Source: Microbacterium ginsengiterrae
GTDB lineage: Bacteria; Actinomycetota; Actinomycetes; Actinomycetales; Microbacteriaceae
DNA length: 64,000 nt
Assembly: GCF_014205075.1 (NCBI RefSeq)
Contig: NZ_JACHMU010000001.1
Span: forward strand, 2,914,001 to 2,978,000
Direction: 5' to 3'
Shown piece after piece: positions 1 through 64,000 of the stretch; the stretch's first letter is position 1; each line of letters begins with the position of its first letter. The position numbers were made by a program, and so were the translations under genes. The notes under the pieces were generated by a model. That model was not told the DNA's origin. It ran no database searches and saw only the letters and a program-made list of their open reading frames with translations.

Positions 1-336
1 GATTTCCTGCGCCTTGGACCGCGCGTCGCCGACCCACGCCTCGACGCCCCCGCTGCGGACGACCTGCTCCCGCTGCCGTGCGGCGAACGCGTCCTCGATC
101 CGACCGAGCGCCGCATCGACGTCGGCGACCGCGTAACCGTTCTTGATGAGGGGGAAGGAGGCGATGCGCACGTCGTACGCCGTCAGGCTCCCGTCGGACT
201 CGAAGCTCTCCCGTGCCGCGGCGAGGAACGTGTCGACGGCAGCGGGGTGGTACCCGCGTTCGCGCCCCATCGTGATGCGGAAGGCGGACGGGCGCTGTTC
301 GTCTCGCGCCGCGTCGTCCACGGTTTCGGAGGTCAT
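1..336 (-). CDS. DivIVA-domain-like protein, C-terminus cut by window edge
   Basis: The frame opens with an ATG at 336 and runs off the window edge, so only the first 112 residues are visible. After a short acidic start it has a segment (about residues 17-45) that resembles the N-terminal part of small actinobacterial DivIVA-domain proteins: a basic RGYHP stretch followed by AAVDTFL and a helical region. Its start overlaps the cdsA stop as ATGA, so translation is probably coupled. DivIVA-family proteins bind curved membrane and guide polar growth or division. This assignment is by resemblance only, because the C-terminal half cannot be seen. Confidence 0.55.
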   Translation of the reverse strand, partial: MTSETVDDAARDEQRPSAFRITMGRERGYHPAAVDTFLAAARESFESDGSLTAYDVRIASFPLIKNGYAVADVDAALGRIEDAFAARQREQVVRSGGVEAWVGDARSKAQEI

Positions 337-1463
337 GTCAGCACCGCCCAGGGAGATAGCAGGAAATAGAGGCTCAACGCGGGCACCGTGGAGGGGAGGA
401 TGCTGTCGAGCCGGTCGAGCAGCCCGCCGTGCCCTGGAAGCCAGGAGCTCATGTCCTTGATCCCGATGTCGCGCTTGATCATGGATTCGCCGAGATCGCC
501 GAGGGTCGCGGACAGCAGGATGGCCAGCCCGAACACCACTCCGGCCCACCACGGCATCTCCAGCATGTACAGCGCCAACAAGACGCCGGCGGCGCCGGCG
601 GCGATGACAGCCCCGCCGAAGCCCTCCCAGGTCTTCTTGGGGCTGATGCGAGGAGCCATGGGGTGCTTGCCGATCGCGACACCGGCCGTGTACGCCCCGG
701 TGTCGGAGGCCACGGCGACGGCGATGAACGCCAATACCCACCACTGTCCGCCTTCCTGACGGAGCAGCATGAGAGCGAGGCTCGTGAGGAACGGCACGTA
801 GATCTGGACGAAGCCACCGACCACGGCATCCGTGAGCACGTCGCCGTACGTCCGGCCGTCCTTGGCGAACATCTGTGCCACGAGGCGCCAGACGATCACG
901 AAGACCACGGCGAACAGGAGGGTGACCCAGCTCAGCCACGCAGGAGCGAAATAGCCGGCCAGCACGAGCAGCACACCGACGCCGACCTGCGGGACGAGGT
1001 CGATGCGGCGGCCGGCCGCGCGCAGGGCCCGCGACAGCTCGAAGATCCCGAGCACCGCGATGCCCAGAGCGATCGGAACGAACAGCTCCTTGAAGAAAAG
1101 CAGCGACCCCAGCAGGACAGCACCGAAGGCGAGACCGACGAGCGTGGCGAGGATGAGGTCACGGCCCGTGCGCGCCTTGATGCGCTCATTGGCCTGGTCG
1201 AGGTGCTCCCTGGCCTGAGTGACGTTGGAGGCGAAATCTCCGCGGGCCTGCCGCAGTTGCTCGCGCATCGCCGCAGCGGACACCGGCACCGACTGGTGCG
1301 GAGCCGGCGCAGCGGCCGGCCGAGGCAGCGGCGGTCGCGGCGGGACCGCAGCCGGGTCCACAGGCGGAACCGGGATGGGATCGGCCCCGTTCGGGGTCGC
1401 CGAGTCGCGGGCCCCTCGCCGCCGCAACGGCTGCCCTTCGGCGTCTCCGATCGGATCGCTCAT
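333..1463 (-). CDS. cdsA: phosphatidate cytidylyltransferase
   Basis: Makes CDP-diacylglycerol from phosphatidate and CTP at the cytoplasmic membrane, the branch point for phosphatidylglycerol, cardiolipin and phosphatidylinositol lipids. The protein is 376 aa. Residues 1-95 are a proline- and alanine-rich cytosolic extension longer than in most homologues. From about residue 103 there are roughly eight hydrophobic segments. The ISPKKTWEG motif lies near 273 and the family signature (KRDIGIKD, then PGHGGLLDRLDS) near 330-354. It starts 5 nt after frr, in the usual frr-cdsA order, and ends in an ATGA overlap with the next gene. Confidence 0.95.
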   Translation of the reverse strand: MSDPIGDAEGQPLRRRGARDSATPNGADPIPVPPVDPAAVPPRPPLPRPAAAPAPHQSVPVSAAAMREQLRQARGDFASNVTQAREHLDQANERIKARTGRDLILATLVGLAFGAVLLGSLLFFKELFVPIALGIAVLGIFELSRALRAAGRRIDLVPQVGVGVLLVLAGYFAPAWLSWVTLLFAVVFVIVWRLVAQMFAKDGRTYGDVLTDAVVGGFVQIYVPFLTSLALMLLRQEGGQWWVLAFIAVAVASDTGAYTAGVAIGKHPMAPRISPKKTWEGFGGAVIAAGAAGVLLALYMLEMPWWAGVVFGLAILLSATLGDLGESMIKRDIGIKDMSSWLPGHGGLLDRLDSILPSTVPALSLYFLLSPWAVLT

Positions 1464-1468
1464 CCGGA

Positions 1469-2023
1469 TCAGACCTCGAGGAGCTCGGTCTCTTTGCGCT
1501 TGAGCGCGTCGTCGATGAGGTCGACATGCTGACGAGTGAGAGCATCCAGCTCCTTCTCGCCGCGGGCGATCTCGTCCTCGCCGATCTCGCTCTTGAGCGC
1601 GTCGAGCTCGTCCTTCGCCTTGCGACGGATGCCGCGCAGGTGCACCTTCGCGTCCTCGCCCTTCGTGCGGACGAGCTTGACGTACTCCTTGCGGCGTTCT
1701 GCTGTGAGCTCAGGCATCGTGACGCGCACGATGTTGCCGTCGTTCGTCGGATTGGCGCCGAGATTCGGCATGTCGCGGATGGCCTGCTCGATCGCCTTGA
1801 GCGCCGACTTGTCGTACGGCGTGATGACCAGCGAGCGGGCCTCGGGGTTGGCCAGCGAGGCGAGCTGTGCGAGAGGTGTGGGCGAACCGTAGTAGTCGAC
1901 CATCACCTTCTGGAACATCTGCGGGTTCGCCCGGCCGGTGCGCACAGTGGCGAAGTCCTCCTTCGCAGCATCGACGGCGCGCGACATGCGCGTGGTGGTT
2001 TCTGCGAGGACGTCCGCAATCAC
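1469..2023 (-). CDS. frr: ribosome recycling factor
   Basis: With EF-G it splits post-termination ribosomes. I chose the GTG at 2023 over an in-frame ATG five codons upstream, because it is preceded by AGGAG at 5-nt spacing and gives 184 aa, the normal family length. The three-helix body is charged and carries the expected RTGRANP segment near residue 28, [11 protein letters not shown] near 90 and [10 protein letters not shown] near 110. It sits between pyrH and cdsA as in most bacteria. Confidence 0.96.
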
Positions 2024-2092
2024 GGTGGCTCCTATCATCCGGGTGTTCGTGCAATTCTATCGGGGTGCCGGGTCGGCACCCTGTCATGACCG

Positions 2093-2809
2093 TCAGGCGG
2101 TGACGAGTGTGCCGATCGGCTCACCCAGCAGCGCGCGCGTCACGTTGCCCGCCGGCTCCATCCCGAACACGCGCATGTCCATGTTGTTGTCCATGCAGAG
2201 GCTGAAGGCGGTCGAGTCCACGACCTTGAGACCGCGCTGCAGCGCGTCGCGGTACGTGACCGTGTCGATACGCGTGGCGGACGAGTCCTTGTTCGGGTCG
2301 GCGGTGTAGACCGCGTCGACGCCGTTCTTGGCGACGAGCACCTCCTGCGCACCGATCTCCAGGGCACGCTGAGCGGCGACCGTGTCGGTGGAGAAGTAGG
2401 GCAGGCCGGCGCCGGCGCCGAAGATGACGACGCGTCCCTTCTCCATGTGGCGCTCCGCGCGCAGCGGGATGTACGGTTCGGCGACCTGCGTCATCGAGAT
2501 GGCGGACTGGACGCGGGTCGGGGCTCCGGCCTGCTCGAGGAAGTCCTGCAGCGCGAGGGCGTTCATCACGGTGCCGAGCATGCCCATGTAGTCCGCGCGC
2601 CCGCGGTCCATGCCGCGCTGGCTGAGCTCCGCGCCGCGGAAGAAGTTCCCTCCGCCGACGACGATGGCGATCTCGACCTCCGAGACTGCCGCGGCGATGT
2701 CCCGCGCGATCTGGCTGACGACATCGGGGTTGACGCCGAGCTGTCCTGCGCCGAATGCCTCCCCGGAGAGCTTGAGAAGGACGCGGCGGCGTCGGGTGCG
2801 TTCAGTCAT
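2093..2809 (-). CDS. pyrH: UMP kinase
   Basis: Phosphorylates UMP to UDP for pyrimidine nucleotide synthesis. The product is 238 aa from the ATG at 2809, which follows an AGAGGA ribosome site; the longer open frame adds 15 residues not expected in this family. Visible features are the N-terminal KLSGEAFG, the glycine-rich [11 protein letters not shown], and the conserved [11 protein letters not shown] near the C-terminus, typical of the hexameric bacterial amino-acid-kinase fold. A terminator-like hairpin separates it from tsf, so it may also have its own promoter. Confidence 0.96.
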
Positions 2810-2856
2810 GGGTGAGTCCTCTCGTCCGGATTCAAGATAGTGCCTTCTGGGCATGA

Positions 2857-2894
2857 AGAAGGGGTTCGGACCCGAGTGGATCCGAACCCCTTCT
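2857..2894 (-). terminator. terminator hairpin after tsf
   Basis: A perfect 14-bp stem (2857-2870 pairing with 2881-2894) has a 10-nt loop. It begins 6 nt after the tsf stop. On the minus strand it is followed by only a short T-rich stretch, so it is a plausible but not strong intrinsic terminator or attenuator between tsf and pyrH. Confidence 0.75.
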
Positions 2895-2900
2895 GAATTG

Positions 2901-3728
2901 CTACGCGCCGACCTTGAAGCGCGCGAAGTCCGTCACGGTTATCCCGGCGTCCTTCGCCACCTGGGCGACAGAGAGCTTGTTGTCCTTCGCGTAGTCCTGC
3001 TCGAGCAGGGCGACCTGCTTGATGAACGCGGACACGCGACCCTCGACGATCTTGGGCAGTGCCGCTTCCGGCTTGCCCTCGTTGCGGGAGATCTCGGTGA
3101 CGATCTCGCGCTCCTTCTCGACGGCCTCGGCCGGAACGTCCTCACGGCTGAGGTACGACGGGTTGGCGAACGAGATGTGCTGGGCGATGCTGCGCGCGGT
3201 CGCGGCGTCGTCACCCGTGTAGGCGACGACGACACCGATCTGCGGGGGCAGGTCCTTGCTCGTGCGGTGCATGTACACCTCGACGGCGTCACCGGTGACG
3301 GTGCGGACCTGACGCAGTTCGACCTTCTCGCCGATGATGGCTGCCTCGTCGGAGATCAGCTCTCCGACGGTCTGGCTGCCGGCGGAAGCGGCCAGGGCGT
3401 CCTCGACCGTGTTCGCCTTGGCGGCGGCTGCGGCGTCGGCGACCTTGTCGGCCAGGGCGATGAAGCGGTCGTTCTTCGCGACGAAGTCGGTCTCGCACGC
3501 GAGCTCGATCAGCGTGACGCCGCCGTCCAGCTCGCGAGAGACGACGAGGCCCTCGCTGGTGGAGCGGTCAGCGCGCTTGGCGTTGCCCTTGGCGCCCTTG
3601 AGTCGAAGGATCTCGACCGCCTTCTCGCGGTCTCCCTCGGCCTCCTCGAGCGCCTTCTTCGTGTCGACCATTCCGGTGCCGAGCTGCTCACGCAGCGCCT
3701 TGATGTCTGCGATGGTGAAGTTGGCCAT
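2901..3728 (-). CDS. tsf: elongation factor Ts
   Basis: Nucleotide exchange factor that regenerates EF-Tu-GTP. The protein is 275 aa. It has an N-terminal UBA-like helix region (1-50, including [11 protein letters not shown]), then the TDFVAKN motif at residues 80-86 that inserts into EF-Tu, and a C-terminal region with the dimerisation-type repeat. It starts 39 nt downstream of rpsB in the universal rpsB-tsf order and ends just before a strong hairpin. Confidence 0.97.
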
Positions 3729-3767
3729 GTGTGGTGGCTCCTTGCTTCGTAGGGGTGGGTACGCGGA

Positions 3768-4676
3768 TTACTTGGCGTCAGCCGCGGCTTCGCCGGCTGC
3801 GTCAGCAGCGGACTCGTCGATGACGGTCTCCTGCTCAGCGGCCTTCTCCGCAGCGTCTGCCTTGTCGGCTGCCGCGTCAGCGGGCGTCTCAGCGGACTCT
3901 TCCACGTTGGTGGATTCCTCGGCGGGCGTCTGGAGGAGTTCGGCCTCCCACTCGGCCAGCGGCTCGGCGTCGCCCGACTCGGGGTTGTGCTTCTGCTGCA
4001 GGCCCTCGGCGGCGGCGTCGGCGATGATGCGCGTCAGCAGCGAGACGGAGCGGATCGCGTCGTCGTTGCCGGGGATCGGGTACTGGAAGTCGTCCGGGTC
4101 CGCGTTGGTGTCGAGGATGCCGATCACCGGGATGCCGAGCTTCTTGGCCTCGTCGATCGCAAGGTGCTCGCGCTTGGCGTCGACGACCCACAGAGCCGAG
4201 GGGGTCTTGGTGAGGTTGCGGATACCGCCGAGCGACTTGTGCAGCTTGTCGAGCTCGCGCTTCTTGAGCAGCAGCTCCTTCTTGGTGAAGCCGGAGGCCG
4301 CGGGGTTCTCGTAGTCGAGCTCCTCGAGCTCCTTCATGCGAGCCAGACGCTTGGCGATGGTCTGGAAGTTCGTGAGGAGGCCGCCCAGCCAGCGCTGGTT
4401 CACGTACGGCTGACCGACGCGCGTCGCCTGCTCGGCGAGGATCTCCTGCGCCTGCTTCTTGGTGCCGACGAAGAGGATCGTGCCACCACGGGCGACGGTC
4501 TCCTTGACGAAGTCGTAGGCGCTGTCGATGTAGCCCAGCGACTGCTGCAGGTCGATGATGTGGATGCCGCTGCGCTCGGTGAGGATGAAGCGCTTGACCT
4601 TCGGGTTCCACCGACGGGTCTGGTGTCCGAAGTGCACGCCGCTGTCGAGCAGCTGGCGAATGGTGACCACAGCCAT
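3768..4676 (-). CDS. rpsB: 30S ribosomal protein S2
   Basis: Small-subunit protein needed for S1 binding and translation initiation. I use the ATG at 4676 ([13 protein letters not shown]), preceded by AGGAG; the open frame upstream is untranslated leader. It is 302 aa. Residues 1-230 carry the S2 fold with [12 protein letters not shown] near 17 and TKKQAQE near 72. The last ~70 residues are an acidic, alanine- and glutamate-rich tail typical of actinobacterial S2. Its long leader is described separately. Confidence 0.97.
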
Positions 4677-4991
4677 GGTCTTCTCCTGGTTCTGGCGCTT
4701 TCGCGCCTGTTGAGGTTGATTCCGCCGGTCAGACGACCGACGAGCCTGGTGCCCGGCGCACACCCACCTGCTCTTGCGAGCAGGACCTGAGGGAGTGATG
4801 CCACGACGTCATCCGTGGGGAGTTCGGTCGCTTTGGGCACGCGTAGTCACCCCGAGAATCGAGGTGCGACCTCAAGTGTACAGGATCGCAGGCTCCCGAC
4901 TGCGTGCTCACAGACGGCGGCGCGCGCGTGTCCCTCCCCTGTTGTCGGCGGCGCACCGTCCGAGTGCCGACGGTCGGCGCAGCATGGTCGG
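4677..4991 (-). promoter_or_regulatory. rpsB promoter and structured leader
   Basis: This 315-bp gap holds no gene. On the minus strand a TACACT -10 candidate lies at 4875-4880, which would give an rpsB leader of about 190 nt. Inside the leader are two compact hairpins: 4767-4784 (7-bp stem, 4-nt loop) and 4694-4707 (5-bp stem closed by a GAAA tetraloop) directly before the ribosome site. On the plus strand the last bases form the likely promoter of the M23 gene (CAGCAT at 4980-4985). The -35 boxes are not clear. Confidence 0.45.
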
Positions 4992-5552
4992 ATGCCGTCC
5001 TCCACCCGCGCGCTGTACCCCCGCTGGCGCACCCTCGCAGTCCTCCTCCTGGGAGTCGTGCTCGCCCTCGCACCAGGATCGACCGCCTCTCCCGACGGGG
5101 TCCCATCGTGGAGGTGGCCGGTGGCGGGTGCCCGCGACGTCGTCGAGCCCTATCGCGCTCCCGTGCACGAGTACGCCGCGGGCCACCGCGGAGTCGACGT
5201 GGCCGCCCCGCAGGGCGAGGTGGTGCGCGCCCCGGCGGACGGGGTCGTCGCGTTCCGTGGCGTCGTCGTCGATCGGCCGCTCATCACCGTCGACCACGGC
5301 GGCGGTTACGTCTCGACGTTCGAGCCGCTGCGCTCGGAGCTCGCGCCCGGTGCGACTGTGCGTGCAGGGGACGCGATCGGGACGGTGGCAGCCGGAGGGC
5401 ACGCGGCGTCTGACACCCTCCACATCGGCGTACGGCTGCACGGGGTCTACATCAACCCGATGCTCCTGTTCGGCGACGTGCCGCGCGCGGTTCTCCTCCC
5501 GTGTTGCGACGGCATCATGCGCGAGGGTGGGCGAGTCGGTAGGTCGCTGTGA
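4992..5552 (+). CDS. exported M23-family (LytM-like) metallopeptidase domain protein
   Basis: 186 aa. An N-terminal hydrophobic segment (about 14-32) is a signal peptide or anchor, followed by a single M23 domain expected to act on peptidoglycan. The [10 protein letters not shown] motif gives H65 and D69, and [11 protein letters not shown] gives H144. The usual HxH pair is reduced to TLH, so the first histidine is missing. I start at the ATG at 4992, 6 nt after a CAGCAT -10-like box; the longer open frame is leader. It is divergent from rpsB and its last 38 bp overlap the convergent end of xerC. Confidence 0.8.
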
Positions 5553-6417
5553 GTCGTTCGGACGACACGTGGGTGTAGATCTGCGTCGTGCCGAGGCTCG
5601 CGTGACCGAGGATCTCCTGCACGGCCCGCAGATCCGCCCCGCCGTCGAGCAGGTGCGTGGCCGCTGAGTGCCGCAGTGCGTGGGGCCCGACCGCGTCCGC
5701 GCCGATGATCGGTCCGAGCGCCTCGGCGACGAGGGAATACACCGCGCGGACCCCGAGTCGCCCACCGCGGACGCCGAGGAAGACAGCGGGCGTCGCCGTG
5801 GTCGCGCGAGCCGCGAGGACAGGACGTGCGCGGGTGAGATAGGCGCCGACCGCGTCCCTGGCGGGGCGCCCGTACGGGACGACCCGCTCCTTGGAGCCCT
5901 TTCCGAGCACACGCGCGGTCGAGCGGTCCTGATCGAGGTCGTCGAGGTCGGTGCCGCACAGCTCCGAGACGCGCATTCCGGTGCCGTAGAGCATCTCCAG
6001 GATGGCGTGGTCACGCAGCGCGACCGGATCGCCGTCGGCCGCGATGCGCGCCCGCTCGTCGAGGAGGTCCCGCATACCGTCCTTCGAGGCGACGGCGGGA
6101 AGCGTCCGGCCGCGCTTGGGTGCGACGAGACGGAGCGCGGGGTCGAGCCCGATGAGCTCCTCGTCCTTGGCCCACGAGAAGAACGATCGCGCCGCAGCGG
6201 CTCGCCGCGCGAGCGTGGATCGTGCATCCCCACGCTGCGTGGCGCGCCAGAGCCAGTCCCGCAGCACTTCGAGGTCGATGTCTCCCAGCGCACGGTCACC
6301 GGCGGCGTCGGCGAGGTCCCGCAGGTCGGCGCGGTACGCCCGCACCGTCGAAGGGGACAACCGACGCACCTGCGTGAGATGCCTCGCGAAGGCGTCCGCC
6401 GCGCGGTCCAGGTCCAT
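5515..6417 (-). CDS. xerC: tyrosine recombinase XerC
   Basis: Site-specific recombinase that resolves chromosome dimers at dif with XerD. It is 300 aa, the normal length. Residues 1-90 form the SAM-like DNA-binding domain. The catalytic domain shows R149 (GTGMRVSEL), K173 (GKGSKER), H246 and R249 (HALRH), H272 (GHAS) and the nucleophile Y281. It lies 86 nt downstream of dprA. The 3' end overlaps the convergent M23 gene by 38 bp. Confidence 0.93.
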
Positions 6418-6503
6418 GTCTCAAGCATGCCGCCCGTCGCCCGTCACATGTTCATGCCTCGCCGTGGACGACGACGCGGGCGCCGCGGCGTCGCGGTGAG
6501 AGC

Positions 6504-7664
6504 TCACTCCCCTGCTCGGACCCAGCCGTCGTCTCGGCGCTCTGCGATGCCGTCCAGCGAGAGGGTTCCCAGCAGGGATCGCACGCGGTCGTCGGAGAGC
6601 CCGGCCGCCCTGGCGAGTTCGATCGGCGCACGCGACGTGCGCGTCGACAGGGCATCGAGCAGCCGCACCCGTTCCGGGTCGTCACCCGGCTGCGTACCGG
6701 AGGAGGCATCCTGAGCCAGTCCCATCAGTTCCCGGACCTCCGATGCGCTCGTGACGCACTGCGCGTCGTACTCGCGCAGCAGCCGGTGGCATCCGGCCGA
6801 CGCCGCCGACGTCACAGGACCGGGGACCGCGCCGAGCGGACGGCCGAGCGATGACGCGTGCCCCGCCGTGTTCAGCGACCCGCTGCGCCATCCCGCCTCG
6901 ACGACGACGGTGGCCGCACCGAGTGCCGCGATCAGCCGATTCCTCGACAGGAAACGGAACTTGGTCGGCGCGGCACCGCAGGGCATCTCGCTGATGACCG
7001 CGCCAGACGCCATGATCCGTTCGAACAGCTGCTGGTGTCCGGCAGGGTACGCGCGATCCACGCCGCCCGCGAGGAACGCGACGGTCCTGCCATCCACTCC
7101 GATGGCCGCGCGGTGTGCTGATCCGTCGATGCCGTACGCCCCGCCGGAGACCACGACAGTCCCCGTCGCCGCCAGATCACCGGCGAGGTCGGCGGCGACA
7201 CTGTCGCCATATGCGGTGGCCGCACGCGCTCCGACGATGGACACGCGAGCATCGGCCGTCACGGCGGAAAGGTCGCCGCGGACCCAGAGCACGATCGGCG
7301 CGTGGGCTGCGAGATCGTCGAGGGACTCGGGCCAGTCGGTGTCTCCCGGCAGCAGGAGCCTGGCGCCGACTTCCGCTCCGCCACGCAGTGCATCGCGCAC
7401 CGCGTGAGGGTGCGCGCGCGGCAACCATCGACGGCGCCCCTCCTGGATCGACTTCTCCGCGAGGGCGAAGACGTCGGCGTTCAGAACGAGCCGCAGCGCT
7501 TCGTGCGCGCTCAGCTGCGAGATCAACGCTCCGGCCACACCGTCGCCGGGCTCGGAGAGCACACTCCATGCGACCCGCGCGAGGGTCTCCACCGGCTCCG
7601 CATCAGGACGGACTCGATCGACAGCGGCCATGGTCTCGGCATCGCCGAGCAGTTCATCGATCAT
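6504..7664 (-). CDS. dprA: DNA-processing protein DprA
   Basis: Loads RecA on incoming single-stranded DNA in transformation. I start at the ATG at 7664, which overlaps the comM stop as ATGA; the longer frame is antisense noise. It is 386 aa. The central Rossmann-like domain shows VSIVGARAATAYG, VVSGGAYGIDGSAH, the SEMPCG and RFLSRNRLIAAL segments, and VVVEAGWRSGSLNTA. The C-terminus (about 320-386) is a winged-helix domain. It forms a coupled run with comM and yraN. Confidence 0.93.
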   Translation of the reverse strand: MIDELLGDAETMAAVDRVRPDAEPVETLARVAWSVLSEPGDGVAGALISQLSAHEALRLVLNADVFALAEKSIQEGRRRWLPRAHPHAVRDALRGGAEVGARLLLPGDTDWPESLDDLAAHAPIVLWVRGDLSAVTADARVSIVGARAATAYGDSVAADLAGDLAATGTVVVSGGAYGIDGSAHRAAIGVDGRTVAFLAGGVDRAYPAGHQQLFERIMASGAVISEMPCGAAPTKFRFLSRNRLIAALGAATVVVEAGWRSGSLNTAGHASSLGRPLGAVPGPVTSAASAGCHRLLREYDAQCVTSASEVRELMGLAQDASSGTQPGDDPERVRLLDALSTRTSRAPIELARAAGLSDDRVRSLLGTLSLDGIAERRDDGWVRAGE

Positions 7665-9190
7665 GCGATCAGCCCTCTCTTCAGGAACAGAGCTCGTCCC
7701 AGCTCGTCGACCCCCGGCATGTCGACGCCGGACAGGTCCGCCATGGTCCACGCGAGCCGCAGCACACGGTCGTAGCCGCGCAGCGTGAGCTGCCCGCGCT
7801 CGAGTGCGCGGTCCAACGGGGCGCGGACGCCTCGGGGCAGCCGCAGTTCGCCCTGACGCAACCAGGCACCGGAGACCTCCGCGTTGCGACGCCATGGCGT
7901 CTTCGCCCACCGCTCCGCCGCTCGGGTGCGCGCAGCGGACACGCGCGCGGCCGCATCAGCTGTGCTCACCCCTGAGCGGCGGCTCGAGGTCGCTCTGGAG
8001 GCCGACACGCGAGCGACCTGCAGATCGATGTCGATGCGGTCCCGGAGCGGCCCTGAGAGGCGCGCGGCATAGCGACGGATCGCGACCGGCGGGCAGATGC
8101 ACTCCGCGCCGCGGACGCCGTAGTTGCCACAGGGACACGGGTTGGTCGCGAGCACCAGCTGGAACCGCGCGGGGAACCGTGCCCGGAACCCCGCGCGGTC
8201 GATCTCGATGGATCCGGACTCGAGAGGCTGCCGCAACGCGTCGAGTGCGACGCGCGAGAACTCCGCAGCCTCATCGAGGAAGAGGATTCCCCGGTGCGCG
8301 CGGACGATGGCCCCCGGCCGCACAGTCCGCGATCCGCCGCCGACCAGCGCCGCGACGGATGCGCTGTGATGCGGTGCCTCCAGCGGCGGAAGGTCGTCGA
8401 GAACGGTCACCGCCGCGCCGGAGAGCGAACGCACGCTGGCGACCTCGAGGGCCTGGTCGTCCGTCAGTCGAGGGAGGATGCCGGGCAACCGGCGGGCGAG
8501 CATGGTCTTCCCCGCGCCGGGCGGGCCGCTCATCAGCAGGTGGTGACCGCCGGCCGCGGCCGCGATCATGGCGTCGACCGCTTCCTCCTGGCCCACCACG
8601 TCCGCGAGATCCGGCGGGTCGGCGGACGGCACAGGCGGTGTCTCGGCGTCGACCGGTTCGACCTCGGCGACGGCCACGTCCGCACCGTGCCACATCGCGA
8701 CCTCCGCGAGAGTGGTCGCGGCCCGCACCTCCATACCGGGCACCAGTCGCGCCTCCGCCTCGTTCGCGTGCGGCACGATGACGCGGTCGAATCCGGCCCG
8801 CGCGGCGGCGAACACGGCGGGAAGCACCCCCGCCACCGGCCGCACCCGTCCGTCGAGTCCCAGCTCTCCGATGTGCACGGTCCGCGCGATGGAGGCGGCA
8901 TCCAGCACTCCCCCGGTCGCCACGGCGCTGATGGCGATACCGAGATCGAACCCGCTGCCGTGCTTGGGCAGACTGGCCGGCGAGAGGTTGACGGTGAGTC
9001 GACGTCGCGTCAGCTCGAGCTGCGCGTTGGTCACCGCGTTGTGCACGCGCTGCGCGGCCTCGCCGAGCGCCTTGTCCGGCAGGCCGACGATCTTGAAACC
9101 GGGGGTCTGGTTGGACACATCAGCCTCGATCTCCACGAGGTGACCGTCCACACCGGTCAGAGCCACGGCCCATGTCCGCGCGGTCCTCAT
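7661..9190 (-). CDS. comM: YifB/ComM-family Mg-chelatase-like AAA+ ATPase
   Basis: 509 aa from the ATG at 9190, which overlaps the yraN stop as ATGA. The order is an N-terminal ChlI-like domain (1-170, starting RTARTWAVALTGVDG), an AAA+ ATPase with Walker A GPPGAGKTM at 222-230 and Walker B ILFLDEAAEF, a cysteine-bearing CPCGNYG insertion, and a C-terminal Mg-chelatase helical domain. ComM in Gram-negative bacteria is a hexameric helicase helping integration of foreign DNA. The adjoining dprA supports a role in DNA uptake or recombination, which is inference here. Confidence 0.92.
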   Translation of the reverse strand: MRTARTWAVALTGVDGHLVEIEADVSNQTPGFKIVGLPDKALGEAAQRVHNAVTNAQLELTRRRLTVNLSPASLPKHGSGFDLGIAISAVATGGVLDAASIARTVHIGELGLDGRVRPVAGVLPAVFAAARAGFDRVIVPHANEAEARLVPGMEVRAATTLAEVAMWHGADVAVAEVEPVDAETPPVPSADPPDLADVVGQEEAVDAMIAAAAGGHHLLMSGPPGAGKTMLARRLPGILPRLTDDQALEVASVRSLSGAAVTVLDDLPPLEAPHHSASVAALVGGGSRTVRPGAIVRAHRGILFLDEAAEFSRVALDALRQPLESGSIEIDRAGFRARFPARFQLVLATNPCPCGNYGVRGAECICPPVAIRRYAARLSGPLRDRIDIDLQVARVSASRATSSRRSGVSTADAAARVSAARTRAAERWAKTPWRRNAEVSGAWLRQGELRLPRGVRAPLDRALERGQLTLRGYDRVLRLAWTMADLSGVDMPGVDELGRALFLKRGLIA

Positions 9191-9549
9191 CGCACGTCCA
9201 CCATGTGCTCGATCGCCGCCCTGGCGGGGTCGGCGCCGATGACCCCGATCACCTCGAGACGCAGGGACCTGCGTGCCGCCTGCTCGCTGTGCGCCCTGCA
9301 CCACGCGTATGCCAGCCGCCACAGGCGCTCGCGCTTGCGCTCGTCGACCGCGTCGAACGGGTGTCCGTACGCGATGCTCCGGCGCGTCTTCACCTCGACG
9401 ATGCAGAGCGTGTCGCCATGCTCGGCGACGATGTCGATCTCGCCCTGGGAACACCGCCAGTTTCGGTCGATCACCCGGTAGCCTCGCTCGGTCAGATGCT
9501 GAGCCGCCCGGTCCTCACCGTCGCGGCCGAGGTCGTCTTTCGCTGCCAT
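9187..9549 (-). CDS. YraN-family putative endonuclease (UPF0102)
   Basis: 120 aa. The protein has the restriction-endonuclease-like core: an N-terminal GEDRAAQHL helix, then the GEIDIVA and IVEVKTR pair, which supply the acidic and lysine residues of a D/E-(D/E)xK-type site. The biochemical function is not established for this family. It is the first gene of a yraN-comM-dprA run joined by 4-bp overlaps. Confidence 0.88.
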   Translation of the reverse strand: MAAKDDLGRDGEDRAAQHLTERGYRVIDRNWRCSQGEIDIVAEHGDTLCIVEVKTRRSIAYGHPFDAVDERKRERLWRLAYAWCRAHSEQAARRSLRLEVIGVIGADPARAAIEHMVDVR

Positions 9550-9641
9550 GCCGACAGCCTGCGCGCTCGCGTCTACCGGCGGTCAGCCCGAACGCCTGAT
9601 CCGTGCACTCCCCGACCTCGTCGCACGGGTGTGCAGGAAGA

Positions 9642-9968
9642 TCACTTCCCGTCGAGCGAGAGGTCCTCGGGGATCTCGAACTCGCGGCGCTGCAGTTCTT
9701 CGACGTTGACGTCCTTGAACGTGAGCACGCGGACGGCCTTGACGAAGCGGTCGGCGCGGTAGATGTCCCACACCCACACATCCGCCATCGAGATCTCGAA
9801 GTAGAAGTCGTGCTCCGTGTCGCGGCGGACGACGTTCACCTCGTTGGCGAGATAGAACCGGCGCTCGGTCTCGACGACGTACTGGAACTGCCCGACGACG
9901 TCGCGATACTCGCGGAACAGCGCGAGTTCGAGTTCGCGGTCGTAGTCGTCGAATGCCTCTTCATCCAT
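9642..9968 (-). CDS. DUF2469-family protein
   Basis: 108 aa, acidic, soluble. It matches the small DUF2469 proteins found beside rnhB throughout Actinobacteria: start MDEEAFDDYDRE, many aromatic residues in the middle (FYFEISMADVWVWDIYRAD) and a short charged C-terminus. It starts 20 nt after rnhB and is probably co-transcribed. No function is known to me. Confidence 0.85.
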   Translation of the reverse strand: MDEEAFDDYDRELELALFREYRDVVGQFQYVVETERRFYLANEVNVVRRDTEHDFYFEISMADVWVWDIYRADRFVKAVRVLTFKDVNVEELQRREFEIPEDLSLDGK

Positions 9969-9988
9969 GATGAGTCCATCCTATGAGT

Positions 9989-10648
9989 TCAGAACAGGGT
10001 GGGTGCGTCCGCGATCGCCCACGACGACCGGTGGAAGGGTGACAGACCCGCCTCCCTGATCGCCGCGCGATGCTCAGGGCTCGCGTAGCCCTTGTTCCGA
10101 TCCCACTGGTACGGCGGGTGATCGGAGTGCAGATCGCCCATGTGTCCGTCCCGCGCGACCTTCGCGATGACGGATGCCGCCGAGACGGACGCGCAGTCGC
10201 GGTCGCCCTTGATGACCGAGCGCACCTGCAGCGGCGCGGGGTGCACGCGAGAGACGTAGTCATGGTTCCCGTCGAGGATCACCAGCGCCCCGTCGAGCAG
10301 CGCACCCTGGGCGACGACGGCGTCGATCGCGCGGGATGCCGCGAGCCCGAGCGCGCGCATGATGCCGACCTCGTCGATCTCCGCCGCTGTCGCCCAGCCG
10401 ACCGCCGACGCCTGGACCCAGGCGGCCGCGCGTGCGGCGACGTCCGGCCGTCGCTTCTCGGTGACGAGCTTGGAATCACGAAGGCCCTCCGGCACGCGCC
10501 GGCGCGCACCGGCGGCATCCATCACCGCTGCACCGACGGCCACCGGCCCCGCCAGCGCACCCCTGCCCACCTCGTCGAGCGAGATGATCAGGTCGTACTC
10601 GGCGAGGAGCTTGCGCTCGAGGGTGAGTCGCGGTGCGATGACGGTCAT
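9989..10648 (-). CDS. rnhB: ribonuclease HII
   Basis: Removes ribonucleotides from RNA-DNA hybrids. The start at 10648 (MTVIAPRLTLER) overlaps the lepB stop as ATGA and gives 219 aa; the longer frame lies over lepB. The active-site motif is DEVGRGALAGP (D25, E26), followed by conserved SKLVTEKRR and, near the C-terminus, KGDRDCASVSAASVIAKVARD. The lepB-rnhB-DUF2469 order is typical of Actinobacteria. Confidence 0.95.
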   Translation of the reverse strand: MTVIAPRLTLERKLLAEYDLIISLDEVGRGALAGPVAVGAAVMDAAGARRRVPEGLRDSKLVTEKRRPDVAARAAAWVQASAVGWATAAEIDEVGIMRALGLAASRAIDAVVAQGALLDGALVILDGNHDYVSRVHPAPLQVRSVIKGDRDCASVSAASVIAKVARDGHMGDLHSDHPPYQWDRNKGYASPEHRAAIREAGLSPFHRSSWAIADAPTLF

Positions 10649-11376
10649 TCTTCCGGTTCCGGGACGCCGTTGAACTGTTCGTGGTGACTGTCGATCACGC
10701 CGATGCGGCCGAGCGGCCACGTGGTGAGGAACGCCCTGCCGACGACGTTGTCCAGGGGGACGAATCCGCCGCTGGGAAGGTCCTGGTGCGCGCGGGCGTC
10801 CTGCGAGCGGTCGCGGTTGTCGCCGAGCACCCAGATCGATTCCTCCGGCACGGTGACGTCGAACGGGTCGTTCGAGGCCTGCGTGTCGCCCTCAGGGAGG
10901 TTGAGATACGACAGTTCGTCCACCGGCGCGCCGTTGATCGTGATCTGGCCGAGCGAGTTGCAGCACACGACGTGATCGCCCGGCAGCCCGATCAACCGCT
11001 TCACGAGATGGTCCTCGCTGTCGGAGGAGGAGAGTCCGATGAGGGTCAGCAGCCCGTCGAACCACTCGAGGACCACGGGCCGCGGCGGCTGCTTCGGTGT
11101 GACGGGCAGCCACCCACCAGGGTCGGCGAAGACGACGACATCGCCACGGGAGTAACCGCTCCATCGGGGCGTGAGTTCGTCCACGAGGATCCGGTCGTTC
11201 ACCAGAAGGGTCTTCTCCATGGACGCCGACGGGATGTAGAACGACCGCACGACGAACGTCTTGACGAGGAACGACACCAGGGCCGCGATCACGATGATCA
11301 CGAGCACGTCGCGGAGGAAGATCCAGAATCCGCGCCTCGGCTTGCTCGGCACGTCCGGGGCGGATTCAGTCGTCAT
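10645..11376 (-). CDS. lepB: signal peptidase I
   Basis: Membrane serine protease that cleaves secretory signal peptides. It is 243 aa. One transmembrane helix spans about 18-40. The catalytic serine lies in IPSASMEKTL (S52) and the general-base lysine in HLVKRLIGLPGD (K126). The box E motif LGDNRDRSQDAR is near the C-terminus. The gene follows rplS after a terminator and overlaps rnhB by 4 bp. Confidence 0.95.
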   Translation of the reverse strand: MTTESAPDVPSKPRRGFWIFLRDVLVIIVIAALVSFLVKTFVVRSFYIPSASMEKTLLVNDRILVDELTPRWSGYSRGDVVVFADPGGWLPVTPKQPPRPVVLEWFDGLLTLIGLSSSDSEDHLVKRLIGLPGDHVVCCNSLGQITINGAPVDELSYLNLPEGDTQASNDPFDVTVPEESIWVLGDNRDRSQDARAHQDLPSGGFVPLDNVVGRAFLTTWPLGRIGVIDSHHEQFNGVPEPEE

Positions 11377-11448
11377 CGCATTCCTTCATGGGGTCATCGG
11401 GCCGTGCACCGACGGCACCTTCAAGGTTCGCACACTCCGAAGAGAACA

Positions 11449-11481
11449 AAGCACCCCGGGACGCTGTGTCCCGGGGTGCTT
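11449..11481 (-). terminator. intrinsic terminator after rplS
   Basis: A perfect 13-bp GC-rich stem (11449-11461 with 11469-11481) with a 7-nt loop is followed on the minus strand by a T-rich run. It lies 17 nt after the rplS stop and should limit read-through into lepB. Confidence 0.88.
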
Positions 11482-11497
11482 CGTGAATACGACGCGA

Positions 11498-11845
11498 TCA
11501 GTTGTCGCGCTTCTCCTTGATCTTCGCCTTCTTGCCGCGCAGGTTGCGGAGGTAGTAGAGCTTCGCGCGTCGCACGTCACCGCGGGTGACGACCTCGATG
11601 TGGTCGATCACCGGGGAGTGGACGGGGAAGGTACGCTCGACGCCCACCTGGAAGCTGATCTTGCGGACGGTGAAGGTCTCGCGCACGCCGTCGCCCTGAC
11701 GTCCGAGCACGACGCCCTGGAAGACCTGGATACGGGAGCGGTTGCCCTCGGTGATGTTGACGTGCACCTTGACGGTGTCGCCGGGACGGAACTCGGGAAT
11801 GTCGGAACGGAGCGAAGCCGCGTCGACGGCGTCCAGGATCTGCAT
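11498..11845 (-). CDS. rplS: 50S ribosomal protein L19
   Basis: 115 aa from the ATG at 11845, after a GAGAGA ribosome site. It is a beta-barrel ribosomal protein at the subunit interface. The family sequence is clear: [42 protein letters not shown] and the basic [16 protein letters not shown] end. The usual upstream partners rpsP, rimM and trmD are not here. The gene instead follows a 165-bp gap that must hold its own promoter. Confidence 0.96.
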
Positions 11846-12010
11846 GATCGTCTCTCTCTGCACTCGCCACAGGTCGGATGCATGAATATGGAAGGAATAC
11901 GTAAGTGTGTGCTGAACGGCGCATGAAACGCACGCGGACTCCCCTGAGGCAGAGTCGGTCACGGCACAAAGACCCATTCTGTCATGGATCCGGCATCCCA
12001 CCAAAACGCC

Positions 12011-12505
12011 TCAGTGCTCGGAGGTGGGCTTCTCCTTGATGACGAACACGTCGTCCACGACGGGCGTCGCGCGCGATGGCCCGGACTCCGCGTCGACCAT
12101 CGGCGTCCGCATGAATCGGATGCCGCCTCCGGCTGTCCGCGCCTCCCCCCACAGCTGCCACAGCTGCAGCCAGAACAGACCGATCGCGGCCGCGATCGCG
12201 CCGGCGAGGAGCAGCGGGAACCATGTCTGCGGGTAGAAACCGATCGCGATCGTGAGGACGTGCCAGACGCCGAACCCGAGCACGTCCCACCACGAGGCCA
12301 TCCGCGTCTCACGCGCCGACGGACGCGCACGCTGCAGCAGCGTGAGCACGATCTGGCCGACGAAGACAGAGGGCACCGCGATGAACAGCACCCACAGCAG
12401 CGCCCAGCCGCCTGCACCGGTCACGACCCAGCCGATCAGCAACCACAGGGGCAGCACGACTGCCGCCGGGAAGAGCCAGCGGTAGAAAGCCGATCGCAAC
12501 CACAT
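12011..12505 (-). CDS. small integral membrane protein, unknown function
   Basis: 164 aa from the ATG at 12505. There are four hydrophobic segments at about 8-28, 33-55, 80-98 and 102-125, then a polar tail of about 35 residues ending in a charged VIKEKPTSEH. I recognise no catalytic motif and no named family. It is divergent from map, with a shared 99-bp promoter gap. It could be an MFS-unrelated helper of envelope biology, but nothing in the sequence says so. Confidence 0.7.
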   Translation of the reverse strand: MWLRSAFYRWLFPAAVVLPLWLLIGWVVTGAGGWALLWVLFIAVPSVFVGQIVLTLLQRARPSARETRMASWWDVLGFGVWHVLTIAIGFYPQTWFPLLLAGAIAAAIGLFWLQLWQLWGEARTAGGGIRFMRTPMVDAESGPSRATPVVDDVFVIKEKPTSEH

Positions 12506-12604
12506 GATCCGATCGTATTCGCCGTCAGCGGTTCTCGGTCGGGTGTTCGCTGTGAGCTGTGCCCGGTGATCATCAGGGAGAATGGAGGAGACGAGAGGAA
12601 CACC

Positions 12605-13387
12605 ATGATCGAACTGCGCACCCCTGCCGAGATCGACGAGATGCGCGCGGCGGGCCGTTTCGTCGCCGAGACACTGGCGACGCTGCGCGATGAGACGAAG
12701 GTGGGCACCAACCTGCTGACGATCGACCGCAAGGCGCACGACCTCATCCGCAAGGTCGGAGCGGAGTCGTGCTACATCGACTACGCACCCTCATTCGGCA
12801 ACGGTCCGTTCGGCAAGGTGATCTGCACCTCGATCAACGACGCCGTGCTGCACGGACTCCCCCACGACTACACGCTGCGTGACGGCGACCTCGTGTCCCT
12901 CGACTTCGCCGTGGCCGTCGACGGCTGGGTCGCCGACTCGGCGGTCTCCTTCGTCGTCGGAACGCCGAGGGACGAGGACCTCCGTCTCATCGAGACGACC
13001 GAACGCGCCCTCGACGCGGCGATCGCCGCCGCGACCGTCGGCAACCGCATCGGCGACATCTCCGCCGCGGTCGCCGCCGTCGCCCACGGGGAGGGCTACT
13101 CGATCAACACCGACTTCGGCGGACACGGCGTCGGTCGCACCATGCACGGCGACCCGCACGTGGCCAACGACGGAAAGCCGGGTCGCGGCTTCCCGCTGCG
13201 CTCCGGCCTCGTCCTCGCCCTCGAGCCGTGGTTCCTCGCCACGACCGACGAGCTGCGCACGGATGAGGACGGCTGGACGCTGCGCAGCGCAGACGGATCG
13301 CGCGGCGCGCACTCCGAGCACACCGTGGCGATCACCGAGGACGGTCCGATCGTGCTCACCGATCGCAGCTTCCTCGGCGTCAAGTAG
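12605..13387 (+). CDS. map: methionine aminopeptidase, type I
   Basis: Removes the N-terminal methionine from nascent proteins. It is 260 aa from the ATG at 12605, which follows a GAGAGGA ribosome site; the long open frame upstream is antisense to the previous gene. The five metal ligands are visible: D100, D111, H174, E207 and E238 (in LVSLDF, VADSAVSF, GGHGVGR, LALEPWF and SEHTVAI). No zinc-finger extension is present. It stands alone as a single-gene unit. Confidence 0.95.
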   Translation: MIELRTPAEIDEMRAAGRFVAETLATLRDETKVGTNLLTIDRKAHDLIRKVGAESCYIDYAPSFGNGPFGKVICTSINDAVLHGLPHDYTLRDGDLVSLDFAVAVDGWVADSAVSFVVGTPRDEDLRLIETTERALDAAIAAATVGNRIGDISAAVAAVAHGEGYSINTDFGGHGVGRTMHGDPHVANDGKPGRGFPLRSGLVLALEPWFLATTDELRTDEDGWTLRSADGSRGAHSEHTVAITEDGPIVLTDRSFLGVK

Positions 13388-13390
13388 CCG

Positions 13391-13825
13391 CTAGACCGCG
13401 CGCTCCCATGAGGACGGCGGGCCGGCGACGAGGCGGAAGCTCGGGTGGGGCGCTGGGGCCGTGACGTCCGCCCAGCGGGCGAGCACCTCGGGGCTGCGCG
13501 CGGCGAGCTTCGTACGCAGATGCGCCCACTCCAGCGCCATCTGCCCGTCGGTCACATCGATGACCGGGACGACGACGTCGCGAGTGCGGATCCGGGTGCG
13601 GTCGAACCGATAGCCGCGGGCATCCGCCTCGCCCGCGAGGGCCTCGAGGTATGCGCCGACGGACGCGACCGGATCCTGCTGCGCCTGGAATCGCTGCAGT
13701 TGCGGGTGCCGCGTGTATCCCTTGGTCTCGCCGCACAGGACCTTCTGCGCGAGAAGCGTCTCCCGCCAGCAGGCGATGAGCGCCTGACGGTCGAGATACC
13801 TCGGGTGCACCGACCAGATCCTCAT
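13391..13825 (-). CDS. Pyr_excise-family (T4 endonuclease V-like) DNA glycosylase
   Basis: 144 aa. The N-terminus MRIWSVHPRYLDRQ, the following LIACWRETLLAQKVL and GYTRHPQLQRF are the hallmark of the pyrimidine-dimer glycosylase (T4 DenV-related) family found sporadically in bacteria. T4 enzyme uses its N-terminal threonine amine and Glu23; here the residue after Met is Arg, so the bacterial branch may differ in chemistry or substrate. It overlaps the preceding methyltransferase stop as ATGA and ends 3 nt from convergent map. Confidence 0.75.
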   Translation of the reverse strand: MRIWSVHPRYLDRQALIACWRETLLAQKVLCGETKGYTRHPQLQRFQAQQDPVASVGAYLEALAGEADARGYRFDRTRIRTRDVVVPVIDVTDGQMALEWAHLRTKLAARSPEVLARWADVTAPAPHPSFRLVAGPPSSWERAV

Positions 13826-14574
13826 GAGGACACCTCGTCCGCGACGTAGACGAAGACGTCGGTGATGATCGGCAGCGTGAACGCGTCGCGGCCGTCCGTC
13901 TCCGGGTCGGTGTCGAGGATCCTCTCGACCTCGGCGACCATGGCCGAGCGGGTGTCCTCGTCCGCAGCCAGGAAGCTGCTGACGGTCAGCCAGCGGGCGA
14001 CGTAGTCGTCGCGGGTGATCCGCTCGGTCCAGCGGATCTCATGACGGCCTCGGAAGGCGAAGCCGGGGAGCCCCTGCGCGGCGGATGCCGTCGTGGCATC
14101 CTCACCGGTCACCACAGCAGGGTGCGCGACCCGATGGCACGCGCGGTCCCAGGCGCACGACGGGTCGGAGCGGTTCCAGAGCAGGCCCAGAACGCCGCCG
14201 GGGACGAGCACCCGCCGGATCTCGGCGCATGCGGCGTCCCGATCGAACCAGTGGAACGCCTGCGCGACGGTCACCGCATCCAGTCCTCCATCCGGGAGGG
14301 GGATGCTCTCCGCACCACCGATCAGCGCTTCGACGCGCGGGAGCTTGGCGCGGAGCACATCCAGCATCGCGCGGGAGGGCTCGACCGCCACCACGCGCGA
14401 GGCACGAGGGATCAGCAGCTCGGTGAACTTGCCCGTGCCCGCTCCGAGGTCGAGGACGGCGCCCACGGGTTCGGGGAGGATGGTCTCCGCTGCCGACTCG
14501 GGGAACCCGGGACGGTAGCGGTCGTACTCCTCGCCGACGCCCTCGAACGCCTGCGCCAGTCGCTGATCCACCAT
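13822..14574 (-). CDS. class I SAM-dependent methyltransferase
   Basis: 250 aa. Motif I is VLDLGAGTGKFT (about 40-51), followed by VVAVEPS, the IPLPDGGLDAVTVAQAFHWF motif, and RVLVPGGVLGLLWN. This pattern is typical of the Methyltransf_11 group, which acts on small molecules or lipids; the substrate cannot be told. Its stop overlaps the glycosylase start by 4 bp, so the two are made together. Confidence 0.8.
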   Translation of the reverse strand: MVDQRLAQAFEGVGEEYDRYRPGFPESAAETILPEPVGAVLDLGAGTGKFTELLIPRASRVVAVEPSRAMLDVLRAKLPRVEALIGGAESIPLPDGGLDAVTVAQAFHWFDRDAACAEIRRVLVPGGVLGLLWNRSDPSCAWDRACHRVAHPAVVTGEDATTASAAQGLPGFAFRGRHEIRWTERITRDDYVARWLTVSSFLAADEDTRSAMVAEVERILDTDPETDGRDAFTLPIITDVFVYVADEVSS

Positions 14575-14620
14575 GCTTCGACGCTAACAGGCCGGCACAC
14601 GAGTGCCCGACGCTCCGCGG

Positions 14621-16219
14621 CTACGCGAGCTCGATGAGCTCCTGGTACTCCTGGCTCCAGATGTCCTCGACACCGTCGGGCAGGATGAGCACGCGCTCGG
14701 GGTTGAGCGACTGCACCGCCCCGGGATCGTGCGAGACGAGCACGACCGCGCCCTCGTAGTGCGCGAGGGCCCCGAGGATCTCCTCACGGGAGGCCGGGTC
14801 GAGGTTGTTCGTCGGCTCGTCAAGGAGCAGCAGGTTCGCGGAGGAGACGACGAGAGTCGCCAGCGACAGTCGCGTCTTCTCGCCACCGGAGAGCACACCG
14901 GCCGGCTTGAGCACGTCGTCGCCGGTGAACAGGAACGATCCGAGCACCTTGCGGGCCTCGGTCTCGGTGATGTGCGGTGCGGCGGAGACCATGTTCTCCA
15001 GCACCGAGCGGTTGACGTCGAGGTTCTCGTGCTCCTGCGCGTAGTACCCGACCTTGAGGCCGTGGCCCGGCTCGAGCTGTCCGGTGTCCGGCTGATCGAC
15101 GCCGGCGAGCATGCGCAGCAGCGTCGTCTTGCCTGCACCGTTGAGGCCGAGCACCACGACCTTCGATCCGCGGTCGATCGCCAGGTCGACGTCGGTGAAG
15201 ATCTCCAGCGACCCGTAGGACTTCGACAGTCCGGATGCCATCAGCGGGGTCTTTCCGCACGGCGCCGGCTTCGGGAACCGGAGCTTCGCGACGCGATCGA
15301 CCTCGCGGACCTCGTCGAGCCCGGCGAGCAGCTTCTCGGCGCGCGCGACCATCTGGTGAGCCGCGGCCGCCTTCGACGCCTTGGCACCGAATCTGGCCGC
15401 CTGCATCTGCAGCTGCGTGGCCTTCTTCTCGGCGTTGGCGCGCTCCTTCTTGCGGCGCTCCTCATCCGCCACCCGCTGACGCAGGTAGTTCTTCCAGTTC
15501 ATGTTGTAGATGTCGATGCACTGGCGGTTCGCGTCCAGGTAGAACACCCGGTTGACCGTCTCCCCGACGAGTTCCACATCGTGGCTGATGACGATCAGAC
15601 CGCCCTTGTAGCCCTTGAGGAACTCGCGCAGCCACACGACACTGTCCGCATCGAGGTGGTTGGTCGGCTCGTCGAGGATCATCGTCTGCGCGTCCGAGAA
15701 GAGGATGCGGGCGAGCTCGATGCGGCGACGCTGACCACCCGAGAGGGTCTTCAGCGGCTGGTCGAGGATGCGGTCGGGCAGGGAGAGGTTGTTGGCGATG
15801 GATGCCGCCTCCGCCTCGGCCGCGTACCCGCCGAGGGCCTCGAAGCGCTCCGTGAAGTTCGCGAACTTGCGCATCGCCTTCTCCGCCACGGCGGGGTCGG
15901 CCGAGGCCATGTCCTCGGCCGCCTTCGCGAGGCCGAGCTGGATCGTACCGAGCCCTCGGGCGTCGAGGATGCGGGTGCGGGCGAGCATCTCGGGGTCACC
16001 GGAGCGCGGGTCCTGCGGCAGGTATCCGAGCTCGCCGGACTTGGTCACCTTGCCCCCGGAGGGCAGCGCGTCACCGGCGAGCACCTTCGTGAGCGTGGTC
16101 TTCCCCGCGCCGTTGCGGCCGACGAGGCCGATCTTGTCGCCATCGGCGACGCGGAACGTCACGTCCTGCATCAGCAGGCGGGCGCCCACGCGAATCTCGA
16201 GGTCGTGCACGGCGAGCAC
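14621..16219 (-). CDS. ABC-F family ATPase (translation factor / ribosome protection type)
   Basis: 532 aa with two ABC ATPase domains on one chain and no membrane segments, the ABC-F layout. Domain 1 shows GRNGAGKTT near 34 and SGGQRRRIELAR followed by LDEPTNHLD. An ABC-F linker rich in Arg and Lys (about 240-305) follows. Domain 2 shows GLNGAGKTT and LSGGEKTRLSLA followed by LDEPTNNLD. There is no Uup-type C-terminal coiled coil. ABC-F proteins act at the ribosomal E site. The start is a GTG. The promoter is notable for a long palindrome (see 16242-16274). Confidence 0.9.
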   Translation of the reverse strand: MLAVHDLEIRVGARLLMQDVTFRVADGDKIGLVGRNGAGKTTLTKVLAGDALPSGGKVTKSGELGYLPQDPRSGDPEMLARTRILDARGLGTIQLGLAKAAEDMASADPAVAEKAMRKFANFTERFEALGGYAAEAEAASIANNLSLPDRILDQPLKTLSGGQRRRIELARILFSDAQTMILDEPTNHLDADSVVWLREFLKGYKGGLIVISHDVELVGETVNRVFYLDANRQCIDIYNMNWKNYLRQRVADEERRKKERANAEKKATQLQMQAARFGAKASKAAAAHQMVARAEKLLAGLDEVREVDRVAKLRFPKPAPCGKTPLMASGLSKSYGSLEIFTDVDLAIDRGSKVVVLGLNGAGKTTLLRMLAGVDQPDTGQLEPGHGLKVGYYAQEHENLDVNRSVLENMVSAAPHITETEARKVLGSFLFTGDDVLKPAGVLSGGEKTRLSLATLVVSSANLLLLDEPTNNLDPASREEILGALAHYEGAVVLVSHDPGAVQSLNPERVLILPDGVEDIWSQEYQELIELA

Positions 16220-16241
16220 AGCGGAAGTCCGTTTCTTCAGG

Positions 16242-16274
16242 GGGAGGCGGCCGAACGGCCAGCCTCCCAGTATA
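16242..16274 (-). promoter_or_regulatory. ABC-F gene promoter with adjoining palindrome
   Basis: On the minus strand a good -10 box, TATACT, lies at 16269-16274. Directly next to it is an interrupted palindrome: 7-bp outer arms (16242-16248 with 16262-16268) and 5-bp inner arms (16249-16253 with 16256-16260) around a 2-nt centre. It would cover the transcription start, the position expected of a repressor operator. No clear -35 box is seen. Confidence 0.5.
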
Positions 16275-16312
16275 GATCGGCCTGCGGCTGTCGATGCGCG
16301 CCCCCAAGACCC

Positions 16313-16344
16313 CTCTCAGGTATGACCCCGTCGATACCTGAGAG
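16313..16344. promoter_or_regulatory. inverted repeat upstream of dedA-histidine kinase-regulator operon
   Basis: A perfect 11-bp inverted repeat (16313-16323 with 16334-16344) has a 10-bp spacer. Its centre is about 54 bp upstream of the predicted transcription start at 16383, just upstream of the -35 region. That is the usual place for an activator site, so it is a candidate autoregulatory site for the response regulator encoded downstream. Confidence 0.5.
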
Positions 16345-16370
16345 TGATGTGCGCGGACATGCCCGATCCG

Positions 16371-16376
16371 TAGGTT
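16371..16376 (+). promoter_or_regulatory. -10 box of the DedA/two-component operon
   Basis: TAGGTT is followed by exactly 6 nt and then the GTG start at 16383. With the normal 6-7 nt from -10 to +1 this predicts a leaderless transcript. Confidence 0.5.
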
Positions 16377-16382
16377 CGCCTG

Positions 16383-17063
16383 GTGGACATCATCAACGAG
16401 CTCATCCTGCAGGCCGCCACCTCTCCGTGGCTGTATCTGATCATGTTCGCGACGGCCGTGATCGACGGCTTCTTCCCGCCGATCCCCAGCGAATCGGTGC
16501 TGGTCGCGGCCGCCGCGGTGGCGGCATCGGCGTCGGATGGCACGAACCTCGTCCTGCTCGGCGCCGTCGCAGCCGCCGGCGCGATGATCGGCGACAACAT
16601 CGCCTACACCATCGGACGATCCGTCGGCACGACGCGGTTCGCCTGGATGCGCCGCCCCCGGGTGGCTGCGGCCTTCGATCGTGCACGGCTCACGCTCACA
16701 CGCAGCGGGGCGCCGCTCATCCTCGGTGCCCGCTACATCCCCGTGGGGAGGGTCGTCGTCAACATGTCCGCGGGCGCTCTGGGCTACTCATGGCGCCGTT
16801 TCCTTCCCCTCAGCGCGGTCGGCGGAGTCGGCTGGGCCCTGTACAGCATCGGCATCGGCATCCTCGCCGGTCACTGGCTGACCGACCAGCCGCTGCTCAG
16901 CGCGGTCTTCGGGGTCACCTTCGCGATCCTTCTCGGTGTGGTCATCGACCGGATCACGACCCTGCGTCGTCGCCGTCGTGAAAGGCTCGAGACGGTGGCA
17001 CCGCAGGATGCCCCCGCGATCAGCGCTTCCGCCTCCCCCGAGATGGAAGGATGTCTCCCATGA
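16383..17063 (+). CDS. DedA/VTT-domain membrane protein
   Basis: 226 aa. It has several transmembrane segments (about 13-30, 38-65, 110-130, 135-165 and 170-192) and the DedA features: FFPPIPSE near 29, GAMIGDNIAYTIGR near 71 and the amphipathic GARYIPVGRVVVNMSAG near 114. DedA proteins are implicated in lipid-carrier flipping and membrane homeostasis. The GTG start sits 6 nt after a -10 box. The stop overlaps the histidine kinase start as ATGA, linking it to envelope-stress sensing. Confidence 0.85.
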   Translation: MDIINELILQAATSPWLYLIMFATAVIDGFFPPIPSESVLVAAAAVAASASDGTNLVLLGAVAAAGAMIGDNIAYTIGRSVGTTRFAWMRRPRVAAAFDRARLTLTRSGAPLILGARYIPVGRVVVNMSAGALGYSWRRFLPLSAVGGVGWALYSIGIGILAGHWLTDQPLLSAVFGVTFAILLGVVIDRITTLRRRRRERLETVAPQDAPAISASASPEMEGCLP

Positions 17064-18283
17064 CAGCCAAGAGGCAGCGGAAGCAGCCGTCGACGCGACG
17101 GCGTCTCTGGGCTCGAGACCGCACCACCACGATGCTGATCGTCCTCGGTGGACTCGCCGTCGTCCTCTACGCGATCCTCGTGCCGGTCCACGCCGCCATC
17201 TACGGCGCCCCTGTCGCCGTGACCATGGCGCTCGGACTCGCCGCCGTCGGCGCGCCCGTCCTGTCGGTGCGGTTCCCCCAGGTCGCCATCCTGCTCTTCA
17301 CCGTCGCGGCCCTCCTCATCCCGCTGATGGTCTCCCGGGAGACGTCGCTCGACGCCCCGTGGCCGTGGTCGGTGCCGATGCTCATCACCTTCGCCGTGCA
17401 GGTCGCCGCCATCACGTTCCGGCACGGCTGGCGGAAGGGACTCGTCCAGTTCGTCGTCGGCACGCTGGCCGGGTTCACGGCAGCGGTGATGCTGCCCACC
17501 ATCCCCAGCGGCAATTCGCTGATCGTCACTTCGTCGGTCGTGGCGGGGATCTATGTGCTGGCGGTGCTGCTCGCCGGGCGCCTGCGCCTCGGCGACGAGC
17601 TCAGCCGCGAACGCGCGCTCACCGCTCAGGAGCAGGCCAAGCGCGAACTCGTCGAGGAGCGCACCCGTATCGCCCGTGAACTGCACGATGTCGTCGCCCA
17701 CAGCATGTCCCTGATCCAGGTGCAGGCGTCGACCGCCCGATACCGGGTGTCCGACCTGACTGAGGAGGCTGCCGGCGAGTTCGACGACATCGCGTCGACA
17801 GCGCGATCCGCGCTCACCGAGATGCGGCGCATCCTCGGTGTCCTCCGCACCGAGGACCAGGTGGCCGAGCTCGCGCCCCAACGCGGCATCGATGACATCC
17901 CCGAGCTCGTCGAGACCACCAGACGGGCGGGTGCACGCGTGTCGCTGAGCCAGTCGGTCAGTGACACCGTCTCGGCGGCCACGCACCTGACCGTCTACCG
18001 GATCACGCAGGAGGCGCTGAGCAACGCCGTCCGTCATGCGCCCGGATCGCCCATCTCGGTGACCGTGACCGCAGACGCCGACGACGTCGCGGTCACGGTC
18101 CGCAACGACCACGACGGGGCCCCAGACACGGCCACGCGCGGACACGGCCTTCGTGGCATGAACGAGCGCGCGGAGCTGGTCGGCGGTACGGTGTCAGCCG
18201 GACCGCGTCCGGACGGCTCATGGGTCGTGGCCGCGCGAGTCCCCCGCCACCCCCCTGCCCCGCACTCGGAAGGACCCCAGTGA
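17060..18283 (+). CDS. sensor histidine kinase, HisKA_3 (NarL-partner) type
   Basis: 407 aa from the ATG at 17060, 8 nt after AAGGA and overlapping the DedA stop. The first ~175 residues hold about five transmembrane helices with no large outer domain. The dimerisation/phosphoacceptor helix has RIARELHDVVAHSMS with H209, and a short HATPase domain with NAVRHA, then the GHGLRGMNERAELVGG box. This design senses signals in or at the membrane. The stop overlaps the next gene as GTGA, so kinase and regulator are made together. Confidence 0.92.
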   Translation: MTAKRQRKQPSTRRRLWARDRTTTMLIVLGGLAVVLYAILVPVHAAIYGAPVAVTMALGLAAVGAPVLSVRFPQVAILLFTVAALLIPLMVSRETSLDAPWPWSVPMLITFAVQVAAITFRHGWRKGLVQFVVGTLAGFTAAVMLPTIPSGNSLIVTSSVVAGIYVLAVLLAGRLRLGDELSRERALTAQEQAKRELVEERTRIARELHDVVAHSMSLIQVQASTARYRVSDLTEEAAGEFDDIASTARSALTEMRRILGVLRTEDQVAELAPQRGIDDIPELVETTRRAGARVSLSQSVSDTVSAATHLTVYRITQEALSNAVRHAPGSPISVTVTADADDVAVTVRNDHDGAPDTATRGHGLRGMNERAELVGGTVSAGPRPDGSWVVAARVPRHPPAPHSEGPQ

Positions 18284-18948
18284 CGATCGAAGTCCTCATC
18301 GCGGATGACCAGGCGATGGTCCGTGCCGGTTTCGCCGCGCTGCTCGGGGCTCACGACGGCATCACGGTGACGGGTCAGGCGTCCGACGGGCTGGAGGCCG
18401 TCGCCCTGTCGGCGCGCCTGGATCCGGACGTCATCCTCATGGACGTGCGGATGCCGCAACTGGACGGCATCGAAGCCACCCGCCGCATCCTCGGCTCCGG
18501 CTACCCCGCCGCGAAGATCCCGCGCATCCTCATGCTCACGACCTTCGACATCGACGACTACGTCTATGACGCACTCCAGGCCGGCGCGAGCGGCTTCCTC
18601 CTGAAGGACGCACTGCCGGACGAGCTCGTGCATGCAGTCCGCGTTGTCGCTGCCGGTGACGCGCTGCTCTCCCCCAGCGTGACACGGCGGATGATCGCCC
18701 AGTTCGCGACGCAGAAGCCACGCACCGCCGAATCCGCACACCTCCTCGCCGATCTCACGGACCGCGAACGCGAAGTGCTCGTGCTCATCGGTCAAGGCCG
18801 CTCCAACGGCGAGATCGCCGCGACGCTGTTCATCGCGGAGCAGACCGTGAAGACGCACGTCGGCAAGGTCCTCGCGAAGATCGGCGCACGCGATCGCGTG
18901 CAAGCCGTGATCTTCGCGTACGACACCGGTCTCGTCCAGCCCGCCTGA
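18280..18948 (+). CDS. NarL/LuxR-family response regulator
   Basis: 222 aa from the GTG at 18280 (AAGGA ribosome site 7 nt upstream). The receiver domain (1-120) has the acidic pair D9-D10, the phosphorylation site D55 (ILMDVRMP) and the conserved lysine in FLLKD. The C-terminal LuxR helix-turn-helix (about 155-215) reads LTDREREVLVLIGQGRSNGEIA. It is the cognate partner of the kinase just upstream. Likely targets are its own operon and the downstream acyltransferase, both preceded by inverted repeats. Confidence 0.93.
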   Translation: MTIEVLIADDQAMVRAGFAALLGAHDGITVTGQASDGLEAVALSARLDPDVILMDVRMPQLDGIEATRRILGSGYPAAKIPRILMLTTFDIDDYVYDALQAGASGFLLKDALPDELVHAVRVVAAGDALLSPSVTRRMIAQFATQKPRTAESAHLLADLTDREREVLVLIGQGRSNGEIAATLFIAEQTVKTHVGKVLAKIGARDRVQAVIFAYDTGLVQPA

Positions 18949-18950
18949 CC

Positions 18951-18970
18951 ACCCCTACGGCGGTAGGGGT
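18951..18970. promoter_or_regulatory. inverted repeat upstream of acyltransferase gene
   Basis: ACCCCTAC and GTAGGGGT (18951-18958 and 18963-18970) form a perfect 8-bp inverted repeat around GGCG. It lies 3 bp after the regulator stop and 77 bp before the acyltransferase ATG; a CATACG -10 candidate is at 19012. There is no T run, so an operator is more likely than a terminator. Confidence 0.45.
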
Positions 18971-19047
18971 CACAACGGCCCCACGGGGTGATGCGGCCCG
19001 GCGCGCCGCGTTCATACGCTCCTCGGACACCCACCGAGGAGGACACG

Positions 19048-20592
19048 ATGACCATCGCAGATCTGCGCCGCACACCCGCTCCGGCACGACCACCCGGAGC
19101 CGGGCGCGACACAGGGATCGACCTGGTCCGCGCACTGTGCGTGATCGGTGTGGTGGTGATCCACGCGCTGATGGTCGGCATCACGATCGACAGCACCGGC
19201 CCGGTGTTCGCGAACGCCAGCGAAGGATCCGCGTGGATCGTCCCTCTGAGCTGGCTCCTGCAGGTGATGCCGCTGTTCTTCGTGATCGGGGGCTTCGCCG
19301 GACGCACGGCGTACCTGCGGATGACGGATCAGGGCCGCTCGGCGACCGACTTCGTCTCCGCTCGCATCCATCGCCTGCTCCTGCCGGCGCTCTACGCGAT
19401 CGCCGCGGTGGGCGTCCTGCTCGCGATGCTGCTGACCTCCGGCGTTCCGGAGGAGCTCGTCGGCGTCGCCGGCTACCGCTTCAGCCAGCCGCTGTGGTTC
19501 CTCGGCGTGTTCCTGATCTGCCAGGTCCTGCTTCCCGCCCTGGTCGCAGCTCACGAGCGCGCGCCGTGGACGACGATCGGTCTTCTCGCCCTCGGGGCCG
19601 TCGCCGTGGACGCGGCACGCATCCTCAGCGGTGTGGACGCGATCGGTTTCGTCAACCTCGCGCTGGTCTGGCTCACGCTCCAGCAGCTCGGATTCTTCCT
19701 CGCCGACGGCTCCGTCACCGCACTGAGTCGGCGTGCACGAGCGATGCTCGCCGTCGCGGCCGTGGCGGCTCTGGCCGGCACCTTCGTGCTGGGCATCCAC
19801 TCCCCGGATCTCATCGCGAACATCAACCCGCCCACCACCGCCCTGCTGCTGGTCGGCGTCGCGCACACCATGCTCGTCTCACTGCTGCAGGCACCTCTGA
19901 ACCGGTGGAGCCGCAGTCCCCTTGGCGTCCGCCTTCGCGCGTTCATCACGCCGCGCGCCATGACGATCTACCTCTGGCACATGCCGGTACTGTTGGCGAT
20001 GGCAGGTCTCAGCGCCGCCTTCGCGATGCTGACGGGACTCGCCCTCCCCGCGCCGGGTGGGCTCGCGTGGTGGGCGACCCGGCCGCTGTGGCTCGCCGTC
20101 GTGTTCGCCGGAGTGGTCGCGCTCGCTCGGGCCGCGGCGGGTCTTGAGGCCCGGCGGCCTCCGGCGCCGACGGCATCCCATACACGGCTCACGGCGGCCA
20201 CCGTCATCGGCGGAGGAGGCGTCGTCCTCCTGTTGGCCGTCGGCACCTCGCCGTTCACCGCCGGGGTCGCAGTGCTCTCGATGGTGGCGGCGATCCGGCT
20301 CGCGAGTACACGACGCGGCGACGCGGTCGCGATGTCGGTCGCGGGTCAGTCCGGCTCGGCACCATGGCCGAGTCGCAGACCTGGCACGACGGACACCAGT
20401 ACGAGAGCGATCGCGAACGCGAACACGACAGGGAACGAGGAGGACCCGCCGCCCAGTGTCGCCACGGCGAGGCCGGCCAGGGCGACGGAGACCGCCGAGC
20501 CCGTGGCGTCGGAGATCGAGAGCGCCGAGGAGTTGAACCCCGCGTTCCCCGATGTGGAGTACGCGAGCGTGAGCACGGTGAGTCGCGGGTAG
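19048..20592 (+). CDS. membrane acyltransferase (Acyltransferase_3 family)
   Basis: Starts at the ATG at 19048 after GAGGAGGA. The frame is 514 aa. About ten transmembrane segments cover residues 20-430, with the family's GIDLVRALCVIGVVVIH at the first helix (the H is the usual catalytic-type position) and FFVIGGFAGR near 75. Such proteins acylate exported sugars, lipids or cell-wall polymers. The last ~82 residues have no membrane character and are read antisense to the neighbouring MFS gene, so the natural end is probably near 20340 and a stop codon seems to have been lost. Confidence 0.75.
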   Translation: MTIADLRRTPAPARPPGAGRDTGIDLVRALCVIGVVVIHALMVGITIDSTGPVFANASEGSAWIVPLSWLLQVMPLFFVIGGFAGRTAYLRMTDQGRSATDFVSARIHRLLLPALYAIAAVGVLLAMLLTSGVPEELVGVAGYRFSQPLWFLGVFLICQVLLPALVAAHERAPWTTIGLLALGAVAVDAARILSGVDAIGFVNLALVWLTLQQLGFFLADGSVTALSRRARAMLAVAAVAALAGTFVLGIHSPDLIANINPPTTALLLVGVAHTMLVSLLQAPLNRWSRSPLGVRLRAFITPRAMTIYLWHMPVLLAMAGLSAAFAMLTGLALPAPGGLAWWATRPLWLAVVFAGVVALARAAAGLEARRPPAPTASHTRLTAATVIGGGGVVLLLAVGTSPFTAGVAVLSMVAAIRLASTRRGDAVAMSVAGQSGSAPWPSRRPGTTDTSTRAIANANTTGNEEDPPPSVATARPARATETAEPVASEIESAEELNPAFPDVEYASVSTVSRG

Positions 20593-21704
20593 AGAAGTCC
20601 CATTCCTCCGCCGCCGAGCCCCCACCCGATGATGACGACGACGGGAGAGGCCGCTGTGACCGCGGTGAGCAGCACACTGAGGAATGCGACGCCGAGCAGC
20701 GTGAGGCTGATGAGGGCGATCCTCCGATTGCCGAGCGCCTCGCCGTACCGTCCCTGCAGGGCGGAGCAGCCGGCCCACGCGAATGCGGCGAGCATGAGCG
20801 CGATCCCCGCCCACGTGGGCGTGAAGCCGAACTCGGCCATGAGCAGGTACGGGATGTACGCCTCCGCAGCGAAGAACGCACCGGCGACGAGTCCGCGGAT
20901 GAGGATCACGCTGGGAAGTCCGTGTCCGGCGCGCAGGACGCCCTTGGGCAGCAGCGGGACCACGGCGACGCCGATCACCGCCACCGCGATCAGTGCGATC
21001 GGCCACCCCGCGAGGGGTGGAGCGTCGGCGGCGAGTCCGACCGCGACCGCCCCGCATGCGACGACCACCGCCAGTGCGAGACGGCGGCCGAGGCCGGCGA
21101 TGCGCCCTTCGCCGCCGCCGAGGTCGAGGGCCCTGAGCCGGACGGCGACCATGATGAAGGCGACGAGCGTGAGGACGGCGACTCCGAGGAACGCCCAGCG
21201 CCAGTCGAGGAACTCCGCGACCGCACCGGCCAGGAACGGTCCGATCATGGCCGGCACGACCCACGCCGCGGCGAAGGCCGCGAAGATCCTCCCGTGCAGG
21301 TGCGGTGGATAGATGCGGGCGACCACGACGTAGAGGGCGACGGTCTGCCCGCCCGCACCCAGGCCCTGCACGAGGCGGCCGACGAGGAACTGCCCCATGC
21401 TGACGGCCAGTCCGGAGATCAGCAGACCGGCGATGAAAAGGGCGACCGCGACGTACAGCGGGCCACGCGGTCCGCGGGCATCCGACCAGGCGCCGCACAC
21501 CACCATGCCGATGACGCTCGTCGCCAGGGTCCCGGCGAAGGCCACCGCGTACAGCGCCGCACCGTCCAGCGCGGCACTGACGACGGGCATCACCGTCGTC
21601 ACCGCCAGCGCTTCGATCGCTCCGAGGAAGATCAGTGCGACGGCGCCGAGTGTGACCCAGATACGTTCCCGGTCCCAGATCGAGACCGCGTCGGAACCGC
21701 TCAC
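20346..21704 (-). CDS. MFS transporter (drug-efflux-like)
   Basis: 452 aa with about 14 hydrophobic segments across the whole length. The second-loop motif appears as GAWSDARGPRGPLY near 72 and a drug-exporter type motif as LVGRLVQGLGAGGQ near 108. The substrate cannot be told; the pattern is closest to DHA-type exporters. It starts with GTG, overlapping the C-S lyase stop (GTGA), so it is the last gene of the extended suf operon. Its 3' 247 bp overlap the convergent acyltransferase frame. Confidence 0.85.
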   Translation of the reverse strand: MSGSDAVSIWDRERIWVTLGAVALIFLGAIEALAVTTVMPVVSAALDGAALYAVAFAGTLATSVIGMVVCGAWSDARGPRGPLYVAVALFIAGLLISGLAVSMGQFLVGRLVQGLGAGGQTVALYVVVARIYPPHLHGRIFAAFAAAWVVPAMIGPFLAGAVAEFLDWRWAFLGVAVLTLVAFIMVAVRLRALDLGGGEGRIAGLGRRLALAVVVACGAVAVGLAADAPPLAGWPIALIAVAVIGVAVVPLLPKGVLRAGHGLPSVILIRGLVAGAFFAAEAYIPYLLMAEFGFTPTWAGIALMLAAFAWAGCSALQGRYGEALGNRRIALISLTLLGVAFLSVLLTAVTAASPVVVIIGWGLGGGGMGLLYPRLTVLTLAYSTSGNAGFNSSALSISDATGSAVSVALAGLAVATLGGGSSSFPVVFAFAIALVLVSVVPGLRLGHGAEPD

Positions 21705-22858
21705 GCGTCACCGAGCGCCGCGATGCGGCGCACGGCCTCGGTGATGATCTCCTCGCTCGTTCCGAAGTTCAGCCGGACGTGCCCCGCGCCTTCCGCGCCG
21801 AAGGCGGGTCCGTAGTGCAGCGCGACGCGGGCCTCGCGCAGGATCCGCTTCGCGGGGTTCGCACCCCAGCCGAGGCCGGTGAGGTCGATCCAGGCCAGAT
21901 ACCCGGCGTCGGGCAGACGGTATTGAGCGTCCGGGAGCCGGGCTGCGAGGAGGTCGGCGACGAGGCGGCGGTTCTCGTCGAGCGAGACGAGCAGTCCGTC
22001 CAGCCACTCATCGCTCTCCTCGGAGAATGCCGCAGTGGCGGCGAGCATCCCGAACTGCCCTGTGCGCCACTCGACCTCGACGGGCAGCCGACGGAGCAGC
22101 CCATCGGTGCGATCGGAGGCCGCCACCATCAGCGCGCATTTCAGGCCGGCGAGATTGAACGCCTTACTGGCGCTGACGACAGCGAAGCCGACCTCTCGAG
22201 CGGCGTCGGAGACGGAGAGAAAGGGCGTGAAGCCGCTCCCGGGCTGCGCGAGCGGCGCATGGATCTCATCCGAGACGACGGTGGCGCCGTGCGACGCGGC
22301 CAGCTCGGCCAGCGCGGTGAGCGATGCGGCGCTGTGCACCGTGCCGGTGGGGTTGTGCGGGTTGCACAGCAGAATCGCCCTCGCACCGCCCTCGAGCGCG
22401 GCGCGGATGCCGTCGAGGTCGAGCTCCCACCGATCGCCGAGGTCACGCAGCGGCACGCGTTCGACGACGGCTCCCGCCTCTTCGACGAGCGCGAAGAAGG
22501 GCGGGTAGACCGGCGTCGTGACGACCACGCGGTCTCCGGGTTCGGTGACTCGTCGCAGGATCTCGACGATGCCCATGCTGACGTCTGCGGTCGACCGCAT
22601 CAGGGTCGGATCCGGACTCCAGCCGTAACGGCGCCGCGCGAAGCCGACGAAGGCGTCCGCCAGCGGCGTCCTCGACGCCACGTATCCGGTGTCCCCGTCC
22701 CGCACGGCGCGCTCCAGGGCGCGCGTGACGGCAGGAGCCAACGGGAAGTCGGTCTCCGCGACGAACAACGGCAGGACGTCGGCGGGGTACTCCCGCCACT
22801 TCTCGCTCGTCCGCTCGCGGAGCTTCTCGAGAGAAAGCGCCCTGACCGGCGTCGTCAC
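21701..22858 (-). CDS. MalY/PatB-type PLP-dependent cystathionine beta-lyase (C-S lyase)
   Basis: 385 aa, the normal length for class I/II fold MalY/PatB enzymes, which cleave C-S bonds of cystathionine or cysteine conjugates to pyruvate, ammonia and a thiol or sulfide. The start motif PLFVAETDFPLAP, the LLCNPHNPTG segment, SDEIHAPL and the PLP lysine K232 in SASKAFNLAG are all present. The GTG start lies 1 nt after the stop of the DUF59 gene, so the protein is coupled to the suf operon and overlaps the MFS gene by 4 bp. Confidence 0.88.
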   Translation of the reverse strand: MTTPVRALSLEKLRERTSEKWREYPADVLPLFVAETDFPLAPAVTRALERAVRDGDTGYVASRTPLADAFVGFARRRYGWSPDPTLMRSTADVSMGIVEILRRVTEPGDRVVVTTPVYPPFFALVEEAGAVVERVPLRDLGDRWELDLDGIRAALEGGARAILLCNPHNPTGTVHSAASLTALAELAASHGATVVSDEIHAPLAQPGSGFTPFLSVSDAAREVGFAVVSASKAFNLAGLKCALMVAASDRTDGLLRRLPVEVEWRTGQFGMLAATAAFSEESDEWLDGLLVSLDENRRLVADLLAARLPDAQYRLPDAGYLAWIDLTGLGWGANPAKRILREARVALHYGPAFGAEGAGHVRLNFGTSEEIITEAVRRIAALGDA

Positions 22859-22859
22859 G

Positions 22860-23189
22860 TCAGATGGCGAAGCCGAGGGCGCGCATCATGTCGCGACCGT
22901 CGTCGGTGATGCGCTCAGGACCCCACGGCGGCATCCACACCCAGTTGATCCGGAATCGGTCGACGACCGAGTCCAGCGCCTGGGCCGTCTGCTCCTCGAG
23001 CACGTCGGTCAGCGGGCAACCGGCGCTGGTGAGCGTCATGTGAATCACCAGCGCGTCGTTCTCGTCGTCCCATGCGAGGTCGTAGATGAGTCCGAGGTCG
23101 ACGACGTTGATCCCGAGCTCGGGATCCATCACGTCCTTGAGAGCTTCGGTGACCTCGTCGAACTTCTCCGGGGCAAGAGTGGCGGTCAT
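22860..23189 (-). CDS. DUF59/SufT-like iron-sulfur assembly protein
   Basis: 109 aa. The MIP18/DUF59 domain is visible as DVMDPELGINVVDLGLIYDL, MTLTSAGCPLTDVL and the ending VWMPPWGPERIT. These proteins help deliver Fe-S clusters to targets. The single cysteine (about 58) is the conserved one. It begins 9 nt after sufC, matching the suf clusters of Actinobacteria, where this gene is the usual last member. Confidence 0.9.
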   Translation of the reverse strand: MTATLAPEKFDEVTEALKDVMDPELGINVVDLGLIYDLAWDDENDALVIHMTLTSAGCPLTDVLEEQTAQALDSVVDRFRINWVWMPPWGPERITDDGRDMMRALGFAI

Positions 23190-23198
23190 GCCTTCAGC

Positions 23199-23969
23199 CT
23201 ACGCCTCGATGGGCGCTGCGGGGTCGAGGAACCGGTCATAGCCCTCGTCCTCGAGGCGGTCGGCGAGCTCGGGGCCGCCCTCCTCGACGATCTTCCCCGC
23301 CACGACGACGTGCACGTAGTCCGGGCGGATGTACCGCAGGATGCGCGTGTAGTGGGTGATGAGCAGCACGCCGAGACCGGTCGCCTCCTTGGCGCGGTTC
23401 ACGCCCTCGGACACGATCTTCAGCGCGTCGACGTCGAGACCGGAATCGGTCTCGTCGAGGATCGCGAACTTCGGCTTGAGCACCTCGAGCTGGAGGATCT
23501 CGTGGCGCTTCTTCTCGCCGCCGGAGAATCCTTCGTTGACGTTGCGCTGAGCGAACTTCGGGTCCATGCGGAGGTTCGTCATGGCGGACTTGACGTCCTT
23601 GGTCCAGGAACGGATCGACGGTGCTTCGCCGTCGAGGGCGGTCTTGGCCGTGCGGAGGAAGTTCGTCACCGTGACGCCGGGGATCTCGACCGGGTACTGC
23701 ATCGCGAGGAACAGGCCGGCGCGCGCACGCTCGTCGACGGACATCTCCAGGACGTCCGCGCCGTCGAAGGTGATGCTGCCGCCGGTGACGGTGTACTTCG
23801 GGTGACCGGCGATCGTGTAGGCGAGGGTCGACTTGCCCGAGCCGTTCGGGCCCATGATCGCGTGGGTCTCACCGGTCTTCATGGTGAGGTTGATTCCGTT
23901 GAGGATCGGGGTGGCCCCGGCCTCGGTCTCGACCGTTACGTGCAGGTCGCGGATCTCGAGAACAGACAT
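23199..23969 (-). CDS. sufC: Fe-S cluster assembly ATPase SufC
   Basis: 256 aa from the ATG at 23969; the longer frame lies over the ferredoxin gene. The ABC ATPase has Walker A GPNGSGKST, the signature FSGGEKKRHEI (SufC-specific KKRHE), Walker B FAILDETDSGLD and the switch histidine in LLITHYTRIL. It powers the SufBCD scaffold that builds Fe-S clusters. The start is 1 nt from the ferredoxin stop. Confidence 0.96.
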   Translation of the reverse strand: MSVLEIRDLHVTVETEAGATPILNGINLTMKTGETHAIMGPNGSGKSTLAYTIAGHPKYTVTGGSITFDGADVLEMSVDERARAGLFLAMQYPVEIPGVTVTNFLRTAKTALDGEAPSIRSWTKDVKSAMTNLRMDPKFAQRNVNEGFSGGEKKRHEILQLEVLKPKFAILDETDSGLDVDALKIVSEGVNRAKEATGLGVLLITHYTRILRYIRPDYVHVVVAGKIVEEGGPELADRLEDEGYDRFLDPAAPIEA

Positions 23970-23970
23970 T

Positions 23971-24297
23971 TCAGACTTCCTTCGTGACGGTCGGATCGAT
24001 GAGCACGTCGTCGCCGTCGATCTGGACGACGTAGACCGGGACGGGCTCGAAAGCGGGGAGATTCTGCGGCTTGCCGGTGCGCAGCGAGAACGCGGAACCA
24101 TGCGCCCAGCATTCGAGGGTGTCGCCCTCGACGAATCCTTCGGACAGCGAGATCTCGCCGTGCGTGCAGACGTCGCCGATGGCGTGCACCTCGCCCTCGC
24201 CGTCGAGGACGACGGCCATCGGGACGCCGTCGATCTCGACCCGGAGTGCGGTGTCCTGCTCGAGCTCGCTGAGAGCACAGGCGCGCTGCGCGGTCAC
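23971..24297 (-). CDS. Rieske [2Fe-2S] ferredoxin-like protein
   Basis: 108 aa. It is a soluble Rieske fold with the two cluster motifs CTH (C44, H46) and CWAH (C63, H66), in the non-heme oxygenase ferredoxin style. It begins with GTG overlapping the sufD stop (GTGA) and ends 1 nt before sufC. This position in the suf cluster is typical of Actinobacteria. It probably supplies electrons to Fe-S assembly or repair, which is inference. Confidence 0.9.
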   Translation of the reverse strand: MTAQRACALSELEQDTALRVEIDGVPMAVVLDGEGEVHAIGDVCTHGEISLSEGFVEGDTLECWAHGSAFSLRTGKPQNLPAFEPVPVYVVQIDGDDVLIDPTVTKEV

Positions 24298-25448
24298 GCG
24301 GTCACCTCCGACAGCTCGGTCTCGATGGCGGAGAGCAGCTCGGTCTCGATCTCGGGGATGCCGAGTCGCTGGACGATGTCGCTGAGGAATCCGAGGACGA
24401 CGAGGCGACGCGCCTCCTCCTCGGAGATGCCGCGGGCCTGCAGGTAGAACAGCTGCTCGTCGTCGAAGCGACCCGTCGCGCTGGCGTGACCGGCGCCCTG
24501 GATGTCGCCGGTCTGGATCTCGAGGTTGGGGATCGAGTCGGCACGCGCGCCCTCGGTGAGGACGAGGTTGCGGTTGGCCTCGTAGGAGTCGGTGCCGGTG
24601 GCGTCGGGTCCGATGAGGACGTCGCCGATCCAGACGCTGTGGGCGCTCTCCCCCTGGAGCGCACCCTTGTAGAGGACGTCTCCCGTGGTGTGCGGTCCCT
24701 TGTGGTGCAGGTACACCTGGCTCTCGAGGTGCTGTCCGGCGTCCGCGTACGAGAGGCCGTACATGCGACCCTCTGCACCGGCGCCGGCGAGCTCGACGTT
24801 CGGGTTCACGCGGACGACGCCACCGCCGAAGCTGATGACGAAGTGCTTGAGGAACGCGTCCTTGTCGACCCGCGCCTGGTGCGAAGCCGCGTGGACCGCG
24901 TCGTCATCCCAGCGCTGGACGGAGATGACGGTGAGCCGTGCCCCGGCGCGCGCGATGATCTCGACGTTCTGCGCGTACTGCGCAGAGCCGCGGTGGCGCA
25001 GGACCACGGTGGCGGAACTGTTCTCGAGCGCCTCGATGACGATGTGCGCATCGGCGCGACGGTCAGCGCCCTGACCGGTGACGGTGACGAGGATGGGCTC
25101 GCCGACCTCCTCGTCGCGCGGGATGCGGACGTGCATCCCCTCGCCTGCGCCCTGCCAGGCGACGGCCGCCACGATGTCCTCCGGGACGAAGAACTCTCCG
25201 CGCGGGGCCGAGCCTGTTGCGAGCGGCGCGCCGATGAACCGGTCACCGCTCTCGATGTCGTACGTGACCCCGTCGTTCGCGCCCGCGGGCGTGAACAGAC
25301 CGGTCAGCTGTGCGACAGGGGTGTGCTTCCAGTTGACCTCGCGGCCGTTCGGGGTGCCGAAGTCCTCCGGTTCGAACGATCGAGGGCGCTCCGAACGGGT
25401 CTGGACCGGCACGAAGGCAGGCTCGACCTCGGTGTATGCAGTGGTCAT
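24294..25448 (-). CDS. sufD: Fe-S cluster assembly protein SufD
   Basis: 384 aa, about the normal size. It is the SufB-related scaffold partner without the cysteine-rich centre: N-terminal unstructured 60 residues, then a right-handed beta-helix region, with the C-terminal HASATGRFDDEQLFYLQARGISEEEARRLV block that matches the SufB end. It starts 2 nt after the sufB stop and overlaps the ferredoxin by 4 bp. Confidence 0.95.
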   Translation of the reverse strand: MTTAYTEVEPAFVPVQTRSERPRSFEPEDFGTPNGREVNWKHTPVAQLTGLFTPAGANDGVTYDIESGDRFIGAPLATGSAPRGEFFVPEDIVAAVAWQGAGEGMHVRIPRDEEVGEPILVTVTGQGADRRADAHIVIEALENSSATVVLRHRGSAQYAQNVEIIARAGARLTVISVQRWDDDAVHAASHQARVDKDAFLKHFVISFGGGVVRVNPNVELAGAGAEGRMYGLSYADAGQHLESQVYLHHKGPHTTGDVLYKGALQGESAHSVWIGDVLIGPDATGTDSYEANRNLVLTEGARADSIPNLEIQTGDIQGAGHASATGRFDDEQLFYLQARGISEEEARRLVVLGFLSDIVQRLGIPEIETELLSAIETELSEVTA

Positions 25449-25450
25449 GC

Positions 25451-26869
25451 TCAGCCGACCGATCCTTCCATGCCCATCTCGATGAGCTTGTTGAGCTCCA
25501 TCGCGTACTCCATCGGCAGCTCGCGTGCGATCGGCTCGATGAAGCCGCGCACGATCATCGCCATCGCCTCGGTCTCCTCGAGACCACGCGACTGCAGGTA
25601 GAAGAGCTGCTCCTCACTGACCTTCGACACCGTCGCCTCGTGTCCGAGCTGCACGTCGTCGACGCGGATGTCGATCGACGGGTAGGTGTCGGATCGCGAC
25701 TGGGTGTCCACGAGCAGCGCGTCGCAGACGACGGAATTCGCCGAGTGGTGCGCGGCGGGATCCACCCTCACCTCTCCGCGGTATCCGGCACGTCCACCAC
25801 CACGGGCGATCGACTTCGAGACGATCGACGACTGGGTGTACGGCGCCATGTGGACCATCTTCGCGCCGGCATCCTGGTGCTGGCCCGGGCCCGCGAAGGC
25901 CACGGAGAGGGTCTCGCCCTTGGCGTGCTCGCCCATCAGGTAGATCGACGGGTACTTCATCGTCACCTTGGAGCCGATGTTGCCGTCGACCCACTCCATG
26001 GTCGCGCCCTCGTGGGCGACCGCGCGCTTGGTGACGAGGTTGTAGACGTTGTTCGACCAGTTCTGGATCGTCGTGTAGCGGACGCGCGCGTTCTTCTTGA
26101 CGATGATCTCGACGACGGCGGAGTGCAGCGAGTCGGACTTGTAGATCGGGGCGGTGCAGCCCTCGATGTAGTGCACGTAGCTGCCCTCATCGGCGATGAT
26201 CAGCGTGCGCTCGAACTGCCCCATGTTCTCGGTGTTGATGCGGAAGTACGCCTGCAGGGGGATCTCGACGTGGACGCCCTTGGGGACGTAGACGAACGAC
26301 CCACCGGACCACACGGCGGTGTTGAGCGCCGCGAACTTGTTGTCTCCGGCGGGGATGACGGTGCCGAAGTACTCCTCGAAGAACTCCGGGTGCTCGCGCA
26401 GCGCCGTGTCGGTGTCCATGAAGATCACGCCCTGCTCCTCCAGGTCCTCACGGATCTGGTGGTAGACGACCTCGGACTCGTACTGTGCAGCGACGCCGGC
26501 GACGAGGCGCTGACGCTCAGCCTCGGGGATTCCGAGCTTCTCGTAGGTCTCGCGGATCTCGGCGGGGAGGTCCTCCCACGACTGCGCCTGCTTCTCCGTC
26601 GAGCGCACGAAGTACTTGATGTTGTCGAAGTCGATCTCGCTGAGGTCCGCACCCCAGGTCGGCATCGGCTTGCGGCCGAACAGCTGGAGTCCCTTGAGTC
26701 GGGTCTTCAGCATCCATTCCGGCTCGTCCTTGAGTGACGAGATCCCGCGCACGACGTCCTCAGAGAGGCCTCGCTTCGCGATGGCGCCTGCGGCGTCCTC
26801 ATCGTGCCAGCCGAATTCGTACACCCCCAGACCGTCGAGCTCCGGGCGGTCGATCAGCACATCCGACAT
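25451..26869 (-). CDS. sufB: Fe-S cluster assembly protein SufB
   Basis: 472 aa from the ATG at 26869, after an AAGGAGAG ribosome site; a longer frame begins in the promoter. The sequence carries the SufB blocks: [48 protein letters not shown], the cysteine-bearing [13 protein letters not shown], and [20 protein letters not shown]. No intein is inserted, unlike in several mycobacterial homologues. It is the first gene of the operon; the regulator SufR often found in front is replaced here by the divergent ctaA. Confidence 0.97.
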
Positions 26870-27099
26870 CACACTCTCCTTGCTGGGCCTCAACGGTGTC
26901 ATCCGCCCCGGCATACGGAACCCCATCGGTTGCGGTGGGATCCGGTGCCGCTGGTGGGCCTCATCACGGACGCGTTCCTCGCGCCTAAACTGTCAGTGGT
27001 GCGCCACGCGTCGAGCGCGCGCATCACTACATTCCGATTCTACAGGTTCCCCCTGGCAGCGGGCCGCGTCCGCACGCGCAGGCAGGGACCGGAGGACAC

Positions 27100-28236
27100 A
27101 TGCCCGAGACCATCGCACCCGGCGCCAGACCGACGCGAGACGACTCAGGGGGCCGACCGCCGGTTGTCCTCGGCCGGCCGCTCCGTGTGCTCGCCTGGCT
27201 GTCGTTCCTCGCCGAGGTCATCATCATCGGTACCGGTGGCGCCGTCCGCCTCACCGGCTCAGGACTCGGATGCTCGGACTGGCCGCTGTGCACCCCAGAG
27301 TCCCTCGTTCCGATCTACGAGGTCCAGGGCATCCACGGGATCATCGAGTTCGGCAACCGCCTGATGACGGGTGTCGTCGGGCTCCTCGCGATCGCGGTGC
27401 TCCTCCTCACTCTGAAGGCCCTCGGGGGCCGTCGTTCCGTGGTCAGCGCACTGTGGTTCGCGCTGGGCGGAATCGTGGCGGGTGCGGCGTTCTTCGCCAT
27501 CGCGATGCTCTTCGTCGAGGAGGCCTTCCCGTTCTTCACCCTCGGGCTGATCCTCGCGACGATCACCGGCGCGGTGCACTCGCTGCGGATCACACCGCAG
27601 CGTCGGGACCTCAGTCTTCTCGCCTGGCTCGTGCTCATCGGCGTCGTCGCCCAGGCGTTCGTCGGCGGGATCACGGTGCTGACCGGTCTGAACCCCTTCA
27701 TCGTCGGCTTCCACTACGCGACCTCGTTGATCCTCGTGTGCGTCACCGCCGCCTACCTCGTCAGGGCGAGGCAGCAGGGCGGCCAGCGCGTGAGTGTCGT
27801 GCCGCGCTGGTTCGCCGTGCTGTCTCACGTGACCGGCCTCGCGCTGGCGGCGACGATCTTCTTCGGGGTGCTCACCACCGGATCCGGACCGCATTCCGGC
27901 GACGCCAATGTGATCCGCGACGGATTCGACGCGACCGTGCTCGCCCACGTGCACTCGTGGCCCGGGTACATCCTCGCTGCCCTCGTCGTGACGCTCACGG
28001 TGTCGGCGTGGATGCTGCGGCTCCCCCCGCGCCGATGGCTCATCGTGCTCGCGATCGCGATCGTCGTGCAGATCGGCGTCGGGATCTGGCAGGCTCGCGA
28101 AGGCCTACCGGAGATCCTCGTCGGCATCCACATGGTGCTCGCATCCCTGTCGGCAGCCGCGTACACCGTCACGGTCCTGAAGCTCAAGCGTCCGGTCGAG
28201 TCAGGAGAGGATGCCGTCCGTTCAGCACGCGCATAG
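27100..28236 (+). CDS. ctaA: heme A synthase (COX15/CtaA family)
   Basis: 378 aa, RBS GGAGGACA. Hydrophobic throughout with eight predicted helices. The N-terminal GTGGAVRLTGSGLGCSDWPLC carries the family's conserved cysteine pair, and the heme-ligand histidines appear in IHGIIEFGNR, VHSLR, FHYATS and VHSWPG. It oxidises the C8 methyl of heme O to give heme A for cytochrome c oxidase. The gene is divergent from sufB across a 230-bp gap. Confidence 0.94.
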   Translation: MPETIAPGARPTRDDSGGRPPVVLGRPLRVLAWLSFLAEVIIIGTGGAVRLTGSGLGCSDWPLCTPESLVPIYEVQGIHGIIEFGNRLMTGVVGLLAIAVLLLTLKALGGRRSVVSALWFALGGIVAGAAFFAIAMLFVEEAFPFFTLGLILATITGAVHSLRITPQRRDLSLLAWLVLIGVVAQAFVGGITVLTGLNPFIVGFHYATSLILVCVTAAYLVRARQQGGQRVSVVPRWFAVLSHVTGLALAATIFFGVLTTGSGPHSGDANVIRDGFDATVLAHVHSWPGYILAALVVTLTVSAWMLRLPPRRWLIVLAIAIVVQIGVGIWQAREGLPEILVGIHMVLASLSAAAYTVTVLKLKRPVESGEDAVRSARA

Positions 28237-28281
28237 CGCACGCAACGCGCCCGCATCAGAACCTCGTGGATGCTGGCGCGC

Positions 28282-28719
28282 ATGAACCAGACGACCCCAT
28301 CCCTCCCCCGCAGCATCCCGTTCTGGACCCTGTTCCTCGCATCCATCGCCTCACTCGGCGCCGGCGGCTGGACCGTGTGGAGCCATGCGTCGACGATGGA
28401 GGCGACGCTTCTGGACGGCACGGCGACCAATGTCGAGGTCTACGTCGGCCAGGCCTGGGTCACGGCGGGAGCAGCGCTCCTGGCGGCAGGCGTCATCGGT
28501 GTACTCCTCCTGCTGGCGCTGACCACAATGGTGACGATGCGCGCCAAGCCCGTTCCCTCGGATCGGGATGACCTCGAACCCGCCGAACACGAGGATCCCT
28601 CCGCCGCGCGACCGTCGACGACGGCGCCCGGTGAGTCCGCGTCAGACGAGCTGAGCCCGGACGATCAGAACGGCAGCAGCGGGTCGACCGCGACGGCGAC
28701 GAAGATCAGCGTCAGGTAG
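28282..28719 (+). CDS. small two-helix membrane protein, unknown function
   Basis: 145 aa from the ATG at 28282; another in-frame ATG lies 12 nt earlier. There are two hydrophobic segments (about 15-33 and 56-80), then a Ser/Thr/Asp-rich tail. Close relatives occur beside heme or respiration genes in Microbacterium but I do not know a function. The last 55 bp are antisense to the end of ctaB, so the final ~18 residues (serine- and threonine-rich) look accidental. Confidence 0.55.
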
Positions 28720-29570
28720 GTGATCGATGCGTGGAAGACGCGCATCGGTCGCGGGTTCGAGCCTCGCACCGCCTGGTTGTACAGGCGGTGCGACTCGTAG
28801 ACGAACCATCCACCGAAGACCAGTGCGGATGCGCTGTACACCAGGCCCATGTCGGCGACGGGGATCAGCAGCAGCGAGCAGGCGACCGTCGCCCACGCAT
28901 AGAGGATGACCTGCAGACCCACCTGCGATGCGTTGCGCGTCACGCCCAGCATCGGGACATCGGCGCCCTCATAGTCGTCGCGGTACTTCATCGACAGGGG
29001 CCAGTAGTGCGCCGGCGTCCACAGGAACACCAGGGCGAACAGCACGATCGCCGGCCACGCGACGTCTCCGGTGACGGCCGACCAGCCGATGACGACGGGG
29101 AAGCATCCGGCGATGCCGCCCCAGATGATGTTCTGCTCGGTGCGGCGCTTGAGGATCATCGTGTAGATGACCACGTAGAAGAAGATCGCGGAAACCGACA
29201 GGACGGCCGTGAGCCAGTTGGTCGTCAGGAGCAACCAGACGGTGGATGCGACCGCCAGCGTCCACGAGAAGATGAGAGCGGCGCGGGGCGAGACCTCACC
29301 GGTGACGATGGGCCGCTTCTCCGTGCGATGCATGTGCGCATCCATGTCACGGTCCAGGTACATGTTGAACGACGCAGCGGATCCGGCGCTCATCGAGCCG
29401 CCGATCACGGTGGCCAGCACCAGCCACAGGTTGGGCATGCCGCCCTGGGCGAGGAACATCACCGGCACTGTCGAGACGAGCAGGAGCTCGAGGACGCGGG
29501 GCTTCGTGAGTGCGACGTACGCCTTGATCTTGCGGCCGATCGGGCGTGTCACCGCCGTCGTATCGGACAT
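28665..29570 (-). CDS. ctaB: protoheme IX farnesyltransferase (heme O synthase)
   Basis: Adds a farnesyl chain to protoheme, the step before CtaA. From the ATG at 29570 it is 301 aa, with seven to nine membrane helices. Prenyltransferase motifs are [19 protein letters not shown] and the second [14 protein letters not shown] loop. A -10-like TAGACT lies at the upstream GTG (29618), which argues against starting there. It is divergent from tkt and overlaps the convergent small membrane protein by 55 bp. Confidence 0.93.
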
Positions 29571-29792
29571 CGTCGAGATATCGATCGCCTCCTCCGCGCA
29601 CACGCCGACAACCCTCACAGTCTAGTGCAGGCCGACCGCACGCTCGGCCCGGAGCACTACGTCATTTCGTGCCTCCACCTGGCCTCACGACGCTAAGCTG
29701 AAGTCCACTCGCGCGCCCGGCGCTGTGCACCTGTCCGTGACGACGCGGATGCGCACGGGAATCGGGCGCCCTCGATAGTTGTTGGAAAGGGC

Positions 29793-31895
29793 ATGACCGT
29801 GACCGAACTGCAGTGGGCTGAGATCGATCGACGCGCGGTGGACACCGCGCGAATCCTTGCGGCGGATGCCGTGGAGAAGGTCGGCAACGGTCACCCGGGT
29901 ACCGCCATGAGCCTCGCGCCCGCCGCGTACCTGCTCTACCAGCGCGTCCTCCGCCACGACCCCACCGACGCGGACTGGCTGGGTCGTGACCGCTTCATCC
30001 TCTCTGCCGGGCACTCGTCGCTGACGCAGTACGTGCAGCTGTACCTCGGGGGCTTCGGCCTTGAGCTCGATGACCTCAAGGCGCTGCGCACCTGGGGCTC
30101 CAAGACCCCCGGACACCCCGAGTTCGGCCACACCAAGGGCGTCGAGATCACGACCGGTCCCCTCGGCCAGGGCCTCTCCTCCGCTGTCGGCTTCGCATAC
30201 GCCGCCCGCTACGAGCGCGGCCTGTTCGATCCGGACGCCGCGGCCGGCACGAGCCCGTTCGACCACTTCGTCTACGTGATCGCCGGCGACGGCGACCTGC
30301 AGGAGGGCGTCACCAGCGAGGCGGGATCCCTCGCGGGCCACCAGCAGCTGGGCAACCTCATCGCCATCTACGACTCCAACCAGATCTCGATCGAGGACGA
30401 CACCAACGTCGCCTTCACCGAGGACGTCGCGAAGCGCTACGAGGCGTACGGCTGGCACGTCCAGACCGTCGACTGGAAGAAGACCGGCGAGTACAACGAA
30501 GACATCGAGGAGCTGTACTCCGCGATCGAGGCAGCGAAGGGCGAGACGGACAAGCCGTCGCTCATCATCCTGCGCACCATCATCGGCTGGCCCTCGCCCG
30601 GCAAGCAGAACACCGGCAAGATCCACGGATCCGCACTGGGCGCCGACGAGCTCGCCGCGACGAAGAAGGTCCTCGGATTCGACCCGGAGCAGTCCTTCGT
30701 CGTCGATGACGACATCATCGCCCACACCCGTTCGCTCGCGGACCGTGCCGCCGAGCAGCGCGCCGAATGGCAGAAGTCGTTCGACGCGTGGGCAGAGGCC
30801 AACCCGGAGCGCAAGGCGCTGCTGGACCGCGTCGAGGCCCGCGAGCTTCCCGGTGACATCGCGTCCGCTCTCCCCGTCTTCGAGTCCGGCAAGGACGTCT
30901 CCACTCGCGCGGCCTCCGGTCAGGTCATCAACGCCCTCGCGGCGGAGCTGCCGGAGCTGTGGGGCGGTTCCGCCGACCTCGCCGAGTCGAACCTGACGAC
31001 GATCAAGGACGCGGCGTCCTTCATCCCCGCCGAGTGGTCGACGCACGAATGGTCGGGCAACCCCTACGGCCGTGTGCTGCACTTCGGCATCCGCGAGCAC
31101 GCGATGGGCGCGATCGTGAACGGCATCGTGCTGCACGGCAAGACCCGCGCGTTCGGCGGCACGTTCCTCATCTTCAGCGACTACATGCGCCCCGCAGTGC
31201 GACTGGCCGCCCTGATGAACATCCCGAGCCTGTTCGTCTGGACGCACGACTCCGTCGCCCTCGGCGAGGACGGCCCGACGCACCAGCCGATCGAGCAGCT
31301 CGCGACGCTCCGCGCCATCCCGAACTTCGCCGTGGTCCGTCCTGCGGACGCGAACGAGACCTCGGTGGTCTGGTTGGAGCTGCTGCGTCGCCACGCCGGC
31401 CCGGCCGGTATCGCCCTCACCCGCCAGAACATCCCGGTGTTCGAGCGCGGCGACGGCGCGGCATCCGGTGACACGCTCGCGTCCGCCGAGAACGCCACCA
31501 GGGGCGCCTACGTGCTCGCCGAGGCACCCGGCGGCACGCCGGACGTGATCCTCATCGCGACCGGCTCCGAGGTCCAGCTGGCCGTCCAGGCCCGCGAGAC
31601 CCTGGCGGCAGAGGGCATCAACGCCCGCGTCGTGTCCGCACCGTCGCTGGAGTGGTTCGACGAGCAGTCCGCCGAGTACCGCGAATCGGTGCTCCCGGCA
31701 TCCGTGACGGCACGCGTCTCGGTCGAGGCCGGTTCGCCGCTCACGTGGCGCGGCATCGTCGGCGACAAGGGGCGCTCGGTCGCCATCGACCACTTCGGCG
31801 CCTCCGCCGACTACAAGACCCTGTTCCAGAAGTTCGGCATCACCGCCGAAGCCGTCGTCGAGGCGGCACGCGAGACCATCAAGGAGAACGCATGA
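29793..31895 (+). CDS. tkt: transketolase
   Basis: 700 aa, the normal length. Moves two-carbon units in the non-oxidative pentose phosphate pathway using thiamine diphosphate. Visible: [10 protein letters not shown] near 31, the TPP motif GDGDLQEG at 165-172, and the transferase region [11 protein letters not shown] near 430. The ribosome site GGAAAGG precedes the ATG. It starts the operon tkt-tal-pgi-zwf-opcA-pgl and its stop overlaps tal as ATGA. Confidence 0.97.
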
Positions 31896-33004
31896 GCACC
31901 CCCACCTCTCAGCTCCACGACGCCGGAGTCAGCATCTGGCTCGACGACCTCTCGCGGACCCGGATCGATTCCGGCAACCTCGCCGAGCTGATCGAATCGC
32001 GCAACATCACCGGCGTGACGACGAACCCAACGATCTTCGCGAACGCGATCACCGACAAGAACAACACCTCCTACGACGCACAGGTGACCGAGCTCGCCGC
32101 GTCCGGCGCCAGCGCCGAGGAGGCCGTGTTCGCGGCCACCACGCAGGATGTCGCCGCCGCCCTCGACGTGTTCCGTCCGGTGTGGGAGGCGTCCGGCCAC
32201 GTGGACGGCCGCGTCTCCATCGAGGTCTCCCCTGACCTCGCCCACGACACGGACGGCACCGTCGCGCAGGCGAAGCAGCTGTGGGCCAAGATCGACCGAC
32301 CCAACCTGCTCGTCAAGATCCCTGCGACCAAGGCCGGCCTCCCCGCCATCGCGCAGGCGATCGGCGCCGGCATCAGCGTCAACGTGACGCTGATCTTCAG
32401 CCTGGAGCGCTACGCCGAGGTCATCGACGCGTACCTCACCGGACTCGAGACCGCGAAGGAAGCCGGGATCGATCTGTCGACGATCCAGTCCGTCGCCTCC
32501 TTCTTCGTCTCGCGCGTCGACACGGAGACCGACAAGCGCCTCACCGAGATCGGAACCGACGAGGCACTCGCGCTGAAGAGCAAGGCAGGCCTGGCGAATG
32601 CCCGCCTCGCATACGAGCTGTTCGAGAAGACCTTCGCCGGCGACCGCGCCAAGGCGCTGCTCGAGGCAGGCGCGAACCTGCAGCGTCCGCTGTGGGCCTC
32701 CACCGGCGTCAAGGACCCGGACCTGCCGGACACCCTCTACGTCACCGAGCTGGTGGCCGACGGCGTCGTGAACACCATGCCGGAGAAGACCCTCGAGGCG
32801 ACCTTCGACCACGGTGTCATCACCGGCGACACGATCACCGGCGGGTACGAGGAGGCACGCGAGGTCTTCGCGGGACTCGAGAAGGTCGGCGTGGACTTCG
32901 CCGACGTCACCGAGGTGCTCGAGGAGGAGGGCGTGGCGAAGTTCATCGACTCCTGGCACGACCTGCTCACCCAGGTCGCCGAGGGTCTCGAGGCGCAGCG
33001 ATGA
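31892..33004 (+). CDS. tal: transaldolase
   Basis: 370 aa, the longer actinobacterial type. It transfers a dihydroxyacetone unit between sugar phosphates. The Schiff-base lysine is K142 in [11 protein letters not shown], with the N-terminal GVTTNPTIF and the SVNVTLIFS strand conserved. RBS AAGGAGAAC; the ATG overlaps the tkt stop. The stop overlaps pgi as ATGA. Confidence 0.96.
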
Positions 33005-34608
33005 CGTTCTCCATCCACACTTCCGGGGCGGCCTCGGCCGCCGTCGACGAGACGGTTCCGCGCCTCGTCGGCGACCTCGTCGCCTCCCGCATCACGGCCT
33101 TCGACCCCACGCTGTGGGGCCCTGCCGCCGAGGAGGAGGCAGCCAAGCGACTCGGTTGGGTCGAGGCCGTCAGCGTCTCTCGCCCGCTCGTCGACGAGAT
33201 CGTCGCGCTGCGCGACGAACTCCGGGCGAAGGGCGTCGACCGCGTGGTGCTGGCCGGGATGGGCGGGTCCTCCCTCGCCCCCGAGGTCATCGCCCAGACG
33301 GCAGGGGTCCCCCTGACGATCCTCGATTCGACCGCCCCCGGTCAGGTCCTGGCCGCACTCGACGACGATCTCGCGCGGACCGTGCTGGTGGTGTCCTCGA
33401 AGTCCGGATCCACCGTCGAGACCGACTCGCAGCGCCGCACGTTCGAGGCGGCCTTCCGCGACATCGGCATCGACCCCCTCGAGCGCATCGTCGTGGTGAC
33501 CGACCCCGGCTCGCCGCTGGACACGTCGGCCCGCGAGACCGGCTACCGCGTGTTCAACGCCGATCCGAATGTCGGCGGACGCTACTCGGCGCTGACGGCG
33601 TTCGGCCTGGTCCCCTCCGGTCTCGCCGGCGTCGACATCGCCGAGCTGCTCGACGAGGCAGAGGCGACCCTCCTCCAGGTCGCCGTCGACCGCGCCGACA
33701 ACCCCGCGCTGCGCCTCGGCGCGGCGATCGCCGCCACGAACCCCCGTCGCGACAAGCTCGGGCTCGTCACGGACGGCACGCACATCGTCGGACTGCCCGA
33801 CTGGATCGAGCAGCTGATCGCCGAGTCCACCGGTAAGGACAGCACGGGCATCCTGCCCGTCGTGCTGCTGCCGGTCTCCCCCGAGCTCGAGACGCTCCCG
33901 GACGACCTGCAGATCGTCCGCATCGTCGACGACGCGAACGAGTTCCACCTCAGCGAGCGTCATCAGGGTGAGATCCTCGTCAGCGGCTCGCTCGGGGCGA
34001 ACTTCATCGTCTGGGAGTACGCAACCGCGATCGCCGGCCACCTGCTGGGCATCAACCCGTTCGACCAGCCTGACGTCGAGTCGGCGAAGATCGCCGCCCG
34101 AGGTTTGCTGGACGCCCGCCCGGAGCCGACGGCTCCCGCGTTCGTCCAGGACGGCATCGAGGTGCGCGTCTCCGACCCGTCCCTCGCCGAGTCCGGCAAC
34201 ATCGAGGCGGTCCTCGACGCGCTCTGGGCTCGCCTGCCCGAGGACGGCTACGTGTCGATCCAGGCGTATGTGAACCGTCTCGAGCTCCCCCAGCTCATGG
34301 GCCTTCGTGAGCTCGTCGCCGCCGACTCCGGGCGACCGACCACGTTCGGCTGGGGCCCGCGCTTCCTGCACTCCACGGGTCAGTACCACAAGGGCGGGCC
34401 GGCGCAGGGCGTGTACCTGCAGATCCTGGAGCGCACCGAGGTCGACCTCGAGATCCCCGACCGGCCGTTCACGTTCGGTCAGCTGATCCAGGCGCAGGCC
34501 GCAGGGGACGCCGGCGTGCTCGCCGAGCACGGCCGTCCCGTCGTGTCCCTCACCATCACGGACGACTCGGCCGACGTGGTCGCGCTGTTCGAAGCCGCTC
34601 AGAAGTAG
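33001..34608 (+). CDS. pgi: glucose-6-phosphate isomerase
   Basis: 535 aa with the two SIS domains of phosphoglucose isomerase. Seen are [14 protein letters not shown] near 81, [12 protein letters not shown] near 130, and the C-terminal [18 protein letters not shown] near 455. It interconverts glucose-6-P and fructose-6-P and sits between tal and zwf, so the operon joins both pathway branches at this node. Translation is coupled to tal by a 4-bp overlap. Confidence 0.94.
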
Positions 34609-34653
34609 CCCGACGCCCTCGGGCTCACGCCAGTACAGGAGTACATCCCACCG

Positions 34654-36201
34654 ATGACCGTTCCCGTCTCTCGCGGCCGCAACCCGTTGCGCGACCCCGA
34701 TGATCGCCGTCTGAATCGCATCGCAGGTCCCAGTGCGCTGGTGATCTTCGGGGTCACGGGCGACCTGTCCCGTAAGAAGCTGATGCCCGCGGTCTACGAC
34801 CTCGCCAACCGAGGACTGCTGCCCCCAGGGTTCGCGCTCGTCGGCTTCGCGCGTCGCGACTGGGAGGACCAGGACTTCGCTCAGGTCGTCTACGAGGCCG
34901 TCAAGGAGCACGCGCGGACGGAGTTCCGCGAGGAGACTTGGAAGCAGCTGCTGCAGGGCATCCGTTTCGTCTCCGGGGAGTTCGACAACCCCGAGTCGTT
35001 CGTGAAGCTCCGCGAGACCGTGGAGAAGCTCGACGTCGAACGCGGCACGATGGGGAACCACGCGTATTACCTGTCGATCCCACCGAAGGCCTTCCCGCTC
35101 GTCGCGAAGCAGCTGAAGGAATCGGGACTGGTCGGCGAGGACCGCGGCGACGACCAGTGGCGCCGTGTGGTCATCGAGAAGCCGTTCGGTCATGATCTCG
35201 ACTCCGCGCGGGCGCTCAATGAGGCGCTCGAGGTGGCGTTCCCTGCGGACTCGATCTTCCGCATCGACCACTACCTCGGCAAGGAGACCGTCCAGAACAT
35301 CCTCGCCCTCCGGTTCGCCAATGCGCTGTACGAACCGATCTGGAACCGGAACTTCGTCGACCACGTGCAGATCACCATGGCCGAGGACATCGGCGTCGGA
35401 GGACGAGCCGGGTACTACGACGGGATCGGCGCTGCGCGCGACGTGATCCAGAACCACCTCCTCCAGCTGCTCGCGCTGACCGCGATGGAGGAGCCGATCA
35501 GCCTCTCCGCCGAGAACCTGCGCGCCGAGAAGGAGAAGGTGCTGGCGGCCGTGAAGCTGCCGGAGGACCTCTCGCTCGCGACGGCGCGTGGACAGTACGC
35601 CGGTGGCTGGCAGGGCGGTCAGCAGGTGGAGGGATTCCTCGACGAGGACGGGATGAACCCCGAATCCGTGACGGAGACCTACGCGGCGATCAAGCTCGAG
35701 ATCGCGAACCGCCGTTGGGCCGGTGTGCCGTTCTACTTGCGCAGCGGCAAGCGCCTCGGCCGGCGAGTCACCGAGATCGCCGTCGTCTTCCAGCGCGCAC
35801 CTGAGCACCTGTTCGGTCGCGGCAACGCCGCCGAACTCGGTCAGAACGCCCTCGTCATCCGCGTCCAGCCGGACGAGGGTGTCACGATCCGTTTCGGTTC
35901 CAAGGTGCCAGGCACCGGAACCAACGTGCGCGATGTGACGATGGACTTCGGCTACGGGCACGCGTTCACCGAGGCGAGCCCCGAAGCGTACGAACGTCTC
36001 ATCCTCGACGTCCTCCTCGGCGACCCGCCGCTGTTCCCCCGTCACGAAGAGGTGGAACTGAGCTGGAAGATCCTCGACCCGGTCGAGCAGTACTGGGCCG
36101 CCGAGGGCGGTCCGCTGGAGCAGTACGCTCCCGGTTCCTGGGGGCCGGCATCCGCCGACGCCCTCCTTGCCCGTGACGGACGAGTCTGGAGACGCCCATG
36201 A
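34654..36201 (+). CDS. zwf: glucose-6-phosphate 1-dehydrogenase
   Basis: 515 aa. First oxidative step, making NADPH. The NADP-binding N-terminus [12 protein letters not shown] (31-42) and the active-site peptide [13 protein letters not shown] (R203, H206) are present, as is EKPFGHDL. The ribosome site AGGAG is ~11 nt before the ATG. It overlaps opcA (ATGA) and is expected to work with OpcA. Confidence 0.97.
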
Positions 36202-37133
36202 TCATCGACCTTCCCGACACGACCGTCAGCCAGGTCGCCAAGCAGCTGGTCAAGGTGCGCGAGGAGGGCGGCGCCGTCGCTCTCGGGCGTGTGCTCACCC
36301 TCGTCATCGCTGCGCGCAACGGTGTCGCCGAAGAGGCCATCGACGCCGCCAACGACGCATCCCGCGAGCACCCGATGCGGGTGATCGTCCTCACCGTCGG
36401 CGACGGCGAGGATCATCTGGACGCGCAGATCCGCATCGGCGGGGACGCCGGTGCGAGCGAGGTCGTCGTCCTTCGGGCGTACGGCTCGGCGGCGAGCAAC
36501 GCCGAGAGCCTGATCACCGGACTCCTGCTCCCCGATGCCCCTGTCGTGGCTTGGTGGCCGGACGAGGCTCCCACCGATCCGGCGTCCTCGCCGCTCGGCC
36601 GCATCGCCCAGCGGCGCATCACGGATGCCGCGACCTCCCCCGACGTCCGCGATCGGCTCTCGCTGCGCGGCAAGACCCACGCTCCCGGCGACACGGACCT
36701 CGCATGGACGCGCCTCACGCACTGGCGTGAGCAGCTCGCCGCGGTCCTCGACCAGCCCCCGTTCGAGCCGGTCACGGCCGTCGAGGTGCGGGGAGCGGCG
36801 GACTCGCCGTCGACCGCGCTGCTGGCGGCGTGGCTGCGCCTCGCGCTGAAGGTGCAGGTCCACTGGTCCTATGAGGACCCCGCTCACTGGTCGGACGGCA
36901 TCAAGTCGGTGCGGTTGACCCGTGCGAGCGGCGACATCCTCCTCGAGCGGCCGCAGCCCGGCGTCGCGGTGCTCACCCAGCCCGACCAGCCGGATCACGA
37001 TCTCGTCCTTCCGCGACGCACCCTGCGGGAGTGCCTGGCCGAAGAGCTGCGTCGTCTGGATCCGGATGTGCTCTACGGACGCGTCATCACGGACGGTTGG
37101 GAGCAGCTCGGTCCGCCCGAGAAGGTAGCGTAA
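36198..37133 (+). CDS. opcA: glucose-6-phosphate dehydrogenase assembly protein OpcA
   Basis: 311 aa, soluble. OpcA proteins activate or stabilise G6PDH in cyanobacteria and actinobacteria. The sequence starts [17 protein letters not shown], then VLTLVIAAR; the middle holds [19 protein letters not shown], and the end [19 protein letters not shown]. Position between zwf and pgl, with a 4-bp overlap to zwf, is diagnostic. Confidence 0.93.
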
Positions 37134-37137
37134 ACGC

Positions 37138-37917
37138 ATGGAAGCACCGTCCCGCGAGAAGGTCGTCGTCATCGATCCGTCCCCGGGAGCCGTGGCGCAG
37201 CGCGTCGCCGATCGGTTCCTCAGTCGTGTCATGGCACGTACCCGCAATGGGAGGATCGCACACATCGCCCTCCCTGGCGGGTCGACGGGCGGCACCGTGC
37301 TCGAGGCGGCGTCGCGGCACCCCGGCATCGCGGACGTGGACTGGTCCCTCGTGCACTTCTGGTGGGGCGACGAGCGCTTCGTGCCCCATGATGACCCGGA
37401 GCGCAACGCACGACAGTCGAGAGCGGCCTTCCTGGACCACATCGACGTGCCGGCGGAGAACGTGCACGAGATCGCCGCGTCCGACAGCGGCCTCACGCTC
37501 GACGAAGCCGCGGCGGCATACGCGGCCGAGCTCGCGCGCTTCGGCGCCAAGGGCGAGGCATGGCCGTCGTTCGCGGTCTGCTTCCTCGGCGTCGGAACGG
37601 ACGGTCATGTCGCCTCCCTGTTCCCCGACCGCGTGGAGGTGACCGTCACCGATGCGGCCGCGCTTCCGGTGCGAGACGCCCCAAAGCCGCCGGCAGAGCG
37701 CATCACGCTGACGCGCCCCGTGATCAATTCGGCCAAGCGCGTGTGGCTGGTGCTCACCGGGGCGGACAAGGCCTCGGCGCTCGGGCTGGCTCTCGCCGGA
37801 GCGAGCTACCCGACCGTGCCGGTCGCCGGCGCCAAGGGCCGCAAGCGCACGGTCTTCTTCGTCGATGAAGCCGCCGCGGCCGAGGTCTCCGAGGACCTCA
37901 TCGATCAGAACTACTGA
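37138..37917 (+). CDS. pgl: 6-phosphogluconolactonase
   Basis: 259 aa. It hydrolyses the lactone made by Zwf. Conserved blocks: ALPGGSTGG near 43, VHFWWGDERFVPHDDPERN near 73, and LGVGTDGHVASLFP near 152. It starts 4 nt after opcA and is the last gene of the operon. Its end overlaps the convergent DMT transporter by 7 bp. Confidence 0.95.
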   Translation: MEAPSREKVVVIDPSPGAVAQRVADRFLSRVMARTRNGRIAHIALPGGSTGGTVLEAASRHPGIADVDWSLVHFWWGDERFVPHDDPERNARQSRAAFLDHIDVPAENVHEIAASDSGLTLDEAAAAYAAELARFGAKGEAWPSFAVCFLGVGTDGHVASLFPDRVEVTVTDAAALPVRDAPKPPAERITLTRPVINSAKRVWLVLTGADKASALGLALAGASYPTVPVAGAKGRKRTVFFVDEAAAAEVSEDLIDQNY

Positions 37918-38933
37918 GCGGACCCGGAATCATCCCGCGGGGTCGTGCCGCTCGCGGTGTTCTCCGCGTCCGCCGCACTGTCGCTTCCTCGGGCGATGCC
38001 GAGTTCCTGGCTCTCACTGAGCACCTGCGGGTGGTGTCGAGCGAGCCCGACGACTCCCCACACGGCGACGGCGCCGATGACCACGAAGGCGATCAGTGCC
38101 CAGAACGGGGCCGCTGCGGCCTCGCCGAGGACGACGATGCCGATGACGACCGCGACGATGGGATCGACGACGGTGAGCCCGGCGATGACGAGGTCGGGCG
38201 GTCCTGAGCTGTATGCCGTCTGCACGAAGTACGCACCCACCGCAGCAGCCGCGATCAGCGCGATGACGCAGACGAGCGTCAGCCAGTCGAAGTTCTCCGC
38301 CTGGATGCGCTTGATGATCACCTTCGCGAGCGTGGCGACGAACCCGTAGAGGATGCCGGCGCCGATGATGTAGAACAGCGCCCGCATGCGGTGCCGGAGG
38401 ATGAGCCAGCACGCTCCGAGGACGATGATCACGACGAGGAGGGTCGTGAGGATGACGAACAGTTTGTCCGTCGTCACCTCCTTCTCCGTCGCATAGATCG
38501 CCGCGAGGAAGACGAACAGGAAGATCCCGCCGACGCAGGCGACGATCGATGTGATCGACTTCTTCGTCGGCGTGTGCCCCGAGACGTGCGCGTTGAGGAG
38601 TGTGGTGATCACGAGCGCGATCGCGCCGAGCGGCTGCACGACGATGAGCGGCGCGATCGCCAGCGCCGCGAGCTGACAGACGATCGCCAGCCCGAGCATG
38701 AGCGTGCCGAGGAGCCAGGAGGGCCGGGTCAGCAGCGCCTTGATCTGCGAACCGTTCAGCCCCGACGCGCCCTTGGCACCGCTGAGCCGCTCGACCTTGG
38801 TCACGCCGCGGTGCTGGTACTGCGCGCCGAGGGACATGAACACCGCGCCGGCGAGGGCGAGCGGGATGCCCAACAGCAGCGCCGGGTTCTGGAATGCCCC
38901 GACCAGCTGATCGCTGACCTCTTCGACGGACAT
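37911..38933 (-). CDS. DMT-superfamily membrane protein
   Basis: 340 aa from the ATG at 38933, 5 nt after GGAG; a GTG 18 nt upstream is possible. About nine to ten hydrophobic segments fill residues 20-305, followed by a polar serine-rich tail of ~35 residues. The architecture, with IPLALAGAVFMSLGAQYQ, PLIVVQPLGAIALV and VIAGLTVVDPIVAVVIG, is that of EamA/NIPA-like transporters. No substrate is evident. Divergent from def. Confidence 0.75.
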   Translation of the reverse strand: MSVEEVSDQLVGAFQNPALLLGIPLALAGAVFMSLGAQYQHRGVTKVERLSGAKGASGLNGSQIKALLTRPSWLLGTLMLGLAIVCQLAALAIAPLIVVQPLGAIALVITTLLNAHVSGHTPTKKSITSIVACVGGIFLFVFLAAIYATEKEVTTDKLFVILTTLLVVIIVLGACWLILRHRMRALFYIIGAGILYGFVATLAKVIIKRIQAENFDWLTLVCVIALIAAAAVGAYFVQTAYSSGPPDLVIAGLTVVDPIVAVVIGIVVLGEAAAAPFWALIAFVVIGAVAVWGVVGLARHHPQVLSESQELGIARGSDSAADAENTASGTTPRDDSGSAQ

Positions 38934-38982
38934 CCATACTCCGGGGCTCACACTGAAACCTTACCGGCCCGCCGACGGCAAG

Positions 38983-38988
38983 TAGGGT
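38983..38988 (+). promoter_or_regulatory. -10 box for leaderless def transcript
   Basis: TAGGGT followed by 6 nt and the def GTG start at 38995. No ribosome site fits, so the mRNA is probably leaderless. Confidence 0.55.
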
Positions 38989-38994
38989 TGTGGC

Positions 38995-39561
38995 GTGGCT
39001 GTTCTTCCGATTCGCATCATGGGCGATCCTGTCCTGCACTCCCCCGCATCCGAGGTCGCTGAGATCGACGACGAGATACGCCGTCTCGTCGCCGACATGT
39101 TCGAGACCATGGATGCCGCTCCCGGCGTCGGCCTTGCGGCCCCGCAGGTCGGTCATGCGCTCCGCATCTACACGTATGCGTACGTCGACGACGACGACCG
39201 CCCCTGGCGCGGTGTCATCATCAACCCGGTGCTGTGGATGTCGCCGCCCGAGCCCGGCGCCCCTGACCCGGAGGAAGAGTCCGAAGGGTGCCTCTCGTTC
39301 CCCGGCGAGCGGTTCCCGCTGCGTCGCGCCGATCGCGTCCTCGTCACCGGGATCGACCTCGAGGGCGCACCGGTGCGCATCGAGGTCGACGGCTGGCGCG
39401 CGCGCATCATGCAGCACGAGTTCGATCACCTCGACGGCATCCTCTACATCGACCGCCTCTCGGACGGCGACTGGAAGACGGCACAGAAGATCGCCCGCAA
39501 GCGCGGGTGGGGCCGCACCAGTTCGAGCTGGATGCCGGGTGTCGACGATCTCGAGGGATAG
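38995..39561 (+). CDS. def: peptide deformylase
   Basis: 188 aa, start GTG. Removes the formyl group from new proteins before Map acts. The three motifs are intact: GVGLAAPQVG (44-53), EGCLSFPG (97-104, metal ligand C99) and HEFDH (141-145, H141, E142, H145). The C-terminal ~35 residues are a basic extension. The gene is transcribed alone from a leaderless-type promoter. Confidence 0.96.
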   Translation: MAVLPIRIMGDPVLHSPASEVAEIDDEIRRLVADMFETMDAAPGVGLAAPQVGHALRIYTYAYVDDDDRPWRGVIINPVLWMSPPEPGAPDPEEESEGCLSFPGERFPLRRADRVLVTGIDLEGAPVRIEVDGWRARIMQHEFDHLDGILYIDRLSDGDWKTAQKIARKRGWGRTSSSWMPGVDDLEG

Positions 39562-39562
39562 A

Positions 39563-39568
39563 TAGGAT
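39563..39568 (+). promoter_or_regulatory. -10 box for septum-formation lipoprotein gene
   Basis: TAGGAT lies 2 nt after the def stop, about 52 nt before the next start codon, which has its own GGAGGAGA ribosome site. This suggests separate transcription from def. Confidence 0.4.
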
Positions 39569-39620
39569 TGCGCACGCCGACGCCACGAGTCGGCTGCGAT
39601 CACCGGAGGAGAACACGATC

Positions 39621-40142
39621 ATGATCACCACGCGCACGACGCGCACACTCGCGCTGGCAGGGACCGCGGTCGCCCTGACCGTCGCGCTCAGCGGATGCAA
39701 CGTCCTCGGTGGCAGCAACGACGCGCAGCGCGACGAGGAGGGGAACGTCACGGAGGGCTCGAACATCGACGTCTTCTCCCTGCAGGTCGGCGACTGCATG
39801 CCGGAGGCAGACACCACAGGGGAGATCACGGATCTCGACGTCGTGCCCTGCTCCGAGCCGCACACCGACGAGGTCTTCTACGAGTTCGAACTCACGGGGG
39901 ACGAGCTGCCGAGCGAGGACGAGATCACCGCCGAGGTCGAGGCCCAGTGCGTCCCGGCCTTCTCGGAGTTCGTCGGCACCGACTACTACGAGTCGACCCT
40001 GGACTTCTGGTGGATGACCCCCACCGAGGAGACCTGGACGCAGGCGAACGATCGCCTCGTGCAGTGCATCGTCTACGAACCCGACGAGGCCGGTACCGGC
40101 TCGGTCGAACTCACCGAATCCCTCGAGGGCGCCGCGCGCTGA
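39621..40142 (+). CDS. lipoprotein with septum-formation (Septum_form) domain
   Basis: 173 aa. The N-terminus is a lipoprotein signal (MITTRTTRTL, hydrophobic core, lipobox LSGC with C26). The mature protein carries the domain pattern GDCMPE, VVPCSEPHTDEVFYEFEL, an acidic stretch, CVPAFSEFVG, and CIVYE, with four cysteines likely forming two disulfides. This resembles the actinobacterial septum-formation family; the role is poorly defined. A strong terminator follows. Confidence 0.75.
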   Translation: MITTRTTRTLALAGTAVALTVALSGCNVLGGSNDAQRDEEGNVTEGSNIDVFSLQVGDCMPEADTTGEITDLDVVPCSEPHTDEVFYEFELTGDELPSEDEITAEVEAQCVPAFSEFVGTDYYESTLDFWWMTPTEETWTQANDRLVQCIVYEPDEAGTGSVELTESLEGAAR

Positions 40143-40160
40143 TCCCACAGGGAACGGCGA

Positions 40161-40192
40161 AACCCCCAGGACTTCGTGAAGTCCTGGGGGTT
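40161..40192 (+). terminator. intrinsic terminator (bidirectional type)
   Basis: A perfect 14-bp stem (40161-40174 with 40179-40192) has a CGTG loop and is followed by a T run on the plus strand. On the minus strand it lies just after tRNA-Asn, so it may end both convergent transcripts. Confidence 0.95.
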
Positions 40193-40197
40193 TTTTG

Positions 40198-40270
40198 CTC
40201 CCCCGGTTGGACTCGAACCAACAACCTGCCGGTTAACAGCCGGCTGCTCTGCCAATTGAGCTACAGGGGA
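40198..40270 (-). tRNA. tRNA-Asn (anticodon GTT)
   Basis: 73 nt folds as a cloverleaf on the minus strand. The acceptor arms TCCCCTG and CGGGGGA pair over 7 bp (with one G-T), the D-loop is AGCTCAATTGGCAGAGC, the anticodon arm CCGGC-TGTTAAC-CGG puts GTT at the anticodon, and the T-arm has GGTTCGAGTCC. The discriminator is G and no CCA is encoded. Confidence 0.95.
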
Positions 40271-40363
40271 TCATGCCTCGTCGCCGAGGCAACTCCACAA
40301 TCCTAGCAAACTCCCACGGGTGCTCGTCACATCGGCGAGGCCCGTCGGGCGTGTCTCACGCGT

Positions 40364-41140
40364 TCACCACCCCGGGGAATCCGCCTCCGCGTTCGGGACC
40401 CAGAGAAGGTCCTTGCCGACACCGCGCGCCACGACGTGACCACCGCGCAGCATGAGGGTCTCCGCGTTGAGTTCGCGGATGAAGGCGGCGTCGTTCGTGA
40501 CGAGGAGCGCGCCCATCCCGTCCTCCTTCCGGCGCCGGGTGATCGCGTCGAACACCACCGGCCGCACCTCCAGGTCGAGGTTCGCCAGCGGCTCATCGGC
40601 GATGAGCACCCTGGGCTCCAGCACGAACGACCGGGCGATCGCCACGCGCTGACGCATGCCGGCGCTGAGCTCGTACGGGAACTTCGCCGCTGTTCCCAGC
40701 GGCAGGTGCATCTCGTCGAGCAGCGTGGCGACACGGATGGACAGCGCCCTGGTGTTCACCCGCTTCTCCCGGATGAGGATCGGTTCGGCGATGACGTCGC
40801 TGACGGTCAGGGTGGGCGGCAGATCGGCGCCGGCGCCCTGCGGGATGTACCCCGTACGGTAGGTGAGTTCGCGATGACGGCGTCCCGGCTTGCGCACGTT
40901 GACGCCGCAGACCTCCGCCCGCCCTCCGGCGATGCGCACGGAGGGGTCCGTCGCTCCGGCGAGGGCCGCGACGAGCGTGGATTTCCCTGATCCGGTCGGA
41001 CCGGCGACACAGATCAGCTCCCCGGGCGGCAATGCGAAGGTCACACCGTCGACGGCGCGCGTCGGCGCACTGTGACCGATCCGATCGATGACGAGATCGG
41101 AGCAGTCGATCAGGTGAGTGGAGGGGGGCTTTCGGGGCAT
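40364..41140 (-). CDS. orphan ABC transporter ATPase
   Basis: 258 aa. One ABC domain with Walker A GPTGSGKST near 47, Q-loop GYIPQGAGADLPPTLTV, signature LSAGMRQRVAIAR (A replaces the usual second G) and Walker B VLIADEPLANLD. The closest style is peptide/nickel (DppD/OppD) type importers. No permease or binding protein adjoins; upstream is dnaG, downstream tRNA-Asn. Its partner must be elsewhere or it acts outside transport. Confidence 0.8.
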   Translation of the reverse strand: MPRKPPSTHLIDCSDLVIDRIGHSAPTRAVDGVTFALPPGELICVAGPTGSGKSTLVAALAGATDPSVRIAGGRAEVCGVNVRKPGRRHRELTYRTGYIPQGAGADLPPTLTVSDVIAEPILIREKRVNTRALSIRVATLLDEMHLPLGTAAKFPYELSAGMRQRVAIARSFVLEPRVLIADEPLANLDLEVRPVVFDAITRRRKEDGMGALLVTNDAAFIRELNAETLMLRGGHVVARGVGKDLLWVPNAEADSPGW

Positions 41141-41176
41141 GATCCCATCCTCCCCCGCGGCGGGAATCTGCGGGGG

Positions 41177-43036
41177 TTACGACTCGGCGAACCGCTGACG
41201 CTCCCCGTCGATGTCGCGCAGGCGAACGCGCAGGGCGCGTCCGCCGTCGGAGTCCGCCGGGACGCGCTGGATCGCGCCGAGCAACTCCTGCTTCTCGCGC
41301 TCCAGGCTGCGGACGATCATGCGGCGGCACAGGTCGGCGGTGGAGGCCACCGCCCCCGCCTCGTCCTTCGCAGGGAACGGACTCATGAGGAGCTCACCGG
41401 CGAGCGTCCGGTACGGCTCGCGCACGGCGTTGACGGCATCCATCGCCCAACCGGCCCTCGTCCTGTCGGGGACGGCCGCGATCGTCTCGCGGATCGCCTC
41501 GAGCGCCGGATGCCGGAACGGCGCTCCGAGTGCCCGGGACAGCATCGCCTGATCGACCTGGTGACCGTACTGCAGCGCGCCCATGATCATGCCCCGCTCC
41601 ATGGCCACGTCGGCCGTGCGCGGCAGGCTCGCCAGCGTGACAGCCGGGATGCCACCCGGTTCCGGCGCCGGCGCACCCTGGGCCTTCTCAGGCTGTCTCT
41701 GACCGGTCGTCGCGGCCCCGCGCGCAGCGCGCTCCACTTCGGCGCGCACCTCGGTCGGGTCCATGCCGAGGCGGCGCGCCAGCACACGCTCATAACCGGG
41801 ACGGATCAGCCGGTCGCGGATCTCCGCGACGATGGGCGCCGCCGCTCGCAGCGCGCCGACCTGCCCCTCGACCGTCGCCAGGTCGAAGCCCGCCAGCTTG
41901 CGGTCGATCGCGAACTCGAACATCGGCACCTTGGCGTCCATGAGGCCCCGCACCGCGGCATCTCCTCGCTGCAGGCGAAGATCGCACGGGTCGAGTCCGT
42001 TCGGGGCCACGGCGACGAACGTCTGCGCGTTGAACCGGTCGTCCTCGCTGAAGGCGCGCAGCGCGGCCTTCTGCCCCGCCTCGTCACCGTCGAACGTGAA
42101 GACGACCTCGCCGGAACTGGAATCGTCGCCCATCACCCGGCGGAGCACCTTGATGTGCTCCGGCCCGAACGCCGTGCCACAGGTGGCGATCGCCGTCGTC
42201 ACGCCCGCGAGGTGGCAGGCCATCACGTCGGTGTACCCCTCGACGACGACGACCCGACGAGGGTCGCCGCGGGAGATGTCACGCTTGGCGAGGTCGAGCC
42301 CGTAGAGCACCTGGGCCTTCTTGTAGATGATCGTCTCAGGGGTGTTGAGGTACTTCGGCCCCTGGTCGTCGTCGAACAGCTTCCGCGCGCCGAAGCCGAT
42401 CGTCTGACCGGTCACGTCGCGGATCGGCCAGACAAGTCGACCGCGGAACCGGTCGTATACACCGCGGTGGCCCTGCGAGACGAGCCCCGCGGCGAGCAAC
42501 TCGTCGCGGGTGAACCCCTGGGCGGTGAGAGCCTTGAGCATGCCGTCCCAGCCGCGAGGCGCGAATCCCACTCCGAAGTGCGCGGCCGCTCCCGCGTCGA
42601 ACCCGCGCTCACCGAGGAAGCGCCGCCCCGTCTCGGCGTCCGCGCTCAGCAGCTGGCTGCGGAAGAACTCCGCCGCTGCCGTGTTCGCGGCGTACAGGCG
42701 ACTGCGCCCGCTCGTCTCCGGTGCCGCTCCCCCGTCCTCGTAGTGCAGGGTGTAACCGAGCCGTCCGGCCAGGCGCTCGACGGCTTCGGTGAAGCTGACG
42801 TGATCCATCGCACGCAGGAAGGAGTACACGTCGCCCGACTCGCCGCATCCGAAGCAGTGGTAGAACCCCACTTGCGGTCGCACGTGGAAGCTCGGACTCT
42901 TCTCATCGTGGAACGGGCACAGCCCCTTGAGCGATCCGACGCCGGCGGACTTCAGCGCGACGCGCTCTCCGACGATGTCGCCGATGTTGGTCCGCGCCTT
43001 GACCTCGTCGACGTCGGCCTGTCTGATGCGAGGCAT
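41177..43036 (-). CDS. dnaG: DNA primase
   Basis: 619 aa. Makes RNA primers at the replication fork. The CHC2 zinc finger is CPFH with CFGC (C40, H43, C61, C64), then the catalytic core with FGVGFAPRGWD, the TOPRIM motif VVVVEGYTDVMACH and the acidic FTFDGDEAGQKAALR, and a C-terminal helicase-binding region. Its ATG overlaps the dgt stop by one base (TGATG). Confidence 0.96.
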   Translation of the reverse strand: MPRIRQADVDEVKARTNIGDIVGERVALKSAGVGSLKGLCPFHDEKSPSFHVRPQVGFYHCFGCGESGDVYSFLRAMDHVSFTEAVERLAGRLGYTLHYEDGGAAPETSGRSRLYAANTAAAEFFRSQLLSADAETGRRFLGERGFDAGAAAHFGVGFAPRGWDGMLKALTAQGFTRDELLAAGLVSQGHRGVYDRFRGRLVWPIRDVTGQTIGFGARKLFDDDQGPKYLNTPETIIYKKAQVLYGLDLAKRDISRGDPRRVVVVEGYTDVMACHLAGVTTAIATCGTAFGPEHIKVLRRVMGDDSSSGEVVFTFDGDEAGQKAALRAFSEDDRFNAQTFVAVAPNGLDPCDLRLQRGDAAVRGLMDAKVPMFEFAIDRKLAGFDLATVEGQVGALRAAAPIVAEIRDRLIRPGYERVLARRLGMDPTEVRAEVERAARGAATTGQRQPEKAQGAPAPEPGGIPAVTLASLPRTADVAMERGMIMGALQYGHQVDQAMLSRALGAPFRHPALEAIRETIAAVPDRTRAGWAMDAVNAVREPYRTLAGELLMSPFPAKDEAGAVASTADLCRRMIVRSLEREKQELLGAIQRVPADSDGGRALRVRLRDIDGERQRFAES

Positions 43037-44418
43037 CAGCGGGCCCCTTCGGTGAGACGGACAGGATGCTGCGTGCGAGTCCGCTGGGTCGAACGCGCGG
43101 TGCGCGGCGTCCAGATCCCGACCTCCGCCGGATCGATGTCTCCGACAAGCCGGTTGTGCCAGTCCAGGGCCGTCTGGTCCGTGAGGCTGGCGATCTGGTC
43201 CACCACCACTCGGGCGCGCACGGCATCGGTGTCTGCGGCGAGGAAGTCCGCGGCGAATGCCGGCTCCAGCACATCAGCGCCCGCGTTCCACAGCGCATCC
43301 GTCGACCAGAGCGCGTCGGCGAGACGTGTGAGGACCCTGCGCTGCTCCTTGTAGACGCCCTTGCGGGCGTCGATGGTGACGATGGCCTGCCCCATGATGC
43401 CCTTGAGGACCGCGATCTCCGCCTCGACGACACGGGGGACGACGACGTGGGCGTTGTACCGGACCAGCGACGGGCCGTCGTAGGTCTCTCTCGTCGCCGT
43501 CACCGCTGCACGCGCGAAACGGCCGATGAGGTCACTGGTGAGGTTCTTGAGACGCGCGAGATCCTGGCGGGAGCGATCGAACGAGGTGAGCCACATCGAC
43601 TGCCGCGTGAGACGGTACAGCGCGTCGGCCAGCTCGTCCCGTGTGAAGTCGTATCCGACCCACTGCTGGATCCGACTGACCAGTGCCTGGTGCTCAGCGG
43701 GATCGGACAGCTGCGCCACGTCGAGGTAGCCGTTGACGATCGCGTCCTCGAAGTCGTGCACGGAGTAGCCGATGTCGTCCGAGAGGTCCATGATCTCGGC
43801 CTCGATGCACCGCAGCCGCCCGGGTGCGCCGTCGCGCATCCAGCGGAACACCGCCTCATCCTCCGGGTACACGCCGAACTTCAGGCGGCCACCGGGGTCG
43901 GGGACGGGGCTGTCGACCGTCCAGGGGTACTTGCACGTGGCGTCGAGGCTCGCCCTGGTGAGGTTGAGTCCGACCGAGCGACCGTCGTCATCGAGGACCT
44001 TGGCCTCGAGCCGGGTGAGGATGCGCAGCGACTGCGCGTTTCCCTCGAACCCGCCGATGGGCTCTGCCCATTCGTTCAGGGCCCGCTCGCCGTTGTGGCC
44101 GAACGGCGGGTGACCGAGGTCGTGGCTCAGGCATGCGGTGTCGACGACGTCCGCCGAGACACCGAGTGCCCCGGCCAGTTCGCGTCCGACCTGCGCGACC
44201 TCCAGCGAATGGGTGAGGCGGTTGCGGGCGAAGTCCGCGGTGCTCGCAGGGCTCAGGACCTGCGTCTTCGCCGCGAGGCGACGCAGCGCCGCGGAGTGCA
44301 GCACCCGGGCGCGGTCACGGGCGAAGTCGTCGCGTTCCGATCGGTGAGTCTGTGTGACGAAGCGTTCGGCGTCGTGCGGCTCGTACCCGGGCACGCCGAC
44401 CCAGGACGCGTCAGCCAC
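43036..44418 (-). CDS. dgt: dGTP triphosphohydrolase (dGTPase-like HD protein)
   Basis: 460 aa from a GTG at 44418; an adjacent GTG at 44421 is equally possible. It hydrolyses dGTP to deoxyguanosine. The HD domain has RNRLTHSLEVAQVGREL, CLSHDLGHPPFGHNGE and, further on, EAEIMDLSDDIGYSVHDFEDAI. The start overlaps the end of dusB, so dusB-dgt-dnaG form one unit, as in other Actinobacteria. Confidence 0.93.
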   Translation of the reverse strand: MADASWVGVPGYEPHDAERFVTQTHRSERDDFARDRARVLHSAALRRLAAKTQVLSPASTADFARNRLTHSLEVAQVGRELAGALGVSADVVDTACLSHDLGHPPFGHNGERALNEWAEPIGGFEGNAQSLRILTRLEAKVLDDDGRSVGLNLTRASLDATCKYPWTVDSPVPDPGGRLKFGVYPEDEAVFRWMRDGAPGRLRCIEAEIMDLSDDIGYSVHDFEDAIVNGYLDVAQLSDPAEHQALVSRIQQWVGYDFTRDELADALYRLTRQSMWLTSFDRSRQDLARLKNLTSDLIGRFARAAVTATRETYDGPSLVRYNAHVVVPRVVEAEIAVLKGIMGQAIVTIDARKGVYKEQRRVLTRLADALWSTDALWNAGADVLEPAFAADFLAADTDAVRARVVVDQIASLTDQTALDWHNRLVGDIDPAEVGIWTPRTARSTQRTRTQHPVRLTEGAR

Positions 44419-45565
44419 CACTGTTCTCGATCTCCGCTCCGCGCAGCATCTCGCCGGTGCTCGCCTCGACGTCGCGCGTCTCCAGCCACTTGTCCGGCAG
44501 TGCAGGACGCTTCGGGCGTCCGGACCGGCCGCGCTGCCCCTCCGCCCCCTCGCCGGGATACGGCGCGTCACGGTCGAGCTGCCCGAGGAGCTCGTCGATG
44601 TGCGCGAGGCTCTGCGCGGTCGCGAGACCCGTACGGATCTCACTCCCGACCGGGTAGCCCTTGAAGTACCAGGCGACGTGCTTGCGGATGTCGCGGCATC
44701 CGTGGTCCTCATCGTCGAAGAACTCGACGAGCAGCTCGGCGTGACGGCGGAAGGCGTCGGCGACGAAACCGAGTGTGGCATCGACGTCCGGTGCCTCCGC
44801 ACCGAAGGCGGCGGCGAGGTCTCCGAACAGCCAGGGCCGACCGAGGCAGCCGCGGCCGACGACGACGCCGTCGCAGTCGGTCTCGGCCATCATGCGGACG
44901 GCGTCCTCGGCCGCCCAGATGTCTCCGTTGCCGAGCACCGGGATGCCCGTGACGGCCTGCTTCAGCTCACCGATCGCGTTCCAGTCGGCGTGACCGGAGT
45001 AGAACTCGCTGGCGGTACGGGCGTGCAGAGCGACGGCGGCCGCACCGGCGTCTTCTGCGGCGCGTCCGGCATCGAGGAACGTGAGGTGGTCGGGGTCGAT
45101 GCCCTTGCGCATCTTGACGGTGAGCGGCAGCGGGCCGGCGGCCTTGACGGCCTGCTCGACGATGTCGGCGAAGAGCTTCGTCTTCCACGGCAGCGCGGCA
45201 CCGCCGCCCTTGCGGGTGACCTTGGGGACGGGGCATCCGAAGTTCAGGTCGATGTGGTCGGCGTGGTCCTCTGCGACGATGATGCGCACGGCCTCGGCGA
45301 TGGTGCCGGGGTCGACGCCGTACAGCTGGATCGAGCGCGGCGTCTCGGACTCATGATGACGGATGAGGCGCATGGTCGTGTCGTTGCGTTCCACGAGAGC
45401 GCGCGACGTGATCATCTCACTGACGTAGAGGCCGGCGCCGTACTCGCGACACAGTCGACGGAACGCCGTGTTCGTGATCCCGGCCATCGGGGCGAGGACG
45501 ACCGGCACGTCGAGTTCGATCGGGCCGATGCGCAGTGCGCGTGCGGGTGCGGGAGCGATAGTCAT
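44411..45565 (-). CDS. dusB: tRNA-dihydrouridine synthase (DusB-like)
   Basis: 384 aa from the ATG at 45565 after GAGAGGA; an upstream frame of 17 codons is excluded. It reduces uridine in tRNA D-loops with FMN and NADPH. Visible: VVLAPMAGITNTAFR, DLNFGCPVPKVTRKGGGAAL with the catalytic C111, HARTASEFYSG and GVVVGRGCLGRPW. It overlaps dgt by 8 bp. Confidence 0.95.
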   Translation of the reverse strand: MTIAPAPARALRIGPIELDVPVVLAPMAGITNTAFRRLCREYGAGLYVSEMITSRALVERNDTTMRLIRHHESETPRSIQLYGVDPGTIAEAVRIIVAEDHADHIDLNFGCPVPKVTRKGGGAALPWKTKLFADIVEQAVKAAGPLPLTVKMRKGIDPDHLTFLDAGRAAEDAGAAAVALHARTASEFYSGHADWNAIGELKQAVTGIPVLGNGDIWAAEDAVRMMAETDCDGVVVGRGCLGRPWLFGDLAAAFGAEAPDVDATLGFVADAFRRHAELLVEFFDDEDHGCRDIRKHVAWYFKGYPVGSEIRTGLATAQSLAHIDELLGQLDRDAPYPGEGAEGQRGRSGRPKRPALPDKWLETRDVEASTGEMLRGAEIENSGG

Positions 45566-45615
45566 GTCCTCTCCATTCTCCCACCCTCTCCGCACCCTGC
45601 GCCGCATCGCGGACA

Positions 45616-45621
45616 TAGGGT
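45616..45621 (+). promoter_or_regulatory. -10 box for leaderless glutathione peroxidase transcript
   Basis: TAGGGT followed by 6 nt and the ATG at 45628. The hexamer and spacing are identical to those of def. Confidence 0.55.
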
Positions 45622-45627
45622 GTGGAT

Positions 45628-46122
45628 ATGACCGATTCCAGCGTTCGCCAGATCCCGTTCACCGATGCGAACGGCGCTCAGAAGACCATCGACGACCTCG
45701 GAGCGGATGTCGTCCTCGTCGTCAATGTCGCCTCCAAGTGCGGCCTGACCCCGCAGTACGAGCAGCTCGAGCAGCTGCAGCGCACCTACGGTGAGCGCGG
45801 GTTCAGCGTCGTCGGCTTCCCCTGCAATCAGTTCATGGGACAGGAGCCGGGCTCACTCGAGCAGATCCAGGAGTTCTGCTCGACGACGTACGGCGTGAGC
45901 TTCCCGATCAACGACAAGGTGCGCGTGAACGGGCGCTCGGCCACCGACCTCTACAAGACGCTCACCCAGACGCCGGATGCCCGTGGCAAGACCGGTCGTG
46001 TGGAATGGAACTTCGAGAAGTTCCTCGTGCTGCCCGACGGCTCCGTTCAGCGGTTCCGTCCGAAGCAGACGCCCGACTCCCCGGAGATCATCGAGGCCAT
46101 CGAGGGTGCGCTGACCCGCTGA
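45628..46122 (+). CDS. glutathione peroxidase-family thiol peroxidase
   Basis: 164 aa. The catalytic tetrad is readable: peroxidatic C38 (VASKCGLTPQY), Q72 (in MGQEPG), W127 and N128 (VEWNFEKF). Selenocysteine is replaced by cysteine. A resolving cysteine may be C66 or C84. Actinobacteria lack glutathione, so the reductant is probably thioredoxin or mycothiol. Start at 45628 follows the -10 box by 6 nt; a GTG at 45622 would lie within the promoter spacer. Confidence 0.9.
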   Translation: MTDSSVRQIPFTDANGAQKTIDDLGADVVLVVNVASKCGLTPQYEQLEQLQRTYGERGFSVVGFPCNQFMGQEPGSLEQIQEFCSTTYGVSFPINDKVRVNGRSATDLYKTLTQTPDARGKTGRVEWNFEKFLVLPDGSVQRFRPKQTPDSPEIIEAIEGALTR

Positions 46123-46188
46123 GCCCTTGCTCGGTGGCGACTCGATGCGCGGTGGACCCGTCCGCCTCGCATCGACTCCCGACACACC

Positions 46189-46228
46189 AGTGGCACGGAC
46201 CGCGCCGCGAGGCGTGATCCGTGCCACT
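46189..46228. terminator. hairpin between gpx and convergent dsbA-like gene
   Basis: An 11-bp stem (46189-46199 with 46218-46228) holds an 18-nt loop that itself contains a CGCC-GCGA-GGCG mini-hairpin. A second 8-bp inverted repeat flanks 46142-46178. Both transcripts end here; the T-rich tail is short. Confidence 0.55.
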
Positions 46229-46251
46229 TCTGTTGGTGGAGCCGGCGCGCG

Positions 46252-46959
46252 TCAGACGGTCGCGGCTTCTTCGGCTTCGGCGGTCTCTCCCGCCCCCGCG
46301 CCGTCCCGCTTCGCCCACAGATCGCGCAGCACGTTGGTGAAGGTGTCGGCGGGCTGAGCTCCGGAGATCCCGTACTGCCCGTTGAGGACGAAGAACGGCA
46401 CGCCCTGGATCCCGTAGGCCTGCGCCTGTGCCTGATCCTGGCGGACGGCCGGCAGATGCGTCTCGCTCTCGAGCGCCGCGCGGGTGGACTCGGCATCCAG
46501 CCCCACCTCGACGGCGAGCTCGACGAGGTCGTCAACACGGCCGACGTGCTTGCCCTCGGTGAAGTACGCGGACATCAGCCGCTCCTCCATCTCGTGCTGA
46601 AGACCTGCGGCCTTGGCGTGGTGGAGCAGCTCGTGCGCCTTCACGGTGTTGGTGTGCTTGAGCAGGTCGAACCGGTACTCGAGCCCCGCCTTCGCGGCGA
46701 CCGCGGTGACGTTGTCGAGCATCTGCGTGACCTGTTCGCGCGGCATGCCCTTGTGCCCTGCGAGGAAGTCGATCTCGTCACCGTCGAAGTCGACGGGCGT
46801 GTCAGGCGAGAGTTCGAAGGAATGGAAGGTGATGTCGACCTGCGGGGCGTCTTCGTCGGATGCGGTCGCCGCGAGACCCGCTTCGAGATTGCGCTTGCCG
46901 ATGTAGCACCACGGGCAGGCGATGTCGGACCAGATGTCAATGGTTATGGGTTGGCTCAC
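46252..46959 (-). CDS. DsbA-family thioredoxin-fold protein (FrnE-like)
   Basis: 235 aa, start GTG at 46959. It has a CPWC redox motif at 15-18 (DIACPWCYIGK), the cis-proline segment GIQGVPFFVLNG near 190, and a helical insertion. No signal peptide, so it acts in the cytosol. FrnE/2-hydroxychromene-isomerase-like members reduce or isomerise small substrates or disulfides. The C-terminal tail is acidic and low complexity. Confidence 0.85.
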   Translation of the reverse strand: MSQPITIDIWSDIACPWCYIGKRNLEAGLAATASDEDAPQVDITFHSFELSPDTPVDFDGDEIDFLAGHKGMPREQVTQMLDNVTAVAAKAGLEYRFDLLKHTNTVKAHELLHHAKAAGLQHEMEERLMSAYFTEGKHVGRVDDLVELAVEVGLDAESTRAALESETHLPAVRQDQAQAQAYGIQGVPFFVLNGQYGISGAQPADTFTNVLRDLWAKRDGAGAGETAEAEEAATV

Positions 46960-47000
46960 CCTCGGTACAACATCGGCACCGCCGCGATATATTCCGTTGA

Positions 47001-47006
47001 TAGCAT
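47001..47006 (+). promoter_or_regulatory. -10 box for P-loop protein, leaderless type
   Basis: TAGCAT followed by 6 nt and the ATG at 47013; no ribosome site is seen before the ATG. Confidence 0.45.
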
Positions 47007-47012
47007 CTCCGA

Positions 47013-47573
47013 ATGCTGTCCGCCTCCGATCCGCTGCCCTTCCGCCCGCAGCGGGTGCTCATCGCCGGAGTCACCGGATCGGGGAAGACCACGCTCGCCC
47101 GGCGCCTCGCGACGAAGTGGGATCTCACGCATCACGAGATCGACGCCCTCCATCACGGGCCGAACTGGACCCCGCGCCCGCAGTTCCTCGACGACGTGCG
47201 CGCCTTCGCCTCGACCGAGCGGTGGGTCACGGAGTGGCAGTACACCAGCAAGGGGACCGACGAGATCGTCACGCCGCGGGCGCAGCTCGCGATCTGGCTC
47301 GACTATCCGTGGCACGTGGTGCGGGGACGTCTCGTGCGGCGCACGCTGCAGCGCAGCATCCTGCGGACGAAGATGTTCAACGACAACGTCGAGAAACCCC
47401 TCTGGGAGCTCCTGCGCACCCGAGACCCCGAGGAGAACATCCTCGTCTGGCAGTCGAGGACGCGGAACAACTGGTCCACCCGAATGCCGGCGATCCAGGA
47501 GCGGTTCCCGCACCTGACGATCGTGCGGCTCCCCCACCCGCGGGCCACGGAGCGCTGGCTGCAGGCGAACTGA
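47013..47573 (+). CDS. P-loop NTPase resembling small adenylate/shikimate-like kinases
   Basis: 186 aa. Walker A is GVTGSGKTTLARRLA (about 19-33), followed by DALHHGPNWTPR, then WLDYPWHVVRGRLVRRTL in the lid-like region and a C-terminal end with WSTRMPAIQERFPHLTIVRL. This matches the family of topology-modulation or adenylate-kinase-like proteins whose substrate is unknown. It stands alone, divergent from the DsbA-like gene. Confidence 0.75.
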   Translation: MLSASDPLPFRPQRVLIAGVTGSGKTTLARRLATKWDLTHHEIDALHHGPNWTPRPQFLDDVRAFASTERWVTEWQYTSKGTDEIVTPRAQLAIWLDYPWHVVRGRLVRRTLQRSILRTKMFNDNVEKPLWELLRTRDPEENILVWQSRTRNNWSTRMPAIQERFPHLTIVRLPHPRATERWLQAN

Positions 47574-47652
47574 TCCCGCGGCTTCCGGGACATGCAGGTC
47601 CCGGCGTGCGACCCAGCGCCGGCGGGCGACCTACCGCACACGCGCGACGACC

Positions 47653-47735
47653 GCACGGATGCAGGGTGGTCGCACGCCTGCAGGGAGAATCGGTTGGTTC
47701 GGACCTGCATCCGTGCTTCGACCCTGCATCCGTGC
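47653..47735. repeat. 15-bp inverted repeat with an extra direct copy
   Basis: A 15-bp word (47653-47667) recurs inverted at 47721-47735, and a 14-bp near-copy in the same inverted sense lies at 47703-47716. The left arm could pair with either. It lies in the 267-bp gap between the P-loop gene and convergent uppS, which holds no gene. Confidence 0.8.
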
Positions 47736-47810
47736 GGTGCGGAAGAGGGCGGGTGGTGCGGAAGAGGGCGGGTGGTGTGAAAGAGGACGCCTGGTGCGGA
47801 TGCGGACGCG
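47736..47810. repeat. 19-bp tandem repeat, about 3-4 units
   Basis: Two identical 19-bp units (47736-47754 and 47755-47773) are followed by a diverged third (47774-47792) and a partial fourth. Units begin GGTGCGGAAGAGG. The array follows the inverted repeat immediately and ends ~30 bp before the uppS stop. Confidence 0.8.
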
Positions 47811-47840
47811 TACGACGGACGCGTCGCGGACGGACGTCGC

Positions 47841-48641
47841 TCAGGCCGGTGCGGGGGCGTCCACCGCGCCACCGAAGCGACGGTCGCGCGACAGGTAGAT
47901 CTCGATCGCGCGCCACAGCTCCTCGCGCGAGAAGTCCGGCCAGAGCGTGTCGAGGAACACCATCTCGGCGTATGCGGACTGCCACAGCAGGAAGTTCGAC
48001 GTGCGCTGCTCCCCCGAGCTCCGCAGGAAGAGGTCCACGTCCGGCATCTCCGGCACGTAGAGGTTGCGCCGGATCATCTTCTCGTTGATCGCGTTGGGCT
48101 TGAGACGTCCGGCGGCGACTTCGGCGGCGAGGGACCGCACGGCGTCGACGATCTCGACCCGGCCGCCGTAGTTCACGCACATCGTCAGGGTGAGGACGTC
48201 GTTGCCGGCGGTGAGCTTCTCGGCGTACTGCAGCTCCTTGATGACCGACCCCCACAGACGCGGCTTCCGCCCCGCCCACCGGATCCTGACGCCCCACTCG
48301 TTGAGCTGGTCGCGCCGCCGATGAAGCACGTCGCGGTTGTACCCCATGAGGAAGCGCACCTCCTCGGGCGAGCGCGCCCAGTTCTCCGTCGAGAACGCGT
48401 ACACGGAGAGATGCTTCACGCCGGCCTGGATGGCGCCGGCGACGACGTCGAGGAGGACTTCCTCGCCTGCTTTGTGCCCCTGGATCCGCGTGAGCCCCTG
48501 CCGATTCGCCCACCGGCCGTTGCCGTCCATGACGATGGCGACGTGCTCGGGAACCCTGGGGAACTCCGGAGGGTGGATGCCGGTCCAGTCGAGTGGACGG
48601 TAGGGCACAGCGTCCTTGTGCGTGTACGGTTTGGGGCTCAA
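47841..48641 (-). CDS. uppS: undecaprenyl (polyprenyl) diphosphate synthase, cis-type
   Basis: 266 aa from a TTG at 48641 that overlaps the recO stop as TTGA. It makes the C55-type lipid carrier for cell-wall synthesis. Signature residues are VMDGNGRW (D39), the HKAGEE block, [15 protein letters not shown], and the C-terminal [25 protein letters not shown] longer frame with no start near recO is excluded. recO-uppS is the common actinobacterial order. Confidence 0.93.
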
Positions 48642-49378
48642 CGCGCACCTTCCCGGTCTGATCCGATGTGGGCGAGCGAGCGGATGCCGCGCTCCAGATG
48701 GAACTGCGTGTACGCCGAGACGAGCCCGGACGCCGCCGCGGTGTCCGAGCCGGGGGCCGCATCGACGGCATCCCACTCCCCGCGGATGAGCGAGCGCAGC
48801 AGATCGAGGGTCGAATCGGCGATCCGAGGACTTCCTGCCGGTGCGCAGTCACCGCACACGAGACCGCCGAGCTGCACGACGAAGCTGCGGTGCGGGCCGG
48901 GCGCCCCGCAACGGGCGCAGTCGCTGAGCGACGGAGCCCACCCCGAGAGAGCCATGACGCGCAGAAGGTAGGAATCGAGGATGCTGCGCGCAGCATGCTC
49001 GCCGCGGGAGAGTGCACGCAGACCGCCGACGAGCAGAAGGTACTGCTCCGGCGTCGCCTCGGAGTCGTTCAACCGATCGGCGGTCTCCACCATCGCACTC
49101 GCGGAGGTGAACCGCTCGTAGTGCGCGGCGATCTCGCTGCCGTACGCCCCCAGCGACTCCGCCTGCTGGACGATGTCGAGCGAGCGCCCCTGGTACAGCT
49201 GCACGTCGGCGACCATGAACGGTTCCAGCCGGGACCCGAACTTCGACGACGTGCGACGGACGCCCTTTGCCACCGCACGGATCTTGCCGTTGCGCCGCGA
49301 GAGCATGGTGACGATGCGATCCGCCTCACCGAGCTTGTGGGTGCGCAGGATCACCGCTTCATCTCGATAGGTGGGCAC
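48638..49378 (-). CDS. recO: DNA repair protein RecO
   Basis: 246 aa. Mediates RecA loading with RecR. The N-terminal OB-fold begins [21 protein letters not shown] and [18 protein letters not shown]. The zinc site is the pair C154/C157 and C175/C178 (CARCG, CGDC). It overlaps uppS by 4 bp. The next gene upstream is divergent. Confidence 0.94.
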
Positions 49379-49414
49379 CCTTCGATTATCCTCTGCTCAG
49401 GTGAGAATGGACTC

Positions 49415-50101
49415 GTGACCGAACCGCTCTTCATCATTCCGTTCTGGGCAGACCTGCTGGGTGTGGGTCTCGGCGGGGTCCAGGGGGCGATGTTCGCCTC
49501 GGGGTTCCAGGGGCAGCGACGCCTCGATCTGCTCGGCGTCGCGATCATCGGCATCCTCATCGGCATGGGCGGCGGTCTCATCCGTGACCTCATGCTCGGA
49601 CAGCCGCCGGCGACGCTCCAGAACAACTGGTATCTGGTCACCGCCGCCGGCGCCGCCCTGCTCGGCATGCTCCTGGCCGGTCTTCTGAACCGGGCCGGTC
49701 CCGCCATCGTGGGTCTCGATGCGGTCGTGATCGGCATGTTCGGTGCCTTCGGCACCAGCAAGGCCGTCGGGTTGGGTCTTCCCGTCGTCCCCGCAGTCTT
49801 CATCGGCGTGTGCGCGGCCGTCGGAGGCAGCGTCCTGCGCGACGTGATCATGGGGCTTCCGGTCGCGATCATGCACGTCGGTTCGCTGTACGCCGTCGCC
49901 GCCCTTCTGGGGTGCACGGCGATCGTCGGCCTGCACGCGCTCGGCGTCGGCATGGTGATCGCGAGCGTGATCGGCATCGCCGTCACCGCCGTGGTCCGCG
50001 TCCTCGCCGTGATCTTCGACCTGTCACTGCCGGAGCAGCGCCGGCTCTACCGCCGCAAGGTGGCGGCGGAGACCGGTGCCATTCCGACCGTGAAGCCCTG
50101 A
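49415..50101 (+). CDS. TRIC/YadS-family trimeric cation channel homologue (UPF0126)
   Basis: 228 aa, GTG start 6 nt after a GAGAAT -10-like box (leaderless type). Seven hydrophobic segments are arranged as two copies of the three-helix TRIC repeat: GGGLIRDLMLGQPPA near 58 and GGSVLRDVIMGLPVAIMH near 140 are the paired signature. Prokaryotic TRIC proteins conduct monovalent cations. It is divergent from recO and convergent with leuA, 17 bp apart. Confidence 0.87.
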   Translation: MTEPLFIIPFWADLLGVGLGGVQGAMFASGFQGQRRLDLLGVAIIGILIGMGGGLIRDLMLGQPPATLQNNWYLVTAAGAALLGMLLAGLLNRAGPAIVGLDAVVIGMFGAFGTSKAVGLGLPVVPAVFIGVCAAVGGSVLRDVIMGLPVAIMHVGSLYAVAALLGCTAIVGLHALGVGMVIASVIGIAVTAVVRVLAVIFDLSLPEQRRLYRRKVAAETGAIPTVKP

Positions 50102-50118
50102 ACCGTCCGCGGACGACC

Positions 50119-51891
<1,773 letters not shown>

Positions 51892-51916
51892 TCAGATATG
51901 GCGGGCCAGCACAAGC

Positions 51917-51957
51917 GCCGCGACGAGGAAGGCCCTAATTTGAGGACTCGTCGCGGC
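51917..51957 (-). promoter_or_regulatory. leuA attenuator hairpin
   Basis: A perfect 11-bp GC-rich stem (51917-51927 with 51947-51957) encloses a 19-nt loop. Its first arm on the RNA overlaps leader-peptide codons 11-14, directly after the leucine codons, so a ribosome stalled there would block it. No T run follows, so termination may need a factor or the hairpin may act otherwise. Confidence 0.7.
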
Positions 51958-51988
51958 AGCTAAGAAGAAGCAGACCGCCGAAAGACAT
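51935..51988 (-). CDS. leucine-rich leader peptide of leuA
   Basis: A 17-codon reading frame, MSFGGLLLLSCRDESSN, with four consecutive leucines coded CTG CTT CTT CTT; CTT is expected to be rare in this GC-rich genome. The ATG lies 6 nt after a TAGGAT -10 box, so it is probably translated from a leaderless mRNA. Leucine leader peptides before leuA are known in Actinobacteria. Too short for ordinary gene finding. Confidence 0.85.
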   Translation of the reverse strand: MSFGGLLLLSCRDESSN

Positions 51989-51994
51989 GCATCG

Positions 51995-52000
51995 ATCCTA
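51995..52000 (-). promoter_or_regulatory. -10 box for leuA leader transcript
   Basis: TAGGAT on the minus strand, 6 nt before the leader-peptide ATG at 51988; the -35 is weak. Confidence 0.6.
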
Positions 52001-52065
52001 ACAGCAGAGCGACACGATCACACACTTGGCGTGAGACATCCGATCCGCCGTGGACACTGAGGAGT

Positions 52066-52716
52066 ATGAGCAGATTGCGTGTTCTCAGGATCTCCGCCGC
52101 CGCCCTGCTTGGCGGAATGCTCGCTCTGGCTGGGTGCGCGGCGTCGCCGGGGAGTGCGCCGCCCTCCAGTTCCGATGCCCCGGCCGGGCAGAGTCTCGGT
52201 TCCCTCGCACCGGCGCCGCCCGAAGCCGAGGTGGTCGGAGAGGGAACGGTGATCGATGTCGACGGCACGGTCGAGGTCTGCCTCGGTCCGGTCGCCGAAT
52301 CGTACCCACCGCAGTGCTCGGGTCTCCCCCTCCGCGGATGGGCGTGGGACGATGCGGACGGCGCCGAGAGCAGCGGATCCGTCCGCTGGGGCCAGTATGC
52401 GTTGACGGGGACGTACGACGGCAGTGCGCTGACGCTCACCGGCGCCCCCGTGCCGCTGGCGCTGTACGACCCGCCCGCCCGCACGGACCCCACCGGCGGC
52501 GAACCAGGATCGACGCCTGAGTCCGAGCTCACCGTCATCCAGGACGAGCTTCCCGATCGGCTCGGTTCCACCGGGTATCTCGCCTCGTACCCGGATGACG
52601 GCAGGGTATGGGTCGACGTGCTGTGGGATGACGGCACGTTGCAGCGCGCGGCGGATGACGACTACGGCGTGGGCGTGGTCATCGTGCGCTCGGCCCTGCG
52701 ACCCGCGGCGCTTTGA
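52066..52716 (+). CDS. lipoprotein of unknown function
   Basis: 216 aa. The signal MSRLRVLRIS, a hydrophobic stretch, and the lipobox LAGC with C24 mark a lipoprotein. A Pro/Ser-rich linker (25-55) is followed by a beta-rich region with two cysteines (EVCLG, QCSG) that could pair. I recognise no family. It is divergent from leuA and downstream of its leader promoter region, perhaps sharing it. Confidence 0.65.
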   Translation: MSRLRVLRISAAALLGGMLALAGCAASPGSAPPSSSDAPAGQSLGSLAPAPPEAEVVGEGTVIDVDGTVEVCLGPVAESYPPQCSGLPLRGWAWDDADGAESSGSVRWGQYALTGTYDGSALTLTGAPVPLALYDPPARTDPTGGEPGSTPESELTVIQDELPDRLGSTGYLASYPDDGRVWVDVLWDDGTLQRAADDDYGVGVVIVRSALRPAAL

Positions 52717-52744
52717 TCGAACCGGACGACTGCCAGGAACGGGC

Positions 52745-53683
52745 TCACTCGGGAATGAGGGCGATCTTCCCACCCGGGTGGCCGCCGGAGAGGAATCGCA
52801 GGGCCTCCTGGGCCTCCCTGAGCGGATAGGTTCGGGCCACCGGTACGACGAGGTCGCCTCGCGCGGCGAGCTCGATGAGACCGGCGCGCGCCGCATCCCT
52901 GAACCGGGTGCTCTCCGGCTGCGAGCCGACGATCCAGCCGAATTCCTCGTCCTGCGCTCGCGCCGCAGCGGCGATCGTGACGATGCGCCTGCGGTCGGAG
53001 ACGAGGGCCAGCGACGTGTCGACGGCCTCGTGGGTTCCGACGGCGTCCAGTGCAGCGGCGAGCGGTCCCCCGGCGATCGCACGGACGCGGTCCGCGAGAT
53101 CGGCACCATACGCGATCGGCTCCCCGCCGAACCCCCGGACGACGTCGAAACGGGCCTCACTGGCGGTGCCGATGACGCGGATGCCGCGAAGCGCGGCCTG
53201 CTGGAGGACACTCACACCGACGGCTCCTGATGCGCCGTGGAGCAGGATCGTCTCCCCCGGCGCCGCATTCGTCACGGCCAGCATCTGCGCCGCCGTGGTT
53301 CCGGCGAGCAGCAGGTTCGCCGCTTCAGGGTGCGAGAGCGCGGCCGGTTTGTGGAACGCCTTCTCGGCCGGGATGGTCACCTCGTCGGCGTAGCCGCCCT
53401 GGATGCGGAAGGCCAGCACCTCGTCGCCGACCTCGACAGGGCCGGACCCGATCGGGGTGTCCGGACCGACACCGGTGACGACGCCGGAGATCTCGTATCC
53501 GATCGGGACGGGCAGAGTCACCCCGGGGCGTGGCGCGGCGACGTGCTTGGCATCAGCCGGGTTCACCCCGGCGGCGCGCACGCGCACGGTGATCTCGCCT
53601 CGTCGGGGGCGAGCCGGCACATGCTCGACGAACTCCCAGCCGTCCGGGCTCCCCCACGACGTCGCGATCCACTGCGCCGGCAT
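52745..53683 (-). CDS. zinc-free MDR-family NADP-dependent oxidoreductase
   Basis: 312 aa. A quinone-oxidoreductase-like medium-chain dehydrogenase without zinc cysteines. The GroES-like half has GVNPADAKHVA; the cofactor motif is ILLHGASGAVGVSVLQQA (glycine pattern GxxGxxG). The ending GGHPGGKIALIPE is common in this group. The substrate is unknown. It lies directly after era, with a 1-bp gap. Confidence 0.8.
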   Translation of the reverse strand: MPAQWIATSWGSPDGWEFVEHVPARPRRGEITVRVRAAGVNPADAKHVAAPRPGVTLPVPIGYEISGVVTGVGPDTPIGSGPVEVGDEVLAFRIQGGYADEVTIPAEKAFHKPAALSHPEAANLLLAGTTAAQMLAVTNAAPGETILLHGASGAVGVSVLQQAALRGIRVIGTASEARFDVVRGFGGEPIAYGADLADRVRAIAGGPLAAALDAVGTHEAVDTSLALVSDRRRIVTIAAAARAQDEEFGWIVGSQPESTRFRDAARAGLIELAARGDLVVPVARTYPLREAQEALRFLSGGHPGGKIALIPE

Positions 53684-53684
53684 G

Positions 53685-54581
53685 TCAGAACCCCAGACGA
53701 CCGAGCTTCTTCGGGTCGCGCTGCCACTCCTTGGCGACCTTCACATGAAGGCCGAGGAAGACGCGTGTTCCGAGCAACTCCTCGATGCCGGCTCGGGCGC
53801 GTGCGCCGACCTCGGCGAGCCGCGACCCCTTGCGGCCGATGATGATGGCCTTCTGGCTGTCCCGCTCGACGACGATCGATGCGTGCACGTCGGTGAGATC
53901 GCTGTCCTCGCGCGGCGTGACGTCGTCGACGACAACGGCGATCGAGTGGGGCAGCTCGTCGCGCACGCCCTCGAGCGCGGCCTCGCGGATCATCTCGGCG
54001 ATACGGTCCTCGATCGACTCGTCGGTGACGACACCCTCCGGGTACAGCGGCGGGCCCTCCGGCATGAGTGCGAGCATCTCATCCGAGAGCACGTCGAGCT
54101 GCTCCCTTGTGAGCGCGGAAAGCGGGATCACAGCGGCCCAGTCCTCACGCAGCGCGTCGACCTCGATCAGTCGCTCGGTGATCTGGTCGCGGTCCGCGGC
54201 ATCCGTCTTCGTCACGATCGCGATCTTCTTGGCGCGCCCGTACCCGTCGAGCGATGCGGCGATGCGCCGGTCACCGGGCCCCACCTTCTCCGTCGCCGGT
54301 ACGCAGAAGCCGATGACGTCGACGTCGCCGAGGACCTGTTCGACGAGATCGTTGAGTCTCTCGCCGAGCAGCGTGCGCGGCTTGTGGATGCCAGGGGTGT
54401 CGACGATCACGAGCTGGCCGTGCGGGCGGTTCAGGATGCCGCGGATCGCCCGCCTCGTCGTCTGCGGCTTCTCGCTCGTGATGGCGATCTTCTCGCCGAC
54501 CAGCGCATTCGTCAGCGTGGACTTGCCGACGTTGGGCCTCCCGACGAACGTGGCGAATCCGGAGCGTTCGATCTCAGTCAT
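53685..54581 (-). CDS. era: GTPase Era
   Basis: 298 aa from the ATG at 54581, 7 nt after AGGAG; an ATG two codons earlier is too close. Essential 16S rRNA processing and assembly GTPase. G1 GRPNVGKS (14-21), G3 DTPG (61-64) and G4 TKTD are intact, with a C-terminal KH domain having IIIGRKGSRLAEVG. It overlaps the corC-like gene by 8 bp. Confidence 0.96.
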   Translation of the reverse strand: MTEIERSGFATFVGRPNVGKSTLTNALVGEKIAITSEKPQTTRRAIRGILNRPHGQLVIVDTPGIHKPRTLLGERLNDLVEQVLGDVDVIGFCVPATEKVGPGDRRIAASLDGYGRAKKIAIVTKTDAADRDQITERLIEVDALREDWAAVIPLSALTREQLDVLSDEMLALMPEGPPLYPEGVVTDESIEDRIAEMIREAALEGVRDELPHSIAVVVDDVTPREDSDLTDVHASIVVERDSQKAIIIGRKGSRLAEVGARARAGIEELLGTRVFLGLHVKVAKEWQRDPKKLGRLGF

Positions 54582-55848
54582 CTTCATTCTCCTCTGTCAC
54601 TTCTGCCCGTTCGACGAACACCGTCGCGATGCCGCGTCCTCGTCCACGCGATGCGCCACCGGTGAGCACGAGCCCGTCGATGGTCGCGGTCACTCCCGGC
54701 TGCGGGACCTGGTCCACCGCCTTGCCGAGCAGACCGCCGATGGAATCGACGTCCTCGTCCTCGAGTTCGATGCCGAACAGGTCTCCGACGTCGTCCAGCG
54801 ACAGCCGCGCGCTGACGCGATAGCGTCCTCCGCCGAGATCCACGACTTCGGCGGCGGCGTGGTCGTACTCATCGGAGATCTCGCCCACGAGCTCCTCGAT
54901 GAGGTCCTCCAACGTCACCAGCCCGGAGATGCCGCCGTGCTCGTCGATGACGAGGCACACGTGCACGGCATCGCGCTTCATTTGCTGCAGCAGGGTCTCC
55001 GCACGCATGGATTCGGGCACGAAGGTCGCCGGCCGTGCGATGGGACGGATGGATGCTGCGCGCCATGCCTGGTCGTCGCGGTAGGCGAACTGCACGAGGT
55101 CCTTGAGGTACAGCACGCCGACGACATCGTCGGCCTCGTCGTCGACGACCGGTACGCGCGAGACACCGCGGTTGAGGAAGAGCGACATCGCCTCCTCGGT
55201 GGTCGCCTCGGCATCCACCGTCACCATCTCGGTGCGCGGCACCATGACGGCGCGCACGAACTGGTCGGTGAAGTCGAACACCGAGTGGATGAGGTCCCGG
55301 TCGTCCTCCTCGATGAGGTCGTGCGAGGCGGCCTCGTCGACCATGCTGAGGAGCTGGTCCTCGCTCGTGAAGGAGCTGCGGACCGTCCCGGGGGTGACCC
55401 GGTTGCCGAGCAGCACCAGGCCCTGCGCGAGCGGCCCGAGGATGATGCGCATGCCGCGGACGATCGACGCCGTGCCGCGGATCATGCCTTCGGAGTGCTG
55501 GCGACCGACGGTGCGGGGGCTGGCGCCGACGAGGACGAACGTGATGCCGGTCATCAGTACGGCGGCGGCGAGCATCGCCCACCAGATGTTCTCGAACAGG
55601 ATCGTGAACGCAACGGTGACGAGCACCGCTGCGGTGACCTCGACGAGGACGCGGATGAAGGCGACGGCGTTGACGTGGGCGTCGATGTCCTCGGCGATGC
55701 GGTCAAGAGCGACCGACTGTCGCCCCTCGATCGCCATCTCTTCGAGGTCGGCGCGGGAGGTGACGCCGTATGCGGCGTCGATCGCCGCCATGAGACCGCC
55801 GAACGCCACCAGGAGAACGGCGCCGATCAGCAGGAGGATCTCGGTCAT
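54574..55848 (-). CDS. CNNM/CorC-type membrane protein with CBS domains
   Basis: 424 aa. N-terminal CNNM (DUF21) membrane domain with about three to four helices (1-135), a CBS pair (about 200-320, with VMVPRTEMV and VVGVLYLKDLV), and a C-terminal CorC_HlyC domain. This is the Mg/Co efflux-associated family. It sits between ybeY and era, overlapping both, as in many bacteria. Confidence 0.9.
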   Translation of the reverse strand: MTEILLLIGAVLLVAFGGLMAAIDAAYGVTSRADLEEMAIEGRQSVALDRIAEDIDAHVNAVAFIRVLVEVTAAVLVTVAFTILFENIWWAMLAAAVLMTGITFVLVGASPRTVGRQHSEGMIRGTASIVRGMRIILGPLAQGLVLLGNRVTPGTVRSSFTSEDQLLSMVDEAASHDLIEEDDRDLIHSVFDFTDQFVRAVMVPRTEMVTVDAEATTEEAMSLFLNRGVSRVPVVDDEADDVVGVLYLKDLVQFAYRDDQAWRAASIRPIARPATFVPESMRAETLLQQMKRDAVHVCLVIDEHGGISGLVTLEDLIEELVGEISDEYDHAAAEVVDLGGGRYRVSARLSLDDVGDLFGIELEDEDVDSIGGLLGKAVDQVPQPGVTATIDGLVLTGGASRGRGRGIATVFVERAEVTEENEDD

Positions 55849-56303
55849 CGGCCGCGTTCGGCACGCGCGAAGCCGCCGATCAGCTCCTTCTGCAACCCGA
55901 ACATCTCACGCTCCTCATCGGGCTCGGCGTGATCGAAGCCGAGCAGGTGCAGAAGTCCGTGCGTGGTGAGCAGGATCAGCTCGTCCATCAGGGTGTGACC
56001 CGCTGCCTGCGCCTGCGTCTCGGCCACCTGCGGGCAGAGCACGATGTCGCCGAGGAGCCCGGGTGCGGTCGGATGATCCTCGGTGCCGGGGCGCAGCTCG
56101 TCCATGGGGAAGCTGAGCACGTCGGTGGGGCCCGGCTCATCCATCCACTGGACGTGGAGGGCCTCCATGGCGCCCTCGTCGACGAGGACGATCGCGACCT
56201 CGGCGTCCGCACTCACATGCAGCTGCGCGAGATTGAAATCGGTGAGGCGCTGCAGAACCGTCTCGTCGACATCGATCGCGGACTCGTTGTTGATCTCGAT
56301 CAT
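55845..56303 (-). CDS. ybeY: rRNA maturation endoribonuclease YbeY
   Basis: 152 aa. The zinc site is HGLLHLLGFDH with H115, H119 and H125. The preceding MDEPGPTDVLSFPMDE is the second family signature. YbeY processes 16S rRNA 3' ends and supports 70S quality control. ATGA overlaps join it to phoH on one side and the CorC-type gene on the other. Confidence 0.95.
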   Translation of the reverse strand: MIEINNESAIDVDETVLQRLTDFNLAQLHVSADAEVAIVLVDEGAMEALHVQWMDEPGPTDVLSFPMDELRPGTEDHPTAPGLLGDIVLCPQVAETQAQAAGHTLMDELILLTTHGLLHLLGFDHAEPDEEREMFGLQKELIGGFARAERGR

Positions 56304-57391
56304 GATGAGTGTCCTCGCTTGGGCATCCGGTCTTTCGGGCCAGGTCGCATTCCGGCGCGGCGATCGGCACGGTTGGCGAACTCGTGCGCCTGGTCGCGCT
56401 CATGCCGCGCGGCGATGCGCTGCTCGTCGTACTCGCTGTACGCGTCGACGATGCGGCCGACGAGGGAGTGCCGGACCACATCCTCGCTCGTGAGCCGCGC
56501 GAAGTGGATGTCGTCGACGTCCTTCAGGACCTGCGTCACGAGCCGGAGGCCGGAGGCCCCCTGCGGGAGGTCGACCTGGGTGATGTCGCCGGTGACGACC
56601 ATCTTCGTTCCGAAGCCCAGACGGGTGAGGAACATCTTCATCTGCTCCGGCGTGGTGTTCTGCGCCTCGTCGAGCACGACGAACGAGTCGTTGAGCGTGC
56701 GCCCACGCATGTAGGCGAGCGGCGCGACCTCGATCGTGCCGGTGGCCATCAGCCGTGGAACGATCTCGGGGTCCATCATCTCGTTCAGCGCGTCGTAGAG
56801 CGGCCGCAGATACGGATCGATCTTGTCGGTCAGCGTGCCGGGCAGGAAGCCGAGCCGCTCCCCCGCTTCGACGGCGGGACGGGTGAGGATGATGCGCTCG
56901 ACCTCTTTGCGCTGCAACGCCTGGACGGCCTTCGCCATCGCGAGATACGTCTTGCCGGTACCGGCAGGCCCGATTCCGAAGACGATCGTGCTCTCGTCGA
57001 TCGCGTCGACGTACTCCTTCTGCCCCGGTGTCTTGGGGCGGATGACACGACCGCGCGTGGACAGGATCGCTTCGCCGAGGACCTCGCTCGGCCGCGGGCC
57101 GCCCTCGCGGCGCAGCATCCGTGCGGAGGTCGCCACGTCGGACGGCGCGAGATCGGCGCCCTCGCGTGTGATGGTGATCAGCTCGTCCACGAGGCTCTTG
57201 GCCGCCGCGACGGCCTCGGACGCACCCGTGAGGGTGATCTCGTTGCCCCGGACGAGGACGTCGACAGCAGGATGCTCCTTCTCGAGCATCCGCAGCAGAC
57301 GATCCTGCGGGCCGAGCAGCTGCACCATGGCGACGCCGTCCGCGTAGACGCGCTCTGTCACAGACGGGGACTGGGAATCGTCAGAAGCCAA
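56300..57391 (-). CDS. PhoH-family ATPase
   Basis: 363 aa from a TTG at 57391, 10 nt after GGAG; a later GTG is possible, so the start is uncertain. N-terminal KH-like domain (about 20-95) then the PhoH P-loop domain with GPAGTGKTYLAM, DEAQNTTPEQMK and a GDITQVDLP segment. Likely an RNA-related ATPase; its place between HIT and ybeY is standard. It overlaps the HIT end by 11 bp. Confidence 0.92.
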   Translation of the reverse strand: MASDDSQSPSVTERVYADGVAMVQLLGPQDRLLRMLEKEHPAVDVLVRGNEITLTGASEAVAAAKSLVDELITITREGADLAPSDVATSARMLRREGGPRPSEVLGEAILSTRGRVIRPKTPGQKEYVDAIDESTIVFGIGPAGTGKTYLAMAKAVQALQRKEVERIILTRPAVEAGERLGFLPGTLTDKIDPYLRPLYDALNEMMDPEIVPRLMATGTIEVAPLAYMRGRTLNDSFVVLDEAQNTTPEQMKMFLTRLGFGTKMVVTGDITQVDLPQGASGLRLVTQVLKDVDDIHFARLTSEDVVRHSLVGRIVDAYSEYDEQRIAARHERDQAHEFANRADRRAGMRPGPKDRMPKRGHSS

Positions 57392-57728
57392 CGAGTTTGT
57401 TCTCCTCGAGGTTGCCGAGCACATGAGCGTGCACGTGGAAGACGGACTGCGCAGCGCTGGGTCCGTTGTTGAAGATGAGACGGTACTCGCCGTTGGCGTG
57501 CTCGTCCGCGATGCGCTTGGCGACCGCGACCATCTCGGCGAGAAGCTGAGGGTCTCCGGCGGCGAGCTCGGTCACATCGCGGAACTGCTCCGTCTTGGGG
57601 ATGACGAGCATGTGCAGCGGTGCCTGCGGGTTGATGTCGCGGATCGCGAAGACGGTCTCGGTCTCGAGCACGATCTCTCCGGGGATGTCGCCCGAGAGGA
57701 TGCGCGTGAAGATCGACGGTTCGGTCAT
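57381..57728 (-). CDS. HIT-domain (histidine triad) nucleotide hydrolase
   Basis: 115 aa. The triad HVHAHV carries H98, H100 and H102; FAIRDINPQAPLHMLVIPK is also conserved. Hint-type proteins remove groups from nucleoside phosphoramidates. This is the most upstream member of the HIT-phoH-ybeY chain; normally rsmE adjoins it, but here the GIY-YIG element intervenes. Confidence 0.93.
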   Translation of the reverse strand: MTEPSIFTRILSGDIPGEIVLETETVFAIRDINPQAPLHMLVIPKTEQFRDVTELAAGDPQLLAEMVAVAKRIADEHANGEYRLIFNNGPSAAQSVFHVHAHVLGNLEENKLVGF

Positions 57729-57831
57729 GAACTCATTCTACGGGCGCAACAGCCCATCGTCCCTGGCCCGGTTCGCCGCGGGTCGTCGAGCGGCCTCTGC
57801 CCCGCAGGTCGTCGTGCGGCCCACCCCCCGC

Positions 57832-57963
57832 GGGTCGTTGAGCGAGCGCAGCGAGACGAAACGGGCTGAGCGAGCGCAGCGAGACGAAGCCGTCGCCTCC
57901 CCCGGGTCGTTGAGCAAGCGCAGCGAGACGAAACGGGCTGAGCGAGCGTCAGCGAGCCGAAGC
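57832..57963. repeat. left repeat cluster (copies A and B) of the GIY-YIG element
   Basis: Two tandem copies of a ~60-bp unit (57832-57890 and 57904-57963), each starting GGGTCGTTGAGC and holding two direct copies of an inner GAGCGAGCGCAGCGAGACG-like word. Copy B differs mainly by one extra T, which makes the GIY-YIG stop codon. Short degraded pieces extend back to ~57779. Confidence 0.88.
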
Positions 57964-58257
57964 CGCTCTCCCCTTCGCGGCCCGCTGGCGCTTCTGCCAT
58001 CCGATCACGGCGTCGAGCCCGCCCTCGGCGAATGCGACCCGCTTGGCGTGGCTCCATCCCTGCAGCCGCTTCTCCCACGCGAAAGCCTCGTCGATGGCGT
58101 CGAACTCCCCACACCAGAACAGCTCCACGGGAAGACGTCGCTTGGTGTACTCGGCGCCCATGCCTGCCTGATGCTGGCGGAGCCGCTGATCGAGGTCGAT
58201 CGTGCTGCCGACGTAGAGTGTGCCGTCACAGCATCGGAGCATGTATGCGTGTGCCAT
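57949..58257 (-). CDS. GIY-YIG domain endonuclease-like protein
   Basis: 102 aa, a minimal single-domain GIY-YIG nuclease of the UvrC N-terminal/YhbQ type. Seen are AYMLRC (Y5), LYVGSTIDLDQRL (Y15, R25), and the metal-binding glutamate in AWEKRLQGW (E62). The C-terminus RAASAR and its stop lie inside repeat copy B. The ATG follows TACGGT by 6 nt (leaderless type). It interrupts the conserved rsmE-HIT junction and is bracketed by inverted repeats. Confidence 0.9.
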   Translation of the reverse strand: MAHAYMLRCCDGTLYVGSTIDLDQRLRQHQAGMGAEYTKRRLPVELFWCGEFDAIDEAFAWEKRLQGWSHAKRVAFAEGGLDAVIGWQKRQRAAKGRAASAR

Positions 58258-58263
58258 GGATGC

Positions 58264-58269
58264 ACCGTA
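58264..58269 (-). promoter_or_regulatory. -10 box for GIY-YIG gene
   Basis: TACGGT on the minus strand, 6 nt before the ATG at 58257, in the 42-bp gap between repeat C and the gene. The -35 is not recognisable. Confidence 0.45.
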
Positions 58270-58299
58270 GACGGAGCGGCGGACATCGGCCGGGGGGAG

Positions 58300-58507
58300 G
58301 CTTCGACTCGTCGCTGCGCTCCTCGCTCAGCCCGTTTCGTCTCGCTCCGCTCGCTCAACGACCCGCAGGAAGAACGCCGCTCAGGCTTCGACTCGTCGCT
58401 GCGCTCCTCGCTCAGCCCGTTTCGTCTCGCTCCGCTCGCTCAACGACCCGCAGGAAGAACGCTCACTCAACGACCCATCCGAGGGAAGAACGCCCGCTCA
58501 ACGAGCC
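58300..58507. repeat. right repeat cluster (copies C and D and remnants)
   Basis: Two identical 65-bp copies (58300-58364 and 58385-58449) in inverted orientation relative to A and B, each followed by the same 12-bp GCAGGAAGAACG. After D come shorter pieces of the same end (CTCAACGACCC-like near 58462 and 58494), each followed by GAAGAACG-like text. The cluster lies between the GIY-YIG start and rsmE; no gene is present. Confidence 0.9.
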
Positions 58508-58525
58508 GGGGGCGTCGGACTAGGG

Positions 58526-59263
58526 CTACCAGCGGCCGAGCGCCACCGAGAGCACGGAGATCGCGGCGGGGCCGGCGGTGGAGGTCCGAAGGACCGTGTC
58601 GCCGAGGCGCACCCGCTCCGCTCCTGCCGCCTCGAACTTCTCCAGCTCCTCCGGGGAGATGCCGCCCTCGGGGCCCACGACGAGCATGACGTCGTGATCG
58701 GCCTCAGCATCCACCGCCACATCCGAGAGCTTGGCCGTCGCGGTCGGGTCGAGCACCAGCATCCGCGCTCCGCCCGCCCTGGCGATCACCTGGGCGGTCG
58801 ACGAGGCCTCTGAGACCGAGGGCACCCACGGACGATGAGCCTGCTTGGCCGCCTCGCGGACGATCGTCGCCCAGCGCTCCCGGCCCTTGGTCGCCTTGGC
58901 GCCCTCCCAACGCGACACACTGCGGGAAGCCTGCCATGGCACGATCTCGTCCACGCCGAGTTCGCAGGAGGTCTGCACGGCGAGCTCGTCCCTGTCACCC
59001 TTCGCGAGGGCCTGGACGAGCACGAGCCGCACCTTCGGCGCCGCTGCTGCGGACTGCGCGGTGATCGTCACATCCACGCGCGACGCGGACACATCCGCGA
59101 CCGTGCCCTCGAGCCACACCCCACTGCCGTCGCCGACAGTGACGGACTCGCCGACACGCACCCGTCGGACCACCGCTGCGTGCTTGGCCTCCGCACCCGA
59201 GAGGGAGACGGTGTCGCCGACCGCCGCTCCCGAGCAGGCCTCGACGAGGAAGTGCAGCGCCAT
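58526..59263 (-). CDS. rsmE: 16S rRNA m3U1498 methyltransferase
   Basis: 245 aa SPOUT-fold enzyme. The N-terminal PUA-like region holds HAAVVRRVRVGE; the knotted C-terminal half has VGPEGGISPEELE and LGDTVLRTSTAGPAAISVL. It starts with an ATG overlapping the dnaJ stop by one base (TGATG). The hrcA-dnaJ-rsmE order is standard. Confidence 0.95.
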   Translation of the reverse strand: MALHFLVEACSGAAVGDTVSLSGAEAKHAAVVRRVRVGESVTVGDGSGVWLEGTVADVSASRVDVTITAQSAAAAPKVRLVLVQALAKGDRDELAVQTSCELGVDEIVPWQASRSVSRWEGAKATKGRERWATIVREAAKQAHRPWVPSVSEASSTAQVIARAGGARMLVLDPTATAKLSDVAVDAEADHDVMLVVGPEGGISPEELEKFEAAGAERVRLGDTVLRTSTAGPAAISVLSVALGRW

Positions 59264-60375
59264 CAGTGGCGGAACCGATCACGCAGCTTCGAGAACAGTC
59301 CCTGCTGGAACTGAGCGAGCTGCGGGCCCGCCGCCTTCTGCTTCTTGGCGAAGTCCTGGATGAGCTTCCGCTGCGCGGAGTCGAGCTTCGTGGGGGTCAC
59401 GACCTGCACACCGACGCGGAGGTCACCGCGCTGGTTGCCCCGCAGCGGTGTGATCCCGCGGCCCTTGATGGTCAGGACGTCTCCGGACTGCACGCCGGGA
59501 CGGATCTCCAGATCCACCTTGCCGTCGAGACCGTCGATGGTCGTCTCCGTCCCGAGGATGGCGTCGGCCATGGACACTTCGAGCGTCGCAAGCAGATCAT
59601 CGCCGTCGCGGCTGAAGGCGGGGTGCGGTTCGACGGTCACCTCGACGTACAGGTCTCCGTTGGGGCCACCGGCCTGACCGACCTCGCCGGAACCGGGCAG
59701 CTGCAGTCGCAGTCCGGTCTCGACACCGGCAGGGATGTCCAGCGACACGGTGCGGCGCGAACGCACGCGGCCCTGTCCGTTGCACGTGGCGCACGGATGC
59801 GGGATGACCGTGCCGTAGCCCTGGCACGTGCCGCACGGCTGTGAGGTCACGACGTTGCCGAGGAGGCTGCGGACCTGGCGCTGCACGTGCCCGGTGCCGC
59901 CGCAGATGTCGCAGGTCACCGGCTGCGTACCCGGCTGGGTGCACGACCCCTCGCAGGTCTGACACAGCACCGCCGTGTCGACCTCGATGTCGCGGTGCGC
60001 GCCGAAGACGACGTCGCCCAGGTCGAGCGTGACGCGCACGAGCGCATCCTGACCGCGCTCCTTGCGCGAGCGCGGGCGGCCGGAGCGACCGCCGCCACCG
60101 CCGGCGCCGAAGAACGTCTCGAAGATGTCGCCGAAGCCTCCGAACCCGCCGAAGTCGCCTCCGGCGCCGTCTCCGCCGCCCATGTCGTAGCGACGACGGG
60201 ACTCGTCGTCGCTGAGCACGTCGTATGCGTGCGTGACGAGCTTGAACCGCTCTGCCGCGTCCTCCCCCGGGTTCACGTCGGGGTGCAACTGGCGCGCGAG
60301 CTTCCGGTACGCCTTCTTGATCTCATCCGTCGAAGCGTCTCGCGACACTCCGAGGACCTCATAATGGTCCGCCAC
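59263..60375 (-). CDS. dnaJ: chaperone DnaJ
   Basis: 370 aa from a GTG at 60375, 6 nt after GGAAG; a GTG two codons earlier is too near. J domain with HPD at 31-33, Gly/Phe-rich linker (about 70-100), four CxxCxGxG-like zinc motifs (the first degenerate, CQTCEGSC), and a C-terminal peptide-binding domain. This is the DnaJ2-type gene of Actinobacteria that follows hrcA, under CIRCE control. Confidence 0.95.
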
Positions 60376-60412
60376 AATCACCTTCCTGCGTGTGCGTACT
60401 GCCGCGAGCCGC

Positions 60413-61447
60413 TCAGCGGCTCGCCTCGTCTTCGTCGAGCAGTCGCGACAGGTAGCGGGCGACTGCCCGCGCTGCTGCGAGGTTGCTCGGATAGTCCATC
60501 CGGGTCGGCCCCATCACTCCGACTCTGGCGGTGCCGCCAGGGGCGAGGTAGTTGCTCGTCACGATCGACGCCTCGGGGAGACCGAACGCCTCGTTCTCCG
60601 AACCGATGCTCGCCGCGAGGCCGTGCTCGTCGGTGACCATCTCGCTCATCAGGCGCAGCAGCGTCACCTGTTCCTCGATGGCTTCGAGGAGCGGATGGAT
60701 GCTGCCGCGGAAGTCCTGTTCACGGCGGGCCAGCGTCGCAGCCCCCGCCATGACGAGGCGCTCCTGACGGAACTCCGCCAGCTCCTCGCCGATGATCCCG
60801 GCCAGATGCCGGAGCGCCTGCTCGACCGTGGAGTTCTCCGTCCCCTGCCCGATCGTCTGGACCCGATCGGTCGCGCCACGTACCGTCCGTCCGATGAGGA
60901 GGGCGGAAAGCCGCGCGCGCAGGACCGCGACATCGGCGTCATCGACATCGACCGGGAGCACCGCGATGCGCTGCGACACACCGCCGGCATCCGTCACGAG
61001 GACGACGAGCAGGCGGTTCGGGGCGAGACAGACGAGTTCGATGTGCGTCAGGTGCGCTCGTGCGAACGAGGGGTACTGGGCGAGTGCGACCTGTCCGGTG
61101 AGCTGGGTGAGCACGCGCACGGTGCGGGCCATCAGGTCGTCGAGATCGGCAGGATCGGTGAGGAACGATTCGATCGCGCTGCGCTGTGCACCGGAGAGCG
61201 GGCGTAGCTGGGCGAGGTGATTCACGAAGACGCGATAGCCCTTGTCGGTGGGAACACGACCCGAGGAGGTGTGCGGCGCCGCGATGAGCTCCTCGTCCTC
61301 GAGGAGCGCCATGTCATTGCGGATCGTCGCAGCGGAGACGCCGAAGGAGTGCCGGTCGACGATGCGCTTACTGCCGACGGGTTCGTGCGTCTCGACGTAG
61401 TCCTGCACGATCGCACGGAGTACCTGCAGTCCACGTTCCGTGACCAT
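60413..61447 (-). CDS. hrcA: heat-inducible transcription repressor HrcA
   Basis: 344 aa from the ATG at 61447, 6 nt after GGAG. Binds CIRCE sites to repress heat-shock genes. Winged-helix N-terminus with [25 protein letters not shown], the [17 protein letters not shown] block, and a C-terminal GAF-like dimerisation domain. A CIRCE-like operator lies 18 bp upstream, so it should repress itself and dnaJ. Confidence 0.95.
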
Positions 61448-61464
61448 CCTGTACTCCTCTCCTG

Positions 61465-61491
61465 CTGGCACTCGTACACTCAGAGTGCCAA
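61465..61491 (-). promoter_or_regulatory. CIRCE operator of hrcA-dnaJ
   Basis: TTGGCACTC, 9 nt, then GAGTGCCAG (61483-61491 and 61465-61473 read on the minus strand). It matches the CIRCE form TTAGCACTC-N9-GAGTGCTAA apart from compensating changes at the third pair and the last base. A TAGAAT -10 at 61491-61496 touches it, so HrcA would block the start site. Confidence 0.9.
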
Positions 61492-61505
61492 TTCTACTCG
61501 CTGAG

Positions 61506-62723
61506 CTAGTCGGTCAGCGCGCGTACCACCGCATCCGCGAGGAGACGACCCCGCAGCGTCAGGCGGATCCGCCCGGCGATCGCGGCGCCGCCGTCGACGA
61601 GGCCGTCGGCGATCAGCCCCGCCACGCGTGAACGGTGCGGCAGCGGAAGATCGCCGATCGCCAGCCCGTCGGACAGTCGCGTCTCGAGGAGGACGCGCTC
61701 GAGCTGATGCGCGACGGGGTCGGGCCGCTCGGTCCCCGCGGCCGGGGACTCGGATGCCGCGAGCCGCTGCGCGTACGCGGCGGGGTGCTTCACGTTCCAC
61801 CAGCGGAGCCCTGCCACATGACTGTGCGCGCCGGGGCCGAAGCCCCACCAGTCACTCCCCCGCCAATAGGCGAGGTTGTGACGCGAGCGGTACTCGTCGC
61901 CGCGCGCCCAGTTGCTGACCTCGTACCAGTCGAACCCGGCGGCCGCGAGCCGTTCGTCGGCGAGCTCGTACATGTCGGCCTGCAGGTCGTCGTCCGGGGC
62001 CGGCACCTCGCCGCGCCGGATCTGCCTGGCGAGCTTCGTGCCGTCCTCGATGATGAGGGCGTACGCCGAGATGTGTCCGGAATCCAGTGCGATCGCAGCC
62101 TCGAGCGACGCCTCCCAGTCCGCCAGCGTCTCGCCGGGAGCGCCGTAGATGAGGTCGACGCTGACGTCGAGTCCGGCATCGCGTGCGGCATCCACCGCGG
62201 TGCGGACGTTCTCCGGGCGGTGCGTCCGATCCAGCGCCGCCAGCACATGCGGGACGGCCGACTGCATGCCGACGGAGAGTCGTGTCACACCGGCATCCGC
62301 CAGCGTCCGGGCGACGGCAGGCGTGACGGTGTCGGGATTCGCCTCGACCGTGACCTCCGCGCCCTCGACGATTCCGAAGGCCGACACTGCGGCGTCCAGC
62401 ATCCGCGCGAGGTCGCCCGGCGGGAGCAGGGTCGGCGTGCCGCCGCCGAAGAACACCGTGTCCATGGGGCGCAGACCGCCGATGTCCTCGAGGACCCGAC
62501 GGGCCAGCGCGATCTCGCCACCGAGGGTGTCGGCGTACTCGTCCTGGCGCGCACCGCGCAGCTCACCGGAGGTGTAGGTGTTGAAGTCACAGTATCCGCA
62601 ACGTACGCGGCAGAACGGCACGTGCATATAGGCGGAGAACGGCGTCGACGGATCCATGGGGAGATCTGCGGGGAGCCGGCCGTCCACTGGCGCCGGATCG
62701 CCGATCGGCAGAGGACCCGCCAT
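61506..62723 (-). CDS. hemW: HemW-like radical SAM protein
   Basis: 405 aa. The radical SAM cluster motif is CxxxCxxC as CRVRCGYC (C38, C42, C45), followed by FFGGGTPTLLPPG and the GMQSAVPHVLAALDRTH region; a HemN C-terminal domain follows. HemW is a heme chaperone rather than an oxygen-independent coproporphyrinogen oxidase in known members. The ATG overlaps the DUF1990 stop by one base. Confidence 0.92.
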   Translation of the reverse strand: MAGPLPIGDPAPVDGRLPADLPMDPSTPFSAYMHVPFCRVRCGYCDFNTYTSGELRGARQDEYADTLGGEIALARRVLEDIGGLRPMDTVFFGGGTPTLLPPGDLARMLDAAVSAFGIVEGAEVTVEANPDTVTPAVARTLADAGVTRLSVGMQSAVPHVLAALDRTHRPENVRTAVDAARDAGLDVSVDLIYGAPGETLADWEASLEAAIALDSGHISAYALIIEDGTKLARQIRRGEVPAPDDDLQADMYELADERLAAAGFDWYEVSNWARGDEYRSRHNLAYWRGSDWWGFGPGAHSHVAGLRWWNVKHPAAYAQRLAASESPAAGTERPDPVAHQLERVLLETRLSDGLAIGDLPLPHRSRVAGLIADGLVDGGAAIAGRIRLTLRGRLLADAVVRALTD

Positions 62724-63376
62724 CACAGAGGCGTCGCGTAGAGCGGCGAGATCGCACGCAGGTAGCGGGCGAAGAGCTCTTTACGACGGCGCCGGATCAG
62801 GAAGGGCAGGAGCCGATAGACGAGCGAGTTCGGAGCGTCGAACGCGCGCACGGTGAACCAGACCTCGTCGTTGTCCTCACGCCAGGTGATCTCGAACAGC
62901 TCCTCGCCACTGACGACGGAACCGCCGACCGTCCCGAGGACGAGACCGACGCGCCGGACCTCGTCAGTGACGGAGATCACACGCAGTTCGGCGTCCGCAC
63001 GCATGCCCGCGACGCGACCGCGCAGGTGCAGCGTCATGCCGGGGCCGGCGAACGGGGTCCCATCGGCGTCGAAGCGCTGCTCGACCTCGCGCTTGCTCGG
63101 CGCCACGGCGTTGCCGTCCGGGTCGAACGCGACGCCCGTGTATGCGGGGCCGGATGCCGGACGCAGATCTTCCACGGTGAGTCCGGCCGCGCGCTGCGCC
63201 GTCCATGACAGCAGTGCGTCGCCCGCCGTGCGGAAGCGCTCTTCGCCGCTGCCGAGTCGCCAGGAATCCTCCGCGGGGATGCTGCGCTCCGGGGGATACT
63301 GCATGAGGTCAGGAGCGTGTGTGGCCCCGACCGCCGCATAGTCGACCGTGTCGTCTCGGAAAGTCCCGCGCCGCAT
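62723..63376 (-). CDS. DUF1990-family protein
   Basis: 217 aa from the ATG at 63376 (MRRGTFRDDTVDYAAVG); an upstream frame is rejected as too long. It has a lipocalin-like beta-rich pattern with ITWREDNDEVWFTVRAFDAPNSLVYRLLPFLIRRRRKE at the end, the DUF1990 signature. No function is known. It is coupled to hemW by TGATG overlap. Confidence 0.8.
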   Translation of the reverse strand: MRRGTFRDDTVDYAAVGATHAPDLMQYPPERSIPAEDSWRLGSGEERFRTAGDALLSWTAQRAAGLTVEDLRPASGPAYTGVAFDPDGNAVAPSKREVEQRFDADGTPFAGPGMTLHLRGRVAGMRADAELRVISVTDEVRRVGLVLGTVGGSVVSGEELFEITWREDNDEVWFTVRAFDAPNSLVYRLLPFLIRRRRKELFARYLRAISPLYATPL

Positions 63377-63507
63377 GTCTTCCACCCTAGTGAGTCTTCC
63401 TGGACGGCGTCCCCATACGGGTGTGCCTGAGAATCCGACGGCCGAGCGCGGCTTCCCCGATCGACACGGCACGGAAGCGGTCAGCGTCCGTCGTCGAACT
63501 CCGTCGG

Positions 63508-64000
<493 letters not shown>

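What the first reader, a model, noticed from the sequence alone, without database searches (positions are those of the whole stretch)
57832..58507. GIY-YIG nuclease gene bracketed by ~60-bp inverted repeats: a candidate mobile or repeat-spreading unit
Copies A and B (plus orientation) lie on one side of a 102-aa GIY-YIG gene, and copies C and D of the same element lie inverted on the other. In Actinobacteria hrcA-dnaJ-rsmE and HIT-phoH-ybeY usually adjoin; here the whole unit sits at that joint. GIY-YIG proteins are known as DNA nucleases in homing and transposition. A pairing of such a nuclease with its own repeat would resemble REP/RAYT systems with a different enzyme. The link between enzyme and repeat is inference.
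Basis: partly seen in the sequence, partly recalled or inferred. Interest (0 to 1): 0.78.

Follow-up and report, generated by a model that had tools for sequence, protein, structure and literature searches.

The report
Nuclease gene with matching DNA hairpins
A small nuclease gene is bracketed by short DNA repeats that look like a special kind of DNA hairpin, and relatives of this gene in several bacterial phyla sit beside their own version of the same hairpin, which suggests a so far unnamed enzyme-and-repeat partnership that may explain why such repeats are scattered through many genomes.

Summary
In detail: a 102-aa GIY-YIG gene (57949-58257, minus) lies between inverted ~56-62-bp repeats, each made of two adjacent hairpins. 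In 119 genomes of the genus, three GIY-YIG clades each go with their own repeat, adjacent to the gene and scattered genome-wide (AUC 0.93, 0.96, 0.99; mismatched combinations 0.34-0.64). All three repeats reduce to one design: variable complementary arms around a GA...GA internal loop, topped by a variable inner part. In 80 loci from Proteobacteria and Chloroflexota fetched by protein, an unbiased scan ranked this loop first (61 of 80 loci, 19-fold denser beside the gene; next best 12 of 80). At the rsmE-HIT joint the unit is present in 3 of 30 loci examined (inverted in one); 25 have a 17-121-bp gap, 2 are undetermined. Best reading: a structure-selective nuclease paired with its own hairpins, working like REP/RAYT but unrelated to it. 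Binding, cutting and spreading are not shown; 13 repeat-rich genomes lack any detectable relative of the gene, and 19 of 27 deep Actinomycetota loci lack the hairpin. I found no description in print, in an incomplete library.

The parts
57949..58257 (-). GIY-YIG nuclease gene, 102 aa; Y5, Y15, G17, R25, H29, E62 conserved
   Evidence: ORF; PF01541 56.2 bits; invariant columns of a 54-row alignment; dN/dS 0.10 and 0.13 against the copies of G078 and G099
57836..57863 (+). hairpin A1: CGTT-GAGCGAGCGCAGCGAGACGA-AACG
   Evidence: pattern
57864..57891 (+). hairpin A2: GGCT..AGCC, directly abutting A1
57908..57935 (+). hairpin B1: CGTT..AACG
57936..57964 (+). hairpin B2: GGCT..AGCC; overlaps the 3' end of the nuclease gene
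58299..58332 (-). hairpin C2: GGCT..AGCC with a longer inner part
58333..58360 (-). hairpin C1: CGTT..AACG
58384..58417 (-). hairpin D2: GGCT..AGCC with a longer inner part
   Evidence: C and D lie in an 80-nt perfect direct repeat
58418..58445 (-). hairpin D1: CGTT..AACG
58448..58507 (-). two truncated repeat ends (CTCAACGACCC / CTCAACGAGCC) outside D
   Evidence: direct repeat family D4, sequence
57381..57728 (-). HIT-family gene, left neighbour of the insertion (name recognised from sequence, not run against a library)
   Evidence: ORF; used as tblastn marker
58526..59263 (-). rsmE gene, right neighbour of the insertion (name recognised from sequence, not run against a library)
   Evidence: ORF; found in 116 of 119 genus genomes

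Best explanation
The nuclease and the repeats are one system. The repeat is a single-strand DNA hairpin: complementary arms of free sequence, a tandem GA/GA step (sheared G-A pairs in a Py-GA-Pu setting), a short or long inner part, often capped by a GNA triloop. The small, SLX1-like GIY-YIG protein recognises the hairpin by shape plus the GA/GA step when it extrudes (cruciform or lagging strand) and cuts at or beside it. Cutting leads to copying or relocation of hairpins through host repair, so the gene and its bracketing hairpins move as a unit, solo hairpins accumulate, and tandem arrays form. Shown: the pairing, the shared anatomy, its conservation by covariation, sites that are filled in some relatives and empty in others, purifying selection on the gene. 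Inferred: binding, cutting, DNA rather than RNA as target, and spreading. How repair inserts a hairpin at a new place is the weakest step, because GIY-YIG enzymes hydrolyse DNA without a covalent link to it (general knowledge).
Against: Of 20 genomes rich in a repeat whose clade they lack, 13 had no GIY-YIG relative at E <= 0.01. In deep Actinomycetota 8 of 27 GIY loci carry the hairpin with arms of 5. Of six oligos folded as DNA only the ATTCT form gave the proposed structure (z -3.66); the two window copies gave other, weak structures (z 0.41 and -1.76), a typed longer type-1 form also folded otherwise (z -1.81), type 2 only its arms (z -2.02), and type 3 folded strongly (z -4.61) but with TCGA paired to TCGA instead of the GA/GA step. 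In the genus set another loop key (TGA..GAG, 26 of 64 loci) has a higher near/far ratio, 11.0 against 7.1. Repeat 2 is also somewhat commoner with clade 1 (AUC 0.643, p = 0.008). Genome-count p values ignore relatedness. No insertion footprint or target duplication could be read. Synonymous distances are near saturation (dS 0.7-1.4). No biochemistry was available.
Confidence: 0.57

Rival explanations
1. Homing into repeats: the hairpins spread by another route, and the GIY-YIG gene is a homing gene whose cutting site is the repeat, so it keeps landing inside repeat clusters.
For: The gene is bracketed by repeats and present as a unit in the rsmE-HIT gap of only 3 of 30 loci; repeat-rich genomes without the gene exist; homing is a classical GIY-YIG role (PMC1564403, passages).
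Against: Most genomes without the close clade have no copy of the repeat (52 of 86), which homing into a pre-existing repeat does not predict; no extra DNA-binding domain was found, only PF01541.
Confidence: 0.15
2. Domesticated resolvase: the protein keeps the genome safe by opening or resolving cruciforms that the repeats form; it does not spread them.
For: Nearest folds are SLX1 and At-HIGLE, enzymes of branched DNA (PMC6902002 and PMC9071465, start of abstracts in the search listing); the gene is under purifying selection; stable cruciforms are a plausible hazard (inference).
Against: The gene is patchy and at least one copy is broken by three stops (L035), while repeat-rich genomes without it exist; a guard need not be bracketed by the repeats.
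Confidence: 0.13
3. RNA-level system: the hairpins act in transcripts (terminator, processing or stability site) and the protein is an RNA-acting regulator of its own and other messages.
For: In many sphingomonad loci one hairpin begins about 43-46 nt before the matched start of the gene; solo clusters appear to lie between genes.
Against: GNA triloops (25 of 40) point to DNA: GCGAAGC is called an extraordinarily stable DNA hairpin (PMC6582339, passages); no Rfam family matches the unit; copies beside the gene occur in both orientations.
Confidence: 0.08
4. Passenger: both gene and repeats merely collect in permissive intergenic sites and have no functional tie.
For: Both lie in or near intergenic sites.
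Against: Clade-specific pairing, including inside single genomes, and the 19-fold local enrichment in other phyla.
Confidence: 0.03

Closest known systems
REP / REPIN repeats with RAYT (TnpA-REP)
   Same: Short dispersed hairpins, clustered at the enzyme gene and also elsewhere, different repeat types beside different enzymes of one genome; E. coli REPs have a conserved mismatch in the stem and only one strand is cut (PMC8266576 and PMC3116915, passages).
   Different: Enzyme is GIY-YIG, not an HUH tyrosine transposase; no GTAG before the hairpin; the conserved part is GA..GA inside the stem; GIY-YIG chemistry does not rejoin strands by itself (general knowledge).
Bacterial UPF0213 GIY-YIG proteins (1zg2, 1ywl)
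   Same: Closest solved sequences, E 7.7e-21 and 9.4e-16; similar size (107 and 96 residues).
   Different: Listed only as hypothetical proteins; whether their genes have such repeats was not examined here.
SLX1 / At-HIGLE structure-selective nucleases
   Different: No room for a RING domain in 102 aa; an SLX4-like partner was not looked for.
GIY-YIG homing endonucleases (I-TevI type)
   Different: No separate DNA-binding domain found; not in an intron or intein; many scattered partner repeats.

Membership tests
REP/RAYT | Partner enzyme is an HUH (Y1) tyrosine transposase | tested here: not met
   Pfam scan of the protein gives PF01541 only
REP/RAYT | Tetranucleotide GTAG 5' of the palindrome | tested here: not met
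   The eight window hairpins are preceded by GGGT or by the end of the abutting hairpin (AACG), none by GTAG
REP/RAYT | Repeats cluster at the enzyme gene and occur elsewhere in the genome | tested here: met
REP/RAYT | Each enzyme lineage has its own repeat type | tested here: met
REP/RAYT | Enzyme binds and cuts single-stranded repeat DNA | not testable with these tools
   needs purified protein
GIY-YIG nuclease superfamily | Catalytic domain with conserved Tyr, Arg, Glu | tested here: met
   56.2 bits; Y5, Y15, R25, E62 invariant in 54 rows
GIY-YIG homing endonuclease | Separate DNA-binding region such as NUMOD motifs | tested here: not met
   Only PF01541 found in 102 aa
GIY-YIG homing endonuclease | Gene sits in an intron or intein interrupting its own target | tested here: not met
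   Gene lies in an intergenic gap between rsmE and HIT
SLX1 | C-terminal RING-type domain | tested here: not met
   102-aa protein with the GIY-YIG domain over residues 3-71 and no other Pfam match
MITE / insertion sequence | Target-site duplication at insertions | tested here: inconclusive
   Filled and empty sites aligned at three solo clusters; flanks too diverged to read duplications

The most novel reading that the evidence does not exclude
There is a cross-phylum class of dispersed bacterial repeats, the tandem-GA hairpins, defined by shape (free arms, GA..GA step, often a GNA-capped inner stem), each lineage of which is partnered with, and spread or maintained by, a dedicated small GIY-YIG nuclease. 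Forms such as nnnTGAGCYTGTCGAAnnn, ATTCTGAGCGNAGCGAAGAAT and GGTCGAGTAG..TATCGAGACC, which look unrelated and were met here in Actinomycetota and in part in Proteobacteria and Chloroflexota, would be one family.
Probability: 0.5. Interest if true: 0.93.

Novelty: categorically new. Interest (0 to 1): 0.84.

Why it matters
Short dispersed repeats fill many bacterial genomes and, apart from REP/RAYT, few have an assigned enzyme (general knowledge). A second, unrelated enzyme-hairpin pairing, with a code read from covariation, would unify repeat families that look unrelated, give thousands of uncharacterised small GIY-YIG proteins (6173 and 7989 relatives at E <= 0.001 in two searches that each scored only 7998 candidates) a testable substrate, and offer a nuclease that reads DNA shape.

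Tried and rejected
Perfect palindrome or CRISPR-like repeat: rejected, arms are short and the loop is asymmetric. A fixed 32-mer as the unit: rejected, arms and inner parts vary. Inverted bracketing as a requirement: rejected for this genus (mixed), though usual in the named loci (up+ 85, up- 18, dn- 98, dn+ 41). That call found a hairpin in 80 of 80 loci (64 both sides, 11 downstream only, 5 upstream only), but this is generous: arms of 4, and a downstream window that ran far into long frames in some loci; I rely on 61 of 80 with arms of 5. The 80 loci are the best 80 of 571 by match to A2, whose first row ends in a repeat-derived tail, so loci with that tail are favoured. Folding supports the model for the ATTCT oligo only. 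Rfam gave nothing up to E = 1, NCBIfam nothing. A phylum-wide test of the ATTCT form is weaker: GIY at E <= 1e-12 in 8 of 16 genomes with a match against 23 of 280 without.

How groups were set: clade 1 means a best hit of 115 bits or more (33 genomes); clades 2 (15) and 3 (13, broken copies included) were assigned from the protein sequence, but after I had seen the flanks, so not blind; the later tree agrees, with weak support for clade 2 (61). G091, which falls with clade 1 in the tree, was counted outside clade 1 there, and the weak second hit of G089 (L084) was not counted. The three repeat patterns were written from these same loci. One search tested 20 of the 21 genomes that passed my cut-offs (repeat 1 at 10 or more, repeat 2 at 30 or more, repeat 3 at 2 or more, clade absent); G026, with 2 copies of repeat 3, was left out. 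One search used all 115 matches that one search counted (72 distinct). One search used 35 genome-and-sequence rows (27 distinct) taken from the places one search printed, which are cut for genomes with many copies.

Literature: ten searches of open-licence PMC papers. Those aimed at a GIY-YIG-repeat pairing or at the repeat letters listed no title on such a pairing in bacteria; two searches found no paper; one search listed 20 of 41. Searches were for DNA hairpins, SLX1 and REP. Preprints and most subscription journals are not held. Papers: passages of PMC6582339, PMC5430850, PMC8266576, PMC3116915 and PMC1564403, plus section 11 of the last.

Full report
What is there. In the window a 102-aa GIY-YIG gene (57949-58257, minus strand) carries a PF01541 domain at 56.2 bits. 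On each side lie two copies of a ~56-62-bp repeat, the two sides inverted with respect to each other. Each copy is a pair of abutting hairpins, one with arms CGTT/AACG and one with arms GGCT/AGCC. BLAST of the stretch against the genome places no other copy inside the window; 43 looser arm-and-loop matches elsewhere in it (of which I saw the first 20 with a GAGC or GAGT start) do not resemble the repeat. The genome has one standalone GIY-YIG gene; two other matches lie in frames of 592 and 657 codons. It has 27 pattern copies and no reversed-control copy.

Pairing inside the genus. The protein was searched in 119 genomes: 53 have a relative at E <= 1e-6. The pattern was counted in the same genomes. 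All 33 genomes with the close clade have the repeat (26 with 10 or more copies, median 29); of the 86 others 34 have any (9 with 10 or more, median 0), Mann-Whitney p = 1.1e-14, relatedness ignored. Many of the distant GIY-YIG genes turned out to carry other repeats at their flanks: TGAGCYTGTCGAA with short arms, and GAGTAGC..CGTATCGA. Counted in the same genomes, the three repeats go with three protein clades: AUC 0.934, 0.964 and 0.987 on the diagonal, 0.338 to 0.643 off it. Within 500 bp of the gene, clade 2 shows its own repeat as the commonest in 15 of 15 tree rows and clade 1 in 34 of 36; in clade 3, 10 of 12 rows are so labelled, one (L063) is a tie and one (L083) has none. The tree needs 3 label changes where 2 is the least possible, and 0 of 200 shuffles do as well; many of its forks are unresolved. 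Nine genomes hold two GIY-YIG genes of different clades; in eight both genes have their own repeat type as the commonest, and in the ninth (G076) the clade-1 gene has none that the patterns catch within 500 bp (one search puts the nearest copies 390 bp downstream, 4 mismatches, and 738 bp upstream, 1 mismatch).

One design. All three repeats, and a fourth seen in deep Actinomycetota, share the plan arm, GAG, inner part, CGA, complementary arm. This was then tested without assuming it. Eighty named loci were fetched by protein, mostly Sphingomonadales, also gamma- and betaproteobacteria and Chloroflexota. Every maximal hairpin with arms of 5 or more was listed and keyed by the first and last three loop letters. 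GAG..CGA occurred within 300 bp of the gene in 61 of 80 loci, 115 times in 47,285 bp against 50 times in 402,464 bp further off, 19.2-fold; the next key reached 12 of 80. In the 64 Microbacterium loci it is found in 60 with arms of 4 (301 near, 396 far, 7.1-fold); there one other key, TGA..GAG, has a higher ratio (11.0) in 26 loci. In 27 deep Actinomycetota loci it is found in 8 with arms of 5 (12 near, 6 far, 6.1-fold) and in 11 with arms of 4 (18 near, 25 far, 2.5-fold). So much of the protein family outside these groups lacks the partner.

Structure. Arms covary although they were not preselected: for 135 copies of GAGCYTGTCGA the third and fourth arm positions pair in 0.889 of copies each, against 0.447 and 0.326 after shuffling. 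Among 27 distinct variants of the ATTCT form, 17 differ from the reference at two positions, and in 10 of these the two changes restore a base pair, at five different pairs; 2 of the 27 touch the GA/GA letters. The GA steps sit in a Py-GA-Pu setting on the left side in 134 of 156 and on the right in 137 of 156 hairpins whose loop begins and ends with GA (tallied). In 72 distinct type-3 copies, 60 have an inner stem of 3 or more; 40 of those close on a triloop, 25 of the 40 being GNA, against 34 of 453 triloops in shuffled controls. In the type-1 repeat the freely varying letter is the middle of such a GNA triloop in the proposed fold (A 12, C 9, G 5, T 1 in 27 distinct copies). GCGAAGC is described as an extraordinarily stable DNA hairpin (PMC6582339, passages); that tandem sheared G-A pairs in Py-GA-Pu are very stable in DNA is recalled. 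Together this points to a DNA hairpin presented by one strand. Against it, the folding program returns the proposed structure only for the ATTCT oligo (z -3.66). The two window copies fold weakly and otherwise (z 0.41 and -1.76), a typed longer type-1 form otherwise (z -1.81), type 2 by its arms alone (z -2.02), and type 3 strongly but with TCGA paired to TCGA (z -4.61).

Filled and empty sites. rsmE was found in 116 of 119 genus genomes; the 30 best loci were examined. The window's genome and its two nearest by rsmE carry the GIY unit between rsmE and HIT (gap 584-1247 bp), in one of them with the gene inverted. Of the other 27, 25 have a gap of 17-121 bp without the gene and 2 have no HIT gene in the fetched stretch. 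Six solo clusters of the window's genome were compared with four relatives; three were aligned. A ~335-bp cluster corresponds to 2 and 8 bp in G099 and G096 and to a different stretch with other repeat-like sequence in G078. A ~190-bp cluster, 267-281 bp between the matching flanks, corresponds to 17 and 31 bp in G099 and G096, while an unbroken match suggests that G078 has it. A ~315-bp cluster is missing in G096, other sequence stands there in G099, and G078 has a shorter one. The other three gave no clean comparison. The sites appear to lie between genes. Exact ends could not be read.

Exceptions. Twenty genomes rich in one of the repeats but lacking its clade were searched with a wide profile; 13 have no GIY-YIG relative at E <= 0.01, 7 have one of another clade. 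So copies outlast the gene, or something else can spread them.

Reading. The pairing is well supported; the proposed action (shape recognition of an extruded hairpin, cutting, spreading by repair) is inference. It works like REP/RAYT but fails two of its defining features, enzyme class and GTAG, so I do not file it there. I found no account of such a pairing in the searches named under Tried and rejected, in an incomplete library. That the ATTCT and TTCGACAAGCTCA forms are among the commonest dispersed bacterial repeats is recalled, not measured.

Noticed in passing
L043, L045, L049, L050, L052, L054, L058-L063, L065, L066, L068, L083, L085-L087: 19 of 64 Microbacterium GIY loci have GTTTCACGTGAAAC palindromes (recalled as ParB parS sites) within 1.5 kb, so clade-3 and some clade-1 genes may recur near the parAB/origin region.
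   Followed up: partly
L033 upstream of the gene; L028 downstream: Regular tandem arrays of the repeat, about 105 bp apart in L033 and 41 bp apart in L028.
   Followed up: no
C-termini of P0123, P0126, P0132, P0212, P0223: Sphingomonad and other GIY proteins run at the C-terminus into PSTSSGRT-like tails, read as translated repeat (the query favoured such tails).
   Followed up: no
L130, L132, L136, L141, L157: Nested elements in sphingomonad-type loci: an outer [arm]GAG..CGA[arm'] hairpin encloses a second complete one.
   Followed up: no
L206 and L216, rsmE-HIT gap: The same gap holds what look like short solo hairpin remnants in G088 (L206) and G076 (L216), so it may be a recurrent landing place.
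   Followed up: no
L250 (G110:C1:856934-857041): G110, rich in repeat 1 but without clade 1, has besides its clade-2 gene a partial GIY match of 41.5 bits that may be a remnant.
   Followed up: no
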